Origin: Jeotgalibacillus aurantiacus
GTDB lineage: Bacteria; Bacillota; Bacilli; Bacillales; Jeotgalibacillaceae
DNA: 64,000 nt
Reading direction: 5' to 3'
Assembly (NCBI RefSeq): GCF_020595125.1
Contig: NZ_JACNMS010000002.1
Span: forward strand, 372,001-436,000
The position numbers were made by a program, and so were the translations under genes. How positions within the stretch are numbered: the stretch's first letter is position 1; each line of letters starts with the position of its first letter. Shown here in pieces: positions 1 through 64,000 of the stretch. The notes beneath the pieces are model-generated. The model saw only the letters and a program-made list of their open reading frames with translations. It was not told where the DNA came from and searched no databases.

Positions 1-635
1 TTCAACCCTTTTGGCGTTGTTTTTTTCTCAAGTATTTTTAAAACAAAATCAAACAACAGCGCAAGCAGGGCAACCGGAATCGCACCAGCAAGCACAAGGT
101 TATTGTTATAAGATTGCAGGCCTCTCCAGATGACATCACCCAGACCTCCCGCGCCGACAAACGTTGCGAGTGTCGCCACACCTACTGTAAGGACAGTTGC
201 AGTCCTGATTCCGGCCATCAGAAATGGCAGTGAAAGCGGCAGTTCAATCTTAAAAAGAATCTGGCTGCCCGTCATCCCCATCCCTTTTCCTGCTTCAATC
301 ACGCCCTCGTCCACTCCGGTTATGCCGGTATATGTATTTCTTAAAATCGGAAGAAGGGCATAAATAATTAAAGCAATTAATGCTGTTTCAAAGCCGATTC
401 CCAAAATCGGAACGAGAAAACCGAAAAGAGCCAGACTAGGAATGGTCTGAAAAACGGCAGTGATGCCAATATAAAACTCAGCAACCCTCTGATTACGTGA
501 TATAAAGATGCCAAGAGGAAGGCTGATCAGGATGGCAATAAAAATGGCAGTAAAGGATAAATACAAATGTTCAAGTGTACTCTCAATAATTAAGTCCTGT
601 CTCTGAATAACGGTATCGAAAAATGACTGTATCAT
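1..635 (-). CDS. Permease of an OpuC/OpuB-type osmoprotectant ABC importer, 3' end beyond the window
   Basis: Membrane subunit of a compatible-solute importer (glycine betaine, carnitine or choline type). I translated 211 codons from ATG at 635; it begins MIQSFFDTVIQR and shows several hydrophobic segments and a binding-protein-dependent permease loop near residues 105-125 (EAGKGMGMTGSQ). Family members have about 217 residues, so only a few residues are missing past base 1. The start overlaps the stop of the upstream ATPase gene in an ATGA arrangement, which suggests translational coupling. Substrate cannot be decided from this subunit; OpuB and OpuC permeases look alike. The substrate-binding and second permease genes probably lie to the left of the window. 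Confidence 0.88.
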   Translation of the reverse strand, partial: MIQSFFDTVIQRQDLIIESTLEHLYLSFTAIFIAILISLPLGIFISRNQRVAEFYIGITAVFQTIPSLALFGFLVPILGIGFETALIALIIYALLPILRNTYTGITGVDEGVIEAGKGMGMTGSQILFKIELPLSLPFLMAGIRTATVLTVGVATLATFVGAGGLGDVIWRGLQSYNNNLVLAGAIPVALLALLFDFVLKILEKKTTPKGL

Positions 636-1606
636 CGTTTCACCTCCTCACGATCAATGCCTGCAAGCACTGCAAGGAGGGTGTTTTTTTCAACTGTTCC
701 AACAGGGTCACCATCATCAGTGACAGCTACATGGTCAAGCCCGTGTTTAAGCATAAACCGCACTGCTGATTGCAGGGACTCTTTTTTATCTAATGAGTGC
801 TGGCTGGTTATGTCTGATATCATTGATGATTCAACAAATGAGGCAATACTCTGTTGTGAGGGATTAGACATGTGTGTTTGAATCCGTTCTTCTCCGATAA
901 AAGACCGGACAAAATCATTTGCAGGATGTTCAACAAGCTCCTGAGGTGTAGCAATCTGCTCAATGACCCCGTCTTTCATCACGACAATTTCATCCGCAAT
1001 TTTCAGTGCTTCATCCATGTCGTGCGTGACAAAAACAATTGTCTTCTTAATGGATGACTGCAGCTGTTTTAATTCTTCCTGCAGCTGTTCCCTGCTGATT
1101 GGATCGAGTGCACTGAACGGTTCATCCATTAAAATGATAGGCGGTTCACCCGCAAGCGCTCTGACTACGCCGACACGCTGCTGCTGTCCACCGCTCAGCT
1201 CAAGTGGATAACGCTTCTTATAAATGTCCGGCTCAAGGCCGACAAGTTTCAGAAGTTCATCGACGCGTTCCATGTACTCATTTTTCTTTTTGCCTTTCAG
1301 CTTCGGGATCAGGCCTACATTTTCCTCAATTGTCATATGGGGAAACAGCCCAATCCGCTGAATGACATAGCCAATATTCCTTCTTAATTCCACCTCACTG
1401 ACCTGACTCGTATCCTTTCCGTCGATTTCGATGGTTCCGGAAGAAATACTGATCAGCCGGTTAATCATCTTCATTGTAGTCGTTTTGCCGCAGCCGCTTG
1501 GACCAATCAGCGCTACAAGCTTACCTTCTTCAATATGTAAGTTCATGTCTTTAATGGCTTCTGTGCCATCTTCAAAGGTTTTTGAAACATTTTTAAATAC
1601 AATCAT
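632..1606 (-). CDS. ATP-binding subunit of OpuC/OpuB-type osmoprotectant ABC importer
   Basis: Energises uptake of quaternary-ammonium osmolytes at the cytoplasmic face. Walker A GPSGCGKT is at residues 35-42, the signature LSGGQ at 137-141 and Walker B ILMDE at 158-162, followed by a conserved H-switch (VTHD). The C-terminal third is a CBS-type region, the ionic-strength sensor in this family. At 324 residues it is shorter than B. subtilis OpuCA (about 380), so the CBS part seems reduced to little more than one repeat. A GGGGGT Shine-Dalgarno sits before the ATG. It is first gene of the operon and has a candidate sigma-B promoter at 1640-1664. OpuC versus OpuB is not resolved. Confidence 0.9.
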   Translation of the reverse strand: MIVFKNVSKTFEDGTEAIKDMNLHIEEGKLVALIGPSGCGKTTTMKMINRLISISSGTIEIDGKDTSQVSEVELRRNIGYVIQRIGLFPHMTIEENVGLIPKLKGKKKNEYMERVDELLKLVGLEPDIYKKRYPLELSGGQQQRVGVVRALAGEPPIILMDEPFSALDPISREQLQEELKQLQSSIKKTIVFVTHDMDEALKIADEIVVMKDGVIEQIATPQELVEHPANDFVRSFIGEERIQTHMSNPSQQSIASFVESSMISDITSQHSLDKKESLQSAVRFMLKHGLDHVAVTDDGDPVGTVEKNTLLAVLAGIDREEVKR

Positions 1607-1639
1607 AGATCTACCCCCAATTTCATTCTTTTTTTCTTA

Positions 1640-1664
1640 ATTCCCTAGTAAAAACGTCATAAAC
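1640..1664 (-). promoter_or_regulatory. Candidate sigma-B promoter of the osmoprotectant importer operon
   Basis: On the minus strand GTTTAT (1664-1659) is followed after 13 bases by GGGAAT (1645-1640). This fits the general-stress sigma-B pattern GTTTAA-N12-15-GGGWAW with one change in the -35. It lies about 35-60 bases before the start codon. Osmolyte importers such as opuE and opuD of B. subtilis and opuC of Listeria are known sigma-B targets. Found by eye only. Confidence 0.45.
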
Positions 1665-1877
1665 ATTTTTTATCGTTTTTTGTCGGTGTTTGTATTATTA
1701 TTTTTCGAGAAAAGAAACTTGAAGAAATTTTTATCGTTAGTACCGGGCTTTTCATGATAAAATAGACCATATGAACTTCACTTGAATAAGACGGTTTTAC
1801 TTAGTGGTTCTCATACATAAATATGGATTAATAAGTGAATTTACATGAATTTCACGGTAAGATAAGGGGATTATTAA

Positions 1878-2462
1878 ATGGAATTTGTTGTTTTGTTTCT
1901 TGCAGCATACATAATCGGGTCCATCCCGTCCGGTCTCTGGATAGGGAAAGCATTTTTCAAGAAGGATATTCGAAATTTTGGCAGTGGAAATTTAGGGGCA
2001 ACCAATACCTTCAGAGTTCTCGGCAAAAAAGCAGGTGCCATTGTAACGGTCATGGATATTCTTAAAGGGACCGCAGCTACCTTATTACCGCTGGCTTTTG
2101 ACCGTCCTGAGCTGATGCTTTATGCCGGAGCGGTTTCCGTCATAGGTCATATTTTCCCTATATTTGCAGGCTTCCGTGGCGGTAAAGCAGTTGCAACGTC
2201 TTCTGGTGTTCTTCTTGGTTATGAACCATTGCTATTTGTGCTCGTGGTCTTATGTTTTCTGATTGCACTTAAAATCAGTAAATACGTCTCACTTTCCTCA
2301 ATGATTGCAGGGCTGTTTGCAATCGTTTACTGCCTGATCTTTCCGAAAGATCTTATTTTGTTTATAATTGTGGCGATCATGGCAGGGTTTGTCATTATCA
2401 GACATAAAGATAATATTATAAGGATCAAAAACGGAACTGAACCGAAAATAAAATGGATGTAG
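1878..2462 (+). CDS. plsY: Acyl-phosphate:glycerol-3-phosphate acyltransferase PlsY
   Basis: Integral membrane enzyme that moves an acyl group from acyl-phosphate to glycerol 3-phosphate, the first step of phosphatidic acid synthesis. The 194-residue protein has the three cytoplasmic PlsY motifs: SIPSG near residue 14, the glycine-rich [10 protein letters not shown] near 34-43 and FRGGKAVAT near 98-106, separated by hydrophobic spans. Length is normal for the family. An AAGGGG Shine-Dalgarno precedes the ATG. It stands alone and divergent from the osmolyte importer; a terminator overlaps its stop codon. In B. subtilis the same gene (yneS) lies beside yneR, as here. Confidence 0.97.
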
Positions 2463-2485
2463 GGAGCCTCTCTCCCTACATCCAT
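2453..2485. terminator. Rho-independent terminator after plsY
   Basis: A perfect 14-bp stem (2453-2466 with 2472-2485) with a 5-base loop, followed by T residues on the plus strand; the stop codon of plsY is inside the left arm. The convergent 83-aa gene may use it too. Confidence 0.85.
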
Positions 2486-2494
2486 TTTTTCGTT

Positions 2495-2746
2495 TTAATG
2501 ATGAGGAAACACCGATTCCCCGATAAAAATAAATAAGACAGCAGCTGCTCCAAGCAGTGTGAGACTCGCCAGCCATGCTGTACGGTTTTTATCTTTCAAC
2601 ACGATCAGGACCGTATAAATGACAGCTGCGACAGCAATTGCTATGAATGCTTCTATCCAGTAAGATGACTCAACCTGAAGCAGCGTTTGTAACGCCATTC
2701 CAGGAAAAATGAACAGGCCGATCCATAAAAATAATTTTCTTTCCAT
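2495..2746 (-). CDS. Small membrane protein of unknown function (83 aa)
   Basis: I do not recognise a family. The protein has three hydrophobic segments (about residues 4-20, 28-48 and 56-74) with a short positively charged KDKNRT loop between the second and third, consistent with a three-span inner-membrane protein. The ATG at 2746 is preferred to an upstream start 17 codons earlier because an AAAGGGTG Shine-Dalgarno lies 7-8 bases before it. It sits alone between plsY and yneR, convergent with plsY and divergent from yneR. Confidence 0.65.
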   Translation of the reverse strand: MERKLFLWIGLFIFPGMALQTLLQVESSYWIEAFIAIAVAAVIYTVLIVLKDKNRTAWLASLTLLGAAAVLFIFIGESVFPHH

Positions 2747-2828
2747 CAAAACACCCTTTCTTTGTATGTCAGTCATGATTACATTATAATGAACCAAACT
2801 CAGGTTTTAAAGGAAGGAGCGTAAACAT

Positions 2829-3122
2829 ATGAATATCTCGCTATCTGATGATGTCATTGAATGGTTCAAAAAAGAAATGCAAATTGACGAAGGTGAGCAC
2901 GTACGATTTTTTGCACGGTATGGAGGCTCCAGTAAGGTTCAGGAAGGTTTCTCGCTGGGTGTCAGTAAAGATGAGCCTGTAGAACCGGCAGCAGAAACCG
3001 AGAAATCAGGTATTCACTTCTTTATTGAGGAAAAGGATATCTGGTATTTTGACGGCCACGACTTAAACGTAAGCTACAGCAGTAAATCGGATGGTCCTGA
3101 ATACGATTATTCTAAGGAGTAA
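2829..3122 (+). CDS. yneR: HesB/IscA-like protein YneR
   Basis: Member of the HesB/IscA-like (iron-sulfur biosynthesis domain) family as found in B. subtilis YneR. The 97-residue protein has the family fold pattern (MNISLSDDVIEWFKKEM at the start, then alternating short strands) but lacks the three cysteines that bind iron or clusters in true A-type carriers, so a direct cluster-carrier role is doubtful. A GGAAGGAG Shine-Dalgarno precedes the ATG. Its position beside yneQ, yneP and plsY matches B. subtilis. Actual function is unknown. Confidence 0.85.
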   Translation: MNISLSDDVIEWFKKEMQIDEGEHVRFFARYGGSSKVQEGFSLGVSKDEPVEPAAETEKSGIHFFIEEKDIWYFDGHDLNVSYSSKSDGPEYDYSKE

Positions 3123-3173
3123 AAAGCAACACAAAGGCGTTTACTGATCAGTTTATACAATGATTTATCAACA

Positions 3174-3200
3174 CAGGGTCATTCTTTCGGAATGACCCTG
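3174..3200. terminator. Bidirectional terminator between yneR and yneQ
   Basis: An 11-bp perfect stem (3174-3184 with 3190-3200) and 5-base loop, placed between two convergent genes and flanked by T-rich sequence on both sides. Confidence 0.75.
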
Positions 3201-3245
3201 ACTTTATTCTGCTGATTTTCATTCTGCCGTGACTATTAAATGGAT

Positions 3246-3557
3246 CTAACGCCGTTTCAGGTTGAACCGGCTAATATGCTGTTCAAGCCCCTCTTTTTTT
3301 AGAATCTCGTACTGGATGTCACCAATCAGGTCAAAATGTGAATAGCCATCTATCCTTTGGTGAATCCATTCTTTCTTCAGATTATATTTTCTTCCCCATT
3401 CAGCAAGATCTTCCAGATTTTTGCCTCCTGCTTTCGTTACGGTTTTCATATGCTGAAAACGGTCATCGAGCCAGTAGTGGGTAAGAAATGCGATTTCTCC
3501 CTGATCAATTTTGCTCTTCCACTCTGTGATTTCCTCACGTTTGATGCCAAAAGCCAT
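3246..3557 (-). CDS. yneQ: Conserved protein YneQ
   Basis: A 103-residue soluble protein beginning MAFGIKREEITEWK, resembling B. subtilis YneQ, a conserved protein of unknown role. The sequence is charged, rich in Trp, Tyr and His (for example THYWLDDRFQHMKTVTKAGG) and has no membrane segment or signal peptide. It is 18 bases downstream of the yneP thioesterase gene in the same direction, so the two are probably cotranscribed. No catalytic motif is visible. Confidence 0.8.
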   Translation of the reverse strand: MAFGIKREEITEWKSKIDQGEIAFLTHYWLDDRFQHMKTVTKAGGKNLEDLAEWGRKYNLKKEWIHQRIDGYSHFDLIGDIQYEILKKEGLEQHISRFNLKRR

Positions 3558-3575
3558 GCTGTTTCACCTTCTTAG

Positions 3576-4019
3576 CTATTTTATACCCGAACTGCCAACT
3601 GCCTGTTTTTTATGTTGTTCACATGCTTCATGCCATTCAGGAAAATATTTTTTCACTGAGATGGGACGAAAATTTTCTTTCTTAACACAAACGTGTTTCG
3701 TTAATCCGGTAGCAGCAACCTGTCCGTCCTCCGTTACAATTTCGTAAGCGTAATGAGTTCTGAGACCGTCGTAGTGATCCATCCAGGTGCGAATCACTGC
3801 TTTTTGTCCATATCTCACAGGTGTTTTATACGAAATGTTCACATCCATGACCGGGGCAAGAATTCCCGCATCTTCCATTTCCGCATACCTGAAGCCCATT
3901 TCCTCTATTAGTGACGTACGTCCAATTTCCATCCAGATTAAGTAGTTAGCATGATAAACGACGCCCATCTGATCCGTTTCAGCATACCGGACTTCTATGG
4001 TTTTTTCAGCTGTTAGCAT
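3576..4019 (-). CDS. yneP: Acyl-CoA thioesterase YneP, hotdog fold
   Basis: 4-Hydroxybenzoyl-CoA thioesterase/YbgC-type hotdog protein, expected to hydrolyse acyl-CoA thioesters. The active-site segment GVVYHANYLIWMEIGR (about residues 19-34) is typical of the family; the aspartate seen in some members before this helix is in the preceding turn (ETDQMG). I take the ATG at 4019 (147 aa) because AAAGGGTG lies 9-10 bases upstream; an earlier in-frame ATG at 4040 places that Shine-Dalgarno inside the gene. Followed by yneQ. Natural substrate unknown. Confidence 0.88.
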   Translation of the reverse strand: MLTAEKTIEVRYAETDQMGVVYHANYLIWMEIGRTSLIEEMGFRYAEMEDAGILAPVMDVNISYKTPVRYGQKAVIRTWMDHYDGLRTHYAYEIVTEDGQVAATGLTKHVCVKKENFRPISVKKYFPEWHEACEQHKKQAVGSSGIK

Positions 4020-4122
4020 TTTATGTATACACCCTTTCAAATTTCTATAGCCCTATTATAACGCACGATGTCCACAGGCAAAATAAAAGCACCCTATCCA
4101 CCAGGACAGAATGCGATCTGCA

Positions 4123-4257
4123 TTAATTTTTCTGACCGAATGCCAGCCATCTTTTTTCAAGCTTTTCTTCTATCAGATCCATTTTGACGGGATCTTTTTG
4201 AATGTCAGACCGATTCTCTGCCATCAGTTCCTGAAATGTTTTTCCTTTATTGCGCAT
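4123..4257 (-). CDS. FbpB-like small basic protein (44 aa)
   Basis: A 44-codon gene with a very strong GAGGAGGTG Shine-Dalgarno. The product starts MRNKGKTFQELMAENR and continues with DPVKMDLIEEKLEKRW, the FQELxxEN...DxxxLxxIEExLEKR pattern of the FbpA/FbpB family of small Fur-regulated basic proteins; in B. subtilis FbpB acts with the small RNA FsrA in iron sparing. Charge is mixed rather than strongly basic. I saw no clear Fur box upstream (4258-4399), so iron control is not shown here. The call rests on pattern and size. Confidence 0.65.
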   Translation of the reverse strand: MRNKGKTFQELMAENRSDIQKDPVKMDLIEEKLEKRWLAFGQKN

Positions 4258-4399
4258 GAAGTGCACCTCCTCATTACAGTATGACACTGATTAGGGAGGA
4301 ATAAACATAAATTGATTGAAAATTTTAATTTTTTGCATAATGTTTCTATTTTGTGAATTCATTAGATGTGTGTTTAATTAAAGATTGTAATTAACAACC

Positions 4400-4639
4400 G
4401 GGGCATGACCATCCTGCGCTTTCCTTTGTTTAGCTGCGGCGACTAGCCCCTCGAGGTCATAAGTCAAAGATGAACGTGGGCAAAGTACAGCCCTCTTTTC
4501 ATCTTCGCCTTATGCTTGTCGGGGCTGGACGAGTCGCCTCCGCTTTTCTAAGGCCGCGCGGTGAGCCAACTAGTGCTCCGCACTACGTTGTCTCACCTGT
4601 CGCTTCTCTGCCGCAGGAGTCTTCGGATGAGGCAGGCCC
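4400..4639 (-). repeat. Modular palindromic intergenic element, copy 1
   Basis: Shares the core with copies at 21395-21509 and 56117-56634: a GGCCGCGCGGTGAGCC segment (about 4552-4567) paired with GTCTCACC, then TCTGCCGCAGGAGTCT. Between the left edge and the core it carries one extra hairpin module (about 4430-4550) that is the reverse complement of the 126-bp unit found twice in tandem at 56209-56460. The outer 15-base arms (4400-4414 and 4625-4639) match at only 9 of 15 positions, so this copy looks decayed at its base. Confidence 0.75.
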
Positions 4640-4746
4640 TCTGTTACATTAAATATGTGTGTTTTCGGACATCGTTGTTAAGTCTCACAGGAGTCTACAG
4701 GTGGTACCTGCCCCCTTGTCTGGTATGTAGGAAAATCAAAAAAACA

Positions 4747-4769
4747 CCTGCACTGGTGATCAGTGCAGG
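4747..4769 (-). terminator. Terminator of citB
   Basis: A 9-bp GC-rich stem (CCTGCACTG) with a 5-base loop, followed on the minus strand by seven Ts, 20 bases after the citB stop codon. Confidence 0.85.
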
Positions 4770-4787
4770 CATTTTTTGGTTTAATGA

Positions 4788-7499
4788 TTAAACAGTCAGT
4801 TTGTCGCGAAGGACCATGCGCAGGATGCCGCCGTGTCTGTAGTAATCTACTTCCACTTCAGAATCGAAACGTGCCAGAACTTCGAATTGTTTAACTGTAC
4901 CGTCTTCAGATGTTGCTGTTACTGTCAGGATATCACGCGGTTTCACATCGTTTGTGATGTTTACTGCAATGGATTCTTTTCCTGTTAAACCAAGTGTTTC
5001 AGCGCTTTCTCCCTTTTTAAACTGCAGAGGAAGTACGCCCATGAATACAAGGTTTGAACGGTGAATTCTTTCATAGCTTTCTGCGATAACCGTTTTAATA
5101 CCAAGCAGATTTGTACCTTTTGCTGCCCAGTCACGGGATGATCCCATGCCGTAGTCTTTTCCGGCCAGTACAACAAGACCTGTGCCTTCTTCCTGATACT
5201 TCATGCAAGCATCATAGATTGGCATGATTTCACCGGTTGGCCAGTGAGTTGTAAATCCGCCTTCAGTTCCAGGTGCGATCTGATTACGGATACGGATATT
5301 GGCAAATGTACCACGCATCATAACTTCGTGGTTACCACGTCGTGATCCGTAAGAGTTGAAGTCGCGGATTTCGACGCCGTTTGCGCGCAAGTATTTTCCT
5401 GCAGGCGTATCTTTACCAATCGCTCCGGCTGGAGAGATATGGTCCGTTGTTACAGAGTCACCAAATTTACCGACAACGCGAAGCTCTTTAAGCTCTTCAA
5501 TGTCTGATGGGTGTTCTGTAAGGCCTTCAAAGAATGGCGGGTTCTGGATGTAAGTTGAATCGTTAGAGAATGCATAAAGCGCATCATCGTTTGTTTCAAT
5601 TTCGTTCCATCTTTCGTTATTGTCAAATACACGCTCATATTCTTCACGGAACAGTTCAGGTGTTACAGTTGCTTTCACAATTGCATTAACTTCTTCTGTT
5701 GTTGGCCAGATGTCTTTCAAGAAGATGTCCTGACCGTCTTTTCCTTTTCCAATCGGATCGTTCTGAAGGTCAATATCAACCGTACCGGCAAGTGCATAAG
5801 CTACGACAAGCGGCGGAGATGCCAGGTAGTTTGCACGCACAAGCGGGTGGATACGTCCTTCAAAGTTACGGTTACCGGAAAGAACAGAAGATACAAGAAG
5901 ATCACTATCTGAAATTGTTTTTTCAATTTCAGGAAGTAATGGACCTGAGTTTCCGATACAAGTTGTACAACCGTAACCTACAAGATCAAATCCTAATTTC
6001 GCCATTGGCTCAAGCAGATCAGCGTCGCGCAGGTAGCCTGAAACGACCTTTGATCCAGGAGCCAAAGAAGTTTTTACGTACTTTGGTACTTCCATGCCAA
6101 GCTCAACCGCTTTTTTAGCGACAAGTCCGGCACCAAGCATAACGTAAGGGTTTGATGTGTTCGTACAGCTTGTAATTGCAGCAATCGCAATCGCACCTGT
6201 CTTCATTGGTGCAACGTCACCATTGTTGAATTCAACAACTGCTTCTTTGTTGATTTCTTCTTTTTCAAGACCGAAGCCCTGAACGCCTTCTTTTGCAGTA
6301 AGTGCTTTATGGAATTCCTTCTGCATGTGAGACAGTGGAATCAAATCCTGTGGACGTTTTGGACCGGACAGGTTTGGTTCAACAGCAGAAAGATCAAGCT
6401 CAACCACGTCTGTGTATGTCGGATCTTCTTTATCAGCAGTGAAGAACATATCGTTACGAGTTAAGTATTCCTTTACTACGCTGATATCTTTATCATCACG
6501 GCCCGTTAAACGCATGTAATCAAGTGACTCTTCATCTACCGGGAAGAATCCGCAAGTTGCTCCGTACTCAGGTGCCATGTTGGCGATCGTTGCACGGTCA
6601 GCAAGCGGAAGGTTTGAAACGCCTTCACCGAAGAATTCAACAAACTTTCCTACAACACCCTTTTGACGAAGAACCTGCGTTACTTTCAGTGCAAGGTCTG
6701 TTGCTGTCGCACCTTGTGGAAGGCGGTTCGTCAGACGTACACCGATTACTTCAGGAATCGGGAAGTATGATGGCTGTCCAAGCATGCCTGCTTCAGCTTC
6801 AATACCACCTACACCCCATCCAAGAACGCCGATTCCGTTGATCATTGTTGTATGGGAGTCTGTTCCCACAAGCGTATCAGGGAAGGCAATTGTTTCACCT
6901 TCAGCATTTTCAATCGCGTGAACGACATTTGCCAGATACTCAAGGTTTACCTGGTGAACGATTCCTGTTGCAGGTGGAACGGCACGATAGTTATCGAATG
7001 CTTTTTGTGCCCATGAAAGGAACTGGTAACGCTCAGCATTACGTTCGAATTCAAGGTCCATATTAACCTGAAGCGCGTCAGGTGTTCCGTACTTGTCGAC
7101 CTGAACAGAGTGGTCAATAACAAGATCAACCGGGATTTCAGGGTTGATTTTGTCAGGTGATCCACCCATTTTTGACATCGCATCACGCAGTGAAGCAAGG
7201 TCTACAACAGCCGGTACACCTGTAAAGTCCTGAAGGATTACACGTGAAGGCTTAAATGGAACCTCTGATTCAGACACATCTTTTGATCCCCAGTTTGCAA
7301 GGTCACGGATGTGATCTTCTTTGATGACTCTTCCATCATATTGACGTAATACAGATTCAAGAAGTACACGGATTGAATAAGGAAGCTTAGCGATTTTCGT
7401 AAGTCCTTTTTCTTCCAGTGCTTTTAATTCATAATAATGATAGCGTTTACCTTCAAGCTCAAAAGATTTCTTAGCCTGAAATAAATCCTGGTTTGCCAT
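4788..7499 (-). CDS. citB: Aconitate hydratase (aconitase)
   Basis: Interconverts citrate and isocitrate in the TCA cycle; Bacillus aconitase also binds RNA when iron is short. The 903-residue length fits the AcnA/IRP1 type. The 4Fe-4S ligands are in TSCTNTSNP and in [12 protein letters not shown] (about residues 435-505), and the swivel domain carries the active-site arginine segments [15 protein letters not shown] and [10 protein letters not shown]. An AGGGGGAAAAG Shine-Dalgarno precedes the ATG. It is monocistronic, ended by the hairpin at 4747-4769 and probably under CcpC-type control through two boxes at 7597-7629. Confidence 0.98.
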
Positions 7500-7567
7500 C
7501 TGCTTTTCCCCCTCTAAAATAAATGATCAAGCGACGTTATGTAACTTTTTTCGCACAATTCAATCTT

Positions 7568-7597
7568 AATATAACTAAGTTCATAAGTAAATATCAA
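7568..7597 (-). promoter_or_regulatory. Candidate citB promoter
   Basis: On the minus strand TTGATA (7597-7592) and TATATT (7573-7568) are 18 bases apart, about 70 bases before the citB start. The upstream CcpC-like box begins at the same base as the -35. Confidence 0.4.
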
Positions 7598-7629
7598 TAA
7601 AGTTATGTTATTTGATAAGAATAAGTTAT
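7597..7629. promoter_or_regulatory. Two tandem CcpC-like boxes upstream of citB
   Basis: Two exact copies of the dyad ATAA-N7-TTAT occur at 7597-7611 and 7615-7629, 18 bases apart centre to centre. This is the recognition pattern of CcpC, the citrate-responsive LysR-type repressor of citB in B. subtilis. Their place at and just upstream of the presumed -35 fits repression. The regulator gene itself is not in the window, and AT-rich sequence makes chance matches easier. Confidence 0.55.
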
Positions 7630-7737
7630 CGTAAAGTGAAAATACCAAAACATGGTGCTCAAAAAGACTATTCAGACAAGTTTTTTAATCAATAAGGTCT
7701 CGATAGTTTCCGAAATGAGTGCTTTATTGATATAACT

Positions 7738-9192
7738 TTAACCCTTTACTGCATTCATTAATAAATGGCCAATATGAATAAGCCAATGTTCGTTACCTTT
7801 AGGTGCCATGATCTGAACCCCTATTGGCATTCCATTTGACGCCTGGTGGATCGGAAGACTGATGGCGGGCTGACCCGTTAAATTTGCCAGCTGCGTATAA
7901 GGCGTATACGTTAAGCTCGGCTCAAACATTTCATAGATCAGGTGCTGCTGTACTGCTGAAGATAATGAACCGATTTGCTTCAACCGCTCTGTCATTTCCT
8001 CCGAATGCTTCAGCCCGCCAATTTTCGGGGCAATATGTGCAGCTGCAGGTGTAACATACAAGTCGTATTTTTCATGAAATTGATGTATGACGGCTGAAGC
8101 CTGATCCCACGCAGCCAGACTCCGGCTGAACTCACCTGCTGAAAGCTTTAACCCGGCCTGTGACAGCGCCCATGATTCAATTTCCATATCTTCATGTGTA
8201 AGGTTTCTTCCAAAAGCTTGCTCTAAATTATGTATAAGTGAGGCCATTTCTCCTGAATTCATTAAATAGTACTGTTCAATCAGCTGTTTCCCATCAATTT
8301 GAGGCACAGCTTCCTCGCACTCAAATCCCGCTTCTTCAAGCAGCTTAACCGTTTTATAAACGGCTTTTCTTGCTTCTTCACTCACGGGCGTTCCAACAGG
8401 AGAATCCGTTGAGAAGGCTACTCTGTATTTTCTATTCACATTCATTGCATTTAAATATCCGGACTCATAAAGCGGAATATGAAATGCAGCTTCCTTTTGA
8501 AAAACCTGCATACTGTCAAGCAGCTGAGCGGTGTCTCTGATTGATTTGGTCAAAAAGAAATCAATGGCTGCCCCCTGCCACTGCCTGCCGGTTCCCGGTC
8601 CAACAGGAACCCTGCCTCTTGAAGGTTTTAGACCAATCAGCCCGGTAAAGGAAGCTGGAATTCTGATTGAACCACCACCATCACTTGCTCCGGCAACCGG
8701 CACCATTCCGCTGGCAAGCGCTGCTGCTGCACCGCCGCTGGATCCACCCGGAGAGTATTCATGGTTCAGTGGATTTTTCGATGCTCCGTGTAATACCGGC
8801 TCTGTGATATTTTTCAACCCGAATTCAGGTGCATTTGTGTGCCCGAGAATGATAAATCCCGCATCTTTCAACCTTCTTACAAAATGGCTTGTATGCGCTG
8901 CTTTATTTTGAGCAAGGAGTTTCGATCCGGCAGTTGCAGGTGACCCTTTTACATATTGAGACATATCCTTTAACAGGATAGGCACCCCGCCAAATGGAGC
9001 GGTCACATCAGCGTTTTCCGCTTCGATCCTTGCCTGCTCTATCCTGAGGTGGGTGACTGCATTTACAAAAGTGTTTTCTTTCAGAATTACTTCGTATGCT
9101 GTTTCCGTCAATTCACGTGGTGATACCTGATTTCCCTTTACAAGTGCGGCTAATCCAGTTGCATCAAAGTTCTTAAATTCTTCCGGCTTCAT
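7738..9192 (-). CDS. Amidase-signature-family hydrolase
   Basis: Amide-bond hydrolase of the amidase signature family, substrate unknown. The Ser-cisSer-Lys triad is in place: Lys75 (PILLKDM), Ser151 in SPGGSSGGAAAA and Ser175 in DGGGSIRIPA. The 484-residue product from ATG 9192 has an AGGAGG Shine-Dalgarno; the longer open frame upstream overlaps the nuclease gene and is not part of it. No signal peptide, so cytoplasmic. It is last of a four-gene operon with 12-13 base gaps (MarR regulator, transglycosylase, nuclease, amidase). It is not GatA: there is no gatB or gatC beside it. Confidence 0.9.
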   Translation of the reverse strand: MKPEEFKNFDATGLAALVKGNQVSPRELTETAYEVILKENTFVNAVTHLRIEQARIEAENADVTAPFGGVPILLKDMSQYVKGSPATAGSKLLAQNKAAHTSHFVRRLKDAGFIILGHTNAPEFGLKNITEPVLHGASKNPLNHEYSPGGSSGGAAAALASGMVPVAGASDGGGSIRIPASFTGLIGLKPSRGRVPVGPGTGRQWQGAAIDFFLTKSIRDTAQLLDSMQVFQKEAAFHIPLYESGYLNAMNVNRKYRVAFSTDSPVGTPVSEEARKAVYKTVKLLEEAGFECEEAVPQIDGKQLIEQYYLMNSGEMASLIHNLEQAFGRNLTHEDMEIESWALSQAGLKLSAGEFSRSLAAWDQASAVIHQFHEKYDLYVTPAAAHIAPKIGGLKHSEEMTERLKQIGSLSSAVQQHLIYEMFEPSLTYTPYTQLANLTGQPAISLPIHQASNGMPIGVQIMAPKGNEHWLIHIGHLLMNAVKG

Positions 9193-9205
9193 TTTGTTCA
9201 GCCTC

Positions 9206-9844
9206 CTATTTTGGCGCCCTAAAACCTGCTTGTTCTGCCTCTTTTTCTGAACAGAACCAGACTTCAGGTATTGTCTGCTCATAGTAAGCAGATTCAGGCG
9301 TATGATAAATTTGATCTCCCTGCGAATTAATATTTCCTTTGATCTCACACCCATTACTTTCAAGCGGACGATCTTCTGCACTTTGATAATCTTCAATAGA
9401 CCATATACCAACGCCCTCAGACTTCGCTTTTTCTTCGATTGCCCGGAATTCATCCACATATCTGGTGTTTGGGGGATAAACCGCTATTCTGGCAAGGCCT
9501 TCTTCCAGAAGCTTTTTATTAAACATTTCATCATCGTGCCAGACATAAGCTAGTAAACGCCCATAACGGTCTCTTTCAGACACATCAAGTTCCAGTTCAA
9601 CCCGCTCACCTTCAAGTCGTGAAGTAAATTCAGAAGCTTCGGGTCCATACGGCTGGACGCCAAGTGAAGGATGTTTTGTTTCAGGTGTATCAATCAGCAG
9701 TAGACGGATTCTCTCTTCAGAACCGTCATCGAACTGCACATCGAGGGTGTCCCCATCTACGACATATGTTACTTCTCCTGATAATGATTCTTCACTGCAC
9801 GATGATAAAAGCACCCCAGCTGTCAATATCCAACACTTTTTCAT
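9206..9844 (-). CDS. Thermonuclease-like (SNase) lipoprotein
   Basis: Calcium-dependent staphylococcal-nuclease-fold endonuclease, probably tethered outside the cell. The first 16 residues form a lipoprotein signal ending in LLSSC. The SNase domain (about residues 22-150) holds the catalytic set: [19 protein letters not shown] (Arg, Asp, Glu) and [11 protein letters not shown] (second Arg). A C-terminal extension with two cysteines (NGCEIKGNI and [11 protein letters not shown]) resembles the tail domain often found after bacterial SNases. AAAGGAGAA precedes the ATG. Located between the transglycosylase and amidase genes of one operon. Confidence 0.92.
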
Positions 9845-9856
9845 CGATTCTCCTTT

Positions 9857-10525
9857 TTATGGATGTTTTTGTTTGTAATCCTCATAAAACCCGAGGACAT
9901 CTTTTACATACTGGTCACTCCTGTTATATAAAAAGATGGCTCTTTCCAGTTCCCCGTCTGCAGCGCCGTTTTGGGACAAATAATTCGCAGCGCTGAATAC
10001 AGCATCTTCAAGATTATAAGGGTCTGCAACGCCATCCCCATCCGCATCCACACCGTAGCCGCCGTAGTAACCGATTGCTTCAGGATCTGTCAGTTCCTCA
10101 ACAGGTATATCTCCTTCTCCGAGTCCTTCACAGCTCGGATGAGTCCACCCGATAAATGTACAAGGCATAAATTGCATATGCCCCTCAGCGCCAACCGGGG
10201 AAACGAGTGTCTCCATGGATGAAAAGCGTGTTTCGACACGGTGGTGTGCAGCAAGCAATCTCCAGTCCACTCCATAGGTTTCTTCTGCTCTTTTATATAT
10301 CGGTATGTTTTCTTCGGGTATTTTCAGTTCCACAGGAGCCCCGCTCTGCTCAAGCATATCAAGTGTTTTACCTTTATATTCATCGTTGCTGAAAATCATA
10401 AAGACCGCTGTAAAAAAGATCACGACGGATCCTGAAAGGAATGTCAGTGCTATTTTACGCCTTCTGGTCTTTTTCTTCTTAGATGTCTTAGCCATACTGA
10501 CAACCTCTGCTTTCTTCAATCTCAT
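9857..10525 (-). CDS. Membrane-anchored lytic transglycosylase (SLT/MltB-like)
   Basis: Likely cleaves peptidoglycan glycan strands. A lysine/arginine-rich N-terminus (KTSKKKKTRRRK) is followed by one membrane span (about residues 26-46) and an extracellular catalytic domain. The catalytic glutamate should be in AAHHRVETRFSS; the following SPVGAEGHMQFMPCTF and the DADGDGVADPYNLEDAVFSAANYL segment are hallmarks of MltB/SLT_2-type enzymes. ATG at 10525 has an AAAGG upstream; a second ATG ten codons later is also possible. Operon partner of the nuclease, amidase and MarR regulator. Confidence 0.85.
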   Translation of the reverse strand: MRLKKAEVVSMAKTSKKKKTRRRKIALTFLSGSVVIFFTAVFMIFSNDEYKGKTLDMLEQSGAPVELKIPEENIPIYKRAEETYGVDWRLLAAHHRVETRFSSMETLVSPVGAEGHMQFMPCTFIGWTHPSCEGLGEGDIPVEELTDPEAIGYYGGYGVDADGDGVADPYNLEDAVFSAANYLSQNGAADGELERAIFLYNRSDQYVKDVLGFYEDYKQKHP

Positions 10526-10538
10526 ACATTACCTTTAT

Positions 10539-11027
10539 CTATTGTAACGAATCCTTAGACGGCTGAACAGGAATTGCCTGTCTGGACGTATTCTTTTTTT
10601 CACGGATGATTCCGTTCAGCTTCCTTAATGAACGCACCATCTGTTCAATTTCCGGCTGTGAAATATGTATATAGTAATCATTCACCATCTTCTCATGAAA
10701 GTCTTTAATTCTACGGGCAAACATTCTTCCTTTAGGGCCAAGATAAATGATCGTCTCCCTTTTATTCTCAGGGTTCTGCTCCCTCTCTATAAATCTATCT
10801 TTTTCAAGTCTGGCAACAACCTGGCTGACTGCACTTTTTGAAACGCCGAATTCCCTTGCAATCTCAATGGCAGTGACAGGACCCTTTTCGATACAAAACA
10901 ATAAGTATGTCTCTGATTGAGGTGTAAGGTCAAATTGATTCAGCGTTTTTAAATCATCCGTTAATAAATGACTCATTTCGTCAAAGGATGCAAGCAGTTC
11001 TTTGACTGATGTTTCAAGAGATTTCAT
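10539..11027 (-). CDS. MarR-family transcriptional regulator
   Basis: Winged-helix DNA-binding dimer, 162 residues. The helix-turn-helix is GPVTAIEIAREFGVSKSAVSQ (about residues 52-72, shown here in parts: VSKSAVSQVVARLEKDRFI is the recognition helix and wing entry). The ATG at 11027 is chosen because GAGGTGG lies 8 bases before it; the earlier GTG is inside that Shine-Dalgarno. It heads an operon with a lytic transglycosylase, nuclease lipoprotein and amidase, and a 27-bp palindrome lies 24 bases upstream, so autoregulation of the whole operon is likely. Ligand unknown. Confidence 0.9.
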   Translation of the reverse strand: MKSLETSVKELLASFDEMSHLLTDDLKTLNQFDLTPQSETYLLFCIEKGPVTAIEIAREFGVSKSAVSQVVARLEKDRFIEREQNPENKRETIIYLGPKGRMFARRIKDFHEKMVNDYYIHISQPEIEQMVRSLRKLNGIIREKKNTSRQAIPVQPSKDSLQ

Positions 11028-11050
11028 GATACCAGCCACCTCTCTTGCTT

Positions 11051-11077
11051 ATAGTTAAGTTTACTTAACTTAACTAT
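11051..11077. promoter_or_regulatory. Palindromic operator of the MarR-family operon
   Basis: Two perfect 11-base arms (ATAGTTAAGTT, 11051-11061, and its complement, 11067-11077) separated by 5 bases. This is the size and symmetry of MarR-family operators. On the minus strand a possible promoter TTGTCG-N16-TAAACT runs into the palindrome, so binding would block initiation. Confidence 0.65.
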
Positions 11078-11171
11078 ATCGACAAATCCTTTCCTAATCA
11101 AACAAAATTCTGATCCATCTCATAAAATGTGCTGCTTTTCTGTTAACTCGCTTAGTCATTTACGTTAATAA

Positions 11172-11205
11172 AAAAAGCCTCAATCACGCACGATTGAGGC
11201 TTTTT
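11172..11205. terminator. Terminator downstream of the BCCT transporter
   Basis: A 14-bp stem (AAAAAGCCTCAATC and complement) with a 6-base loop, directly after the transporter stop on the minus strand and flanked by A and T runs. Confidence 0.85.
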
Positions 11206-11213
11206 AGATCTTT

Positions 11214-12761
11214 TTATTTTGAGACAGATTCAGCATCTGTTTTTACTGGAATAGCTTTTTTAGCTTTCGGTTTTATCATCAACCCAAGCTCTTTTCTTTC
11301 TTTATTCAACGCTTTATAGGTTGAAATCATCATGAGTATCATGACAAATGAGAATGGTAATGCTGCAACAATCAGCGCATTTTGCAGCGCCTGCAATCCA
11401 CCTGAGAATAGTAGAATAACCGCAACTGAAGACTGTGCAAGCCCCCACGTAAGCTTTACTGTGTTTGGCGGATTAAGAGAACCGTATGTCGTTTGCATCC
11501 CAAGCACAAATGTAGCTGAGTCTGCAGATGTGATAAAGAACGTGCTGATAAGCAGTACAGCGATCACTGAAAGAATGGCTCCAAACTGATATTCATTAAA
11601 TACAGCAAACAGCACTTCCTCTGTTAATAATCCTGTTAAGTCTGTTCCATTCTGCTGAACATTAATGGCACTCGTTCCGAATACCGCAAACCATAAAAAG
11701 CTGACTAACGACGGCAGTACAAGGACACCTGCCATAAATTCACGGATCGTTCTGCCACGTGATACACGGGCAATAAAAATACCGACAAATGGTGACCAGG
11801 AAATCCACCATGCCCAATAAAAAATGGTCCAGGCATTAATCCAGTCACGATTCCCTCCATCAAGCGGAGCTGATCTGAAGCTCATCTCCAGCAGGTTCTG
11901 AGCATATAGACCAAGTGAATTAGTAAATAGGTTTAAAATCAGCAATGTTGGTCCTATTACAAGCATAATGACTAAAAGTGCAACTGCCAAAATCATGTTT
12001 GTGTTAGATAAATAACGGATTCCTTTACTTAAGCCGGACCAGGCTGAAATCATAAATAACACCGTTACGACTGCAATAATCACTAATTGAACCCCAAAGC
12101 TGTTATCAATGCCGGTAAGATAGGATAGACCACCGTTGATCTGGATCGCACCGAAACCGAGTGTTGTTGCTACACCCACGACTGTTGCAAATACAGCGAG
12201 TACGTCAACAACAACTCCCCATCCTCCCCGCATTCTTTCACCGAATAGCGGAACCAATGTAGCTGAGATTAAGCCGGGTTCATTTTTACGGAATTTAAAA
12301 TAAGCAAGGGCTAACGCAACAACCGCATAAATGGCCCATGCATGAAGACCCCAATGGAAGAAAGTATATTGCATAGAATCGCGGAGCGCCTGGTCACTGC
12401 CTGCTTCTGCAAGTGGAGGATCACTAGCAAAATGCAGCATTGGCTCTGCTGCACCCCAGAATACAAGTCCAATTCCCATTCCGGCGCTGAACAGCATAGC
12501 AAACCATGTGCTGGTAGAATACTCCGGACGTTCATCCGGTTTTCCAAGACGAATCTGTCCAATCGGAGTAATTGCTAAAACAATACAGAAAATAACCATC
12601 ACGGTTACAATAATTAAGTAATACCAGCCGAATGTTGATGAAACAAAGGCCTGCGCATTGGCGGTTGCTTCTTCAAAGCTTCCTGGTGCAGCAATGGCAT
12701 AAATTACTGCAGCCAATACGATCGCAAGTGTAATCCAAAACACACTGGATATTTTTTTCAT
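11214..12761 (-). CDS. BCCT-family osmolyte transporter (OpuD/BetP type)
   Basis: Sodium- or proton-driven uptake of a quaternary ammonium solute, most likely glycine betaine. The 515-residue product has about twelve hydrophobic segments and the BCCT signature with clustered tryptophans ([20 protein letters not shown]) followed by SRGRTIREF. The ATG at 12761 has GGAG seven bases upstream; a TTG two codons earlier is too close to it. The C-terminal tail is lysine-rich (about residues 490-515), as in osmosensing family members. A candidate sigma-B promoter lies at 12804-12828. Substrate is inferred from family only. Confidence 0.93.
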
Positions 12762-12803
12762 TTTCAATCTCCTTTCTTATTTTGTATGAAGGACTATAGA
12801 TGT

Positions 12804-12828
12804 ATACCCAAATCCCCGGTAAAAAAAC
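12804..12828 (-). promoter_or_regulatory. Candidate sigma-B promoter of the BCCT transporter
   Basis: On the minus strand GTTTTT (12828-12823), 13 bases, then GGGTAT (12809-12804). The -10 fits GGGWAW exactly, the -35 keeps GTTT. It would give a leader of about 35 bases. Same spacing as the candidate before the OpuC-type importer. Confidence 0.35.
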
Positions 12829-12919
12829 ACGTTTATTACGGTAACATACGGTTTTTACTGATTGCAAGTAATATTTGTAACCTTATATAGGTAATTAATC
12901 TTATATATGGAATTAAAAA

Positions 12920-12945
12920 GAGATCTGATAATGGAATCAGATCTC
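12920..12945 (-). terminator. Terminator of the sco operon
   Basis: A 10-bp stem (GAGATCTGAT and complement) with 6-base loop, followed by TTTTT on the minus strand, after the stop of the acidic membrane protein gene. Confidence 0.75.
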
Positions 12946-12968
12946 ACTTTACTTCAATCATTATAAAT

Positions 12969-13385
12969 TTATTCATTGTCATCTTCTACATTAGAAGTCT
13001 CCATATTTACTGCTGGTTGCTCGGGGATCTGAGGCTCTAACGGTTGGGTAATCGACTCTTCCTTTTCCTCACTTTCGTAAACCTCATTCACTTTCGTCTC
13101 TTCATCAACGTTTTGACGCACCGGCACATCTGACTTTGTGTCAGTTTGCTCAGGTTTTTCGTCTGTATTAACGGGGGTCTGCTGATCCTCGCCTCCGGAT
13201 TCTTCTGCAGGCTGTTCAGTTTCCTGGTTCGCTTCAAGTTCCAAAGCCTCTGCCGGCTCCTGTTCTGCTTCAGGAAGCTGATTTGTATGATCCTGTCCCG
13301 TCCATAAAATGAGAATCACACTGCATACGCTCGCAATGAGGGCTGTTGACATGAAAGACAGTAAAATCCATTCTTTTTTTATCAT
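12969..13385 (-). CDS. Acidic, low-complexity, membrane-anchored protein (138 aa)
   Basis: Family not recognised. One N-terminal membrane span (about residues 7-29) is followed by a roughly 105-residue tail dominated by Glu, Gln, Pro, Asp and Thr with almost no hydrophobic core, so the exposed part is probably disordered and strongly acidic. A GGGGTGG Shine-Dalgarno precedes the ATG. It ends the sco operon, 21 bases after the phospholipase D-like gene. It could be a cell-wall spacer or a metal- or protein-binding tail; nothing in the sequence decides this. Confidence 0.7.
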   Translation of the reverse strand: MIKKEWILLSFMSTALIASVCSVILILWTGQDHTNQLPEAEQEPAEALELEANQETEQPAEESGGEDQQTPVNTDEKPEQTDTKSDVPVRQNVDEETKVNEVYESEEKEESITQPLEPQIPEQPAVNMETSNVEDDNE

Positions 13386-13406
13386 CGTGCCACCCCGTGC
13401 GAAAAT

Positions 13407-14846
13407 TTAATAAGTAGTCAGTCCAAGCGCTTTTTGAACAGCATAAACTCCTCGCTGCCAGAAGGAAAGAACACCCTGGAATTCCTCTTCCGGAACCGTA
13501 TATTCAGCCCCTTCATTGTGCCATAGCTGATTAAAGTAAGTTTCAGTATCGGTCATGACATCACTTGATGACGGGCCTTTAATAATCATGTTATTCTCAA
13601 GATTATAATCCGTTAAATTTCTGGCCGTGAAATTGGCTGATCCTGAAATGATCGTGGACTCATTCCCGGACTTCAAGTAAATCATTTTAGGATGAAACTG
13701 CTCGATATCCACATTATACCACCTTATATTCAGTTGGTCATCCGTGTTTCCGAGCATTTCATGAATGACCGGACGGTTTGGCAGTCCCGTTTTTTTGTTT
13801 CCAAACGCTGTTTCATTCGGATCTAAAATAAGTGACACTTCAACATCTCTAAGTACAGCCTGTTCAAGCTTATTGACGATCTCCGGTTCGGCAAGATAAA
13901 ACATCGCCATCCATATTTCATCGCCAGGCTCTGTCTGCTCAATGGCAGAGAGAATGGCTTCATAGGTTTTCCCCTCTGTCACATATTTAACGGTTAATGG
14001 ACCTTCACTCTCCTGACTTCCTACATACTCCGGGAGCTGAATGTCAGGATCTGATAAATTGATAACTGCCTGTTCGGCATTAAGCATCTCCTGAATGATC
14101 GGCCCGCTGACTTCATAAGCAACATTGTTGTGAAAACCTGATTCGTTATGCGCATTTGCAGACAAGACCATACCGCTCTTTTCAGTTATGACCGCCTTAC
14201 GGTGATTCGCTTTAACATTACCGAGCATTAAGTAAGATCTTAGCGTCATTTCCGGTCCGCCCCTGACAAACGGGTTTGCAATCCAGCCTTCTCCGCCCTG
14301 ACCAAACCACCCTGGTCCCATCCGCCAGAAGGTTGAATATAGTGGCGTTGAATCTCTTAGCGGATCAAGATTTGTTATAACAACGTTGATGCCGGCTTCT
14401 TCTAAAGGCACAAGCCATTCCGCCTCATATGAACCATACCCAGTGTTCACAGGGTCTGTAATCACAGTTATGGGAAGGTCCGGGTTCTCCTCTTTCTTCA
14501 TGAGAAGCTGATCTCTCAGGTTACCTGCAAGATCCGGATATCCTTTGTCTTCGTTAACCCTTCCATCAATCATAAAGATATCAATGACAATAAACTCTTC
14601 TGCTTCCTCAATCACCTGTTCGACACGGTTAAATATCTCATGATCCAGCACTCTTTCACCGTTTTCTTCATAGGTCAGATCCCGAAAAAATTGTACATTT
14701 TCCGTCTGGTACTCTGAGCTCTCGTAAGAAATCCCCTCAGGGAGCGGCTTATACTGATGATATAATAGAACACTGATATAAATAACGAGCAGCGCACTAA
14801 TCGCAATCCAGCGTTTTTTTTTCCACCAAGATTGTTTATTTTTCAT
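13407..14846 (-). CDS. Phospholipase D-like protein with N-terminal membrane anchor
   Basis: Member of the phospholipase D superfamily (cardiolipin synthase, PLD and relatives). A lysine-rich start and one span (about residues 12-30) place the body outside the membrane. It carries two HKD half-sites: NHRKAVI...N with SANAHNESGFHNN (about residues 217-242) and FHPKMIYL with SGSANFTARNL (about residues 393-420); the first departs from strict HxKxxxxD by having Arg-Lys (HRK). Gaps of 22 and 21 bases join it to the sco and acidic-protein genes. It lacks the hydrophobic N-terminal pair of cardiolipin synthases, so substrate is open. Confidence 0.82.
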   Translation of the reverse strand: MKNKQSWWKKKRWIAISALLVIYISVLLYHQYKPLPEGISYESSEYQTENVQFFRDLTYEENGERVLDHEIFNRVEQVIEEAEEFIVIDIFMIDGRVNEDKGYPDLAGNLRDQLLMKKEENPDLPITVITDPVNTGYGSYEAEWLVPLEEAGINVVITNLDPLRDSTPLYSTFWRMGPGWFGQGGEGWIANPFVRGGPEMTLRSYLMLGNVKANHRKAVITEKSGMVLSANAHNESGFHNNVAYEVSGPIIQEMLNAEQAVINLSDPDIQLPEYVGSQESEGPLTVKYVTEGKTYEAILSAIEQTEPGDEIWMAMFYLAEPEIVNKLEQAVLRDVEVSLILDPNETAFGNKKTGLPNRPVIHEMLGNTDDQLNIRWYNVDIEQFHPKMIYLKSGNESTIISGSANFTARNLTDYNLENNMIIKGPSSSDVMTDTETYFNQLWHNEGAEYTVPEEEFQGVLSFWQRGVYAVQKALGLTTY

Positions 14847-14868
14847 CCTGAGCCCTGCTTTCCGGAGA

Positions 14869-15447
14869 TTAATTGGATGATACAGCTTTTAAATCTGACA
14901 CGATCTCATCTTCAGGTACATCACTCACTCCATCATAACTCTTAACGACATTTCCATCTTCATCAATTAAGTAAAAGCTTGTCGGGTGGGACATCTGATC
15001 GGTATTTGGATCATCAATTACCAGCCCCTGAAAGGATTCCAGTGCAAGGTTACTGATTTCTTCAAACTCATATCCGGTTAAGAAATCCCACTTTTCCTCA
15101 TTCATTTCGTATCTGGACATAAATGCTTTAAGCGTTTCCTGATCATCCCGTTCAGGGTCGACGCTGAATGACACGATGCGGTAATCCTCAATTCCCTCTT
15201 CTTCAATGGCTTCCTGGACACCAGCCATATTGTAAGTCATCGGCGGGCATACCGTATCACAGTTTGTAAAGATGAAATTTGCGATGACCGGAGTTCCTGC
15301 CAGATCTTCATTTGAAACCGTATCGCCGTTCTGATTCGTATATGAAAAGCTTCCAAGATCACGATCCATATTCGGCTGAAAGCTTTGCATGCAGCCGGAT
15401 AATAGAAAAATAGATAACAAAATGCCAATACCTGCTGTTTTTTTCAC
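14869..15447 (-). CDS. SCO1/SenC-family lipoprotein
   Basis: Copper chaperone or thiol-disulfide reductase for assembly of the CuA centre of cytochrome c oxidase, as BsSco (YpmQ) in B. subtilis. The lipoprotein signal ends in LLSGC (Cys19). The thioredoxin fold holds CDTVCPPM (CxxxC) and the third copper ligand His in MSHPTSFYLI near residue 152. Length 192 is normal. The start is GTG at 15447 with AAGGAAGAG upstream. It heads an operon with a phospholipase D-like protein and an acidic membrane protein; that company is unusual for Sco. Confidence 0.92.
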   Translation of the reverse strand: MKKTAGIGILLSIFLLSGCMQSFQPNMDRDLGSFSYTNQNGDTVSNEDLAGTPVIANFIFTNCDTVCPPMTYNMAGVQEAIEEEGIEDYRIVSFSVDPERDDQETLKAFMSRYEMNEEKWDFLTGYEFEEISNLALESFQGLVIDDPNTDQMSHPTSFYLIDEDGNVVKSYDGVSDVPEDEIVSDLKAVSSN

Positions 15448-15549
15448 GTAACTCTTCCTTTCCGAACATATTATTCGAAATTAATCGTACAAAAATGAAG
15501 AGTTATATACAATGTCTCTTACCATCTTATCATGTACATATTGTGACAG

Positions 15550-18500
15550 TTAGAGTGATTCAAACAGAAAGCGGGTTGAACTTCCTGTATTTGTACTTGT
15601 CACTTCGAGTCTTGCATCAATCCGCTCCTTTAATTCAGGAACATGTGAAATGACGCCGACAAGCCTTCCCCCAGCCTGTATTTCCATCAATGATTCAATC
15701 GCCTGGTCAAGTGATTCCGGATCAAGCGTCCCGAATCCTTCATCAATAAACATCGTTTCAAGTGAGACACCGCCGGCATAGGACTGGACAACATCTGCCA
15801 GGCCAAGGGCAAGTGATAATGACGCTTTAAACGCTTCACCACCTGATAGCGTTTTAACATGCCTTGTCTGTCCGGTGTAATGGTCCCAAACGAGAAGTTC
15901 AAGGCCGCTCTGCTTATTTCCTTTTGACCGGTCCTCTTTTCTGGCAAGTTCATATCTGCCTGATGACATTTTAAGCAGTCGGTCATTCGCTGTGATTAAA
16001 ATATCATCCAGGTAATAGGAGAGAACAAATCTTTCAAAAGTCAGCTTCCGCTCATTCTGACCATTTGCTGTATCTGAAATCCATCCGATCAGCCTGTAGC
16101 GCTCCTCTATATCAGAGGATAACGTGATGCTCTCTTCAATTTTACGTATTAATTCTTCATGGCGCTGCACGTAGGCAGCCGCCCGGGCAAACCTTTCCTC
16201 TAGCTCTTTCATTTCTGATTCATAGCCAACCTGTCTGGCTTTTAATTCTTCTGCGTCCGGCATGACGACGCCTTCGAGCGCTTTTTCTGCTGATAATGTT
16301 TTTTCTTTAACAAGAAAAAGCTGCTGATGATAGTCACGAATTTCACGTTCAAGTTTGGATTGATCAGTAGGATGCATATTTGCGGAAACGGCCTCTTCCT
16401 TTGACTCGAATACAGATTGCTGAAGTTCAGCATATAAGCTGTCAGCCGATTCTTTTTCTTTACACTTCGCACTTTCTACTTCCCGCTGACTTGTTTTTAC
16501 ACGTTCAGTCAGACTGGCCATTTTATTTCCTGCTTCAGTATGAGCAGCCTCTCTTTCCTTCCGTCTGGACTGATAAGTTGTGATCTCCTGCTTTAATTGC
16601 TTGATTTCCTGAACATATGAATCATTTCCAAAGTAGGCATCCGGAATTTCTTCAGCTAAAGAAGTAATCGTGGCCTTTGTGCTGACATATTGTTCCCGCT
16701 GCTGTTGGACTTCTATTGAAAGTCTGTTCTCAATATCTTTACTTCGTGAAAGCTGCTGTAAAACATTCTGAAGCTGCTCTTTTACACCTTCTGATTGCCT
16801 GATAGATGCCATGAGCTTTTGTTCTTTTGCTTTTAGATTATTAAGAACCTGAATGACAGGCTCTTTTTCAACACTACATTCAGCCTGCAGCTCTTTTATC
16901 CGTTGTTCGAGCTCCTGCATTTTCCCTTTGGCATGCTTATATTCAGCATCCATCCGTGCACGAGCCTCTTTTAACGATGAGATTTCCTCCTGTGCCTTTT
17001 CAATGTCGAAGTGATCATTGGACGCTTCAGCAGGTTTTGGGTGATGTAGGGACCCGCATACCTTGCATGGTTCACCATCTGTCAGTTCATCGGCCAGATA
17101 AGCTGCATAAAAGCTGGATTGCTTTTTTTCTTCTTCCCCTTTTTTCTTCTCGGCCTGTGCAACCTTAAGTTCAATGGAATCAAGGTCTGTACGCAGCTTA
17201 TCCGTCGAAAGACGATGTTGATCAAACAGCTGTCGCAGCTCATTTAATTCCTTTTCTTTACCCGCTTTTTCGCTTGCCATATACAATTCATGCTTGATGG
17301 ATGCATAATTTGATTTTTCCTCCAGATAAATCCGGTGCTTGTCCTCAAGCATCAGTTTTTGGGATTCGAGATTGCTTATGTTCTCCTGAATGCGGGTAAG
17401 CTCGGTTTTGCCTTTTTTTCCACTTGATTCTATACTTTGAAGCTTTTCGTTTAAATCAGTCAGCCTGTTCAGCTTCTCTTCAAGTTTCTCTAACTCTCCA
17501 AGCTTCTTCTGTTTTTGATCGATTTCAGATTCAAGACTGTGCAGATGATCAACGTCAGATTGCAGCGAGACGAGCTGCTCCTTAATAGAAGTCAATTCCT
17601 TTTCAGCAGATTCCTTCGCAGACCTTCTCAAGTTCACTTCCTTCTTTTTCAACTCAAGATCCTGAATAAATGGAATCAGTTTTTGCGCCTGGTCGGCCTT
17701 TTCGATTTTTTGTTCCTTTTGTGATATTTGGTCTTTCTGCTGTTCAAGACTGCTAAACTCAGTTTTCAGTTTATCAAGCTCTTCAAAAGACTTTTTAATA
17801 AAGTTAGCACGTTCAATTTCCTTAATCGTGTGGTCCATTTTTTCACGTATTTGTTTTATTGATAAATGGATGTTTTTTTTATTTTCATTCTGAGTTGCTA
17901 CTAAGTTTTTTGCTAGTGATAACGCTTTAGCTTCATTTATCGGTTCTTTTAAAAGCTCACCCTGCAATTCTTCATCGTCTAGCGCATCGATCGAACCGAT
18001 CATTTTCATTCTTTCACTCTGATACTGCTCTGCTCGCTGTTTCAACTCTCTCGCTTCGTTTTTGAGCTGATCCTGAAACGCGCGGTAGTATTTTGTGTGG
18101 AACAGCTTTTGAAGAATCAGTTCCTTATCTGTACTGTCAGACGTTAAAAGCTTTCTGAACTCTCCTTGAGGAATCATGAGGATCTGCCTGAACTGATTAA
18201 AATCCAGCTGCATGATCTGCTGGACTTTTTCATCCGTCTCACGTAAAGAGGATGCTGCCAGCACTTCTTTTCCATCCTCAATGACGTACATTTCTGCATT
18301 GGAATTAACAAGCCGTGTTCCTTCTCCACGGCTCTTCTTCCTTTCCTGCATCGGTGACCTGACAATCCGGTACACCTTCTTTTTCAGCTCAAATGTGAAA
18401 TCCACTTCCGTAATCAGATCTTCATCAGCAAAATGACTTCTCAGCTCCTGAGGAGAACGTTCCTCCCCACTCGTTTTTCCATACAAGGCAAATGAAATGG

Positions 18501-18639
18501 CATCAAATACCGTCGTTTTACCGGCACCCGTTTTTCCGGAAATGACGAACATTGTTCTGCCATCCAGTTCGGTAAAATTAATCGTTTCAATATTTGCATA
18601 AGGCCCGAATGCCTGCATCGTCAATTTAATCGGCTTCAT
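15550..18639 (-). CDS. sbcC: SbcC, ATPase subunit of the SbcCD (Mre11-Rad50 type) nuclease
   Basis: Rad50-like SMC-family ATPase that acts with SbcD to process hairpins, cruciforms and blocked DNA ends. Walker A GKTGAGKTTVFDA is at about residues 35-47, long coiled coils fill the middle, the zinc hook CKVC is near residue 530, and the signature LSGGEAFKASLSL and Walker B MFIDEGFGTLD lie near the C-terminus. Length 1029 is usual. The ATG overlaps the sbcD stop by four bases. Of note, the window contains large perfect inverted repeats, the natural targets of this enzyme. Confidence 0.97.
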   Translation of the reverse strand: MKPIKLTMQAFGPYANIETINFTELDGRTMFVISGKTGAGKTTVFDAISFALYGKTSGEERSPQELRSHFADEDLITEVDFTFELKKKVYRIVRSPMQERKKSRGEGTRLVNSNAEMYVIEDGKEVLAASSLRETDEKVQQIMQLDFNQFRQILMIPQGEFRKLLTSDSTDKELILQKLFHTKYYRAFQDQLKNEARELKQRAEQYQSERMKMIGSIDALDDEELQGELLKEPINEAKALSLAKNLVATQNENKKNIHLSIKQIREKMDHTIKEIERANFIKKSFEELDKLKTEFSSLEQQKDQISQKEQKIEKADQAQKLIPFIQDLELKKKEVNLRRSAKESAEKELTSIKEQLVSLQSDVDHLHSLESEIDQKQKKLGELEKLEEKLNRLTDLNEKLQSIESSGKKGKTELTRIQENISNLESQKLMLEDKHRIYLEEKSNYASIKHELYMASEKAGKEKELNELRQLFDQHRLSTDKLRTDLDSIELKVAQAEKKKGEEEKKQSSFYAAYLADELTDGEPCKVCGSLHHPKPAEASNDHFDIEKAQEEISSLKEARARMDAEYKHAKGKMQELEQRIKELQAECSVEKEPVIQVLNNLKAKEQKLMASIRQSEGVKEQLQNVLQQLSRSKDIENRLSIEVQQQREQYVSTKATITSLAEEIPDAYFGNDSYVQEIKQLKQEITTYQSRRKEREAAHTEAGNKMASLTERVKTSQREVESAKCKEKESADSLYAELQQSVFESKEEAVSANMHPTDQSKLEREIRDYHQQLFLVKEKTLSAEKALEGVVMPDAEELKARQVGYESEMKELEERFARAAAYVQRHEELIRKIEESITLSSDIEERYRLIGWISDTANGQNERKLTFERFVLSYYLDDILITANDRLLKMSSGRYELARKEDRSKGNKQSGLELLVWDHYTGQTRHVKTLSGGEAFKASLSLALGLADVVQSYAGGVSLETMFIDEGFGTLDPESLDQAIESLMEIQAGGRLVGVISHVPELKERIDARLEVTSTNTGSSTRFLFESL

Positions 18640-19775
18640 TGATCCTGATCTCTCCCTGTCGCATTGAATTGCCGCTCTGCTTCCTTTTCAATCAAATCGG
18701 TCCACTCTGCCGTTGTCACATGCTGATAAAATTTCTTGAACAGCGTGACATCAGAAACATCTGCTGATAAACCCGGTTTAAGTCCATCCTCCATTTTTTT
18801 ATCCCGCTGAACCGTTTTTCTCTCCAGATGGAGCACATTCGGGTAAACCGATCTTAAACGGTTCATCGGATCAATGAGTGAACCTTCGTCAAGCAGCACC
18901 ACTTTCAGATAATCATCTGTTTTCTGATGCCGATAAAACGCTTCGGATAAAAGGTCTGCCAGGTGTCCCTCAATGATTCTCATATCCCTTTTTGGTTTAA
19001 GCGGAATATCCTTTACAGTTGCCTGACCGTTTTCAATGGTCACCGACTTTACTATTTTCCGCTGATTAGCCTCTGAAAAAGAATACTTCATCAATGAACC
19101 GGAATAATGCACTTTCTCATCTCTTATTGCATCCGGACTGTGCAGGTGTCCAAGTGCGGTGTATACAAAAGGCGAGAACAAATCCTTCCCTACCGTTCCC
19201 GCACCCCCGACAGAGAGCGTTCTCTCTGAATCAGATGTCTGGCCCCCCGCAACGAAAGAATGTCCAACAAAAACGTGTGCAGTATCAGGTTCCATTGATT
19301 CACTTATTTTTTCGATGATCTTTTTTGAAGCATCATGGTGTGTCATGATGGTCTCGTCATTAAGAACAGATCTTATTAAAACAGGCTCTGCATAAGGTAC
19401 GGAATGAAATGTCACCCCATTGATCGTGACCGGCTCTATTTCCGGCGTCCATTTACCTGTCATGTGCATACCCGACTGTCTGTACCAGGCTGAACCAAAG
19501 GCAAGACGGTCAGCACTGTCATGATTTCCAGAAATCGCGATGACCGGAATACCCATCTCAACATTCAATTTGTAAAGCGTTCGATCCAGGAGGTTTACTG
19601 CCTCAGCCGGCGGTACTGACCGGTCATACAAATCTCCCGCGATTACAATGGCATCCGGCTTTTCTTCTTCTGCAATCTGTATAAAATGTGCCAGCACCGA
19701 TGCCTGATCCTCAGTCATATAAATTCCATGCACGAGCTTGCCCAAATGCCAGTCCGCTGTATGTAAAAATTTCAT
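18636..19775 (-). CDS. sbcD: SbcD, nuclease subunit of SbcCD
   Basis: Mre11-type manganese-dependent phosphoesterase. All phosphoesterase motifs are visible in order: HTADWHLGK (residue 5 on), AGDLYDRSVPPAEA, SGNHDSADR, VGHSFVAGG and ALGHLHSPD. The ATG at 19775 gives 379 residues and has AAGGGTG upstream; the longer open frame starting at 19808 adds eleven residues lacking family similarity. The stop overlaps the start of sbcC (ATGA). Promoter not identified. Confidence 0.96.
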   Translation of the reverse strand: MKFLHTADWHLGKLVHGIYMTEDQASVLAHFIQIAEEEKPDAIVIAGDLYDRSVPPAEAVNLLDRTLYKLNVEMGIPVIAISGNHDSADRLAFGSAWYRQSGMHMTGKWTPEIEPVTINGVTFHSVPYAEPVLIRSVLNDETIMTHHDASKKIIEKISESMEPDTAHVFVGHSFVAGGQTSDSERTLSVGGAGTVGKDLFSPFVYTALGHLHSPDAIRDEKVHYSGSLMKYSFSEANQRKIVKSVTIENGQATVKDIPLKPKRDMRIIEGHLADLLSEAFYRHQKTDDYLKVVLLDEGSLIDPMNRLRSVYPNVLHLERKTVQRDKKMEDGLKPGLSADVSDVTLFKKFYQHVTTAEWTDLIEKEAERQFNATGRDQDQ

Positions 19776-20085
19776 TTTTCGACACCCTTTTTTATGTAGT
19801 GACGCCATTATACCATTGATTTACTTATGCTTTCCTCCCTGAATTAAACCTGAAAAAATGCCGGCTGTTTTATTGTCAGGATGATCATGACAGTTCTGAA
19901 TGGACATACAAAAGAATACAATTAAAGCAGGAGAAAAACTGTTCAAATTCGTTTAATGTTTAGCTTTTATATAGTTGAAATTAATGATTATGAAAAATTA
20001 AGTATAAAAATTCATACTTTTGACGGATTGTTTTGTGAGAATTTTCAGATTATATTGTATATACAAATGAAAGGAGGGGCACTGA
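19776..20085. other. Intergenic region between sbcD and the 49-aa gene
   Basis: About 310 bases, AT-rich, without a coding region I can support. It must hold the divergent sbcD promoter, which I could not place, and the candidate promoter at 20028-20056. Confidence 0.5.
20028..20056 (+). promoter_or_regulatory. Candidate sigma-A promoter of the 49-aa gene
   Basis: TTGTTT (20028-20033), 17 bases, TATATT (20051-20056), ending 29 bases before the start codon and just ahead of its Shine-Dalgarno. Confidence 0.4.
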
Positions 20086-20235
20086 ATGCGAAAAATTGAA
20101 AACGATTATATCGAAAAACCGGAACTGGAGTCAGACGAGTACATCCGCGTAACCGCCGACAACAAAAAGATTTATGAAGTCCGCCGTGAAAACCTTCATC
20201 AGCTTGTCTCCCTTGGCTACCGTCAAATTCAATAG
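20086..20235 (+). CDS. Small protein of unknown function (49 aa)
   Basis: A 49-codon gene with a textbook AAAGGAGGGG Shine-Dalgarno nine bases before ATG, a candidate promoter upstream and a terminator immediately after the stop. The product (start MRKIENDYIEKPELE) is charged and soluble, with a likely beta-strand/helix end EVRRENLHQLVSLGYRQIQ. I do not recognise a family. Signals on both sides make it a credible gene although it is short. Confidence 0.65.
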   Translation: MRKIENDYIEKPELESDEYIRVTADNKKIYEVRRENLHQLVSLGYRQIQ

Positions 20236-20237
20236 TT

Positions 20238-20259
20238 CATGACCTGGTGAGTCAGGTCA
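20238..20259 (+). terminator. Terminator after the 49-aa gene
   Basis: An 8-bp stem (ATGACCTG and CAGGTCAT) with a 6-base loop, followed by TTTTTCATTTT, two bases after the stop codon. Confidence 0.7.
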
Positions 20260-20345
20260 TTTTTCATTTTATGGTCACTCTCTTGATGACACGTTCAATC
20301 TGCACTATAATGAAACTGTCAACATAATGGAACGGAGTGACGAAT

Positions 20346-20774
20346 GTGCTTGAAGGTTGGTTTTTATGGTTTATCCTCTTTTGGGTGGTCGTCCTGATTT
20401 CTCTTTTCGCGATCGGCGGATTTTTTATGTTCCGCAAATTTTTAAAGAGAATGCCAAAAGAAGATGGTAAATCAGATTTGGATTGGGAAGAGCATTTTGT
20501 CGATCGAACCAGACATTTATGGGGAGAAAAAGAACGTATGCTTCTCGAGGATCTCGTAAGTCCTGTACCGGAGCTTTTCAGAGATGTAGCCAGGCAGAAA
20601 ATCGCGGGTAAAATCGGTGAGCTTGCGGTCAAAGAGAAAGCCGGCAGCATTACCCTTGATCTCATCATCAGAGGGTATATTCTCGCAACACCAAAACGCG
20701 ACCATAAATTTCTGCGTAAAAAAATGAAAGATCTCCAAATAGACCTGCAGCCGTATGAGGATCTGTTTGCATAA
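20346..20774 (+). CDS. yneK: DUF2621 membrane protein YneK
   Basis: Homologue of B. subtilis YneK. An N-terminal membrane span (about residues 5-27) is followed by a soluble charged domain with a helical body (KERMLLEDLVSPVPELFRDVARQKIAGKIG). I choose the GTG at 20346 (142 aa), which has GGAGTG six bases upstream, over the in-frame GTG three codons earlier. It is convergent with ccdC, as in B. subtilis. Function unknown; placement next to cytochrome c maturation genes hints at an envelope role. Confidence 0.85.
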   Translation: MLEGWFLWFILFWVVVLISLFAIGGFFMFRKFLKRMPKEDGKSDLDWEEHFVDRTRHLWGEKERMLLEDLVSPVPELFRDVARQKIAGKIGELAVKEKAGSITLDLIIRGYILATPKRDHKFLRKKMKDLQIDLQPYEDLFA

Positions 20775-20781
20775 TAAAAAA

Positions 20782-20800
20782 CATCGCAATCTGCGATGTT
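20782..20800. terminator. Bidirectional terminator between yneK and ccdC
   Basis: An 8-bp stem ACATCGCA/TGCGATGT with a 3-base loop, flanked by A run and T run, between convergent genes. Confidence 0.85.
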
Positions 20801-20805
20801 TTTTA

Positions 20806-21288
20806 TTATGCAAACTGTGAAGGCTGATCCACCGAGTCTTTCTCCAGCTTTTTGAACTGAAGGTACATGGCAATCCGCCATGGAACAAGCATCCCAAACG
20901 CCAGAATCCAGAACATCCCGGCAAGCGTACCGACCTCAATGGTTGAGCTGAGCACAATTTTCATGACAATCCGAATGACCAGCAGACCAATCAAAATAAA
21001 TGGAAAAGCTTTTGATGCCCTTAAGTATATTCCGTCATCCTTATGCTCAAACTTTGACGTCTTAATCAGAACAATCGAAAATAAGAGTCCGACAGCAATG
21101 GCCTCTGCAGCCTCAACAGGTGTTACGCGGAAATACGGAAAGATAAACATGAGTGCTCCGGTACTCATAAATAACGGAGGCAGAATGATCTTTTTTGCGG
21201 TAACAGGCTTTTTCGAGGCTTTCATGCGAATTGCGAGAACGGCTGATCCCATAATGACAGCTGCTATGGTTGAAAGGATCACATACAT
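20806..21288 (-). CDS. ccdC: CcdC-family membrane protein (YneJ)
   Basis: 160 residues with about five hydrophobic segments, matching the size and layout of B. subtilis CcdC/YneJ, the third product of the ccdA region associated with cytochrome c synthesis; its exact job is unknown. AGGTGG precedes the ATG at 21288. Unlike the tight ccdA-yneI-yneJ cluster of B. subtilis, here more than 550 bases with two palindromic repeats separate it from the yneI-like gene, so it must have its own promoter or survive read-through of those structures. Confidence 0.9.
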   Translation of the reverse strand: MYVILSTIAAVIMGSAVLAIRMKASKKPVTAKKIILPPLFMSTGALMFIFPYFRVTPVEAAEAIAVGLLFSIVLIKTSKFEHKDDGIYLRASKAFPFILIGLLVIRIVMKIVLSSTIEVGTLAGMFWILAFGMLVPWRIAMYLQFKKLEKDSVDQPSQFA

Positions 21289-21394
21289 TTGTTAGCCACC
21301 TATCTGTGTAATCGTTTCACTATGCTTGTTTAGTATAATAAAGAATGAGTGATTTGTAAAAGTGATTCTGACGTTGTTCTCAGTTTAAAAAATC

Positions 21395-21509
21395 GTGCCG
21401 GGGCATTCCTTCGCTTTCCGCGGCCGCGCGGTGAGCCAGCTAGCGCTTCGCGCTACGCTGTCTCACCTGTCGCTCCTCTGCCGCAGGAGTCTCCGGAATG
21501 CCCCGGCAC
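21395..21509 (-). repeat. Modular palindromic intergenic element, copy 2
   Basis: 115 bases that fold almost completely on themselves. The outer 15-base arms (21395-21409, GTGCCGGGGCATTCC, and 21495-21509) are perfectly complementary. Inside are the core hairpin GGTGAGCCAGCTAGCGC paired with its near complement ending CTCACC (about 21430-21467) and the family boundary segments CTTCGCTTTCCGCGG and CTGCCGCAGGAGTCTCC. This is the minimal form, without the extra 126-bp module. Confidence 0.85.
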
Positions 21510-21673
21510 TTCAAGTGTAACTTCCCACTTAATTGTTTATTATTAGGAGTATAAAAACCCTTTAGAATTAAAGATCAAAAAAAATGATATTGTTTATCGA
21601 GTTCCTTATACAATCAAAAGATTGTGTGATTTCTCAGTGATTGAGTTTTTTATAATGTACATAAATTATCATA

Positions 21674-21784
21674 GGGCCTGGACCATCCGGAGACTCCTGT
21701 GGCGGAAAGGGACAGGTGAAACCATTGTGCGAAGCACAAGGGGTTCACCGCCCGGCCACGGAAAGCGCAGGATGGTCCAGGCCC
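21674..21784 (+). repeat. Modular palindromic intergenic element, copy 3
   Basis: 111 bases in opposite orientation to copy 2. Perfect 15-base outer arms (21674-21688, GGGCCTGGACCATCC, and 21770-21784) differ from copy 2 at five positions yet remain fully paired. The inner part (GGAGACTCCTG, GACAGGTGAAACC, GTGCGAAGCAC, GGTTCACCGCCCGGCC, GGAAAGCG) follows the same plan with its own changes. Minimal form. Confidence 0.85.
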
Positions 21785-21806
21785 GGTGCTCTTCGTTATT
21801 CAATTA

Positions 21807-21841
21807 AAAAAACCGTATTCTGGTAAGGAATACGGTTTTTT
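21807..21841 (-). terminator. Terminator downstream of the yneI-like gene
   Basis: A 14-bp stem (AAAAAACCGTATTC and complement) with a 7-base loop directly after the stop of the response-regulator gene. Confidence 0.85.
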
Positions 21842-21844
21842 TGG

Positions 21845-22207
21845 TTATTGTTTAATTACGCGGCTCATGGATTCAATGACGCGGTGGCTGTCGAACGGTT
21901 TAACAATGAAGTCTTTTGCACCGGCTTCGATCGCTTCAATCACCATTTTCTGCTGACCCATGGCAGAACACATAATGATTTTAGCTGAAGGATCTTCTCT
22001 CAGAATTTCTTTTGCCGCACTGATTCCGTCAAGTATAGGCATGGTAATATCCATTGTTACAAGATCCGGGCTGAGCGCTTTGTATTGTTCGATAGCGTCC
22101 TGTCCGTTTTCAGCTTCACCGATTACTTCAAAATCAGAGTTTGAAAGCATGTTTTTAAGTGTCATTCTCATAAATTTAGCATCATCGACCACAAGCACTT
22201 TTGTCAT
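21845..22207 (-). CDS. yneI: CheY-like single-domain response regulator (YneI/CcdB)
   Basis: A lone receiver domain of 120 residues. The acidic pair and phospho-acceptor are in VLVVDDAKFMR and LVTMDITMP (Asp near 54), the conserved Ser/Thr in MCSAMG and the Lys in IVKPF. The sequence is very like chemotaxis CheY, but its place between ccdA and ccdC identifies it as the YneI/CcdB protein of that cluster. ATG at 22207 has AAGGGTG six bases upstream, better than the GTG three codons earlier. No output domain; partner kinase unknown. Confidence 0.85.
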   Translation of the reverse strand: MTKVLVVDDAKFMRMTLKNMLSNSDFEVIGEAENGQDAIEQYKALSPDLVTMDITMPILDGISAAKEILREDPSAKIIMCSAMGQQKMVIEAIEAGAKDFIVKPFDSHRVIESMSRVIKQ

Positions 22208-22278
22208 TTGTCTCACCCTTAACTATATAGTCTATTATAACTATACAATTAATCCTAAAGTCCTTCAAGTAATATGGG

Positions 22279-22986
22279 TCAAAATCCTGTGAAATTGCCG
22301 AAAATAGGAAGCAACAACTCGATAATCCAGGTTAATCCATCAAAAAACAGAACGATTCCCATGCCAATCATGGCCCAGCCGCCAATTTTCATAATCTGAC
22401 CGCTTCTCTTGCGGATCCAGCCGAGCTTGTTCAGGAAAAAAGACAGTACAAAAAATGGCAAGGCAAATCCTGCGAAATAAGCCATCATGTAGCCAAATGA
22501 TGCTCCCGGGTTGACGGAGGCCATAACAAAGACTGCACTGAGAATCGGTCCAATACATGGCGTCCAGCCTGCTGCAAATGCCAGTCCGATGAAAAATGTA
22601 CCGATGTAGCCTGCAGGTCTGTTTTTAAAATGAACTTTTCTTTCCTTCATTAAAAATTCAGGTGAAAAAATTCCAACCGTTATAAGACCAAATACAACAA
22701 TTAAAATAGCTCCCAGCTGACGAATCAGATCCTGGTATCTGAACATGAATTCTCCGAGCAAGCTTGATGTAAATGCCAGTGCAATAAAAATAACGAGAAA
22801 ACCAAGCAGAAAGAATAGTGTATGGAGCATGCTAGACTTTCTGAACATGGCTTTTTCTTTTGTCAGACTTTCAACTGACATGCCGGTAATATAGGATAAG
22901 AATGCCGGATAAAGCGGTAATACGCAGGGTGAAACAAAACTCAGCACCCCTGCTGCGAATGCAAAAAAGATGTTTAAATCAGTCAT
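22279..22986 (-). CDS. ccdA: Cytochrome c biogenesis protein CcdA
   Basis: DsbD/CcdA-family membrane protein that carries reducing power from thioredoxin across the membrane to keep apocytochrome c and spore proteins reduced. 235 residues, six hydrophobic spans; the redox cysteines lie in SPCVLPLYP (about residue 20) and WTPCIGPIL (about residue 140), each in the family's CxP setting. TAGGGGG precedes the ATG. Followed after about 70 bases by the yneI-like gene in the same direction. Confidence 0.96.
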   Translation of the reverse strand: MTDLNIFFAFAAGVLSFVSPCVLPLYPAFLSYITGMSVESLTKEKAMFRKSSMLHTLFFLLGFLVIFIALAFTSSLLGEFMFRYQDLIRQLGAILIVVFGLITVGIFSPEFLMKERKVHFKNRPAGYIGTFFIGLAFAAGWTPCIGPILSAVFVMASVNPGASFGYMMAYFAGFALPFFVLSFFLNKLGWIRKRSGQIMKIGGWAMIGMGIVLFFDGLTWIIELLLPIFGNFTGF

Positions 22987-23236
22987 AGAAACCCCCTAAG
23001 TAATGTTGCGTATGTTCATTTTAACAGAGCATCACACCTGTCAGATGATATGAAGTTTAACGTTTTGTGACGCAAACGGTTCCGCAGGCTGTTCACAAAA
23101 ATTTTAATAAAAATACCAGGTTTAAAAGATTTTTTACTTTTCATACGGATGAATTTTCGGTATACTATACGGTAAGTTACAGGAATGACAAATACTGTAT
23201 GGGTCAGGTTGACTACCCAATGAAAGGATAGGCTTT

Positions 23237-23446
23237 ATGGCTGATCAAAGCAAACTCCTTGAAGAAATCGAAAAGAAAAGGCAGATTCTCATTTATACTG
23301 CTGCAAAGGAAGGACTATCTTCTCCACGCGCAGTGAAATACTCTCAGGAGCTTGATGAACTGCTTAACCAATTTGAAAAAGAACATTCAGAGAGGCCTCA
23401 GCCCCCTCGGTCCACTGATATAAAAATCGCTGCGAACCCAGGCTGA
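23237..23446 (+). CDS. Spo0E-like aspartyl-phosphate phosphatase
   Basis: Small (69 aa) helical-hairpin protein of the Spo0E/YisI/YnzD family, which dephosphorylates Spo0A-P and so delays sporulation. The core reads IEKKRQILIYTAAKEGLSS followed by the diagnostic SQELDELL near residue 38. GAAAGGAT precedes the ATG. It is alone, convergent with the ABC exporter, and separated from it by a strong terminator. Which paralogue it corresponds to cannot be said. Confidence 0.85.
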   Translation: MADQSKLLEEIEKKRQILIYTAAKEGLSSPRAVKYSQELDELLNQFEKEHSERPQPPRSTDIKIAANPG

Positions 23447-23466
23447 AAAAGAACATAATAAGATTT

Positions 23467-23500
23467 AAAAAAGACTTCCTTACAAAAGGAAGTCTTTTTT
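23467..23500. terminator. Bidirectional terminator between the Spo0E-like gene and the ABC exporter
   Basis: A 15-bp perfect stem (AAAAAAGACTTCCTT and complement) with a 4-base loop between convergent genes. Confidence 0.9.
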
Positions 23501-23512
23501 ATGATGTCTAAT

Positions 23513-25309
23513 TTATGATGTTTCTTCCATCGCCTCAGCTTTATTGTTTTGAAGTAAATACATTTTGTGATACAGTCCACCGAGCTTTAACAGCTCCTGG
23601 TGATTTCCACGTTCTACGATCTCACCCTGGTGCAGCACAAGAATCTGATCTGCATCCTGAATCGTAGACAGTCTGTGTGCAATTGCGATCGTGGTTCTGC
23701 CTTCACGCATCTTCTTTAAGGCAAGCTGAATTGCTTCTTCTGTTTCCGTGTCAATGTTGGCAGTCGCTTCATCAAGGATTAAAATATCAGGATTGGAGGC
23801 AATGGTTCTGGCAAACGCGATCAGCTGTCTCTGACCACTTGAGAATGCAGCACCTCTTTCCACCACTTTATGCTCATATCCGTCCTCAAGCTGGTCAATA
23901 AAGTGATGAGCCTGGACAAATTCACTTGCTGCCCGTATTTCCCGGTCGGTTATATCCGGATTAAAGAGTCTGATGTTACTGCTGATGGTCCCGTAAAACA
24001 AAAACGGATCCTGCAGAACGAGGCCGGTTTTTTTACGTAAATCCTCAATCGCATATGACTTAATGGAATGTCCATCGATCAGGATTTCTCCCTTTTCAAA
24101 CTCATAAAAACGCATAAACAAATTAATAATGGAGCTTTTCCCACTGCCTGTATGTCCTACAAGCGCAATGGTTTCCCCCGGATTTGCCGTAAAAGAAATA
24201 TTTTTTAATACATCCTTTTGTCCATCGTAAGAAAAGGTGACATTTTTGAATTCGATTTTCGCTTCAGGGTTGTGATGGACTGATTTTTCAGGGTGTGCGG
24301 GTGAGAGCTCCTGATGATCCATCAGTTTGAACACCCGTGAGGCGGCGACAATGGCCTGCTGAAAAATGGATAATCGCTGCATCACCTGATTAATCGGTTC
24401 GAAAAAGCGGTCCAGATACTGAACGAATGCATAGAGAACTCCGACTTCAATACCCCCTGCAATATCAAGAGAGGTAAAGCCGAAATAGCTGAGCACAAGC
24501 ATGAGTGCCAGTATATAGACTAAATCAATAGCTGGTCGCAGCAGTAGCCCGTCAATTTTAATATTTTTCATACCCGCACGGTAATGCTGCTCATTAATGT
24601 CCTGGAATTCATCAGACACTCTCTGTTCCTGCCTGAATACCTGAATGATCCCCATTCCGGAAATGGATTCAGCAAGCTTTGCATTTAACTGACTTAACCG
24701 CTCTCTGAGGTCCTGATAAAAGACTGAGCTGTACTTACGGTATGTCCGGATGATCACAAATAGAACCGGCAGAATGAGCAGGCAAAAGAAAGCCAGCCTT
24801 ACATTCAAAATGAACATGGCAATAAAAATACCGACCAGCAGAAAGGCACTTTGTATAAATCCGACAAGCACACTAACAAACATTTCCTTAATGGCTTCTG
24901 TATCGTTTGTTACCCTTGAAACGATCGAGCCGGCAGGTGTTTGATCAAAATAACTGGCACCAAGGTCCTGAACATGCTTAAACACATCAATACGAAGCTG
25001 CTGAATAATATTCAGCGCGATCTGTTGAAATTTCAACAGCTGAAAATACGTAATAAAGACGTTTCCGATCTGAATGACAATAAATGCTGATGCAAGTGCT
25101 GCGATTTCCTGAAACGGAAAAATACCCGGTGTGAGATAATCATCAATAAAAATCTTGATTAGAAAAGGTCCCGCCACTTCCCCGCCTATCATCAGAAGGA
25201 GAAGAACAAAGGCCAGAGCAATCGGCTTTTTAAAAGGAACGGTATAGGAAAGAAGGCGTTTTAATACCTTCCACTGATCTTTCCCTGTCAAGGTCTGCTG
25301 CTGCTCCAT
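23513..25309 (-). CDS. Heterodimeric ABC exporter subunit, BmrD/YheH-like
   Basis: Half-transporter of 598 residues: six-span exporter domain (about 1-320) and nucleotide-binding domain (about 345-585). Walker A GHTGSGKSS and the catalytic glutamate in ILDEATANID are intact, but the signature is FSSGQ instead of LSGGQ. This is the partner that keeps the glutamate in BmrC/BmrD-type asymmetric exporters. Its ATG shares one base with the stop of the upstream partner (TAATG), so the pair is translationally coupled. Drug or peptide export is likely; substrate unknown. Confidence 0.88.
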   Translation of the reverse strand: MEQQQTLTGKDQWKVLKRLLSYTVPFKKPIALAFVLLLLMIGGEVAGPFLIKIFIDDYLTPGIFPFQEIAALASAFIVIQIGNVFITYFQLLKFQQIALNIIQQLRIDVFKHVQDLGASYFDQTPAGSIVSRVTNDTEAIKEMFVSVLVGFIQSAFLLVGIFIAMFILNVRLAFFCLLILPVLFVIIRTYRKYSSVFYQDLRERLSQLNAKLAESISGMGIIQVFRQEQRVSDEFQDINEQHYRAGMKNIKIDGLLLRPAIDLVYILALMLVLSYFGFTSLDIAGGIEVGVLYAFVQYLDRFFEPINQVMQRLSIFQQAIVAASRVFKLMDHQELSPAHPEKSVHHNPEAKIEFKNVTFSYDGQKDVLKNISFTANPGETIALVGHTGSGKSSIINLFMRFYEFEKGEILIDGHSIKSYAIEDLRKKTGLVLQDPFLFYGTISSNIRLFNPDITDREIRAASEFVQAHHFIDQLEDGYEHKVVERGAAFSSGQRQLIAFARTIASNPDILILDEATANIDTETEEAIQLALKKMREGRTTIAIAHRLSTIQDADQILVLHQGEIVERGNHQELLKLGGLYHKMYLLQNNKAEAMEETS

Positions 25310-27063
25310 TATCGTTCCCCTCCTTTTTCGACAAGGTCTTCAAGCTGCTGCCTCATATACATCGTATAATAAAGTCCGCTTTTACCCATTAACTCCATAT
25401 GGGTACCGGATTCCGCCAATTCGCCCTGATCCAGAACGAGAATCAGATCAGCGTGTTCTACGGCACTGAGACGGTGCGCAGTGATGATGGTCGTTTTTCC
25501 TTTTCGTTTTTCTTTCAGACCTGTCAAAATGTCCTCTTCGGTTTTTGCGTCAACTGCAGACAGTGAGTCATCGAGGATGAGTACTTCGGGATTTGTAACA
25601 AGAGCTCTGGCGATTGATATACGCTGCTTTTGACCGCCGGACAAGGAAACCCCTCTTTCACCTACAACTGTTTCATAACCGTTTGTAAAACCGGTTATAT
25701 CATCATGCACCCTCGCAATCCGGGCTGCTTCTTCAAGAAGCTCTTCGGTCACGTCTGGTGCAGCAAAACGGATATTATCTTTTACAGACATTGAAAATAA
25801 AAAGTGATCCTGAGGTACATAGCCTATTGATTCTCTGAGCGCATGAAGATCATATGTTTTGATATCTTTACCGCCCATCCCGATAAACCCTGTGTACTGG
25901 TCTTCTTCACGCATGAGAAGCTTTAGGAGCGTCGTTTTTCCTGCCCCTGTCTTCCCGACAATTCCGAGTGTCTGACCACGTTTCAGCTCAAACTGAATAT
26001 TTTTTAATGTAGGTTTGTCAGTTCCACCATACGTAAATGAATCCAGCGCAAGCTGAATATCACCCTGGGGCGGATTCGATGTACTTCCTTCTTCATTTTT
26101 TATTTCCTGAGGGTGGCTCAGCAGAATATTAACACGCTCGTAGGATGCCCTCCCTCTCTCCACGATGTTAAACAGCCAGCCAAACGCAAGCATCGGCCAG
26201 ACTAAAAGTCCGAGATAGGTTGTAAAGGAGACGAGTTCACCAAGCGTCATTTCATCTGCTACAACCATTTGCGCACCAAAATAGATGGAAAGGAAGAAGG
26301 AAACACCGACAATGAATGTGATCGTCGGATCAAAAAGAGAGTCAACTCTTGCGACAGCGATATTTTTATCGACTACGCTTTTTGACAGCTGTCTGAATGA
26401 CTCAACATCTTCTTTTTCCTGTCCGAATGTTTTGATTACTTTTATGCCACTGATGCTTTCCTGTGTTTTGTCGTTAAGGTCGGAGAAAGCTTCCTGTGCA
26501 TATTTAAATCTTTTGTGCAGCATTCTGCCGTACAGGCTTGTAGACAGCGCCATAAATGGCATGGGAATGAGTGCAATCAACGTAAGTTTCCAATCGATGA
26601 GGATCGCCATTGCCCCTATGACAAACAATCCTGTTGCAAGGGAATCCACGAGAGTCAGAACGCCTGCTCCGGCTGTCTGCTGGATGGCTGACAGGTCGTT
26701 TGTAGCGTGCGCCATTAAATCCCCGGTTCTTCTGTTCTGGTAAAATTGTCTGGACATTTGTGTGAAGTGTATGAACAGTTTTTCCCTCATCTGCTTTGCA
26801 AGTTTGACAGCTGAGCCGAAGATCATAATTCTCCAGTAGTATCTGAGGACGTACATACCGAGACCGGATGCCAGCAGAAGCCCCATCCACAAGGCAAGCG
26901 TTTGTCCGGTCAATGTCTGATTTTGAATCAGATCGACGATGATTCCGATGACACGGGGTGGAACGAGCTGGAGTGCTGCTACAAACAGCAATAGTGTGAT
27001 ACCTGTTAAATACGCTTTCTTTTCCTGAATGAAAAACCATTTTAGATAGTAAAAAACAACCAT
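25309..27063 (-). CDS. Heterodimeric ABC exporter subunit, BmrC/YheI-like
   Basis: 584 residues: exporter membrane domain (about 1-310) then ATPase domain. Walker A GKTGAGKTT and signature LSGGQ are normal, but Walker B ends LILDDSLSAVD, with aspartate in place of the catalytic glutamate, the mark of the degenerate-site subunit in this class. The N-terminus (YLKWFFIQEKKAYL) lines up with BmrC/YheI. First gene of the two-gene operon; only a weak GGTG Shine-Dalgarno is seen. In B. subtilis bmrCD is induced by ribosome-targeting drugs through a leader peptide; I saw no such leader here. Confidence 0.88.
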   Translation of the reverse strand: MVVFYYLKWFFIQEKKAYLTGITLLLFVAALQLVPPRVIGIIVDLIQNQTLTGQTLALWMGLLLASGLGMYVLRYYWRIMIFGSAVKLAKQMREKLFIHFTQMSRQFYQNRRTGDLMAHATNDLSAIQQTAGAGVLTLVDSLATGLFVIGAMAILIDWKLTLIALIPMPFMALSTSLYGRMLHKRFKYAQEAFSDLNDKTQESISGIKVIKTFGQEKEDVESFRQLSKSVVDKNIAVARVDSLFDPTITFIVGVSFFLSIYFGAQMVVADEMTLGELVSFTTYLGLLVWPMLAFGWLFNIVERGRASYERVNILLSHPQEIKNEEGSTSNPPQGDIQLALDSFTYGGTDKPTLKNIQFELKRGQTLGIVGKTGAGKTTLLKLLMREEDQYTGFIGMGGKDIKTYDLHALRESIGYVPQDHFLFSMSVKDNIRFAAPDVTEELLEEAARIARVHDDITGFTNGYETVVGERGVSLSGGQKQRISIARALVTNPEVLILDDSLSAVDAKTEEDILTGLKEKRKGKTTIITAHRLSAVEHADLILVLDQGELAESGTHMELMGKSGLYYTMYMRQQLEDLVEKGGER

Positions 27064-27152
27064 ATTTTCACCAGACTTTTCTTATATAGTTTTGTTAACC
27101 TTACATATCGTACCAAATAAAATGGCGTGAGAGAAGGGTTTTTTGGTGGTCC

Positions 27153-27305
27153 GCAGTGGAAGGTGAATCATTTTCCAAGAATACAAAACCGCCTGGTGGC
27201 AAGCGAGCTTGCCACCCAGGCGGTTTTGTATTTTTGGAACCTTGCAGGCTCTTCCTGCAAGGCGTGTCAAACGGAGTTTGACACGAATGATTCACATTCC
27301 ACTGC
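27153..27305. repeat. 153-bp multi-arm palindromic element (closing stem plus three hairpins)
   Basis: Every base can be paired. A 20-bp closing stem (27153-27172 with 27286-27305, one mismatch) encloses three hairpins that touch without spacer: arm 1 27173-27239 (about 31 bp, one mismatch and one bulge, CGAG tip), arm 2 27240-27262 (9 bp, CTCTT loop) and arm 3 27263-27285 (10 bp, GGA loop). It lies between the yneF terminator and the start of the ABC exporter operon. It shares the plan, but not obvious sequence, with the other modular repeats of the window. Confidence 0.85.
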
Positions 27306-27318
27306 TATGTAAAATAAA

Positions 27319-27344
27319 AGCACTTTCTGTTAGCAGAAAGTGCT
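27319..27344. terminator. Terminator downstream of yneF
   Basis: An 11-bp stem (AGCACTTTCTG and complement), 4-base loop, with TTTTATTTT following on the minus strand. Confidence 0.75.
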
Positions 27345-27354
27345 GTTCATTTTT

Positions 27355-27576
27355 TTATTTTTGCTGTTGCTTATTCATAGCACTCATCATCTGATTGATT
27401 TTCTTCTGCGACGGTTTCATTCCCATCTGCATCATCATCATGCGAAGCATTTGCTCATTGATTGGCGGGTTCTTTTTGAGATACGTCATCATGTATTTAC
27501 GTGCGATGAAGAATCCAAGTGCGACTCCGGCAAGCAAAGCTACAACAATTAATACAATTGCAAGCCATAATTCCAT
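27355..27576 (-). CDS. yneF: UPF0154 membrane protein YneF
   Basis: 73 residues: one N-terminal membrane span (about 4-24), then a basic, methionine-rich cytoplasmic part with [21 protein letters not shown], the signature of the YneF/UPF0154 family. An AGGAGG-type Shine-Dalgarno precedes the ATG. It lies downstream of tkt as in B. subtilis. Function unknown. Confidence 0.93.
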
Positions 27577-27690
27577 CTTATATTGCCTCCTAATTCATAC
27601 TTTCATTAAAAGTGTACAAGAACCGATTAAAATATACAATGATTTATTACATTTTGATATCGAAGTATAGCAATTTAAATAAAAAAAGTT

Positions 27691-27722
27691 GTGCCACGGG
27701 TAAGCTCGGCTACCCGTGGCAC
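27691..27722 (-). terminator. Terminator of tkt
   Basis: A perfect 12-bp stem (GTGCCACGGGTA and complement) with 8-base loop, followed by AACTTTTTTT on the minus strand. Confidence 0.8.
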
Positions 27723-27753
27723 GAAAGATTAAAGCATTATTTGCTTCTGCAGA

Positions 27754-29757
27754 TTATTTGTTTAGAAGGTTTTTTACGCGATTTACAACGTTATCCACTG
27801 TAAATCCGTATTCTTTCAGTACGGTTCCGCCTGGAGCAGATGCACCAAATGTTGTGATACCAAGGATATCCCCTTCGTCACCCGTGTAACGCTCCCAGCC
27901 TAGTGGCGTTGCCATTTCAACTGCAAGACGCTTTTTCACTGATTTTGGAAGAACAGACTGTTTGTACTCATCTGACTGCTTTTCAAAGCGGTCCCAGGAT
28001 GGCATGGAAACAACTGCTACATCAATATTCTCTTCTTTTAAAGCCTGCTGGGCTTCAAAAGCGAGACCGACTTCAGATCCTGTTGCAAGGATCAATGCAT
28101 CTGCTTCTTCTTTTTGTGCAGGTGAGACGGTATAAGCACCTTTTTTCACACCTTCGTATGCTGTTTCTGCTGTGTTAGGAAGCGTTGGCAACCCTTGTCT
28201 TGTCAACACAAGTGCTGTAGGGTGATCCTTCGCTTCAATCGAAAGTTTCCACGCTGCAGCCACTTCGTTTCCATCAGCTGGACGCACAACAGAAAGGTTT
28301 GGCATTGCACGAAGTGATGGCAGCTGTTCGATCGGCTCGTGAGTCGGACCGTCTTCACCTACTGCGATACTGTCGTGAGTGAAGACATATGTGACAGGAA
28401 CACCCATCAACGCTGACAGACGAACTGCCGGACGTACATAATCACTGAATACAAAGAACGTTCCACCATAAACGTGAAGTCCACCATGAAGGGCCATTCC
28501 GTTCAGTGCTGCGCCCATCGCAAATTCACGTACGCCAAACCAGATGTTTCGGCCTGCAGGCGTTTCAGCTGTGAAGTCATCTTCTTCCTTCATCATTGTG
28601 TTGTTAGATCCTGCAAGGTCTGCAGATCCCCCAAATAATGAAGGTACTGTTTTGGCAATCGCATTTAACACTTCCCCTGAAGAAGCACGGCTTGCAAGTG
28701 ACTTCCCTTCTTCATATACCGGGATTTCTTTATCCCAGTCTGCAGAAAGAGTGCCGTTAATGGCATTTTCAAGCTCTTCAGCAAGCTCTGGGTAAGCATT
28801 TTTATAAGCTGCAAATGCTTCGTTCCATGCGGCTTCGTTTTTCTGACCGTTTTCAACTACTAGCTCTTCAAAACGGCTGTATACTTCTGAAGGAACGTGG
28901 AATGGTTCGTGTTCCCACTTGTACGCTTCTTTTGTTAATGAAGATTCTTCATTACCAAGTGGAGCACCGTGAACTTTTGACGTACCGGCACGGTTTGGAG
29001 ATCCGAATCCGATAACTGTTTTAATTTCTATCATTGTTGGACGGCTTGTGTCTGCTTTTGCTTCTTTGATTGCTGCAGCAACTTCATCAAGATCATTTCC
29101 GTCCTCTACGCGGATATACTGCCAGTTGTAAGACTCAAAACGTTTCTTTACACTTTCAGAGAACGAGCGATCCAGATCTCCGTCGAGTGAAATATCGTTT
29201 GAATCATATAATACGATCAGCTTGTCCAATCCAAGATGTCCAGCCAGTGAAGCTGCCTCTGATGAAACCCCTTCCATCAAATCGCCATCTCCACATAATG
29301 TGTAAGTATAATGGTCAACAATGTGATGACCTTCTTTGTTATATTTCGCCGCTAAATGACGCTCAGCCATCGCCATCCCTACAGACATACCGATCCCTTG
29401 TCCAAGTGGACCCGTAGTCGCTTCTACACCTTTAGTATGTTTATATTCAGGGTGTCCAGGTGTTTTCGAACCCCACTGACGGAAATTCTTGATTTCTTCC
29501 ATTGGAAGGTCATAGCCTGAAAGATGCAGAAGGCTATATAAAAGCATGGAACCATGTCCTGCAGATAGCACAAAGCGGTCACGGTTGAACCAGTCCGGAT
29601 TTTTCGGGTTATGGTTCATAAACTGTGTCCATAGCGTGTATGCAAATGGAGCAGCCCCCATTGGAAGTCCCGGGTGACCCGAATTCGCTTTATCGATCGC
29701 ATCGATCGATAATGTCCGGATTGTGTTAATTGCCAATTGATCAGTTTGTGTAAACAT
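27754..29757 (-). CDS. tkt: Transketolase
   Basis: Thiamine-diphosphate enzyme that moves two-carbon units between sugar phosphates in the pentose phosphate pathway. 667 residues, family-typical. Visible: substrate histidine in [10 protein letters not shown] (near 28), TPP/metal motif GDGDLMEG then DSNDISLDG, and the pyrimidine-domain segments [12 protein letters not shown] and [18 protein letters not shown]. Start [14 protein letters not shown]. Followed by its own hairpin; neighbours ynzC and yneF as in B. subtilis. Confidence 0.98.
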
Positions 29758-29924
29758 CCACTACATCCTCTCTCTAACTCAATATGTGTCTATTGTACGC
29801 AAAATTGCACAGATGTACAAACATCTCACTGTATCGTTTTTAAAAAAGTTCATTTATGAACCTGACACTCCCATCTGTTCCACACTATTCCTGTATGACA
29901 CTGTAAACAGAGGATAAAAATAAA

Positions 29925-29952
29925 AACACCTGACCATTTGTGATCAGATGTT
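29925..29952 (-). terminator. Terminator of the yneA-yneB-ynzC transcript
   Basis: An 11-bp stem complete only in minus-strand RNA, where two G-U pairs replace mismatches; followed by TTTTTATTTTT. This shows the direction of transcription. Confidence 0.7.
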
Positions 29953-29958
29953 AAAGAT

Positions 29959-30192
29959 TCAGTTCATTTTGTTGCGCTGTTTTGCATCTTTTAATTTTTG
30001 AGGGGTAACGTCCTTTCCCTCCGGATCTACTACTTTTACATTCTCAATCGTCTGCTTCATAGATCCTCTGAATGCTTTTATATATTCGGTCCGTAATTTC
30101 GTCTGTTCTTCTTTTTCAGCACTCGACAACCCGTCTGCTTTTGCCTTTGCCGAAAGTTCATTAATCCGTTTGATTTTGGCTTCTGGAAGCAT
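29959..30192 (-). CDS. ynzC: DUF896 protein YnzC
   Basis: 77-residue helical-hairpin protein starting [18 protein letters not shown] and containing [20 protein letters not shown], the DUF896 pattern. In B. subtilis ynzC belongs to the LexA-controlled yneA-yneB-ynzC operon. The ATG at 30192 follows AAAGGGTG; the earlier GTG lies in that Shine-Dalgarno. Biochemical role unknown. Confidence 0.92.
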
Positions 30193-30258
30193 TTTATACA
30201 CCCTTTCCCGATACTTCAGCTTCTTTGTATCTTAAAAGAAAGAGCGTGAAATGACAAG

Positions 30259-31262
<1,004 letters not shown>

Positions 31263-31283
31263 GAAGATCCCTCCATCGAATGT

Positions 31284-31312
31284 TTGTTCGCTTTTGTTAC
31301 CAAAAGTATAAT
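31284..31312 (+). promoter_or_regulatory. Candidate lexA promoter
   Basis: TTGTTC (31284-31289), 17 bases, TATAAT (31307-31312). The -35 lies inside SOS box 1 and the start point would fall in or just after box 2. Confidence 0.6.
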
Positions 31313-31333
31313 ACGAACGTTTGTTTCCGTCAA
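31305..31333 (-). promoter_or_regulatory. Candidate yneA promoter
   Basis: Minus strand TTGACG (31333-31328), 17 bases, TATACT (31310-31305). SOS box 2 occupies exactly 31314-31327 between the two hexamers. Confidence 0.7.
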
Positions 31334-31419
31334 TACAAAAACTCGAACTTATGTTTGTGTTTTTATTTTTTGCATGCTATAATCAAGGAAAGATTTGGAT
31401 TCCAAAGAGAGGTGCAAAC

Positions 31420-32040
31420 ATGAAAAAATTATCTAAGCGACAGCTCGATATACTCGATTTTATAAAGAGGGAAGTTCAGGACAAGGGTTATCCGCCTTCT
31501 GTGCGTGAGATCGGCCTTGCCGTCGGACTCGCATCAAGTTCAACCGTCCATGGCCATTTAGCCAGACTTGAAAGTAAGGGACTGATCAGAAGAGACCCGA
31601 CTAAGCCGCGCGCGATTGAAGTGATCAGCTTAGAAGAGGATTCCATCCCGACTCAGCGTGTTGTCAACGTGCCGCTCGTTGGTAAAGTAACGGCAGGTTC
31701 ACCAATAACTGCTATTGAAAATGTGGAGGAATATTTTCCTCTGCCGGAACGTCTTGCCTCAGCAGATGATACGGTATTCATGCTTGAGATCGTTGGAGAC
31801 TCCATGATTGAAGCAGGTATTTTAAATGGTGACTATGTAATCGTGAAGCAGCAGAGCTCCGCTAATAACGGAGATATTGTGGTGGCGATGACTGAAGAGG
31901 AGGAAGCAACGGTCAAACGTTTCTTTAAGGAAAAAGATCATGTCCGCCTGCAGCCGGAAAACTCCTCAATGGCACCAATCATACTGAATTCTGTTTCCAT
32001 ATTAGGAAAAGTCGTTGGCGTTTACCGCCAGGTGCATTAA
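31420..32040 (+). CDS. lexA: LexA repressor
   Basis: SOS repressor with self-cleavage. 206 residues from ATG 31420, which has AGAGAGGTG upstream; the longer frame from 31321 is upstream noncoding sequence holding SOS boxes. N-terminal winged helix with [12 protein letters not shown] and recognition helix [13 protein letters not shown] (about 27-51). Cleavage bond Ala92-Gly93 (VTAGSP), catalytic Ser128 (VGDSM) and Lys166 (ATVKRF). Divergent from yneA. Confidence 0.98.
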
Positions 32041-32105
32041 AAAAAGCTGTTCGATAAATGGCGCATCAGAGTATCTGAACGCTGTCTTATCGAACAGCTT
32101 TTTTA
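32039..32105. terminator. Bidirectional terminator between lexA and the hydrolase gene
   Basis: A 17-bp outer stem (AAAAAGCTGTTCGATAA, 32041-32057, with 32087-32103) topped by a second, partly paired stem. Lies between convergent genes with A and T runs at its foot. Confidence 0.85.
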
Positions 32106-32106
32106 A

Positions 32107-33006
32107 CTATACGGATTTCTTCCGGTCATTATGACTGAAAATTGATTGAATGAGATTAGCCGTTTCCTCCGGCGCTTCAACCGGAATCATATGCGCTGCT
32201 TTACTGATCATGTTAACGCTGCATTGAGGAAATTTTTCTTTCGCTGCTTTTATAAGCTTCTCAGGTTTATAGATGACCTCATTTTCCCCCACAGCAACTG
32301 TGACAGGAACGGACAGCTTACTCAGTTCCTCATTTTTAAACATTTTTGGCGGAGTCATGACATACTCCCAAACAACGCTGGTCTGGCCAATGTAATAAAG
32401 CTTAAACAAATCATCCTGTTCGGGCTTGCGCTCATGCGTGAGCCACCTGCAAAACGAACTGACAATGTTTTGTCTGTTCGGAAACAGGTTAGTAAAGCCC
32501 AGTCTCATATAAAAAGACAGGTTCATCCGTTTGATGGCAGCAGCAGGCGCGAGCAGCAGGATTTCATTTACCCGTTCCGGTTTTAAGAGGGCAAAATTCA
32601 GCACATGCCACCCCCCATTTGAATGTCCAATCATATCCGCCTGATCAATGCCTAGGGCATCCAGTACCTCTGTGATCCATTTTATATAATCTTCACGCTC
32701 ATTCAGATGATCTTTTGTATTACTCATATTAAATTCTCCTAGTACGTCTATGAAATACAACCTGTAATGATCTTTTAAGTAGTTTGCCACGCCATACCAC
32801 ATGGCTGCACTAAAGCCAAATGCATGAAAAAAGACAAGCGGTCTGCCGCCATGGTGTCCTGCATTGATCACATGAACATCACCAAATGATGTCACAATGT
32901 TGGAAGATTCTGTTTTCACGTTCCAATGGCTCATCACACGCCCGTAAACCTCTGTATATTCCATGTATGCCTCTTTTGATTTAAACCCCTTATAGGTGTC
33001 CGCCAT
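32107..33006 (-). CDS. Alpha/beta-fold hydrolase
   Basis: Cytoplasmic serine hydrolase, 299 residues, substrate unknown. Oxyanion turn near HAFGFSAAMW, nucleophile in GHSNGGW (about residue 130), acid likely in the VAVGENEV segment and catalytic histidine in SKAAHMIPVEAPEE. GGGGGAG precedes the ATG. It sits alone between lexA (convergent) and glnA (same direction, but with the glnA terminator between). Confidence 0.85.
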   Translation of the reverse strand: MADTYKGFKSKEAYMEYTEVYGRVMSHWNVKTESSNIVTSFGDVHVINAGHHGGRPLVFFHAFGFSAAMWYGVANYLKDHYRLYFIDVLGEFNMSNTKDHLNEREDYIKWITEVLDALGIDQADMIGHSNGGWHVLNFALLKPERVNEILLLAPAAAIKRMNLSFYMRLGFTNLFPNRQNIVSSFCRWLTHERKPEQDDLFKLYYIGQTSVVWEYVMTPPKMFKNEELSKLSVPVTVAVGENEVIYKPEKLIKAAKEKFPQCSVNMISKAAHMIPVEAPEETANLIQSIFSHNDRKKSV

Positions 33007-33160
33007 CTTATCTCCCCCTCAGTTTTTAACCTTTACTTTCTCATACCCCGTTTTAGTTCATGCAAGACTTCAAGTAAAAAGAAAAAAACTCATGGGAACC
33101 ATCAATTCATTACACTTCAGAAGATGCCATTAAAATAAACCGAGCCGGTTGAAAAAGAAA

Positions 33161-33195
33161 AAAACCTTAAGAGCTGATTCAGCTCTTAAGGTTTT
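33161..33195 (-). terminator. Terminator of glnA
   Basis: 17-base perfect arms (AAAACCTTAAGAGCTGA and complement) around a single central base; in RNA the tip opens to a small loop. Followed by TTTTTTT-rich sequence on the minus strand, 10 bases after the glnA stop. Confidence 0.85.
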
Positions 33196-33205
33196 GTCGA
33201 TCGGT

Positions 33206-34540
33206 TTAGTACATTTCCAGGTACTGCTCGCGCTCCCATGGGTGCACTTGCGTACGGAACATATCCCACTCGATTTCTTTTGCTTCAACGAAGTGTTCGA
33301 AGATGTGCTCTCCAAGGGCACCGGTGATGACGTCATCTTTCTTCAGCTCTTCAAGTGCAGCAAATAATGTTGCAGGAAGATCCTTGATGCCTGCTTTTTC
33401 GCGCTCATCTTTGTCCATTACATAGATGTTGCGGTCGATTGCCTTTGGTGGCGTTACTTTGTTTTTGATTCCGTCTAGTCCCGCGCGCAGAAGAACAGCC
33501 ATTGCAAGGTATGGGTTCGCTGCAGGGTCTACAGAACGTACCTCAATACGTGTGCTTAGTCCACGTGAAGCCGGGATACGAACCAGCGGGCTTCGGTTTC
33601 TAGCTGACCATGCGATGTAACAAGGTGCTTCATAGCCTGGTACTAGACGCTTATAAGAGTTTACAGTCGGGTTTGTTACTGCAGTGAAGCCTGATGCGTG
33701 ATTCAGGATTCCGCCCATGAATTGAAGCATTGTTTCGCTCAGCTGGTTTTCTGCATTTTCGTCGAAGAATGAGTTAACGCCGTCTTTAAATAGAGACATG
33801 TTACAGTGCATCCCTGATCCGTTAACACCAAATAGCGGTTTTGGCATGAACGTTGCGTGTAGACCGTGCTTACGTGCAATGGTCTTAACAACAAGCTTGA
33901 ACGTCTGGATATCGTCACATGCTGAGATTGCGTCAGCATATTTAAAGTCAATTTCGTGCTGTCCTGGCGCTACCTCATGGTGAGAAGCTTCAATTTCATA
34001 GCCCATTGCTTCAAGTTCAATTACGATGTCACGACGGCAGTTTTCACCAAGATCCGTTGGAGCAAGGTCAAAATATCCACCTTTATCGTTTAACTCAAGT
34101 GTAGGCTCCCCTTTTTCATCAAGCTTGAACAGGAAAAACTCCGGCTCAGGCCCAAGGTTAAAGTCTGTAAAGCCTAACTCTTCCATTTCTTTCAGCACGC
34201 GCTTCAAGTTATTACGTGGATCTCCATCAAACGGAGTTCCGTCCGGATTATAAATATCACAGATCAGGCGGGCAACTTTACCGTCTCCAGCCGTCCAAGG
34301 GAATACAACCCAAGTATCAAGATCCGGGAAAAGATACATATCAGATTCCTCGATACGCACGAAACCTTCAATGGAAGATCCGTCAAACATCATTTTGTTG
34401 TCCAATGCTTTTTCAAGCTGGCTGACAGGGATTTCTACGTTTTTAATCGTACCAAGAATGTCTGTGAACTGAAGGCGGATGAAATTAACTTTCTGTTCCT
34501 TCGCCATGCGCATGATATCTTCGCGTGAATACTTACTCAT
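33206..34540 (-). CDS. glnA: Glutamine synthetase, type I
   Basis: Makes glutamine from glutamate, ammonia and ATP; the feedback-inhibited enzyme also signals to GlnR and TnrA in Bacillus. 444 residues, the short GSI-alpha length without the adenylylation loop. Visible: [23 protein letters not shown] (near 50-72, read in parts), metal ligands around NLGPEPEFF and [14 protein letters not shown] site [12 protein letters not shown] and [20 protein letters not shown] Shine-Dalgarno. Thirty bases downstream of glnR in a glnRA operon. Confidence 0.98.
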
Positions 34541-34570
34541 AATTGTGATTCCTCCTGTTTTTATGTAGTT

Positions 34571-34963
34571 TTAGCGGAAAAACCTCGAAAGGTCTCCAGC
34601 TCTTAAACTTGAACGGTTCAGTTTACCTGAACTGATCATTTCTTTTTTCAAAATGCTTCTTAAATCTTCATCAGAGAGTTCCGGCTTTTTTGCAGAAGCA
34701 GGATTCTCATGCTGATCTTCTTCCTGTCCCCCAAGAATTCGTTTTATGCCGGCCATGTTCACTCCCTGCTCGAGGAGATCTTTAATCTCAAGCAGCCGAT
34801 CAATATCATTTAACGAAAACAGTCTGCGGTTGCCTTCTGTTCTTGCCGGAGAGATCAGTTTATGCTCTTCATAATAACGAATCTGACGGGCTGTTAAGTC
34901 AGCCAGCTGCATAACTGTGCCGATCGGAAACAGCGGCATGTTACGTCGAATCTCACTGCCCAT
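34571..34963 (-). CDS. glnR: MerR-family nitrogen regulator GlnR
   Basis: Represses glnRA when glutamine is plentiful. 130 residues. MerR-type helix-turn-helix [20 protein letters not shown] (about 17-36) then [20 protein letters not shown]; the C-terminal tail ([19 protein letters not shown]) is the region through which feedback-inhibited GlnA activates GlnR. Promoter and a GlnR-type box are visible upstream. Confidence 0.97.
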
Positions 34964-34998
34964 CTGTAAAATCCCCTTTCGTCCCTGTCGACAATTTG

Positions 34999-35027
34999 AT
35001 TATATTACATGTTATTTCTACTGTCAA
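34999..35027 (-). promoter_or_regulatory. Sigma-A promoter of glnRA
   Basis: Consensus hexamers on the minus strand: TTGACA (35027-35022), 17 bases, TATAAT (35004-34999), 36 bases before the glnR start codon. Confidence 0.85.
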
Positions 35028-35032
35028 CATCA

Positions 35033-35049
35033 CGTCAGGTTTTCTTACA
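35033..35049. promoter_or_regulatory. Candidate GlnR/TnrA box
   Basis: Minus strand TGTAAGAAAACCTGACG fits TGTNA-N7-TNACA except for the last base. It lies just upstream of the glnRA -35, the usual operator place. Confidence 0.55.
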
Positions 35050-35164
35050 TGAAAATTATTTTGTTTTTTCACACATTTCTCTCTTTTCCCTAACTTTGAT
35101 TTTTTATTCATCTTTTTTTAATTTTATTCATTTAATTATGACACCCTCAGATCATAAAGAAAAA

Positions 35165-35187
35165 ACACCCGCAGTGCAAACGGGTGT
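35165..35187 (-). terminator. Terminator of the hflX-ynbB operon
   Basis: A 7-bp stem ACACCCG/CGGGTGT with a 9-base loop followed by TTTTTTC on the minus strand, after the ynbB stop. Confidence 0.75.
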
Positions 35188-35198
35188 CTATCTTTGAT

Positions 35199-36464
35199 TT
35201 ATTTAATTAGATCCTGTGCAATCAGGGATTGAAGGGCACGGCTGACAGCAATTTTCACATGCTCATACGTTAAGCCTCCCTGAACATATGCTGCGTAAGG
35301 CGGACGCAGCGGCCCGTCAGCTGACAGTTCAATAGAAGACCCCTGGATAAAAGTACCTGCTGCCATGATCACATCATCCTCATATCCCGGCATATAATCC
35401 GCCTGAGGGGCAAATTGAGCATTTACCGGGGATGCGGCTTGGATTGCCTGACAAAACGCAATCATTCTCTCGCGGTCCCCAAACTCCACAGCCTGAATTA
35501 AATCTGTTCTGACTTCATTCCACGATGGTGTTGTTGTCATACCTGCTTCCTCCAACAGCGCAGATGTAAAAACAGCTCCTTTGAGTGCCTGGCTGACGAC
35601 GTGCGGTGCGAGGAAAAACCCCTGATACATTTCCTGAAGCGAGTAAAGACTCGCACCTGCTTCAGCCCCGATCCCGGGAGACGTCATGCGGTAAGAACAT
35701 TGCTTAATCAGCTCATTTGTGCCGGCAAGGTAACCGCCTGTTTTGGCAAGTCCGCCTCCCGGGTTTTTAATCAATGAACCTGCAATCAGATCTGCACCGG
35801 CAGCGCACGGCTCCTCTGTTTCCACAAATTCTCCGTAACAATTGTCTACAAATATCACTACATCCGGGTATGCCTCTTTAATCTGACTGACCGCTTCTCT
35901 TATATCCTCTATTGTAAATGACGGCCTTACCGCATAACCTTTAGATCGCTGGATCCCGATCATTTTCGTTTCAGGACGGATGCTTGTCACCACTTTTTCA
36001 AGATCAATCTTCCCATCAGACGTCAAGTCAACCTGGTTATAATGAATGCCAAAATCTTTTAGAGAACCGTTATCCGTCCCCCTGATACCAATAATTTCTT
36101 CCAGGGTATCATACGGTTTCCCCGTGATATAAAGCAGTTCATCACCAGGGCGCAACACACCAAACAGCGCGATGCTGATGGCGTGCGTTCCTGAAATAAT
36201 CTGAGGACGAACAAGGGCTGCGTCTGCACCGAACACATCAGCGAATACTGCTTCCAAAGCACCTCTCCCCTGATCATCGTATCCATATCCGGTAGTCGGT
36301 ATAAAATGACTGTCACTGATTTTATTTTTCAAAAAAGCATTCAGCACTTTTTCCTGATTGTGTTCAGCACGTTTTTCAATTGCGAGATGGACCGGGCTGA
36401 TTTTTTCCTCAGCGTTTCTGATCCACTTTTCAAGTTGTGGTGCAAAATCTGTTTTAAACATCAT
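35199..36464 (-). CDS. ynbB: PLP-dependent methionine gamma-lyase/aluminium-resistance family protein YnbB
   Basis: Pyridoxal-phosphate enzyme of the YnbB (so-called aluminium resistance) family; the reaction in the cell is not established. 421 residues. The PLP lysine is expected in GADLIAGSLIKNPGGG and the cofactor aspartate in VVIFVDNCYGEF. AGGAG precedes two adjacent ATG codons; either may start. Eight bases after hflX, and next to glnR as in B. subtilis. Confidence 0.93.
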   Translation of the reverse strand: MMFKTDFAPQLEKWIRNAEEKISPVHLAIEKRAEHNQEKVLNAFLKNKISDSHFIPTTGYGYDDQGRGALEAVFADVFGADAALVRPQIISGTHAISIALFGVLRPGDELLYITGKPYDTLEEIIGIRGTDNGSLKDFGIHYNQVDLTSDGKIDLEKVVTSIRPETKMIGIQRSKGYAVRPSFTIEDIREAVSQIKEAYPDVVIFVDNCYGEFVETEEPCAAGADLIAGSLIKNPGGGLAKTGGYLAGTNELIKQCSYRMTSPGIGAEAGASLYSLQEMYQGFFLAPHVVSQALKGAVFTSALLEEAGMTTTPSWNEVRTDLIQAVEFGDRERMIAFCQAIQAASPVNAQFAPQADYMPGYEDDVIMAAGTFIQGSSIELSADGPLRPPYAAYVQGGLTYEHVKIAVSRALQSLIAQDLIK

Positions 36465-36472
36465 CTAAACTC

Positions 36473-37723
36473 CTATTTTTTAATTTCAGAAAGAACAGGA
36501 TGTTCAGGTGTAATATATCCCTTCACACGGTATGTTTCATCCTGTTCATTAAAGGTTAATTCTTCAATCAGACTTTCCGTTTTCAGGATAGACAGAATTC
36601 TGCCACGGTCTGATGCAATTCTGACTGAATAGGAAGACAGCTGTTCTTTCATCTGTATCTCCATTTTTTCCAGCAGCTTTTTACGATCCTGTTCTGAGAA
36701 TGCACTGATCAGAATAAATGGGTCGTTCGGATCCGGAACAAAATCATCATGAATCAGATCTTTTTTATTGTAAACAGTCAGCCTCGGAATCGTATCCATT
36801 TCAAGATCTGAGAGTAATTTTTTCACGGTCTTTTCATGTTCTTCATGGTTATCGTGGGATGCATCCACGACATGGAGAATCAAATCAGCCTGCAGCACTT
36901 CTTCAAGCGTGGAGCGGAATGATGCCACAAGCGTGGTGGGAAGATCCTTAATAAATCCTACCGTATCCGTCATGACCGCCTCATATCCACTTGGCAGGGA
37001 GCTTTTTCTTGTTAACGGATCAAGCGTCGCAAACAGCTGATTTTCTTCGTAGGAATCTGAATTTGTCAGCCTGTTAAATAACGTGGATTTCCCGGCATTC
37101 GTATACCCGACCAGCGCAAACTGGAAAATACGGTTGTGCTTTCTTCTCTCTCTGTAAGTTGCCCGGTGACGAACGACCTGCTCAAGCTTTCTTTTCACCT
37201 CAGCAATTTCCCTGCGGATATGACGGCGATCCGTTTCAAGCTTGGTTTCACCCGGTCCTCTTGTTCCGATCCCGCCTCCGAGTCTGGATAGTGAAATACC
37301 CTGACCCCCAAGACGCGGCAGCATATATTCGAGCTGGGCGAGCTGAACCTGCAGCTTACCTTCCTTAGACCTTGCACGCTGCGCGAAAATATCAAGAATC
37401 AACTGGGTACGGTCGATAATTCTTGCATCAAGAACCTCTGACAGGTTTCTGTTTTGACTCGGTGTGAGCTCACTGTTAAAGATGATGAGGTCTGCTTCCG
37501 CCTCTTCTGCTGCAGCAGCTAATTCTTCAAGCTTTCCTTTACCTATATATGTTGCAGAGTGAACTTTATCTGCATTTTGAGTCATCAGAAGGACAATATC
37601 TGCACCTGCTGTTTCAGTCAGTGCCTTAAGCTCTTCCATTGATTCATAAAACTCCTGCTCTGTTTGGCTCGTATTAACCCCTACGAGAATTGCTTTTTCA
37701 GTGATTTTCCCTGTTTCAGCCAA
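36473..37723 (-). CDS. hflX: Ribosome-associated GTPase HflX
   Basis: GTP-binding protein that binds large ribosomal subunits and helps recover stalled or disused ribosomes. About 416 residues. N-terminal HflX domain, coiled region with QLAQLEYMLPRL and GTRGPGETKLE, then G domain: GYTNAGKSTLF, DTVGFIKDLP, NKKD. I choose a TTG start at 37723: AGAGGGG lies seven bases upstream and the resulting N-terminus (MAETGKITEKAILVG) aligns in length with B. subtilis HflX; the ATG at 37774 has no good Shine-Dalgarno and adds 17 residues. Confidence 0.9.
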   Translation of the reverse strand: MAETGKITEKAILVGVNTSQTEQEFYESMEELKALTETAGADIVLLMTQNADKVHSATYIGKGKLEELAAAAEEAEADLIIFNSELTPSQNRNLSEVLDARIIDRTQLILDIFAQRARSKEGKLQVQLAQLEYMLPRLGGQGISLSRLGGGIGTRGPGETKLETDRRHIRREIAEVKRKLEQVVRHRATYRERRKHNRIFQFALVGYTNAGKSTLFNRLTNSDSYEENQLFATLDPLTRKSSLPSGYEAVMTDTVGFIKDLPTTLVASFRSTLEEVLQADLILHVVDASHDNHEEHEKTVKKLLSDLEMDTIPRLTVYNKKDLIHDDFVPDPNDPFILISAFSEQDRKKLLEKMEIQMKEQLSSYSVRIASDRGRILSILKTESLIEELTFNEQDETYRVKGYITPEHPVLSEIKK

Positions 37724-37865
37724 TGGCTTCCCCTCTTTCAAATTAATGTATCGTAAATGCTGTAAATAATTCATTTATCCAAATGTAAAAACTGGTGGAA
37801 ATGCGTTCGATTCATGATACAATCTAGTTTGGTTCAATTCAAGTGGGAAAGCAGGGTGAGCGCAT

Positions 37866-38483
37866 TTGACCTGGGAGGTTTTAAGCATTATCGGTACGGT
37901 GGCATTTGCCGTATCAGGCGCTATTATTGCAATGGAAGAGGAATATGATATTTTAGGGGTTTATATATTGGGGATTGTGACGGCATTTGGCGGAGGAGCC
38001 ATCCGGAACCTGCTGATCGGCGTGCCAGTATCAGCTCTCTGGGAACAGGGAATGTTTTTTCAGGTCGCACTGCTGTCCATCACCGCCGTTTTTTTATTTC
38101 CTCACAACTTACTCAAGCACTGGCGCAAATGGGGAAATTTCTTCGACGCCATGGGGCTTGCAGCCTTCGCGATACAGGGTGCACTGTACGCCGCCAACAT
38201 GGGACACCCGATGAGCGCTGTCATTGTTGCCGCCGTGTTGACTGGAAGCGGAGGAGGGATCATCAGAGATCTTCTCGCAGGACGCAAACCGCTTGTACTC
38301 AGATCAGAAATTTATGCCGCCTGGGCGATTCTTGCCGGAGCAGCGGTAGGATTCGGCATCGCATCAGAGCCATGGCAGCTGTATTGCCTGTTCGTCCTCA
38401 CTACCGGCCTGCGCGTTCTTTCTTATATATATAAATGGAGACTACCATTCAAGAGTCTTCAGACCGGGAACAGCACCGGATAA
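37866..38483 (+). CDS. UPF0126/TRIC-like membrane protein
   Basis: 205-residue membrane protein made of two homologous three-span halves, each with a glycine-rich motif (TAFGGGAIRNLLIG and TGSGGGIIRDLLAG), the plan of the bacterial UPF0126/trimeric-intracellular-cation-channel family, thought to conduct monovalent cations or transport small solutes. The start is TTG at 37866 with AGGGTGAG upstream. It is divergent from hflX and alone. Confidence 0.9.
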   Translation: MTWEVLSIIGTVAFAVSGAIIAMEEEYDILGVYILGIVTAFGGGAIRNLLIGVPVSALWEQGMFFQVALLSITAVFLFPHNLLKHWRKWGNFFDAMGLAAFAIQGALYAANMGHPMSAVIVAAVLTGSGGGIIRDLLAGRKPLVLRSEIYAAWAILAGAAVGFGIASEPWQLYCLFVLTTGLRVLSYIYKWRLPFKSLQTGNSTG

Positions 38484-38585
38484 CTTTATATAACCGTTGT
38501 TGGGAATCCCCCGCTACTAATAGTAAGGTTAACAACCTTTACATGCTTGATTCATGATTGTTTATCACTGAAATTTATAAAGAAC

Positions 38586-38612
38586 AAAAAGCTGCGAGAT
38601 TCGCAGCTTTTT
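38586..38612. terminator. Terminator of spoVK
   Basis: A 12-bp stem (AAAAAGCTGCGA and complement) with a 3-base loop touching the spoVK stop codon. Confidence 0.8.
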
Positions 38613-39541
38613 TACATAAATGGATGGAAACGCTCCATTTCTTTTCCGTTTTGTCTGTCAAAGTCAGCCGTTCCGGATGTAACATCCGCCTCTGTCAGCA
38701 TGATCAGGTCCGTTTTACTGAAGGCACTGCCCTTCATCAGCCTCAGCGCCTGTGCTCTTGTCACAGCTTCCACCAGGTTTCTGATAAACCTTCCATTGTC
38801 TGATACAGCTTCCTGTATATGAAGGTATCGGCTGAACCGTTCCCTCGCTCCCTGACTCAGCCTGTAATCCTTTTTCGAAAAGATCATCTCGGCTATTTTC
38901 ATGAGTTCATCTTTTTTATAGTCTGAAAACTGGATGACGTGAGAGAATCGGCTTTTTAAGCCTGAATTTAATTTCAGAAACGAAGACATTTCTTTCTCGT
39001 AGCCCGCTAAGATGAGAATAAACGGATGACTCTGATCTTCCATATGTTTGACAAGGGTATCAACCGCTTCCCTTCCAAAGTCTTTTTCACCGCCTCGCCC
39101 GAGAGAGTAGGCCTCATCAATAAAAAGAATGCCGCCTTCTGCTTTTTTGATTAAATCTCTTGTTTTAACGGCTGTATGACCGATATATTCACCTACAAGA
39201 TCTGCTCTTTCCACCTCGATAAGATGCCCTTTTTCAATCAGATTCAGTTTTTTAAAAAGCGCTGCAATCAGTCTTGCAGCGGTCGTTTTACCGGTACCGG
39301 GATTTCCGTAAAAGAGCATATGGAGAGACTGCGTCTCAAAGGCAAGACCTTTCTCCAATCGTTTTTCATTGATGATATGACGGGCAATAATGGCTTTTAG
39401 CATACTCTTTACCTGATCAAGTCCGATCATATCTTTAAATGTATCATCGACCATTTCAAAGTTTCCGGATGACTCCTGATCAGGAATTAATTCCTCTCTT
39501 TGTCCGATGATAAACTTTACCTGCTGCACTTGCCGGGTCAT
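38612..39541 (-). CDS. spoVK: Stage V sporulation AAA+ ATPase SpoVK
   Basis: Needed for mature spores in B. subtilis; belongs to the CbbX/CfxQ-like AAA+ ATPases. Walker A GNPGTGKTTAARL, Walker B GILFIDEAYSL, sensor region ILILAGYEKEM and arginine finger GLKSRFSHVI are all visible in a 309-residue protein. I take the ATG at 39541, next to GGGGTGG, rather than 39562, which has no Shine-Dalgarno. Located between hflX and hfq as in B. subtilis. No sigma-E or sigma-K promoter was identified. Confidence 0.95.
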   Translation of the reverse strand: MTRQVQQVKFIIGQREELIPDQESSGNFEMVDDTFKDMIGLDQVKSMLKAIIARHIINEKRLEKGLAFETQSLHMLFYGNPGTGKTTAARLIAALFKKLNLIEKGHLIEVERADLVGEYIGHTAVKTRDLIKKAEGGILFIDEAYSLGRGGEKDFGREAVDTLVKHMEDQSHPFILILAGYEKEMSSFLKLNSGLKSRFSHVIQFSDYKKDELMKIAEMIFSKKDYRLSQGARERFSRYLHIQEAVSDNGRFIRNLVEAVTRAQALRLMKGSAFSKTDLIMLTEADVTSGTADFDRQNGKEMERFHPFM

Positions 39542-39615
39542 ATTGCCACCCCATTTATTCATGATAAATCAGTATATGAGTAAAACAAAAGTTCATGAGA
39601 TCAACTTTATCCAAT

Positions 39616-39649
39616 AAAAAAAGCGTTCCGCAACGGGAACACTTTTTTT
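39616..39649 (-). terminator. Terminator of hfq
   Basis: A stem of about 14 bp with one position that pairs only as G-U in minus-strand RNA, ending in seven Ts after the hfq stop. Confidence 0.75.
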
Positions 39650-39878
39650 ACTCCTGCTCTGTTTGTATCTTAACGTTTTTTGAAGGAACAAATGTTGATA
39701 TTGCGTGCTTATAAACAAGCTGCTGCTTTCCTTCCGATTCAAGCAACACAGTAAAGTTATCAAATGCTTTGATCTGCCCTCTAATCTGAAAGCCATTTAA
39801 TAAAAATACGGTTACAAATGTACTTTCTTTTCGTAACTGGTTCAGCATCTGATCCTGAATATTTACGGCTTGTTTCAT
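39648..39878 (-). CDS. hfq: RNA-binding protein Hfq
   Basis: Sm-like hexameric RNA chaperone, 76 residues. Sm1 [26 protein letters not shown] and Sm2 [10 protein letters not shown] (about residues 20-66, quoted in part) are typical, including the YKHAIST proximal-face motif. The C-terminal tail is short, as in Bacillus. It follows miaA by 45 bases in the same direction. Confidence 0.98.
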
Positions 39879-39923
39879 CTATACGCCTCCTTAAAATGAC
39901 TGCTCTCTACAAAAATTCTACAT

Positions 39924-40850
39924 TTAAGTGTAATTTCCTGCTAAAGATTGCACGATTTCCTCAATCTTTTTTTCCCTGTCATTTGTAACGTCAAACCACT
40001 CCATGTTCATTTTATTGCGGAACCAGGTCATTTGACGCTTGGCGTACCTTCTTGAGTTTTGCTTAATCGCAGCTACTGCTTCATCCAGGGTGACCATTCC
40101 ATCAAAATAATCATACATTTCTTTATAGCCGATCGCCTGAATGGACTGAACATTTCTAATACCCTGGTCGTACAAACTTCTGACCTCAGCTTCAAGTCCC
40201 TGTTCCATCATTTTATCAACACGCAAGTCAATTCTCTTGTACAGGATGTCCCGCTCCATTGTCAACCCGATGAGACGGTGCTGATAAAGCGGTGCGATTT
40301 CCTGCCTGTTCATTCTTGCATCGCTAGTGATCCCTGTCGTCATGTAGGCTTCAAGTGCTCTTATGACCCTGCGTGTATTATTCGGATGAATGGAGGAGGC
40401 AGCATGCGGATCGGATTGCTGCAGCTTGTCGAAAAGGTAGTCCCGCCCATGCTCGAGCAGCTCAAGTTCAAGCCGTGAACGAATTTCTTCGTTTTTACCT
40501 TCATCAGAAAACTGGTAATCAAACAAAACCGACTGAATGTACAGTCCCGTTCCACCTGTCAGAACAGGTACGGACCCTCTGCTCTGAATCTCTTCTATTT
40601 TCCCCCGGACTTCCTGCTGATATTCTGCAGCAGAAAACGGTTCATGCGGCTCGCGAATATCAAACAAGTGATGCGGAACACCACTCATTTCAGATTTGGT
40701 TATTTTTGCGGTGCCAATATCCAGACCTTTGTAGACCTGCATCGCATCTCCATTAATCACTTCACCATCAACCGCTTTTGACACCCTGATGCTCAGATCT
40801 GTTTTTCCGACAGCAGTTGGTCCTGCGATTACAATTACGTCTTTTTTCAT
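39924..40850 (-). CDS. miaA: tRNA dimethylallyltransferase MiaA
   Basis: Adds a dimethylallyl group to A37 of tRNAs that read UNN codons; MiaB, also in this window, then methylthiolates it. 308 residues: P-loop GPTAVGKTDLS (residues 10-20), GDAMQVYKGLDIGTAKI and the DMAPP segment VLTGGTGLYIQSV. Sits between the lipase gene and hfq, the order found in many Bacillales. Confidence 0.98.
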   Translation of the reverse strand: MKKDVIVIAGPTAVGKTDLSIRVSKAVDGEVINGDAMQVYKGLDIGTAKITKSEMSGVPHHLFDIREPHEPFSAAEYQQEVRGKIEEIQSRGSVPVLTGGTGLYIQSVLFDYQFSDEGKNEEIRSRLELELLEHGRDYLFDKLQQSDPHAASSIHPNNTRRVIRALEAYMTTGITSDARMNRQEIAPLYQHRLIGLTMERDILYKRIDLRVDKMMEQGLEAEVRSLYDQGIRNVQSIQAIGYKEMYDYFDGMVTLDEAVAAIKQNSRRYAKRQMTWFRNKMNMEWFDVTNDREKKIEEIVQSLAGNYT

Positions 40851-40865
40851 CCACCTAACCCCTGA

Positions 40866-41783
40866 CTAACGATTCCATTGATTAATTCTTTTTAACATAT
40901 CACTGATGACTTCTTTTCTGTTCAGTTCATTCAGCATTTCGTGCCTTCCGTCTTCATACAGCAGGACTTCGACAGAACGGACTCCTGCCTTTTGGTAGGA
41001 AGCTGCCGTTTTATAAATGCCCTTCGTGAAATTCCCGACAGGATCCTTCGTCCCACTGACTAAAAGGATGGGAATATGTGCAGGCACTTTCGACACTTCA
41101 TTCTTTTGACTGATCATCTGCATTCCTTTAAAAAGAACTTTATAAAAACGATTTGTGCAGACAAATCCACATTCAGGATCATCCATGTATAAACTGACTG
41201 ACTGCTCATCCCTTGAAAGCCAGTCAAACGGCGTTTTCGGGTTGTCAAATGCCTTATTATACCCACCAAATGACAGATGATCCAGCAATTCCGCCTTGTC
41301 ATCAGGCTTATAGGCAGAGATAACAGAAGCAAGTGCGATCGCAGCAGGACCGGTAAGTCCAAGTGGTCCACTTGTCCCCGAGAGCACCACACCTTTTAAT
41401 CCGGTAGCGTTCAGCTGGAGCATTCTTCTTGTAATAAATGAACCCATGCTGTGCCCGATCATAAAAAGAGGACCTTCAACTTCTCTTAAAAGCGATTCTC
41501 TCAATTCCACACAATCAAGCGCAAGGCGGTCAAACGTCATACCATCATCAAAGTCACCATGCCGGCCATTGGCTGCGGCCGTTTTTCCATGGCCGCGGTT
41601 ATCGTGCCCGAACACATGATATCCTTCTTTGTTCAGCGCTTCAGCAAATTCCTGATAACGACCAATATGCTCTGCCATCCCATGACAGAGCTGTATTGAT
41701 CCTTTTATTTTTGTTGCATTTGATTCCCATAATACGGTGTGGAGCCTGTATCCGTCACTGACTTCTGTAAACCAGGTTTTCAA
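40866..41783 (-). CDS. Monoacylglycerol lipase/lysophospholipase-like hydrolase
   Basis: Alpha/beta hydrolase of the Hydrolase_4 (YtpA/monoglyceride lipase) type, 305 residues. HGMAEHIGRYQEFA near residue 35, HDNRGHGKTA, nucleophile in GHSMGSF (about residue 113), acid in SGTKDPVGN and His in EDGRHEMLNE. TTG start with AGGGGAG eight bases upstream. It lies 28 bases after glpD and 15 before miaA; a role in releasing glycerol from lipids would suit the glp neighbours but is inference. Confidence 0.87.
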   Translation of the reverse strand: MKTWFTEVSDGYRLHTVLWESNATKIKGSIQLCHGMAEHIGRYQEFAEALNKEGYHVFGHDNRGHGKTAAANGRHGDFDDGMTFDRLALDCVELRESLLREVEGPLFMIGHSMGSFITRRMLQLNATGLKGVVLSGTSGPLGLTGPAAIALASVISAYKPDDKAELLDHLSFGGYNKAFDNPKTPFDWLSRDEQSVSLYMDDPECGFVCTNRFYKVLFKGMQMISQKNEVSKVPAHIPILLVSGTKDPVGNFTKGIYKTAASYQKAGVRSVEVLLYEDGRHEMLNELNRKEVISDMLKRINQWNR

Positions 41784-41811
41784 ACGAATCTCCCCTTTAA
41801 GCGTTGAAAGA

Positions 41812-43473
41812 TCAGCTTACCGGAATCACAGCGTCGTGGATTTCATTTTCCAGTTCTTCCTGATAAGCACGATACGTTTCTTCATCCCAGTTTAACAGTT
41901 TTTTCATCAGTTTCAAAACGGCTTCTTTTTCACGCTGGACAGAATTGATATCAAAGAACAGTCTGCCGGTTCTGCGGATAAAGAAGTCAACCGGTTTAAC
42001 CGTCATTTCTTCCTGTATTGCATACACAACCTCCGCGTATAATACAGGGTTCATCGGCGCTTCAAGATCCATCCCTTTAGCAGCGTGAGCAAGGGTAAAC
42101 AGTTTATCTGCGTTTGATCCGTAAAATGCTGCAAGCTTTTTACCTTCCGTTTCCGTTAATCCGAATTGTACAGCTTCTCTTCCTTTTTGTTCAATGAACG
42201 TTTTGAAGTTGGCTGAGCCTCCAAAATCAGCTCCGGACAGCGTAAGCTTTACGGTTTTACAGCTGTCAAAGGACTGCTTGGTTTCCTCTTTTAGCCGCTT
42301 GGCAGCAAGATCTACAACGTGTTCAGCCATTTTGCGGTAGCCTGTCAGCTTTCCGCCTGCAATGGTGATAATGCCGCTGTCGTGTTCCCAGATTTCATCC
42401 TTACGGGAAATTTCAGAAGGGTCTTTTCCTTCTTCAAATATAAGCGGACGAACACCTGCCCAGCTTGATTCCACTTCTTTTTCCGTTACTTTTACATCAG
42501 GGAACATATATCGGATGGAGTCAAGAATATACTGACGATCCTCTTCCGTCATTTTCGGGTTTGCCGTATCTTTTTCAGTGCCGTAAAACGTATCTGTTGT
42601 TCCTACATATGCTTTACCGTCACGCGGAATCGCAAACATCATCCGCCCGTCCGGCGTATCAAAATAAAGCGCCTGCTTCAACGGGAATACAGACTGATCA
42701 ATGACAAGGTGTACCCCTTTTGTCAGCTGAAGCTGCTTATTATTTTTAGAATAATCCTTATTACGAACCTGATCTACCCACGGTCCCGCAGCGTTGATCA
42801 CTTTTCGCCCTAAAATGGTGTATGATTCGCCCGAGATCTGATCGACTGCTTCGATGCCGGACACTTTCTTCTTATCGTAAGTAAAGCGGTCAGCTTTCAC
42901 GTAGTTGATGAAGTCCGCTCCTTTTTCCACTGCCTTTTTAATAATTTCAAGCGTCAGGCGCGCATCATCCGTACGGTACTCTACATAGTAACCTGCACCT
43001 TTTAAACCATCTTTTTTGACAAGAGGCTCACGCTTCGTTGCTTCAGATACACTCAGCATCTTTCTTCTTTCCTGACGTTTAACTCCAGCCAGATAGTCAT
43101 ACACTCTTAAGCCGACAGACGTTGAGAACTTACCGAACGTTCCGCCCTTGTGAATCGGAAGCATCATCCATTCAGGTGTTGTCACGTGTGGTGCATTTTC
43201 ATAGACGATCGCACGTTCCTTCCCGACTTCAGCCACCATTTTCACTTCGAACTGCTTCAGATATCGCAGACCGCCGTGGACAAGTTTTGTTGAACGGCTT
43301 GAAGTACCTCCAGCAAAATCCTGCATTTCAACAACCGCAACCTTCATGCCTCTTGTTACGGCATCAAGAGCGATCCCCGCTCCGGTGATCCCTCCACCAA
43401 TCACAACAAGATCATATATTTCACTTGACATCTGCTTTAATTTTTCATTCCGGTTTACACTTGAAAAACTCAT
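41812..43473 (-). CDS. glpD: Glycerol-3-phosphate dehydrogenase (FAD, aerobic)
   Basis: Membrane-associated flavoenzyme that oxidises glycerol 3-phosphate to dihydroxyacetone phosphate and feeds electrons to quinone. 553 residues. FAD site [20 protein letters not shown] (about 23-42), [18 protein letters not shown], and [23 protein letters not shown] near the end of the catalytic domain. AAGGAGG before the ATG. A terminator-like leader hairpin at 43508-43555 suggests control by the GlpP antiterminator encoded nearby. Confidence 0.97.
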
Positions 43474-43507
43474 GATAAATCCTCCTTATTTTGGTAATGA
43501 AAGAAAA

Positions 43508-43555
43508 AGAGGCCGAATTCATCTATGAATAAACTCATAATGAATCCAGGCCTCT
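43508..43555 (-). promoter_or_regulatory. glpD leader terminator (GlpP-type attenuator)
   Basis: Stem AGAGGCC/GGCCTCT extended by ATTCAT/ATGAAT with internal mismatches; on the minus strand it ends in TTTTTC and precedes the glpD start by about 35 bases. Being upstream of the gene and downstream of glpK it can serve as attenuator; GlpP antitermination at such leaders is established in B. subtilis. Confidence 0.7.
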
Positions 43556-43605
43556 CTGCTCTCTACCTAATTATTAACTTGTCTATACTATAACATAGTA
43601 AAGAC

Positions 43606-45099
<1,494 letters not shown>

Positions 45100-45109
45100 T
45101 CATTCCTCC

Positions 45110-45928
45110 TTATGCTGCTAAATGTTTTTGTTTACTTGTATTTTTTTTATCTATTGAATAAGCTCCTAACAGACAGACTACGATGGCTGCCAGAACTACC
45201 CAAAATAGCACATCATACTCTCCTGCAAAAATATAGCGGTAGAAAAGCCCTCCAAAGGATCCTCCAAGAACCGGACCTAAAATTGGAATCCAGCTGTATC
45301 CCCAGTTAGAAGTACCCTTTCCGCTGATTGGTAAAACAAAATGAGCAATTCTTGGTCCCAAATCACGCGCAGGGTTGATTGCATATCCGGTCGTACCTCC
45401 TAGAGAAAGCCCGATCGCCACAATCAGCATTCCGACGATAAAAGGATTTAATCCTTCTGTAAATTCATTCGCCCCAATAAACAAAATGCCTACCACTAAA
45501 ATAAAAGTTCCGATAATTTCACTCATTAGATTTGAAAAATAATGAGGAATAGCCGGTCCGGTTGAAAATACACCAAGCTTTGCCCCCTGATCAGGTGTAA
45601 CCTTCCAGTGCGGAAGGAAATGAAGCCATACAAGAGTCGCTCCAATGAAAGCGCCTACAATCTGCGCCGCAACATAACCAGGGACCTTCACCCATTCGAA
45701 ATCGTTATTAAAGGCAAGACCCAGTGTAACTGCCGGATTTAAATGCGCTCCACTGAACTGACCTACAGCATAGACCGCCATAGCAACCCCGAGACCCCAT
45801 CCCAACGCAATCACAATCCATCCCGCACCTTCTGCCAGGGATTTTTTGAGACTGACGTTTGCAACAACTCCGCCACCGAAAAGAATCAGAATCGCGGTTC
45901 CAATGACTTCAGCAACATATTCATTCAT
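45110..45928 (-). CDS. glpF: Glycerol uptake facilitator GlpF
   Basis: Aquaglyceroporin, 272 residues. Two half-helix motifs are present: HLNPAVTLGL and YAINPARDLGPR; the aspartate after the second NPAR is the glycerol-facilitator mark. Six spans are visible. ATG at 45928 follows GGAGGTG; the open frame reaching 45964 runs into the leader hairpin and is not coding. First gene of glpFK, with leader terminator, promoter and cre upstream. Confidence 0.96.
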   Translation of the reverse strand: MNEYVAEVIGTAILILFGGGVVANVSLKKSLAEGAGWIVIALGWGLGVAMAVYAVGQFSGAHLNPAVTLGLAFNNDFEWVKVPGYVAAQIVGAFIGATLVWLHFLPHWKVTPDQGAKLGVFSTGPAIPHYFSNLMSEIIGTFILVVGILFIGANEFTEGLNPFIVGMLIVAIGLSLGGTTGYAINPARDLGPRIAHFVLPISGKGTSNWGYSWIPILGPVLGGSFGGLFYRYIFAGEYDVLFWVVLAAIVVCLLGAYSIDKKNTSKQKHLAA

Positions 45929-45964
45929 TCTGAACACCTCCATAATTTTTTCCGTAAAATACAA

Positions 45965-46011
45965 AGAGACCCACAGACTTGTACCTAAAGGTGTATCGTC
46001 TGTGAGTCTCT
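45965..46011 (-). promoter_or_regulatory. glpF leader terminator (GlpP-type attenuator)
   Basis: A 14-base stem (AGAGACTCACAGAC on the minus strand with its near-perfect complement, one G-U) and a loop of about 19 bases, followed by TTTGTATTTT, 36 bases before the glpF start and after its promoter. Confidence 0.75.
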
Positions 46012-46042
46012 TCGTCTCTTCACGGTTTATTAACTTGAGGCT

Positions 46043-46071
46043 ATTCTATCAGTCTCTGAAAACGCTGTCAA
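46043..46071 (-). promoter_or_regulatory. glpFK promoter
   Basis: Minus strand TTGACA (46071-46066), 17 bases, TAGAAT (46048-46043). The predicted start point is about 25 bases upstream of the leader hairpin. Confidence 0.75.
46057..46070. promoter_or_regulatory. Catabolite-responsive element (cre) over the glpFK promoter
   Basis: TGAAAACGCTGTCA fits TGWAANCGNTNWCA at every position and covers the -35 and part of the spacer, a place where CcpA binding would repress. B. subtilis glpFK is also CcpA-controlled. Confidence 0.75.
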
Positions 46072-46072
46072 C

Positions 46073-46630
46073 TTATTTCCCGAAATGTTCCCAAAGTATT
46101 TTTGAGGATGTTGTAATGGCGCTCGCACCGGCATTAAGCGCTTCCTCTACTTCTTCAGGTCGGTCGATCAGTCCCCCTGCAATAATCTGTTTTCCGGTTT
46201 CTTCTTTCATTCTGGTTATCATTTTAGGCACAACGCCCGGAAGAAGTTCAATGAAATCAGGATCTGATTGCCGGATCTGGTCCACACTTCTTCTATAAGC
46301 ACTTGAATCAATCACAAAGGTCCGCTGAATCGCTTTTATGTTGAGCTCCCTCGCCCGTTTAATCACGTTTCTTCTGGTGGAAATGATGCCATATGGCTTA
46401 ATAGACTGACACACGTATTCAGCAGCGTATTCATCATTCGAAAGACCTTGAATCAGATCCATATGAAGAAACATTTTTTTATCTTTTGACCTTGCATAGT
46501 CAAATACACTTTTAATCATTCCTACATGCATATCCAAAAAGACCCCAAATTCGTAGGAATGCTTCAGCATTTTATCGAAGTCCTTCATTGTATGCACTGC
46601 AGGAAGGATTTTCTGATCCTCTAATTCCAT
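46073..46630 (-). CDS. glpP: Glycerol-3-phosphate-responsive antiterminator GlpP
   Basis: RNA-binding regulator that, with glycerol 3-phosphate, prevents termination in the glpF and glpD leaders. 185 residues from ATG 46630 (GGAGG upstream); TIM-barrel-like with VFLDMHVGMIKSVF, MFLHMDLIQGLSNDEYA, STRRNVIKRA, PDFIELLPGVVPKM and IAGGLIDRPEEVEEAL. Both target-like hairpins lie within 3.2 kb downstream. Confidence 0.95.
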   Translation of the reverse strand: MELEDQKILPAVHTMKDFDKMLKHSYEFGVFLDMHVGMIKSVFDYARSKDKKMFLHMDLIQGLSNDEYAAEYVCQSIKPYGIISTRRNVIKRARELNIKAIQRTFVIDSSAYRRSVDQIRQSDPDFIELLPGVVPKMITRMKEETGKQIIAGGLIDRPEEVEEALNAGASAITTSSKILWEHFGK

Positions 46631-46679
46631 AATAGTCCTCCATTCCTTTAACAAGGCTACACTTCACATCAGTAAAAAA

Positions 46680-46716
46680 CCAGCCTGAACAGATGTTTCC
46701 ATTCTGATCAGGCCGG
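46680..46716 (-). terminator. Terminator of the 70-aa gene
   Basis: A 13-position stem with one mismatch and one G-U pair, followed by TTTTTT on the minus strand. Confidence 0.7.
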
Positions 46717-46721
46717 CGGTA

Positions 46722-46934
46722 TTATTCATCTTCTGCCAAGGCATGGCGAATAGAATCTCTAAGCTGCTCTTGCATGTTCCGCAGGTCAAAGCCCGGGACT
46801 GTAATGATTCGCCCGTCCACATTTGCTGAAAGAATAAAATAATCTCTATGCTCAGCCAGGTCTACTTTGAATTCTCTGCCTTCTGCTGTCATGACGGGTT
46901 GAAAATGAGCGATACTTTCAGCGTTTTTATTCAT
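46722..46934 (-). CDS. Small protein of unknown function (70 aa)
   Basis: I do not recognise the family. ATG at 46934 has GGAGG eight bases upstream; the earlier start lies before that Shine-Dalgarno. The product is soluble: a stretch of likely beta strands (EFKVDLAEHRDYFILSANV, DGRIITVPGF) followed by a helix (NMQEQLRDSIRHALAEDE). Own terminator downstream. Between mutL and glpP, same direction as both. Confidence 0.65.
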   Translation of the reverse strand: MNKNAESIAHFQPVMTAEGREFKVDLAEHRDYFILSANVDGRIITVPGFDLRNMQEQLRDSIRHALAEDE

Positions 46935-47032
46935 AGATGTCCTCCTGTAATGTTTCACCCCATCAGCTCAGTTGCATGTATAGTTCACACGTTCCCTGAC
47001 CATAAAAAGTTAAACACTTTGGCAACAACTAT

Positions 47033-48871
47033 TTACATTACTCTCTTAAACATTTTTTCCATTTCATAAATCGAAAATTGAATGATTACCGGACGACCAT
47101 GAGGACAGGTAAACGGATCATAACAGCCTCCAAGTTCATTCACAAGGTGATCCATATCTGATTTTTGAAGATAATGGTTGGCTTTAATTGATTTTTTACA
47201 GCTCATCATAATAGCCGCCTCTTCTCTCAATTTGCCTATATTTATCTTTTTCATCGTTAACATCTGCTCTATCATCTCTTCTACCGTCTCCTTCTCTTCC
47301 CCTTTTGGAAACCAGACTGGGTAAGACCGTACGATAAATCCAGATGTCCCGAAATCCTCCAGAAATACACCTACCTGTTCAAGCAAACGTCTGTTTTCGC
47401 TGATCCTGATAAAATCATCTGTTGAATAATCCAGCGTCAGTGGAACAAGTAAATCCTGCGTTTCCCTCGCAGGTGCAGCAAGCTTGTCACGGTAGTACTC
47501 ATACTTAATCCTCTCCTGTGCAGCATGCTGGTCAATCAGATATATACCATCTGATCCCTGACAAATGATATAAGTGCCATGAGCCTGACCAATTACGCTG
47601 AGATCAGGCATCCGCCTAGCCTGCACAGGTTCATCGTCATATTCATCAACCTGTTCCTCATGATGCTGAATATGATGTTGCGTCGTTGTTTTATCAATTA
47701 ACTGCTCAGCATCCTCACGAAAATCAGCCTGTTTCTCCATCACCTGCTTAGGGAGAAAAACATCTTCATCCTCTTTTGGTTTAGCGCTCTCTGAAAATGG
47801 CTTTTTAAACGATTCGTCCCAGTTGAACGAAATTTGTTCAGAAGGTTTCTGAACCGCCCGGGACTCTTTTACTCCACTCGGGATCAGTGTCTCCTTATGA
47901 AATAAAGCCTTTATTGTTTCTGAAATAAGCGAGGTTAATTCTTTTTCTTTACTAAAACGTACTTCCTGCTTAGAAGGATGCACATTAACATCCACCAGAA
48001 TCGGGTCCATTTCGATCGAGAGAAGGACAACAGGAAATCTGCCGATTGGCAGCAGCGTATGATACCCTTCCGTAATGGCTCTTGTTATAGCGTAATTTTT
48101 AATATACCTGCCATTTACAAGAACAGAGAGGTAATTTCTTGATGCGCGTGTCACTTCCGGCAACCCGGCATACCCTGTTATAGTAAAGTCAAGCGACTCT
48201 CCTTTAAAAGGCAGCATTTTTTTGACAGTCTGAAAGCCGTAAATGGCAGCAAGCACCTGCCTTACATCACCTTGTCCATTCGTATGAAGAAGTGTTTTGC
48301 CGTTATGGCGGAGCCTGAAGGATATTTCAGGATGTGAAAGGGCGATCCGGTTGACGATATCTGTCACGTTACCGAGTTCTGTATTGACCGTTTTCATATA
48401 TTTCAGCCGGGCTGGTGTGTTATAGAAAAGGTCCGTTACTTCAATGTCAGTTCCTTTCCTTGCAGGAGCTGCAGTCCTGCTGATGCACTTCCCGCCGTGA
48501 AATTCAGCCCTCGATCCGGCATCCCCGGTTGACGTTGTAATCATTACTTTTGAGACTGAGGCGATACTCGGTAAGGCCTCTCCTCTGAATCCGAGCGTTT
48601 TAATTCGAAAAAGATCATGTTCATTTTTGATTTTGCTTGTGGCGTGTCTGGAGAAGGCGGTTAAGAGATCATCCTCCAAAATTCCGCTCCCGTTATCAGT
48701 GATCTTAATACTTGCCAGGCCGGCTTCTTCGAGATCAATCTCGATAATATTTGCACCTGCATCCACTGCGTTTTCAGTCAGCTCTTTCACAACCGAGGCG
48801 GGTCTTTCCACCACTTCCCCGGCTGCGATTTTATTGGCAAGCAATTCATCCAGCTGAATAATATATCCCAT
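47033..48871 (-). CDS. mutL: DNA mismatch repair endonuclease MutL
   Basis: Couples mismatch recognition to strand incision. 612 residues: N-terminal GHKL ATPase ([33 protein letters not shown]), variable linker (about 330-420), C-terminal nuclease domain with [20 protein letters not shown] and [11 protein letters not shown], the zinc/nuclease motifs of MutL proteins from organisms without MutH. It follows mutS by 15 bases. Confidence 0.98.
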
Positions 48872-48886
48872 CTTCTCACACCTTTT

Positions 48887-51469
48887 TTAAATATCTTTTG
48901 ACAGTTTATATAACCTGTACAACTCATTCATCGCTTCCATCGGTGTCAGCTCAAGTACATTTAAGGCCTGAAGCTCTTTAACCAGCTTTCCATCAGGCTG
49001 TTTAGACTTTTTCACTGTTTTTTCAGGAATATCAAATAATGACAGCTGCCCCTCTTCATTTACCACTTCATTCGCAGCGTGCTGTTTGGCTGCACCGGAT
49101 TCAAATTGTGCAAGCAGTTCATTAGCCCGTGTGATCAGCGGTTCCGGAAGTTCCGCAAGCTCTGCTACATGGATTCCGTAACTTTTATCTGCGGGCCCTT
49201 CTTTAATTTTATGAAGAAAGACAACTGTTCCATTTTGCTCTACAGCTGAAACGTGAACATTAAACAGTTTTTCAAGCTCATCAGATAGTGTAACCAGTTC
49301 GTGATAGTGCGTTGAAAAAAGCGTTTTTGCACCAATCTCATGATGCACATACTCAATAATGGATTGCGCAAGGGACATTCCGTCATAAGTTGACGTTCCA
49401 CGCCCGATTTCATCGAATAAAATCAGACTGTTATCAGTTGCATAATCTAGGGCATGTTTCGCTTCAAGCATCTCTACCATGAAGGTACTCTGTCCGGATA
49501 CGAGATCATCCGCCGCACCAATCCTTGTAAAAATACGGTCAAAAATCGGCAGCTCCACTTCATCAGCCGGAACAAAACAGCCGATCTGAGCCAAGATGGA
49601 TATGAGAGCCGTCTGCCTCATATACGTACTTTTACCAGACATATTAGGACCGGTGATCAGAAGCATGGAGCGATTTGAATCCAGCACACAATCATTCGGC
49701 ACATACTGAACCGCATCCATTACCTTTTCTACGACAGGATGACGCCCGTTTTTAATCGACAGGCTACCGGAGTCGCTGAAGACCGGTTTTACATAATGTC
49801 TTTTTTCACTCACATGGGCAAAACACTGCATAACATCGACCATACTGATCTGAGCGGCAATTTTTTGAATACGCGGAATTTCGTTTTTTACTTTTTCTCT
49901 TAACACCTGAAACAATTCCTGTTCGAGTTCAATAGACCGGTCGTCCGCCTCTAAAATAAGAACTTCTTTTTCCTTCAGCTCAGGTGTAATAAAACGTTCA
50001 GCATTTGCAAGCGTCTGCCTGCGTTCGTACCGGTCATCCTTTAAGTGAATGAGGTTTGCTTTTGTTACCTCGATATAATAGCCAAAAATCCGGTTATAGC
50101 CGATTTTAAGTGAGCGGATTCCTGTTCTCTCCCGCTCCTGCTGTTCAAGCTCTGCGATCCACTTTTTCCCGTTGCGGCTGGCGTACCGGTACTGATCGAG
50201 CTTTTCATTAAATCCGTCTTTTATAAAATTACCTTCTTTGATCGCGAGCGGCGGCTGATCAATGATGGCCTCCTCTAATTGAACGGCAATATCAGGACAT
50301 TCATCCATTTCATCTGACAGCTGAGTCAATTCAGCCGTTTCTGTATCCTTCAGATGCTGCTTAATAGCAGGTATTTGCTGAAGTGATTTTTTCAGCTGTA
50401 CGAGATCTCTCGGGTTCACTGAACCAAAGGCTACCCGTCCAGCCAGGCGTTCAAGGTCATACACCTGTTTCAGTGACTCTCTTAACGCTTCCCGCTCAAA
50501 ATAATGATTTTTCAATTGTTCTACAATTCTCAGACGTTCTTCAATTGCTTGTCTGTTAATTAAAGGCCTGTCCACCCACCGCTTCAACTGTCTGGCACCC
50601 ATCGCCGTCACGGTTTCATCAAGCAGCCAGACGAGAGATCCTTTCCTCGAGCCGTTACGAATATTTTCAGTCAGCTCCAGATTTCTTTTAGAGTTTGGAT
50701 CAATTCTTAAAAATGCATCAACTTCGTATGGTTCTGTCCTTTGCAGGTGATCCAGCGAACGCTTTTGCGTTTCAGCCGTATAATGCATGAGAAGTCTTGC
50801 TGAAAACTGCATGTCTGCATTCGGAAGATCATCCAGAAGTTCCGAATAATAATTTCTGATTAAATCAGTGTGGATGAGCGTTACCGAGATGACACCACGG
50901 TCTTTTAACTTTTTCGAAACCGCTTCACCACACTGTTCGAGAATAACGGCTTCTTTTACTTTCAGCATAGCCAATTCATGAATCATTTCCTCTTCATTGG
51001 CGACAACCGCTGCCTTTGATTCCCCAGTGGAAAGATCAAGATGTGCAATACTGTATCGTCCATCATGGAGCAGGGCGGCCGCTGCCAGATAGTGATTTTC
51101 TTTTTCATTCAGACTCTTGGCATCCATGACCGTACCAGGTGTAATCATCTGGACGATCTCACGCTTTACTACCCCTTTAGCCTGTTTAGGGTCTTCAGTC
51201 TGTTCACAAATCGCCACTTTAAAGCCTTTTTCAATCAGTTTTTCTATGTAACCTGAAGCAGAGTGATAAGGAACACCACACATCGGTATTTTTTCCTCGA
51301 CACCCCCATCACGTGCAGTTAGTGTAATTTCAAGTTCTCTTGCTGCGGCCAGCGCGTCGTCAAAAAACATTTCATAAAAATCGCCCAGTCTGAAAAACAG
51401 AAAGGCATCCGGCACTTCCGCTTTTATTTTTAAGTATTGCTGAATCATCGGTGTATATTTTTTAATCAA
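48887..51469 (-). CDS. mutS: DNA mismatch recognition protein MutS
   Basis: 860 residues. Mismatch-binding motif FFRLGDFYEMF (near 26-36) with the stacking Phe and Glu, and ATPase site GPNMSGKSTYMRQ (around 600), DEIGRGTSTYDG and STHYHEL. The start is a TTG at 51469 with GGGAGAA upstream; this keeps the YTPMIQQYLKIKAE segment that opens MutS proteins. The C-terminal end carries a family-typical beta-clamp/tetramer region. Operon mutSL. Confidence 0.98.
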   Translation of the reverse strand: MIKKYTPMIQQYLKIKAEVPDAFLFFRLGDFYEMFFDDALAAARELEITLTARDGGVEEKIPMCGVPYHSASGYIEKLIEKGFKVAICEQTEDPKQAKGVVKREIVQMITPGTVMDAKSLNEKENHYLAAAALLHDGRYSIAHLDLSTGESKAAVVANEEEMIHELAMLKVKEAVILEQCGEAVSKKLKDRGVISVTLIHTDLIRNYYSELLDDLPNADMQFSARLLMHYTAETQKRSLDHLQRTEPYEVDAFLRIDPNSKRNLELTENIRNGSRKGSLVWLLDETVTAMGARQLKRWVDRPLINRQAIEERLRIVEQLKNHYFEREALRESLKQVYDLERLAGRVAFGSVNPRDLVQLKKSLQQIPAIKQHLKDTETAELTQLSDEMDECPDIAVQLEEAIIDQPPLAIKEGNFIKDGFNEKLDQYRYASRNGKKWIAELEQQERERTGIRSLKIGYNRIFGYYIEVTKANLIHLKDDRYERRQTLANAERFITPELKEKEVLILEADDRSIELEQELFQVLREKVKNEIPRIQKIAAQISMVDVMQCFAHVSEKRHYVKPVFSDSGSLSIKNGRHPVVEKVMDAVQYVPNDCVLDSNRSMLLITGPNMSGKSTYMRQTALISILAQIGCFVPADEVELPIFDRIFTRIGAADDLVSGQSTFMVEMLEAKHALDYATDNSLILFDEIGRGTSTYDGMSLAQSIIEYVHHEIGAKTLFSTHYHELVTLSDELEKLFNVHVSAVEQNGTVVFLHKIKEGPADKSYGIHVAELAELPEPLITRANELLAQFESGAAKQHAANEVVNEEGQLSLFDIPEKTVKKSKQPDGKLVKELQALNVLELTPMEAMNELYRLYKLSKDI

Positions 51470-51652
51470 TCGTATTCTCCCCGTTCATCTTAAAAATTAC
51501 TCTGTCTAGTATAACAGAAAAGAATGAAGGAAATCATGCAGCCGCTACCGTCCAAACAGTATAATTAAAGGGGACAAATAGCTTTTTTAAAACCTGCGGA
51601 ATCGCACTCCCGTAAACTGCCGGTAGCCGTTAAAGAGTTTTTTCCACATCAA

Positions 51653-51676
51653 AAAAACCGGACTCAGTCCGGTCAG
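51653..51676 (-). terminator. Terminator of cotE
   Basis: A GC-rich 7-8 bp stem (ACCGGACT/AGTCCGGT, 4-base overlap at the tip) with seven Ts on the minus strand, touching the cotE stop. The rest of the 51470-51652 gap shows no gene. Confidence 0.7.
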
Positions 51677-52206
51677 TCTCTTGCATATTTATTGTCAAAC
51701 ACGTGCGTATTGATCTCTTCAAGCTCATCGTCCAGGTCTCCCCAGTCATCTTCAAGCCCGTCTTTATGAAATACGACACATACTTTTGTTTCACCTACAC
51801 ACTCGGCAAGCGTCTCTCTTTCTACCTGAACCACGATGTGATGGGAATCCTCAGGAATACTAGCCTCTATGCAATTTGGCTGCTGTATAACCCGGGCAAA
51901 AATTTCCGAATCATTGTGATAATCATCATCCCTGTATTTGAGTTTGATGACATCATTATATGAAACGTTCTCCAAAAGCACTGAGGTTTTTGTGTTGTGA
52001 TGATGTGAGTACCAGAGATTCACATCAAAAGACCCTGAAACCTCAACCGTCTTCCCGGATTTCTTCGCTGCATATTTGTGGTTGATAATCCAGCACCCTA
52101 AAATACTTGATGGTTTATGAGGCGGGTTGATCGTATGGTTGGACTGTACATATTTTCTCCCTTTAGCCACAACAGACTTCGTAATAATTTCACGATATTC
52201 GGTCAT
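51673..52206 (-). CDS. cotE: Outer spore coat morphogenetic protein CotE
   Basis: Directs assembly of the outer spore coat. 177 residues; the whole sequence follows the CotE pattern ([17 protein letters not shown] at the start, [16 protein letters not shown], an acidic C-terminus [15 protein letters not shown]). Beside mutS as in B. subtilis. The sporulation promoter upstream (52207 on) was not identified with confidence. Confidence 0.97.
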
Positions 52207-52282
52207 ACATGCGGCCTCCTTTCATTTCTCCATATCCTATGCATATCGCCTACAGGATGTTCCGAAAAGACGAAAACAAAAA

Positions 52283-52296
52283 TAACAACGTTGTAA
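52283..52296. promoter_or_regulatory. LacI-type operator O1 upstream of the regulator promoter
   Basis: TAACAACGTTGTAA; core ACAACGTTGT is a perfect 10-base palindrome with the central CG typical of LacI-family sites. Centre 73 bases from O2, close to seven helical turns. Confidence 0.7.
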
Positions 52297-52324
52297 TTTT
52301 TGTTTTATTAAGATTAGCCTCACA

Positions 52325-52353
52325 ATGACAACAGCAGTCGTTTTAGTTATAAT
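52325..52353 (+). promoter_or_regulatory. Promoter of the LacI-family gene
   Basis: ATGACA (52325-52330), 17 bases, TATAAT (52348-52353), with operator O2 immediately downstream. Confidence 0.65.
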
Positions 52354-52355
52354 AA

Positions 52356-52369
52356 TAACAACGTTGTAA
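52356..52369. promoter_or_regulatory. LacI-type operator O2 at the transcription start
   Basis: TAACAACGTTGTAA, identical to O1, just after the -10 and 14 bases before the start codon; a repressor here would block initiation. Confidence 0.75.
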
Positions 52370-52383
52370 AAGAGGTGTTAACA

Positions 52384-53301
52384 ATGGCTGTAACCATTAA
52401 AGATATCGCTAATAAGGCAGGCGTCAGTTTTTCCACTGTTTCCAAAGCACTGAATGACAGTCCTCTTGTAAAAGAGCCGACAAAAGCCAGGATTCTTGCC
52501 CTTGCTAAGGAAATGGGATACGAAGCAAATCTCGCTGCTAAAAACCTGGTTTCCGGTAAGTCCGGCATCATCGGTATTTATTGTTCACAAATCACCAATC
52601 CATTTTATGCGGATTTAATCAGGTACATTACCTCTTATTTTGAAGAAGACGGCCTCACAACAGCCGTTTCATCCGGTACTGTTAAGCAGGCGAAAAAGCT
52701 GTTTTCAAGACTCTCCACTGAAGCTGTCCTTGTATTTGATACCGATTTTGATGAAACTTGGGGTGAACACACTGTGTATGCGTTTGACTCACACTATCAC
52801 GATCGCATCAGCTCTCTCTTTGATTTCAAATCAGAAGGAATAAAAAAAGCCGTTGAGTTCCTGATCCAAACCGGACACAAGAATATTCTTTGTTTAGCTA
52901 AACGTGATCAAAAAATGACGTTACCAACAGATAACAACGTTGTTAAAAAAGTTTTACTTGAAGAGGAATCTTCTGAAGAAGCTTATTCAGAAGCAATCAG
53001 CATGTTTAACAGCACAGCAATCGATGCCGTTGTCTGTTCTTCCTATGAGGTTTGCAGCGGCGTATTTTTCGCATGTAAATCCGCGGGAATTTCAGTTCCT
53101 GAAGATGTTTCCATCATCCATTACCATTTCAAGGGAGCGCAGTCAGAACCCCTCCCTTTCACTTGGATTGGAGTAGATAATAAAAAGATATCGCTGGCCC
53201 TCGTTAATCATCTATTGATCGAGGCCGGTTATCCAAAAAGAAAAGAATCTATATCGGCTGAACCAACCATCCAGAACCTGACGACACTGTCTCCGAAATA
53301 A
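52384..53301 (+). CDS. LacI/GalR-family transcriptional regulator
   Basis: 305 residues from ATG 52384 (AGAGGTG upstream). N-terminal helix-turn-helix VTIKDIANKAGVSFSTVSKALN and the hinge LAAKNLVSGKSG are classical; the ligand domain (about 60-300) is shorter than usual (family about 330), with the middle part condensed. Sugar-type effector unknown; no transport or metabolic gene is adjacent, so its targets apart from itself are elsewhere. Four identical-core palindromes surround or lie inside the gene. Confidence 0.92.
   Translation: MAVTIKDIANKAGVSFSTVSKALNDSPLVKEPTKARILALAKEMGYEANLAAKNLVSGKSGIIGIYCSQITNPFYADLIRYITSYFEEDGLTTAVSSGTVKQAKKLFSRLSTEAVLVFDTDFDETWGEHTVYAFDSHYHDRISSLFDFKSEGIKKAVEFLIQTGHKNILCLAKRDQKMTLPTDNNVVKKVLLEEESSEEAYSEAISMFNSTAIDAVVCSSYEVCSGVFFACKSAGISVPEDVSIIHYHFKGAQSEPLPFTWIGVDNKKISLALVNHLLIEAGYPKRKESISAEPTIQNLTTLSPK
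52932..52945. promoter_or_regulatory. LacI-type operator O3 inside the regulator gene
   Basis: Perfect 14-base palindrome TAACAACGTTGTTA within the coding sequence (codons for DNNVVK). Same 10-base core as O1 and O2. Confidence 0.55.
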
Positions 53302-53312
53302 CAACGTTGTTA
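53299..53312. promoter_or_regulatory. LacI-type operator O4 overlapping the regulator stop codon
   Basis: Perfect 14-base palindrome TAACAACGTTGTTA; its first three bases are the stop codon. Confidence 0.6.
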
Positions 53313-53391
53313 TTTAGTGATAACCTGAAAAGCAAGCTTAGACTTCACTCAGATCCGGCGTGAAATGACCTCATGGGTGAATCATTTACAA

Positions 53392-53431
53392 CATAAAATC
53401 TCCGGTCTAAAATAAGACCGGAGATTTTATG
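53392..53431. terminator. Long hairpin between the LacI-family gene and the 113-aa gene
   Basis: A 17-bp perfect stem (CATAAAATCTCCGGTCT and complement) with a 6-base loop between convergent genes. There is no classic T run directly after it, but flanks are T-rich on both sides. Confidence 0.65.
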
Positions 53432-53773
53432 TTATTTATTTATTTTTTCGTAGGCTTCTTTATCCAGGTGGGCTTCTGTCTGCCCGAGAATGTCAACTGC
53501 TTCACGTCTGTTTTGTTCTTCAACATAAAATTCGAGTATATAATCGAATCTTTCTGAGGAACCTTTCGTGCTGATTGCATCACCGTCAGTGATGACCCCT
53601 GCGTTAGGTGAAGAGCTAGACGTAAAGTTTAATGCAGGAAGTACAAACGGATTTGTATTGCCATCAGGAATTAAATCCACTCTCGCATCCCTGATCGGAC
53701 ATTTTTGAAGCTTTGCCAGCGCCGTTTCAGCATCGCTTTCATTTCTAAAGTATGCTTGAATATGATGTTCCAT
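53432..53773 (-). CDS. Protein of unknown function (113 aa)
   Basis: Family not recognised. Two ferredoxin-like beta-alpha halves can be imagined: HHIQAYFRNESDAETALAKL (1-22) and FDYILEFYVEEQNRREAVDIL (about 76-97), joined by a polar serine-rich loop with NPFVLPALNFTSSSSPNAGV. This resembles small proteins with flip-flop or heat-tolerance type repeats, but I would not assign it. AGAGGAG before the ATG. Soluble, no signal. Confidence 0.65.
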   Translation of the reverse strand: MEHHIQAYFRNESDAETALAKLQKCPIRDARVDLIPDGNTNPFVLPALNFTSSSSPNAGVITDGDAISTKGSSERFDYILEFYVEEQNRREAVDILGQTEAHLDKEAYEKINK

Positions 53774-53844
53774 CCTATCACTCTCCTCTGTTGTTATTCA
53801 TGATACCCTTTACCAAATATACTAAACGTTTACAATGAGCATCA

Positions 53845-53880
53845 AAAAACCTGCACCTTACATATAAGGTACAGGTTTTT
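53845..53880 (-). terminator. Terminator of the aldehyde dehydrogenase operon
   Basis: About 15-bp stem (AAAAACCTGCACCTT, one mismatch) with 6-base loop, directly after the DUF779 stop. Confidence 0.8.
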
Positions 53881-53882
53881 GA

Positions 53883-54257
53883 TTAAGCCTGCGTCATCAA
53901 TTCTTCTCTTTCTTCTTTTGTAAACGCCCGCGATCTTGACAGGAACCGTTTACCCTCAACACCCTCAAGTGAAAACATGCCGCCTCTTCCATCCACGACA
54001 TCAATGATGATCTGGGTGTGCTTCCAGTAGTCATACTGTTTTTTATTCATGTAAAACGGACTGCCGTCAATTTTGCCGAGCTCTATATCCTGATTGCCGA
54101 TTAAAAGATCCCCTTCCGGATAACACATTGGTGAACTTCCGTCACAGCAGCCGCCAGATTGATGGAACATAATCGGACCGTGCTTTTCCTTCAGAAGTTT
54201 GATCAGCTTAACAGCTTCGTCTGTTGCGGTCACACGCTCAACCAATTTCTTCACCAC
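53883..54257 (-). CDS. DUF779 protein associated with aldehyde dehydrogenase
   Basis: 124-residue protein of the DUF779 family, found almost always beside aldehyde dehydrogenases of this type. A cysteine cluster HQSGGCCDGSSPMCYPEGDLL (about 32-52) suggests a metal or redox role, and the C-terminus carries VVDGRGGMFSLEGVEGKRFL. Fifteen bases after the dehydrogenase stop. Function is unknown. Confidence 0.88.
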   Translation of the reverse strand: MVKKLVERVTATDEAVKLIKLLKEKHGPIMFHQSGGCCDGSSPMCYPEGDLLIGNQDIELGKIDGSPFYMNKKQYDYWKHTQIIIDVVDGRGGMFSLEGVEGKRFLSRSRAFTKEEREELMTQA

Positions 54258-54272
54258 CTTTATTTTATCGGT

Positions 54273-55793
54273 TTAGAAGAATCCAAGCTTTGTAGGACTG
54301 TAGCTTACGAGCAGGTTTTTCGTCTGCTGGTAATGGTTCAGCATCATCTTGTGGTTTTCCCGGCCAATTCCGGACATTTTGTATCCTCCGAATGCTGCAT
54401 GGGCCGGATACTGATGATAACAGTTTGTCCAAACACGTCCAGCCTGGATGTTTCGTCCAAATCGATAGGCTGTATTAATATTTCTCGTCCAGATACCTGC
54501 ACCTAATCCGTATAGAGTATCATTGGCGATTTCAAGCGCTTCTTCATCTGTTTTAAATGTGGTAACAGATAAAACCGGTCCGAAAATTTCCTCCTGGAAA
54601 ATTCTCATATCATTTGTTCCTTTAAAGATCGTTGGCTGAATGTAATAACCTTCAGCAAAATCACCCTCTTTTTTATTCAGCGAGCCACCCGTTAGAACTT
54701 CTGCCCCTTCCTCTTTCCCGATCTGAAGGTAAGATTGAATCTTCTCCATCTGCTCAGTGGATGCCTGTGCGCCCATCATCGTGGCTGGGTCCAGTGGATT
54801 TCCGGTATTGATTTCCTTTACTCTTTTCAATACCCGATCCATAAATGCATCATAAATGTCTTCATGAATCAGTGCACGTGAAGGACATGTACAAACCTCA
54901 CCCTGATTAAGCGCGAACATTAATAGCCCTTCCACTGCTTTGTCAACGAAATCATCGTCCTGATCCATAATATCCTTAAAGAAAATATTTGGAGACTTAC
55001 CTCCAAGTTCAAGTGTAACCGGAATCAGGTTTTGAGAGGCATACTGCATAATCAGACGGCCTGTCGTTGTTTCACCGGTGAATGCGATTTTAGCGATACG
55101 GTCACTTGAAGCAAGCGGTTTACCGGCTTCAAGTCCAAAACCATTCACAATATTAACAACGCCCTTTGGCAGCAGATCTTCAATGAGTTCCATCAGGACA
55201 AGAATGGAGGATGGCGTCTGTTCTGCCGGTTTCAGTACGACACAGTTTCCTGCAGCAAGTGCAGGAGCAAGCTTCCACACTGCCATTAAAAGCGGGAAGT
55301 TCCAAGGAATAATCTGACCAACAACCCCAAGCGGCTCATGAAAATGATAAGCCACGGTATCCTGATCAATTTCTCCAGCTGAGCCTTCCTGTGCACGGAT
55401 CACGCCTGCAAAATAACGGAAGTGATCAATTGCCAGCGGCAGGTCGGCATTTAATGTTTCACGGACCGCTTTACCGTTTTCCCACGTTTCTGCTACGGCA
55501 AGCATTTCAAGATTTTCTTCCATTCTATCAGCAATTTTATTTAAAATAACAGACCGCTCCGTAACGGACGTTTTGCCCCAGGCATCCTTGGCAGCATGAG
55601 CAGCATCAAGTGCCTTTTCAATATCTTCTTCCGTTGAACGTGCGACCTGACAGAATGTTTTACCATTAACCGGTGAAGGATTATCAAAATACTGTCCCTT
55701 AACCGGAGCCACCCACTCACCGCCTATGTAGTTATCGTAACGCTCCTTGAAATGAACTTTAGCACCTTCAGTATTAGGATTAGCATATGTCAT
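54273..55793 (-). CDS. NAD-dependent aldehyde dehydrogenase (acetaldehyde/ExaC-AldB type)
   Basis: Oxidises an aldehyde, probably acetaldehyde, to the acid. 506 residues. Catalytic cysteine in [11 protein letters not shown] (about 303), base glutamate in [10 protein letters not shown] (about 268), cofactor site [10 protein letters not shown]. The conserved [10 protein letters not shown] and [12 protein letters not shown] segments place it in the ExaC/AldB/AcoD group. Operon with DUF779; a cre lies 58 bases upstream of the start. Confidence 0.93.
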
Positions 55794-56116
55794 GATCTTT
55801 TCCCCCTGTTTATTGGTCTGATGGTTAACTAAACTAATCCTCCCTCCTTATGTAATCGCTTTCATTTTTCTGTTTTAAATAAAACTCCTGTAGAGTCTTT
55901 TTCATTTTACCTAAAATTTCGGATCATTGTCAATTTTCCGAATAATAATCAGAAGTAAATTCAAATTAGATAAATTGCTCCTTTCACATATAGAGATTTT
56001 TGTTTAAAAGAAGGTTGAATTTTCATTACAAACGTCAATTTTCGTTAATTGAAATTAACGTCACTCTTTATAGTGATAATGAAAGGGTATTGATGTGGAG
56101 GGTTATCACACTAAAA
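55794..56116. other. Upstream region of the aldehyde dehydrogenase operon
   Basis: AT-rich stretch of about 320 bases without a supported gene. It contains the cre at 55851-55864 and a small palindrome AATTTTCGTTAATTGAAATTAACG near 56037-56060, shown here only as a possible regulator site. Confidence 0.4.
55851..55864. promoter_or_regulatory. Candidate cre upstream of aldehyde dehydrogenase
   Basis: Minus strand TGAAAGCGATTACA fits TGWAANCGNTNWCA throughout. It lies 58 bases before the start codon, so CcpA control is plausible. Confidence 0.65.
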
Positions 56117-56634
56117 GTGCCAGGTCATTTCGTAGACTTCTGCGGCAGAGGAGCGACTGGTGAGACAGCGTAATGCGGAGCAAAAGCTTGGCTCACCGCG
56201 CGGCCTTAGAAAAGCGGAGGCGACTCGTTCAGCCCCGACAAGCATAAGGCGAAGATGAAAAGAGGGCTGAACTTCGCCCTCGTTCATCTTTGACTTATGA
56301 ACTCGAGGGGCTAGTCGCCGCAGCTAGACATCGAGAAAAGCGGAGGCGACTCGTCCAGCCCCGACAAGCATAAGGCGAAGATGAAAAGAGGGCTGATCTT
56401 CGCCCTCGTTCATCTTTGACTTATGACCTCGAGGGGCTAGTCGCCGCAGCTGGACATCGAGAAAAGCGGAGGCGGGCGTTTAGGGACGTAAAAACTGGAC
56501 TGGCCCCGACGGAGATAAAGGAAACACAGCGAACGAAGTGAGCTGATGTTGACTTATCGGACGAGGGGACGGGAAGTTTGCTAGTCCCTGCCCTCCGGAG
56601 CTAGACAAAGAAAAGCGAAGGAATGAACTGGCAC
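56117..56634 (+). repeat. Modular palindromic intergenic element, copy 4 (expanded form)
   Basis: 518 bases. Outer 15-base arms (56117-56131 and 56620-56634) pair at 13 positions plus one possible G-U. Core hairpin GACTGGTGAGACAGCG with GGCTCACCGCGCGGCC is at about 56154-56206. Then come three module copies: two 126-bp units in tandem (56209-56334 and 56335-56460) and a diverged, longer third (56461 to about 56608). Same orientation as copy 3, opposite to 1 and 2. Confidence 0.85.
56209..56460 (+). repeat. Tandem duplication of a 126-bp hairpin module
   Basis: Two abutting units that differ, by my reading, at four positions. Each unit is itself palindromic in design (AGCGGAGGCGACT paired with AGTCGCCGCAGCT; AGCCCCGACAAGCATAAGG paired with CTTATGA...GAGGGGCT). 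The same module occurs once, inverted, at about 4430-4550. Confidence 0.85.
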
Positions 56635-56656
56635 GATTTAGAAATTCAACAATCTG

Positions 56657-56688
56657 AAAAAAGCTCTTCCGTATCGGAAGAGCTTTTT
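56657..56688 (-). terminator. Terminator of the miaB-ricA operon
   Basis: A 14-15 bp stem (AAAAAAGCTCTTCCG and complement) with a 3-base loop, directly after the ricA stop. Confidence 0.9.
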
Positions 56689-56690
56689 GA

Positions 56691-57125
56691 TCATGAACAG
56701 CTATTGTAAGGGCTGTTTTTAACCTGTGCCCCTGTTTCACCTTTTAGAATATCTCCGCCGGTCTGACGGATAATTTCATCCGTTACCGTGTTGGAAACTG
56801 TATTCGCTACGATTTGCAGAAGTGCATTCACTTCAGTTTGTGACTGCTTAAACTCCTGTACGATCGGAATTTCATCGATTTCTTTTTCAACTTTTTCGAT
56901 TTTTGCCTCGATCATTTTCAGTGCTTCATGCTTGCCGTAATGCTGAAAATTAACAGCCTGTTTCTGAAGACTTCTCAGACTGGCAATTTTTTCGCGGATT
57001 TTCTGGTTTTCCTGAATCTGTGCCTCAGCACGCTTAAAGAAATCCACTTCTTCTGTCTCCGTAATCATCTGAGCCAGCTCTTTTGCACGCTCAATAATAT
57101 CTTTTTTCGTATATTTTTTCTCCAT
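56691..57125 (-). CDS. ricA: RicA (YmcA), subunit of the Y-complex
   Basis: 144-residue helical protein of the RicAFT (YmcA-YlbF-YaaT) complex, which binds iron-sulfur clusters, assists RNase Y in mRNA maturation and supports competence, biofilm and sporulation. Recognised by KKDIIERAKELAQMI and the helix LRSLQKQAVNFQHYGKHEAL. Cysteine near the C-terminus (NSCS). Its ATG overlaps the miaB stop by one base. RNase Y itself is encoded at the right end of the window. Confidence 0.93.
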   Translation of the reverse strand: MEKKYTKKDIIERAKELAQMITETEEVDFFKRAEAQIQENQKIREKIASLRSLQKQAVNFQHYGKHEALKMIEAKIEKVEKEIDEIPIVQEFKQSQTEVNALLQIVANTVSNTVTDEIIRQTGGDILKGETGAQVKNSPYNSCS

Positions 57126-58669
57126 TATCCATTCACCTCTGCCGGTTCTTTAGCTTCCACGAGCTCGCCATTCAGGCTCCACGTTTTGGCTTCCGTTATT
57201 TTAACCATGACACGTTGACCAATTACTGATTTCGGTGCTTTAAAGTTCACCAGCTTGCTCGTTCTTGTATAACCGGATAGTACTTCAGGGTTTTTTCTGC
57301 TCTCCCCTTCAACAAGTACTTCCATCGTCTGTCCTTCAAGCTTCTTCATGGCTTCAAGCGACATTTCATTGACAAGATTATTCAGACGCTGTAAACGTTC
57401 TTTTTTGACTTCCATCGGCACGTTATCTTTCATCTTAGCAGCCGGCGTTCCTTCACGCGGTGAGTATATATACGTAAAGGCTGTCTCAAATCCGACTTCA
57501 CGGTATAGAGATAACGTTTCTTCAAACTGCTCTTCTGTTTCATTCGGGAACCCTACAATGATATCTGTTGTCAGGACAGCATTCGGAATCGCTTTTTTAA
57601 TCTTGTCAACAAGTGTTAAAAACTGCTCCCGGCTGTATTTTCTCGCCATCAGCTTCAGAATTTCTGATGAACCGTGCTGAACAGGCAGATGAATATGTTC
57701 CACAAGATTTCCGCCTTTTGAGAGTACCTCGATCAGGTAATCATCAAAATCACGCGGATGACTCGTCGTAAAACGGATTCTCGGTATATCAATTTTACGC
57801 AGCTCATCCATCAGCTGTCCGAGTCCGTAATCCATCCCTTCCAGATCCTTGCCGTAAGCATTTACGTTCTGACCTAACAGGGTAATTTCCTGATAACCCT
57901 GGGCTGCCAGATGGCGAACCTCCTGGATAATATCCTCAGGATGCCTGCTGCGCTCCTTACCACGTGTGTATGGCACGATACAATACGTACAGAATTTATC
58001 ACAGCCGTACATAATATTAACCCAGCCTTTGATGGCGCCTTTACGGACCTTAGGAAGGTTTTCAATGACATCACCTTCTTTTGACCATACTTCAACGACC
58101 ATTTCCTTGCTCAGGTAAGCCTCATTTAAAATGTTTGGCAATCGGTGAATATTGTGCGTTCCAAATATCATATCAATGTGTTGATGCGTCTTCAGAATCT
58201 TATTAACCACAGATTCCTCCTGTGACATACATCCACAAACACCAATCAGAAGATCCGGCTTTTCAAGCTTCAGCGGTTTCAGGTGTCCGATTTCACCAAA
58301 CACTTTATTTTCCGCATTTTCACGTATTGCACATGTGTTCAGTAAAATCACGTCTGCATCTTCTGTTGTATCGGTCGGTTCATAGCCCAGTTGAAGAAAG
58401 ATCCCTGCCATCACTTCTGTGTCATGCTCGTTCATCTGACATCCGTAAGTTCTGATGTAAAACTTTCTTCCTTTCCCCATTCCTTCAAAAGCAGGATCGA
58501 TGGAGAAGTCTTTATGATAATTTACGTCTTCCTTACCTCTCTTTTTGGCATCTTTCAGGGAAGGAGGACTGTAAACGGTCTGAAAATATTTACTGTAGTC
58601 TTTTTCCTGCTTCTTGCTGTTCGATGTCTGAACCGCGTCTTGTGCTGCCAGGCGCTGTTCTTCATTCAT
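57125..58669 (-). CDS. miaB: tRNA methylthiotransferase MiaB
   Basis: Radical-SAM enzyme that methylthiolates i6A37 of tRNA, acting after MiaA. 514 residues. Auxiliary cluster cysteines in [21 protein letters not shown] and VCGCMSQ; radical-SAM CxxxCxxC in [17 protein letters not shown] (about 220-236); C-terminal TRAM domain. The N-terminal 65-residue extension with [20 protein letters not shown] is usual in Bacillus MiaB. AAAGGGG Shine-Dalgarno. Confidence 0.98.
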
Positions 58670-58831
58670 CTGACATTCCCCTTTCTTTAATCGATCAGAG
58701 CTGATCCGTTCTGATCATGCTTATGGCACATTCTTTTAGTATAAATGGTTATGACCATTGTTACAACATTCTCAAGCCTACTGTCGTGAAATTGCCTTAA
58801 CTTACAGAAAAGGGTCAAACGCACAGGTAAA

Positions 58832-58854
58832 AGGCTGCCTCTGTCCGGCAGCCT
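58832..58854 (-). terminator. Terminator of the 2-oxoacid oxidoreductase operon
   Basis: An 8-bp GC-rich stem (AGGCTGCC and complement) with a 7-base loop followed by TTTTA on the minus strand, just after the beta-subunit stop. Confidence 0.75.
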
Positions 58855-58860
58855 CCTGTT

Positions 58861-59727
58861 TTACATAAATTCTTTCACAAGTTTGTTGAAATCATCTTCG
58901 TCCATCCCTAAATCCTGTTTGCTTAACGGTTCTTCATGATATCCGTCAATCATTTCCTGATAGGATGGCTGCTCTTTATCCTGATAGATGAGTCCGGTCA
59001 CAAGACCGTCATGTTTCATCAGCGTCTGCATCGCAGCTTCCTTATTATGAGGATCATACGCCTCAATGTCTGAAAGCTTCGTCAGATTTTCCTTGAACCA
59101 GTCATACGTATTTACCTTGTTATACGTTACACACGGACTGAATACATTGATCAGCGAAAAACCTTTATGGTTCAATCCCTGTTCAATAAGGCTCGTTAAC
59201 TCTTTCAGGTCCGTTGAGAACCCTTGTGCTACAAAGGTTGCACCGGATGTCAGCGCCATTTCCATCGGGTTCAGCGAAGGTTCAATGGATCCCTTAGGCG
59301 TGGATTTCGTCTTGAATCCCGCAGATGATCTTGGCGATGTCTGGCCTTTTGTCAGTCCGTAGATCTGATTGTCCATGACAATATACGTAATATCAAGGTT
59401 ACGTCTGATCGCGTGAATCGTATGACCAAGACCAATGGCGAAACCATCGCCGTCACCACCGGATGCAATAACGGTTAAGTCACGGTTAGCCATTTTCACA
59501 CCTTGCGCAAGTGGCAGGGCACGTCCGTGAATACTGTGGAATCCGTATGAGTTAATATATCCTGAGATTCTTCCTGAACAGCCGATTCCAGAGATGACCG
59601 CCAGATTTTCCGGTGTCAGCCCTGCATTCGCTGAAGCACGCTGAATGGCAGCCTGTACAGAAAAATCACCGCAGCCGGGACACCAGTTAGGTTTTACGTT
59701 GTTGCGAAAGTCCTTAAATGTGACCAT
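58861..59727 (-). CDS. 2-Oxoacid:ferredoxin oxidoreductase, beta subunit
   Basis: Thiamine-diphosphate subunit of a KorAB-type enzyme that decarboxylates a 2-oxoacid (probably 2-oxoglutarate) to the acyl-CoA with ferredoxin as acceptor. 288 residues. Cluster cysteines in NWCPGCGDF, GIGCSGR and SPCVTYNKV; TPP motif SGGDGDGFAIGLGH with MDNQIYGLTKGQ. Its ATG abuts the TAA of the alpha gene. Substrate is inferred from the family. Confidence 0.92.
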   Translation of the reverse strand: MVTFKDFRNNVKPNWCPGCGDFSVQAAIQRASANAGLTPENLAVISGIGCSGRISGYINSYGFHSIHGRALPLAQGVKMANRDLTVIASGGDGDGFAIGLGHTIHAIRRNLDITYIVMDNQIYGLTKGQTSPRSSAGFKTKSTPKGSIEPSLNPMEMALTSGATFVAQGFSTDLKELTSLIEQGLNHKGFSLINVFSPCVTYNKVNTYDWFKENLTKLSDIEAYDPHNKEAAMQTLMKHDGLVTGLIYQDKEQPSYQEMIDGYHEEPLSKQDLGMDEDDFNKLVKEFM

Positions 59728-61473
59728 TTAGACCAGCTCCTTGCTTAAAAGTTCCAGTTCATTTGGCAGGAATGGATTCCCGTCATATTTCTTCAGGCTT
59801 TTGATTTTGTGAGCCATTCCGACGTTCATTTTAATAATGGAGGCCAGCTGACCCGTCGCATTGTGCTCTACGACAATGACCTTTTTAGCTTTCTCGGCAA
59901 GCGGAGCAAACTCTTCTGCCGGAAACGGATGAAGCAGCCTGATGTGAGCATGATTCACCTTGATACCGCCTGCTTCAAGTTTGGCTGCGGCTTCCTCGAT
60001 TGCCCCCCTTGTGGAGTTGAATCCGACGAATAAAATGTCAGCATCGTCGTGTTTGGCACCATCTTGATCGACTGCTTTATGAAGCGTGACAGATTCAAGC
60101 TTTTTCATCCGCTTATCCATTTGGACCTGACGGTTAAACGAAGATTCCGACGGCTTTCCTGATTCATCATGTTCCACACCCGTTACATGATGGATACCGT
60201 TTTTCATACCTGGCAGTACCCTTTTGGAAACGCCGTCCTCTGTTACTTCATAGCGTTTGAAATATTGCTTCGGCTCAAGCTCTTCCAGCGAAGCCTCTGA
60301 CTCTACCAGCTTCCCTCTGTTAATCTTTACTTTTTCATAGTTGAGCGGTTCTACTGTCTGTTTCCCGAGTGATAGCTGTAGATCTGATAATAGAATAACC
60401 GGACACTGGAACTGCTCGGCAAGGTTAAACGCATCAATCGTGTCATAAAACGCTTCCTCTGCTGTACTTGGCGCTATCACAATTTTAGGAATTTCACCGT
60501 GTGTTCCGTAAATCATCTGCATCAGATCTGACTGCTCCTGCTTCGTTGGCAGGCCTGTTGATGGTCCCCCGCGCTGAGTATCCACGATGACAAGCGGCTG
60601 TTCTGTCATACCTGATAAACCAATGGATTCCATCATTAAAGAAAGACCCGGTCCCGCAGAGGCTGTTAATGAACGCACTCCGGCGTAATTTGCGCCGATC
60701 GCCATGGTTGCTGCAGCGATCTCATCCTCAGTCTGAATCACCGCTCCCCCAAGGGCAGGAAGCTTTTTGATCAGATACTCCATAATTTCAGATGCCGGTG
60801 TAATGGGATAGGCGGCCATAAAACGGGCGCCACCTGCAATGGCACCAAGAGCGATTGCATCGTTCCCGATCATAAACATACGCTGTTTGCCATCTGCTTC
60901 TTCAAGAGCAAGACTGCCGCTCTTTTCACCAAGCAATTCTTTTGCAGCTTTAAAGCCCTCTTCAATCGCCTCCATATTTTTCTGGACAACTACTTCACCT
61001 TTACGGCCGAAGATCTCCTGCACAACATCTCTGAACACATCGAGCGGCAGATCCATAATGGCACAGGTCGATCCGATCGCCACCATGTTTTTCATCAGTG
61101 AGGTGCCAAGCCCAGATGCAATTTCCGTAAATGGAACGATAATCAGTTCCGCTTTTGAATCGTCCGGGTTTACCGGTTTAAACTTTGCATCAGCTACAAT
61201 GATGCCTGAATTATGTAACTCATGATAATTAACATCAATCGTTTCCTGATCAAATGCAACAAGTATATCCAAAGAATCCTCAACAGCACGAACCTGTGTC
61301 GTACTTACTCGGATTTTATTATTTGTATGTCCACCTTTAATACGGGAAGAAAAGTGTCTGTATCCGTAAAGGAAATAACCAAGGCGGTTCATCGCCATGG
61401 AAAAGATTTCACCGGTACTCTCAATTCCTTCTCCCTGTTGTCCTCCAACTTTCCAGGAAAGCTGTTTCATCAT
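59728..61473 (-). CDS. 2-Oxoacid:ferredoxin oxidoreductase, fused gamma-alpha subunit
   Basis: About 581 residues. N-terminal gamma domain (WKVGGQQGEGIESTGEIF, HFSSRIKGGHTNNKIRV; about 1-190) joined to the alpha pyrimidine-binding domain (AAYPITPASEIMEYL, SLTASAGPGLSLMMES, VDTQRGGPSTGLPTK). The fused form is usual for aerobic Bacillales. ATG at 61473 has GGAGAGGG upstream; the next ATG is equally possible. Not found in B. subtilis at this place, but common in other Bacillus. Confidence 0.92.
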   Translation of the reverse strand: MMKQLSWKVGGQQGEGIESTGEIFSMAMNRLGYFLYGYRHFSSRIKGGHTNNKIRVSTTQVRAVEDSLDILVAFDQETIDVNYHELHNSGIIVADAKFKPVNPDDSKAELIIVPFTEIASGLGTSLMKNMVAIGSTCAIMDLPLDVFRDVVQEIFGRKGEVVVQKNMEAIEEGFKAAKELLGEKSGSLALEEADGKQRMFMIGNDAIALGAIAGGARFMAAYPITPASEIMEYLIKKLPALGGAVIQTEDEIAAATMAIGANYAGVRSLTASAGPGLSLMMESIGLSGMTEQPLVIVDTQRGGPSTGLPTKQEQSDLMQMIYGTHGEIPKIVIAPSTAEEAFYDTIDAFNLAEQFQCPVILLSDLQLSLGKQTVEPLNYEKVKINRGKLVESEASLEELEPKQYFKRYEVTEDGVSKRVLPGMKNGIHHVTGVEHDESGKPSESSFNRQVQMDKRMKKLESVTLHKAVDQDGAKHDDADILFVGFNSTRGAIEEAAAKLEAGGIKVNHAHIRLLHPFPAEEFAPLAEKAKKVIVVEHNATGQLASIIKMNVGMAHKIKSLKKYDGNPFLPNELELLSKELV

Positions 61474-61638
61474 CCTTACCCTCTCCTTCAATAACGCCCT
61501 TTTACATCATTGTTCATTTTATCACGTTTACCATTGATCAACATCCTTTTACAATCTGATTTGTCAAATTCAGTCCTAAGAATGATTTTAAGTTTACATA
61601 ATTATATTATAGTTAATTTTATTTTCTTGCATAAAAAG

Positions 61639-61661
61639 AGGTGCTTACAGTGTAAGCACCT
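61639..61661 (-). terminator. Terminator of spoVS
   Basis: A 10-bp stem (AGGTGCTTAC and complement) with 3-base loop followed by CTTTTTA on the minus strand, 14 bases after the stop. Confidence 0.8.
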
Positions 61662-61674
61662 GAATACTTCTAAA

Positions 61675-61935
61675 TTATCTCGGTTCCACAATCAGCTTAA
61701 TGGCGGTTCTTTCTTCGCCTTCTATCTGAATATCCGTAAAAGCCGGTATGCAGATTAAATCAATGCCGGATGGAGCCACAAATCCACGGGATATGGCCAC
61801 TGCTTTTACAGCCTGATTTAAAGCGCCAGCTCCAATTGCCTGTACTTCAACCGTGCCTCTCTCCCGCAACACACCCGCAAGAGCCCCGGCAACCGAGTTA
61901 GGATTCGATCGCGAAGATACCTTTAATACATTCAC
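61675..61935 (-). CDS. spoVS: Stage V sporulation protein S
   Basis: 86-residue Alba-like protein needed for normal coat and core development of spores and involved in the septation stage. Nearly invariant family sequence: LKVSSRSNPNSVAGALAGVL, IGAGALNQAVKAVAI and IPAFTDIQIEGEERTAIK. Start is GTG at 61935 with AAGGGGG seven bases upstream, giving exactly the length of B. subtilis SpoVS; the longer frame is rejected. Confidence 0.97.
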   Translation of the reverse strand: MNVLKVSSRSNPNSVAGALAGVLRERGTVEVQAIGAGALNQAVKAVAISRGFVAPSGIDLICIPAFTDIQIEGEERTAIKLIVEPR

Positions 61936-62027
61936 CTGCTTACCCCCTTCTCTCCCACACTGATCCATCACTTTGCTGTCATTTCACTATATTCGCAGGA
62001 AGTGAGCTTTATGCGGAGGGGCAGCAA

Positions 62028-62825
62028 TTAAACTTCGAAGGGATGGTCCTCATTAATTAAAATCCGGTCAATTGATTTGGCCATACCGGATTTACGATCC
62101 AGTTCGATCACACAGGCACTCAAGATTTTACGTCCATCCTTTGGTACTTCAAATCTCGCAGGTAAAGCCGTGGTAAAACGTTTCAGGACTGCTTCTTTTT
62201 CCATCCCCAAAATCGCATCGTAAGGACCCGTCATCCCAACATCCGATAAATAAGCCGTACCCTTTGGAAGGATTCTGTTATCTGAAGTTTGTACGTGTGT
62301 ATGAGTACCGACAACCGCGGATGCCTTGCCATCAAGATACCAACCTGCCGCCTGTTTCTCACTCGTTGCTTCAGCATGAAAATCCACAAAGACAAATGGC
62401 GTCTGTCGTCTCGCTTCATCTATTGTCTGCTTTAAAAGCGGAAAAGGATCATCCACAGGGTTCATAAACGTTCTTCCCAGTGCATTAACCACTGCTACTT
62501 CCGCGCTTCCAGCCTGTATAAAGCGGATCCCTTTACCGGGAGTCGCTTTCGGATAGTTAATCGGTCTTACAAGCTGATTTGCCTGGTCAATAAAATTAAA
62601 CAGATCCCGATTGTCCCACGTATGGTTTCCCATCGTGATAACATCCGCACCCGCAGATAACAGCTGATCATAGATTTTCTTTGTAATTCCTCTGCCGGAG
62701 GCTGCATTTTCACCATTGACAATTACAAGGTCCGGCTGGTGTTTTTGCTTCAGCTGCGGCAGAAACTCATCGATCATTTCTCTGCCTGGTGAACCTACAA
62801 CGTCTCCAATAAATAATATCCTCAT
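62028..62825 (-). CDS. ymdB: Metallophosphoesterase YmdB
   Basis: 2',3'-cyclic nucleotide phosphodiesterase that influences biofilm formation and sporulation in B. subtilis. 265 residues. Metal and active-site motifs: IGDVVGSPGR (near 6-15), NGENAASGRG, GNHTWDN, FHAEATSEK and GTHTHVQT. The second of two adjacent ATGs is chosen because it has GAGGG at a workable distance. Between rny and spoVS as in B. subtilis. Confidence 0.97.
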   Translation of the reverse strand: MRILFIGDVVGSPGREMIDEFLPQLKQKHQPDLVIVNGENAASGRGITKKIYDQLLSAGADVITMGNHTWDNRDLFNFIDQANQLVRPINYPKATPGKGIRFIQAGSAEVAVVNALGRTFMNPVDDPFPLLKQTIDEARRQTPFVFVDFHAEATSEKQAAGWYLDGKASAVVGTHTHVQTSDNRILPKGTAYLSDVGMTGPYDAILGMEKEAVLKRFTTALPARFEVPKDGRKILSACVIELDRKSGMAKSIDRILINEDHPFEV

Positions 62826-62937
62826 CATTACCCTCTTTTCATGATCTCAGAGGCTTTATCTGCCCATTATCAGATAAACTTTAGCATGAACGCCTGATGC
62901 GTTCAAGCTGACGCAGTTATTTTTCCAGCAAATCATA

Positions 62938-62973
62938 AAAAACCAGCCTGACAGCAATGTCAGGCTGGTTTTT
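62938..62973 (-). terminator. Terminator of rny
   Basis: A perfect 16-bp stem (AAAAACCAGCCTGACA and complement) with GCAA tetraloop and T run, directly after the rny stop. Confidence 0.92.
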
Positions 62974-62974
62974 G

Positions 62975-64000
62975 TTATTTTGCGTATTCTACCGCTCTCG
63001 TTTCACGGATGACCGTGACTTTAATATGACCCGGATAATTTAATTCTTCCTCGATCTGCTTGCGGATATCTCTCGCAAGACGATGAGCTGTCATATCATC
63101 AATCTGTTCCGGTCGAACCATAATTCTGATTTCCCGGCCGGCCTGGATCGCAAATGATTTTTCAACACCATCATATGATTCAGAAATCTCTTCGAGTCTT
63201 TCAAGTCGGCGAATGTAGTTCTCAAGCGTCTCACTTCGGGCACCTGGACGTGCTGCAGATAATGCATCAGCTGCTGCGACAAGTACCGCGATAATAGACG
63301 TTGCCTCATAGTCGCCGTGGTGAGAGGCAATACTGTTAATGACTACCGGATGCTCTTTGTACTTCGTGGCAAGTTCGACACCAATTTCTACGTGACTTCC
63401 TTCCACTTCGTGGTCAATCGCTTTTCCGATATCATGCAGGAGTCCTGCACGTCTTGCCAGCGCCTCGTCTTCACCAAGCTCAGCTGCAAGAAGGCCTGAC
63501 AGGTAAGCTACTTCTGTTGAATGTTTCAGTACATTCTGTCCATAGCTTGTACGGTACTTCAGGCGGCCAAGAATTTTGATGAGATCAGGGTGTAACCCGT
63601 GCGCACCAACGTCAAACGTTGTCTGTTCACCGATCTCCCGGATGTGCTCATCAACTTCACGGCGTGCCTTGTCTACCATTTCTTCGATTCTTGCAGGGTG
63701 GATTCTTCCGTCCTGCACAAGTTTTTCAAGCGCAATTCTTGCTGTTTCACGTCTGATTGGATCGAATCCGGAAAGGATAACAGCTTCCGGCGTATCATCG
63801 ATAATTAAATCAATTCCAGTCAGGGTTTCTAGCGTTCTGATATTTCTTCCTTCCCGACCTATGATGCGACCTTTCATCTCATCATTAGGCAGGTTTACGA
63901 CAGAAACAGTTGTTTCGGCAACATGGTCAGCTGCACAACGCTGGATAGCGAGTGAAAGCAGTTCCCGTGCTTTCTTTTCAGACTCTTCCTTTGCACGGTG
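62975..64000 (-). CDS. rny: Ribonuclease Y, C-terminal 341 residues (5' end beyond the window)
   Basis: Membrane-tethered endoribonuclease that starts mRNA turnover. The reading frame is open to the last base of the window; the first visible residues are [23 protein letters not shown] domain ([15 protein letters not shown]) and an HD domain ([39 protein letters not shown]) are complete. RNase Y is about 520 residues, so the N-terminal membrane span and about 180 residues lie to the right. A shorter internal ATG at 63877 is not the start. Confidence 0.97.

Follow-up and report, generated by a model that had tools for sequence, protein, structure and literature searches.

A cloverleaf-shaped foldback element of Bacillales is probably transposon cargo that is kept palindromic by template switching

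The DNA analyzed here (the window) is a stretch of 64,000 nucleotides from Jeotgalibacillus aurantiacus (contig NZ_JACNMS010000002.1, positions 372,001 to 436,000). It contains a 153-bp non-coding element at positions 27153-27305. The first-pass annotation, made from the sequence alone, had placed this element between the yneF terminator and an ABC exporter and had seen no coding capacity in it. Both statements hold: the ORFs and a hairpin at 27311-27352 define the neighborhood, and the ORFs overlapping the element are mechanical only (61-64 aa). The locus is organized as follows.

23513-25309 and 25309-27063, minus strand: ABC-exporter ORFs, left of the element (ORF list)
27153-27172, no strand: closing stem, left arm (sequence and fold)
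27173-27239, no strand: hairpin A, the long arm, tip CGAG (fold and family alignment)
27240-27262, no strand: hairpin C, CCTTGCAGG type, tip CTCTT (fold and alignment)
27263-27285, no strand: hairpin B, CGTGTCAAAC type, tip GGA (fold and alignment)
27286-27305, no strand: closing stem, right arm (sequence and fold)
27158-27300, minus strand, which reads B-C-A: match to covariance model R1 (E 1.1e-21; the window copy is one of the 51 copies from which the model was built)
27311-27352, minus strand: terminator-like hairpin of yneF, flanking and outside the element (sequence)
27355-27576, minus strand: yneF-like ORF, right of the element (ORF list)

At its core, the element has three hairpins arranged as a trefoil on a closing stem, so that four stems meet in a four-way junction. 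This junction is the minimum-energy fold of either strand and leaves no base unpaired at the branch point. As RNA, the two strands fold with −107.4 kcal/mol (z −17.5) and −103.7 kcal/mol (z −16.8), and as DNA the plus strand folds with −72.9 kcal/mol (z −18.2). None of 200 shuffles folded as well in any of these three folds. The four-stem plan of the first-pass annotation is thus confirmed by RNA and DNA folds (z about −17), and sequence and folding likewise agree with its parts, a 20-bp closing stem with one mismatch (27153-27172 against 27286-27305, 95% complementary) and three abutting hairpins with the tips CGAG, CTCTT, and GGA. Its further claim that every base fits this plan was slightly overstated, as the large hairpin 27173-27239 shows a small irregularity close to its tip, with one bulged base in the RNA fold.

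A blastn search with the element returned only the window copy, its self-complement, and a copy in another member of the genus (G004), which gave the impression of a single-copy curiosity; this impression was overturned by covariance model R1. A match in genome G029 led to a divergent second member of the family, and this member, used as a query, matched 20 of the 397 genomes of the order. The relatives found in this way fold into the same four-stem plan, with a closing stem near GATTTTTGGCTCATT...AATGAGCCAAAAATC, a CGTGTGAAAC-like hairpin B, a hairpin C of the form CCTTTCAGC...GCTGAAAGG, and a long hairpin A whose sequence varies from copy to copy with its pairing kept. Hairpin C of the window is of the CCTTGCAGG type; in the majority of the relatives found it is CCTTTCAGC.

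A pattern search with hairpin C yielded at least 120 stretches in named genomes. The matches listed are mainly from Bacillaceae (Niallia, Alkalihalobacillus, Rossellomorea, Oceanobacillus, Gracilibacillus, Peribacillus, Robertmurraya, Pseudalkalibacillus, and Bacillus), and a few are listed under Actinomadura, an Eggerthellaceae MAG, Chryseobacterium, and a Sphingobacteriales MAG. In two of the stretches (L132, titled Chryseobacterium sp. ISL-80, and L151), hairpins resembling TTTTTGGCTCATT and CTTTTCAGC lie close to the pattern match; their assembly is possibly mislabelled or contaminated. After four of 124 pattern matches had been dropped for lying too near the end of a stretch, folding placed three branches within a closing stem in 106 of the 120 matches analyzed. 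Seven of these 106 folds have no unpaired base at the junction and 15 have one, so the fully paired junction of the window copy is an exception in the family. In whole genomes, the exact hairpin-C pattern occurs 47 times in the Niallia genome, 28 times in A. macyae (Alkalihalobacillus macyae), and 10 times in Oceanobacillus sojae, and the reversed-pattern control 0 times. It is absent from the window's genome because the hairpins there differ from the pattern.

Model R1, with at most eight candidates scored per genome, matches 67 of the 397 genomes of the order and 18 of its 135 genera at E ≤ 1e-5. In the window's genome it finds three loci, namely the window copy, C2:581571-581713, and C1:978962-979103. 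In a phylum-wide sample, three of 398 genomes match, all three from the same order. The element therefore belongs to a dispersed non-coding family that is limited to one order in the genomes sampled, and the further copies with the four-stem plan that the first-pass annotation had asked for do exist. Rfam gave no family at the gathering score for window positions 26000-28500 and the loci of 10 relatives; the miRNA names returned are hairpin look-alikes. Among possible vehicles, the plasmids searched gave no relevant match, and phages gave only three 24-base matches (Enterococcus phages, E 0.5) that we read as chance. Viral contigs contained no match to the exact hairpin-C pattern, although this pattern does not capture the variant found in the window.

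To describe the base pairs, we used an alignment of 51 copies (A3), comprising 48 pattern-picked copies and those of the window, G004, and G029. The 14 of the 120 analyzed matches without three branches were left out, and 48 of the rest were taken. As the copies were picked with the exact hairpin-C pattern, the near constancy of hairpin C in this alignment is partly by construction. Hairpin A is the arm that varies most. Under the consensus structure 94.3% of the cells are paired, compared with 77.4% after shuffling and at most 47.4% after sliding; selecting copies that fold inflates this share, but not the kinds of pairs. The stems covary among the homologues, which was one of the checks set in the first-pass annotation: 41 of 53 pairs show two-sided changes (26.3 after shuffling). 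Counted by cells, 439 carry two-sided changes (119 after shuffling) and only 40 one-sided changes, the pattern expected of a palindrome maintained by template switching. Stability beyond that of 200 shuffles, covariation, and copies in other genomes together refute a lone chance palindrome, as the first-pass annotation had argued.

The kinds of pairs were counted in 50 copies, with arms containing indels left out. Of the 2596 pairs, 2446 are Watson-Crick, 37 G-T, 24 A-C, and 89 other mismatches, many of which are the outermost T-T of hairpin A. Paired changes thus seldom pass through G-T, and the excess of G-T over A-C (37 versus 24, P = 0.12) defines no significant sense strand. In the closing stem alone, G-T outnumbers A-C by 16 to 6, but the selection of these copies relied on a folding program in which G-U counts as a pair.

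In the A. macyae genome, GGCTATGTTAG... and ...TAACATAGCC flank the closing stem. The end pattern has 90 matches in this genome compared with three for the control, and the exact GGCTATGTTA/TAACATAGCC end pair is present in 19 of 20 stretches, which had been picked by that end pattern. The 8 bp on either side of these 19 elements are identical in 15 and agree at seven positions in four. Among all 27 distinct short elements that have an exact end pair, not all of which contain the full cloverleaf, the flanks match at 8/8 positions in 19, at 7/8 in six, and at 6/8 in two, whereas no more than six positions match in a control shifted by 1-3 bases. In A. macyae, the cloverleaf therefore forms the core of a MITE that is bounded by GGCTATGTTA ends and duplicates 8 bp of target DNA. 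The longer end pattern GGCTATGTTA-N8-TGTTGAT is spread over 76 genomes out of the 299 examined in the order, and its reversed-pattern control has no match among those listed. The window's genome has no exact match to it, and none was seen in the flanks of the element.

Ends of the same type delimit a 2.7-kb transposon in another genome (L249:208-2916, G210:C2), which has the 8-bp repeat AACAAAAT on both sides. Its transposase is split into two overlapping frames, the second of which matches PF12762 (DDE_Tnp_IS1595; 8e-11, 42.6 bits, cut-off 27). Judging from the shared ends and the duplication length, the A. macyae elements were probably moved in trans by an IS1595-family transposase; no transposase was found within the 20 unpaired-end loci examined in six named genomes. 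The suggestion in the first-pass annotation that a host enzyme moves a small mobile element consequently gains support from the A. macyae relatives (ends, 8-bp duplications, and a transposase on a like-ended transposon), but not from the window copy, which lacks such ends. The 2.7-kb transposon also carries an acyl-CoA thioester hydrolase gene. Elsewhere in the window, positions 21395-21706 contain overlapping GC-rich inverted repeats (arms of 30-34 nt, 77-79% complementary), and in another genome an 802-bp element (L250) with ends of the IS1595 type encloses a GC-rich foldback resembling them.

The IS1595-type frame is not the whole story, since the same core also occurs in other frames. Oceanobacillus copies have GAGCGTGTTCAAAAAGT ends, with 5-bp duplications recognized by eye in three of the eight shown (L077, L130, and L149), and a second group of Niallia copies (frame 2) has ends around TATATATCC...CGACATA. 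Several copies from Rossellomorea have flanks in common but no recognizable ends, and are likely orthologues. In the window's genus, the copies are bare cores without frame ends. They probably represent fixed cores whose former frame was lost or never existed.

Orthologous places in the genus allow a comparison of individual copies. At the window's own place (locus 1), G004 carries the element between the same genes, 92% identical and inverted as a whole: the flanks of the window's genome (G000) and G004 are collinear, and the order of the hairpins is A-C-B in the window and B-C-A in G004. The element is present here in two of 12 genus members. An ABC exporter lies near yneF in four of the 12, two of which (G003 and G005) have no element there. 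Comparison with the sites of the 10 other genus members gave no exact empty site and no recognizable target duplication for the window copy because these sites are too diverged.

Locus 2 (C2:581571-581713; L289:1572-1714) lies between ileS-like and lspA-like genes, with orthologues in L291 and L293-L296. The element occupies this place in G000, G004, G007, G008, G009, and G011 (with a damaged hairpin B in G011), and G006 has a form that lacks hairpin A alone; nothing recognizable is found in five of the 12 genomes. Along the chromosome the hairpins read B-C-A in G000 and A-C-B in the five others, which identifies G000 as the inverted one. Locus 3 (C1:978962-979103; L290:1563-1704) is located beside rnpA and, going by the usual gene order only, presumably near the replication origin. 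It is occupied in G000 and G004 only, in equal orientation and without inversion. Between these two genomes the whole element is thus inverted at two of three loci, 1 and 2. Six of the 12 genus members have no match to model R1 at E ≤ 1e-5.

Between G000 and G004 at locus 2, 585 of 610 and 105 of 114 flanking columns are identical (about 92-96%), as against only 49 of 68 columns of hairpin A, which nevertheless remains paired in both genomes. Such strong divergence of hairpin A is not general, since 65 of 67 columns agree at locus 1. Where the whole element is inverted, individual arms do not always invert with it, as far as per-arm differences of just 1-4 bases can indicate. At locus 1, the unflipped alignment is the better one for hairpin A (65/67 versus 63/68 flipped) and the flipped alignment for hairpins B and C (22/23 each versus 20/23 and 19/23). 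At locus 2, hairpin C fits flipped (22/23 versus 20/23) and hairpin B unflipped (22/24 versus 20/24).

Several hairpin tips likewise occur in both orientations among otherwise like copies. In the six Niallia frame-2 copies, the tip of hairpin A is CTCG in four and the reverse complement CGAG in two, and the tip of hairpin B is GTCC in three, GGAC in two, and ATCC in one. The C tips of the Niallia genome (n = 47) include TGT 16 times and ACA once, TAT 12 times and ATA five times, and TCC four times and GGA once. In A. macyae, the C tip (n = 28) is TCT in 21 and AGA in two copies, and the A tip (n = 17) TGAA in 11 and TTCA in three. Two B tips show no such flips: in A. macyae none of 21 copies has the reverse complement of the modal CTCA (15/21), and in Oceanobacillus none of six copies has that of TCCC (3/6).

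Whole arms are also lost. Five A. macyae elements of 105-106 bp (L326, L327, L328, L329, and L331) consist of the closing stem and hairpin B without C and A; they lie in separate places, each with its own duplication. Other A. macyae elements of 35-157 bp are reduced further. Two of the short A. macyae elements have little beyond the two IS1595-type ends, L334 (35 bp) with flanking bases that match at 8/8 positions and L335 (54 bp) with 7/8.

We consider it probable that the cloverleaf is a foldback DNA element that travels as transposon cargo and is kept palindromic by template switching during replication, and that it is not a structured RNA. During replication, the single strand would fold at the palindrome, and the polymerase could switch template between the two arms. 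Such a switch would correct one arm from the other, resulting in perfect pairing with paired changes, and it would invert the spacer, resulting in flipped tips, flipped arms, and flipped whole elements. When a hairpin is skipped, an arm would be deleted cleanly at the junction. Template switching between arms may thus be the common cause of the inversions, flips, arm losses, and paired divergence. By correction of its arms, the palindrome would maintain itself as DNA, so that no RNA product is needed. Template switching between short inverted repeats is reported to homogenize the arms and to invert the spacers (PMC8604942), and compensatory changes and loop inversions have been attributed to it as well, including examples in bacterial rRNA (PMC8794818).

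The main rival of this cargo and template-switch explanation is independent movement of the core. The trefoil itself would be mobile, and an enzyme that recognizes the four-way junction or the hairpins would have brought it into unrelated MITEs and bare sites. The variety of settings argues for this, as the core is found in the IS1595 frame with 8-bp duplications, in the GAGCGTGTTCAAAAAGT frame of Oceanobacillus, in the second Niallia frame, and bare in the window's genus. We nevertheless regard it as unlikely: neither an empty site with a core-specific duplication nor an adjoining gene for such an enzyme was found, and the closing stem of IS1595-framed copies passes directly into the inner part of their ends (TGTTGAT-TTTTGG), pointing to joint evolution of core and frame. 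A related proposal, which we hold only tentatively, is a self-maintaining four-way-junction element that inverts at three nested levels (tip, arm, and whole element) through its own folding and whose core moves as a module between unrelated transposon frames and bare sites by means of an enzyme that reads DNA shape.

A structured non-coding RNA or RNA-level regulator, for instance an mRNA boundary element downstream of genes, would account for the highly stable RNA fold, the strong covariation, and the terminator next to locus 1. This reading, also entertained by the first-pass annotation, now appears very unlikely because both strands give the same type of fold, sister genomes can carry the element in opposite orientations, and the numbers of G-T and A-C pairs do not differ significantly (37 versus 24, P = 0.12); in addition, one-sided changes are rare (40 versus 439 cells), and Rfam returned nothing at the gathering score. 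Equally improbable in our estimation is a chromosomal cruciform that is bound by a protein and kept by selection for a nucleoid, replication, or origin function, with dispersal as a secondary effect. The persistence of bare copies at orthologous places (locus 2 in seven of 12 genus members, one without hairpin A) and the position of locus 3 beside rnpA are consistent with it, but copy number and places vary widely among genomes, six of 12 genus members have no match at E ≤ 1e-5, and hairpin A varies freely. From the DNA cruciform suggested in the first-pass annotation, DNA is retained as the level at which the structure acts, as indicated by the arm flips, clean arm losses, and few G-T intermediates; a binding protein was not found.

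The foldback and cargo explanation relates the family to several known systems. Like IS1595-family MITEs, the A. macyae elements are short and non-coding, with inverted ends and 8-bp target duplications, and their ends are common to a transposon with a DDE_Tnp_IS1595 domain (in another genome, with the gene split). Unlike these MITEs, the cloverleaf core is a four-way-junction trefoil that also occurs outside the IS1595 frame, and the window copy lacks their ends. The bcr1-bcr18 repeats of Bacillus cereus are likewise dispersed, intergenic, structured repeats of Bacilli; they are reported to measure 100-400 bp, to be confined to the B. cereus group, and to be associated with a TTTAT motif (PMC6542083), and a conserved structure coded differently is reported for Bcr1 (PMC2267715). 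It is by these descriptions, not by sequence, that we set them apart from the cloverleaf. REP/REPIN sequences with their RAYTs share the palindromic, non-autonomous, dispersed character. They are described as short hairpins, occurring singly or in pairs, that carry a GTAG/CGTC-type tag (PMC3733652), and on that description the cloverleaf differs by its three hairpins on a closing stem. With the quasipalindromes shaped by template switching (PMC8604942, PMC8794818), the family shares arm homogenization, paired changes, and loop inversion, but it is dispersed in bacterial genomes and inverts at several nested levels.

No paper describing the cloverleaf element was found among the titles and abstracts of the open-licence literature. 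Large cloverleaf repeats may be mentioned in the Halobacillus halophilus genome paper; they were not found in the literature searched, which contains few subscription papers. Given that no Rfam family and no paper within this scope was found to describe the element, and that similar repeats may have been noted in H. halophilus, we rate the family as a MITE or foldback element rather than as categorically new.

Strong covariation is usually taken as proof of a functional RNA. The cloverleaf family shows strong covariation, and yet its behavior is that of DNA, with inversions, clean losses of arms, and no significant sense strand. Its copies are natural repeated markers that can be compared across sister genomes, and they could serve to measure how hairpins form, templates are switched, and palindromes are repaired in living bacteria. 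In addition, the family may hide an enzyme that recognizes four-way junctions.
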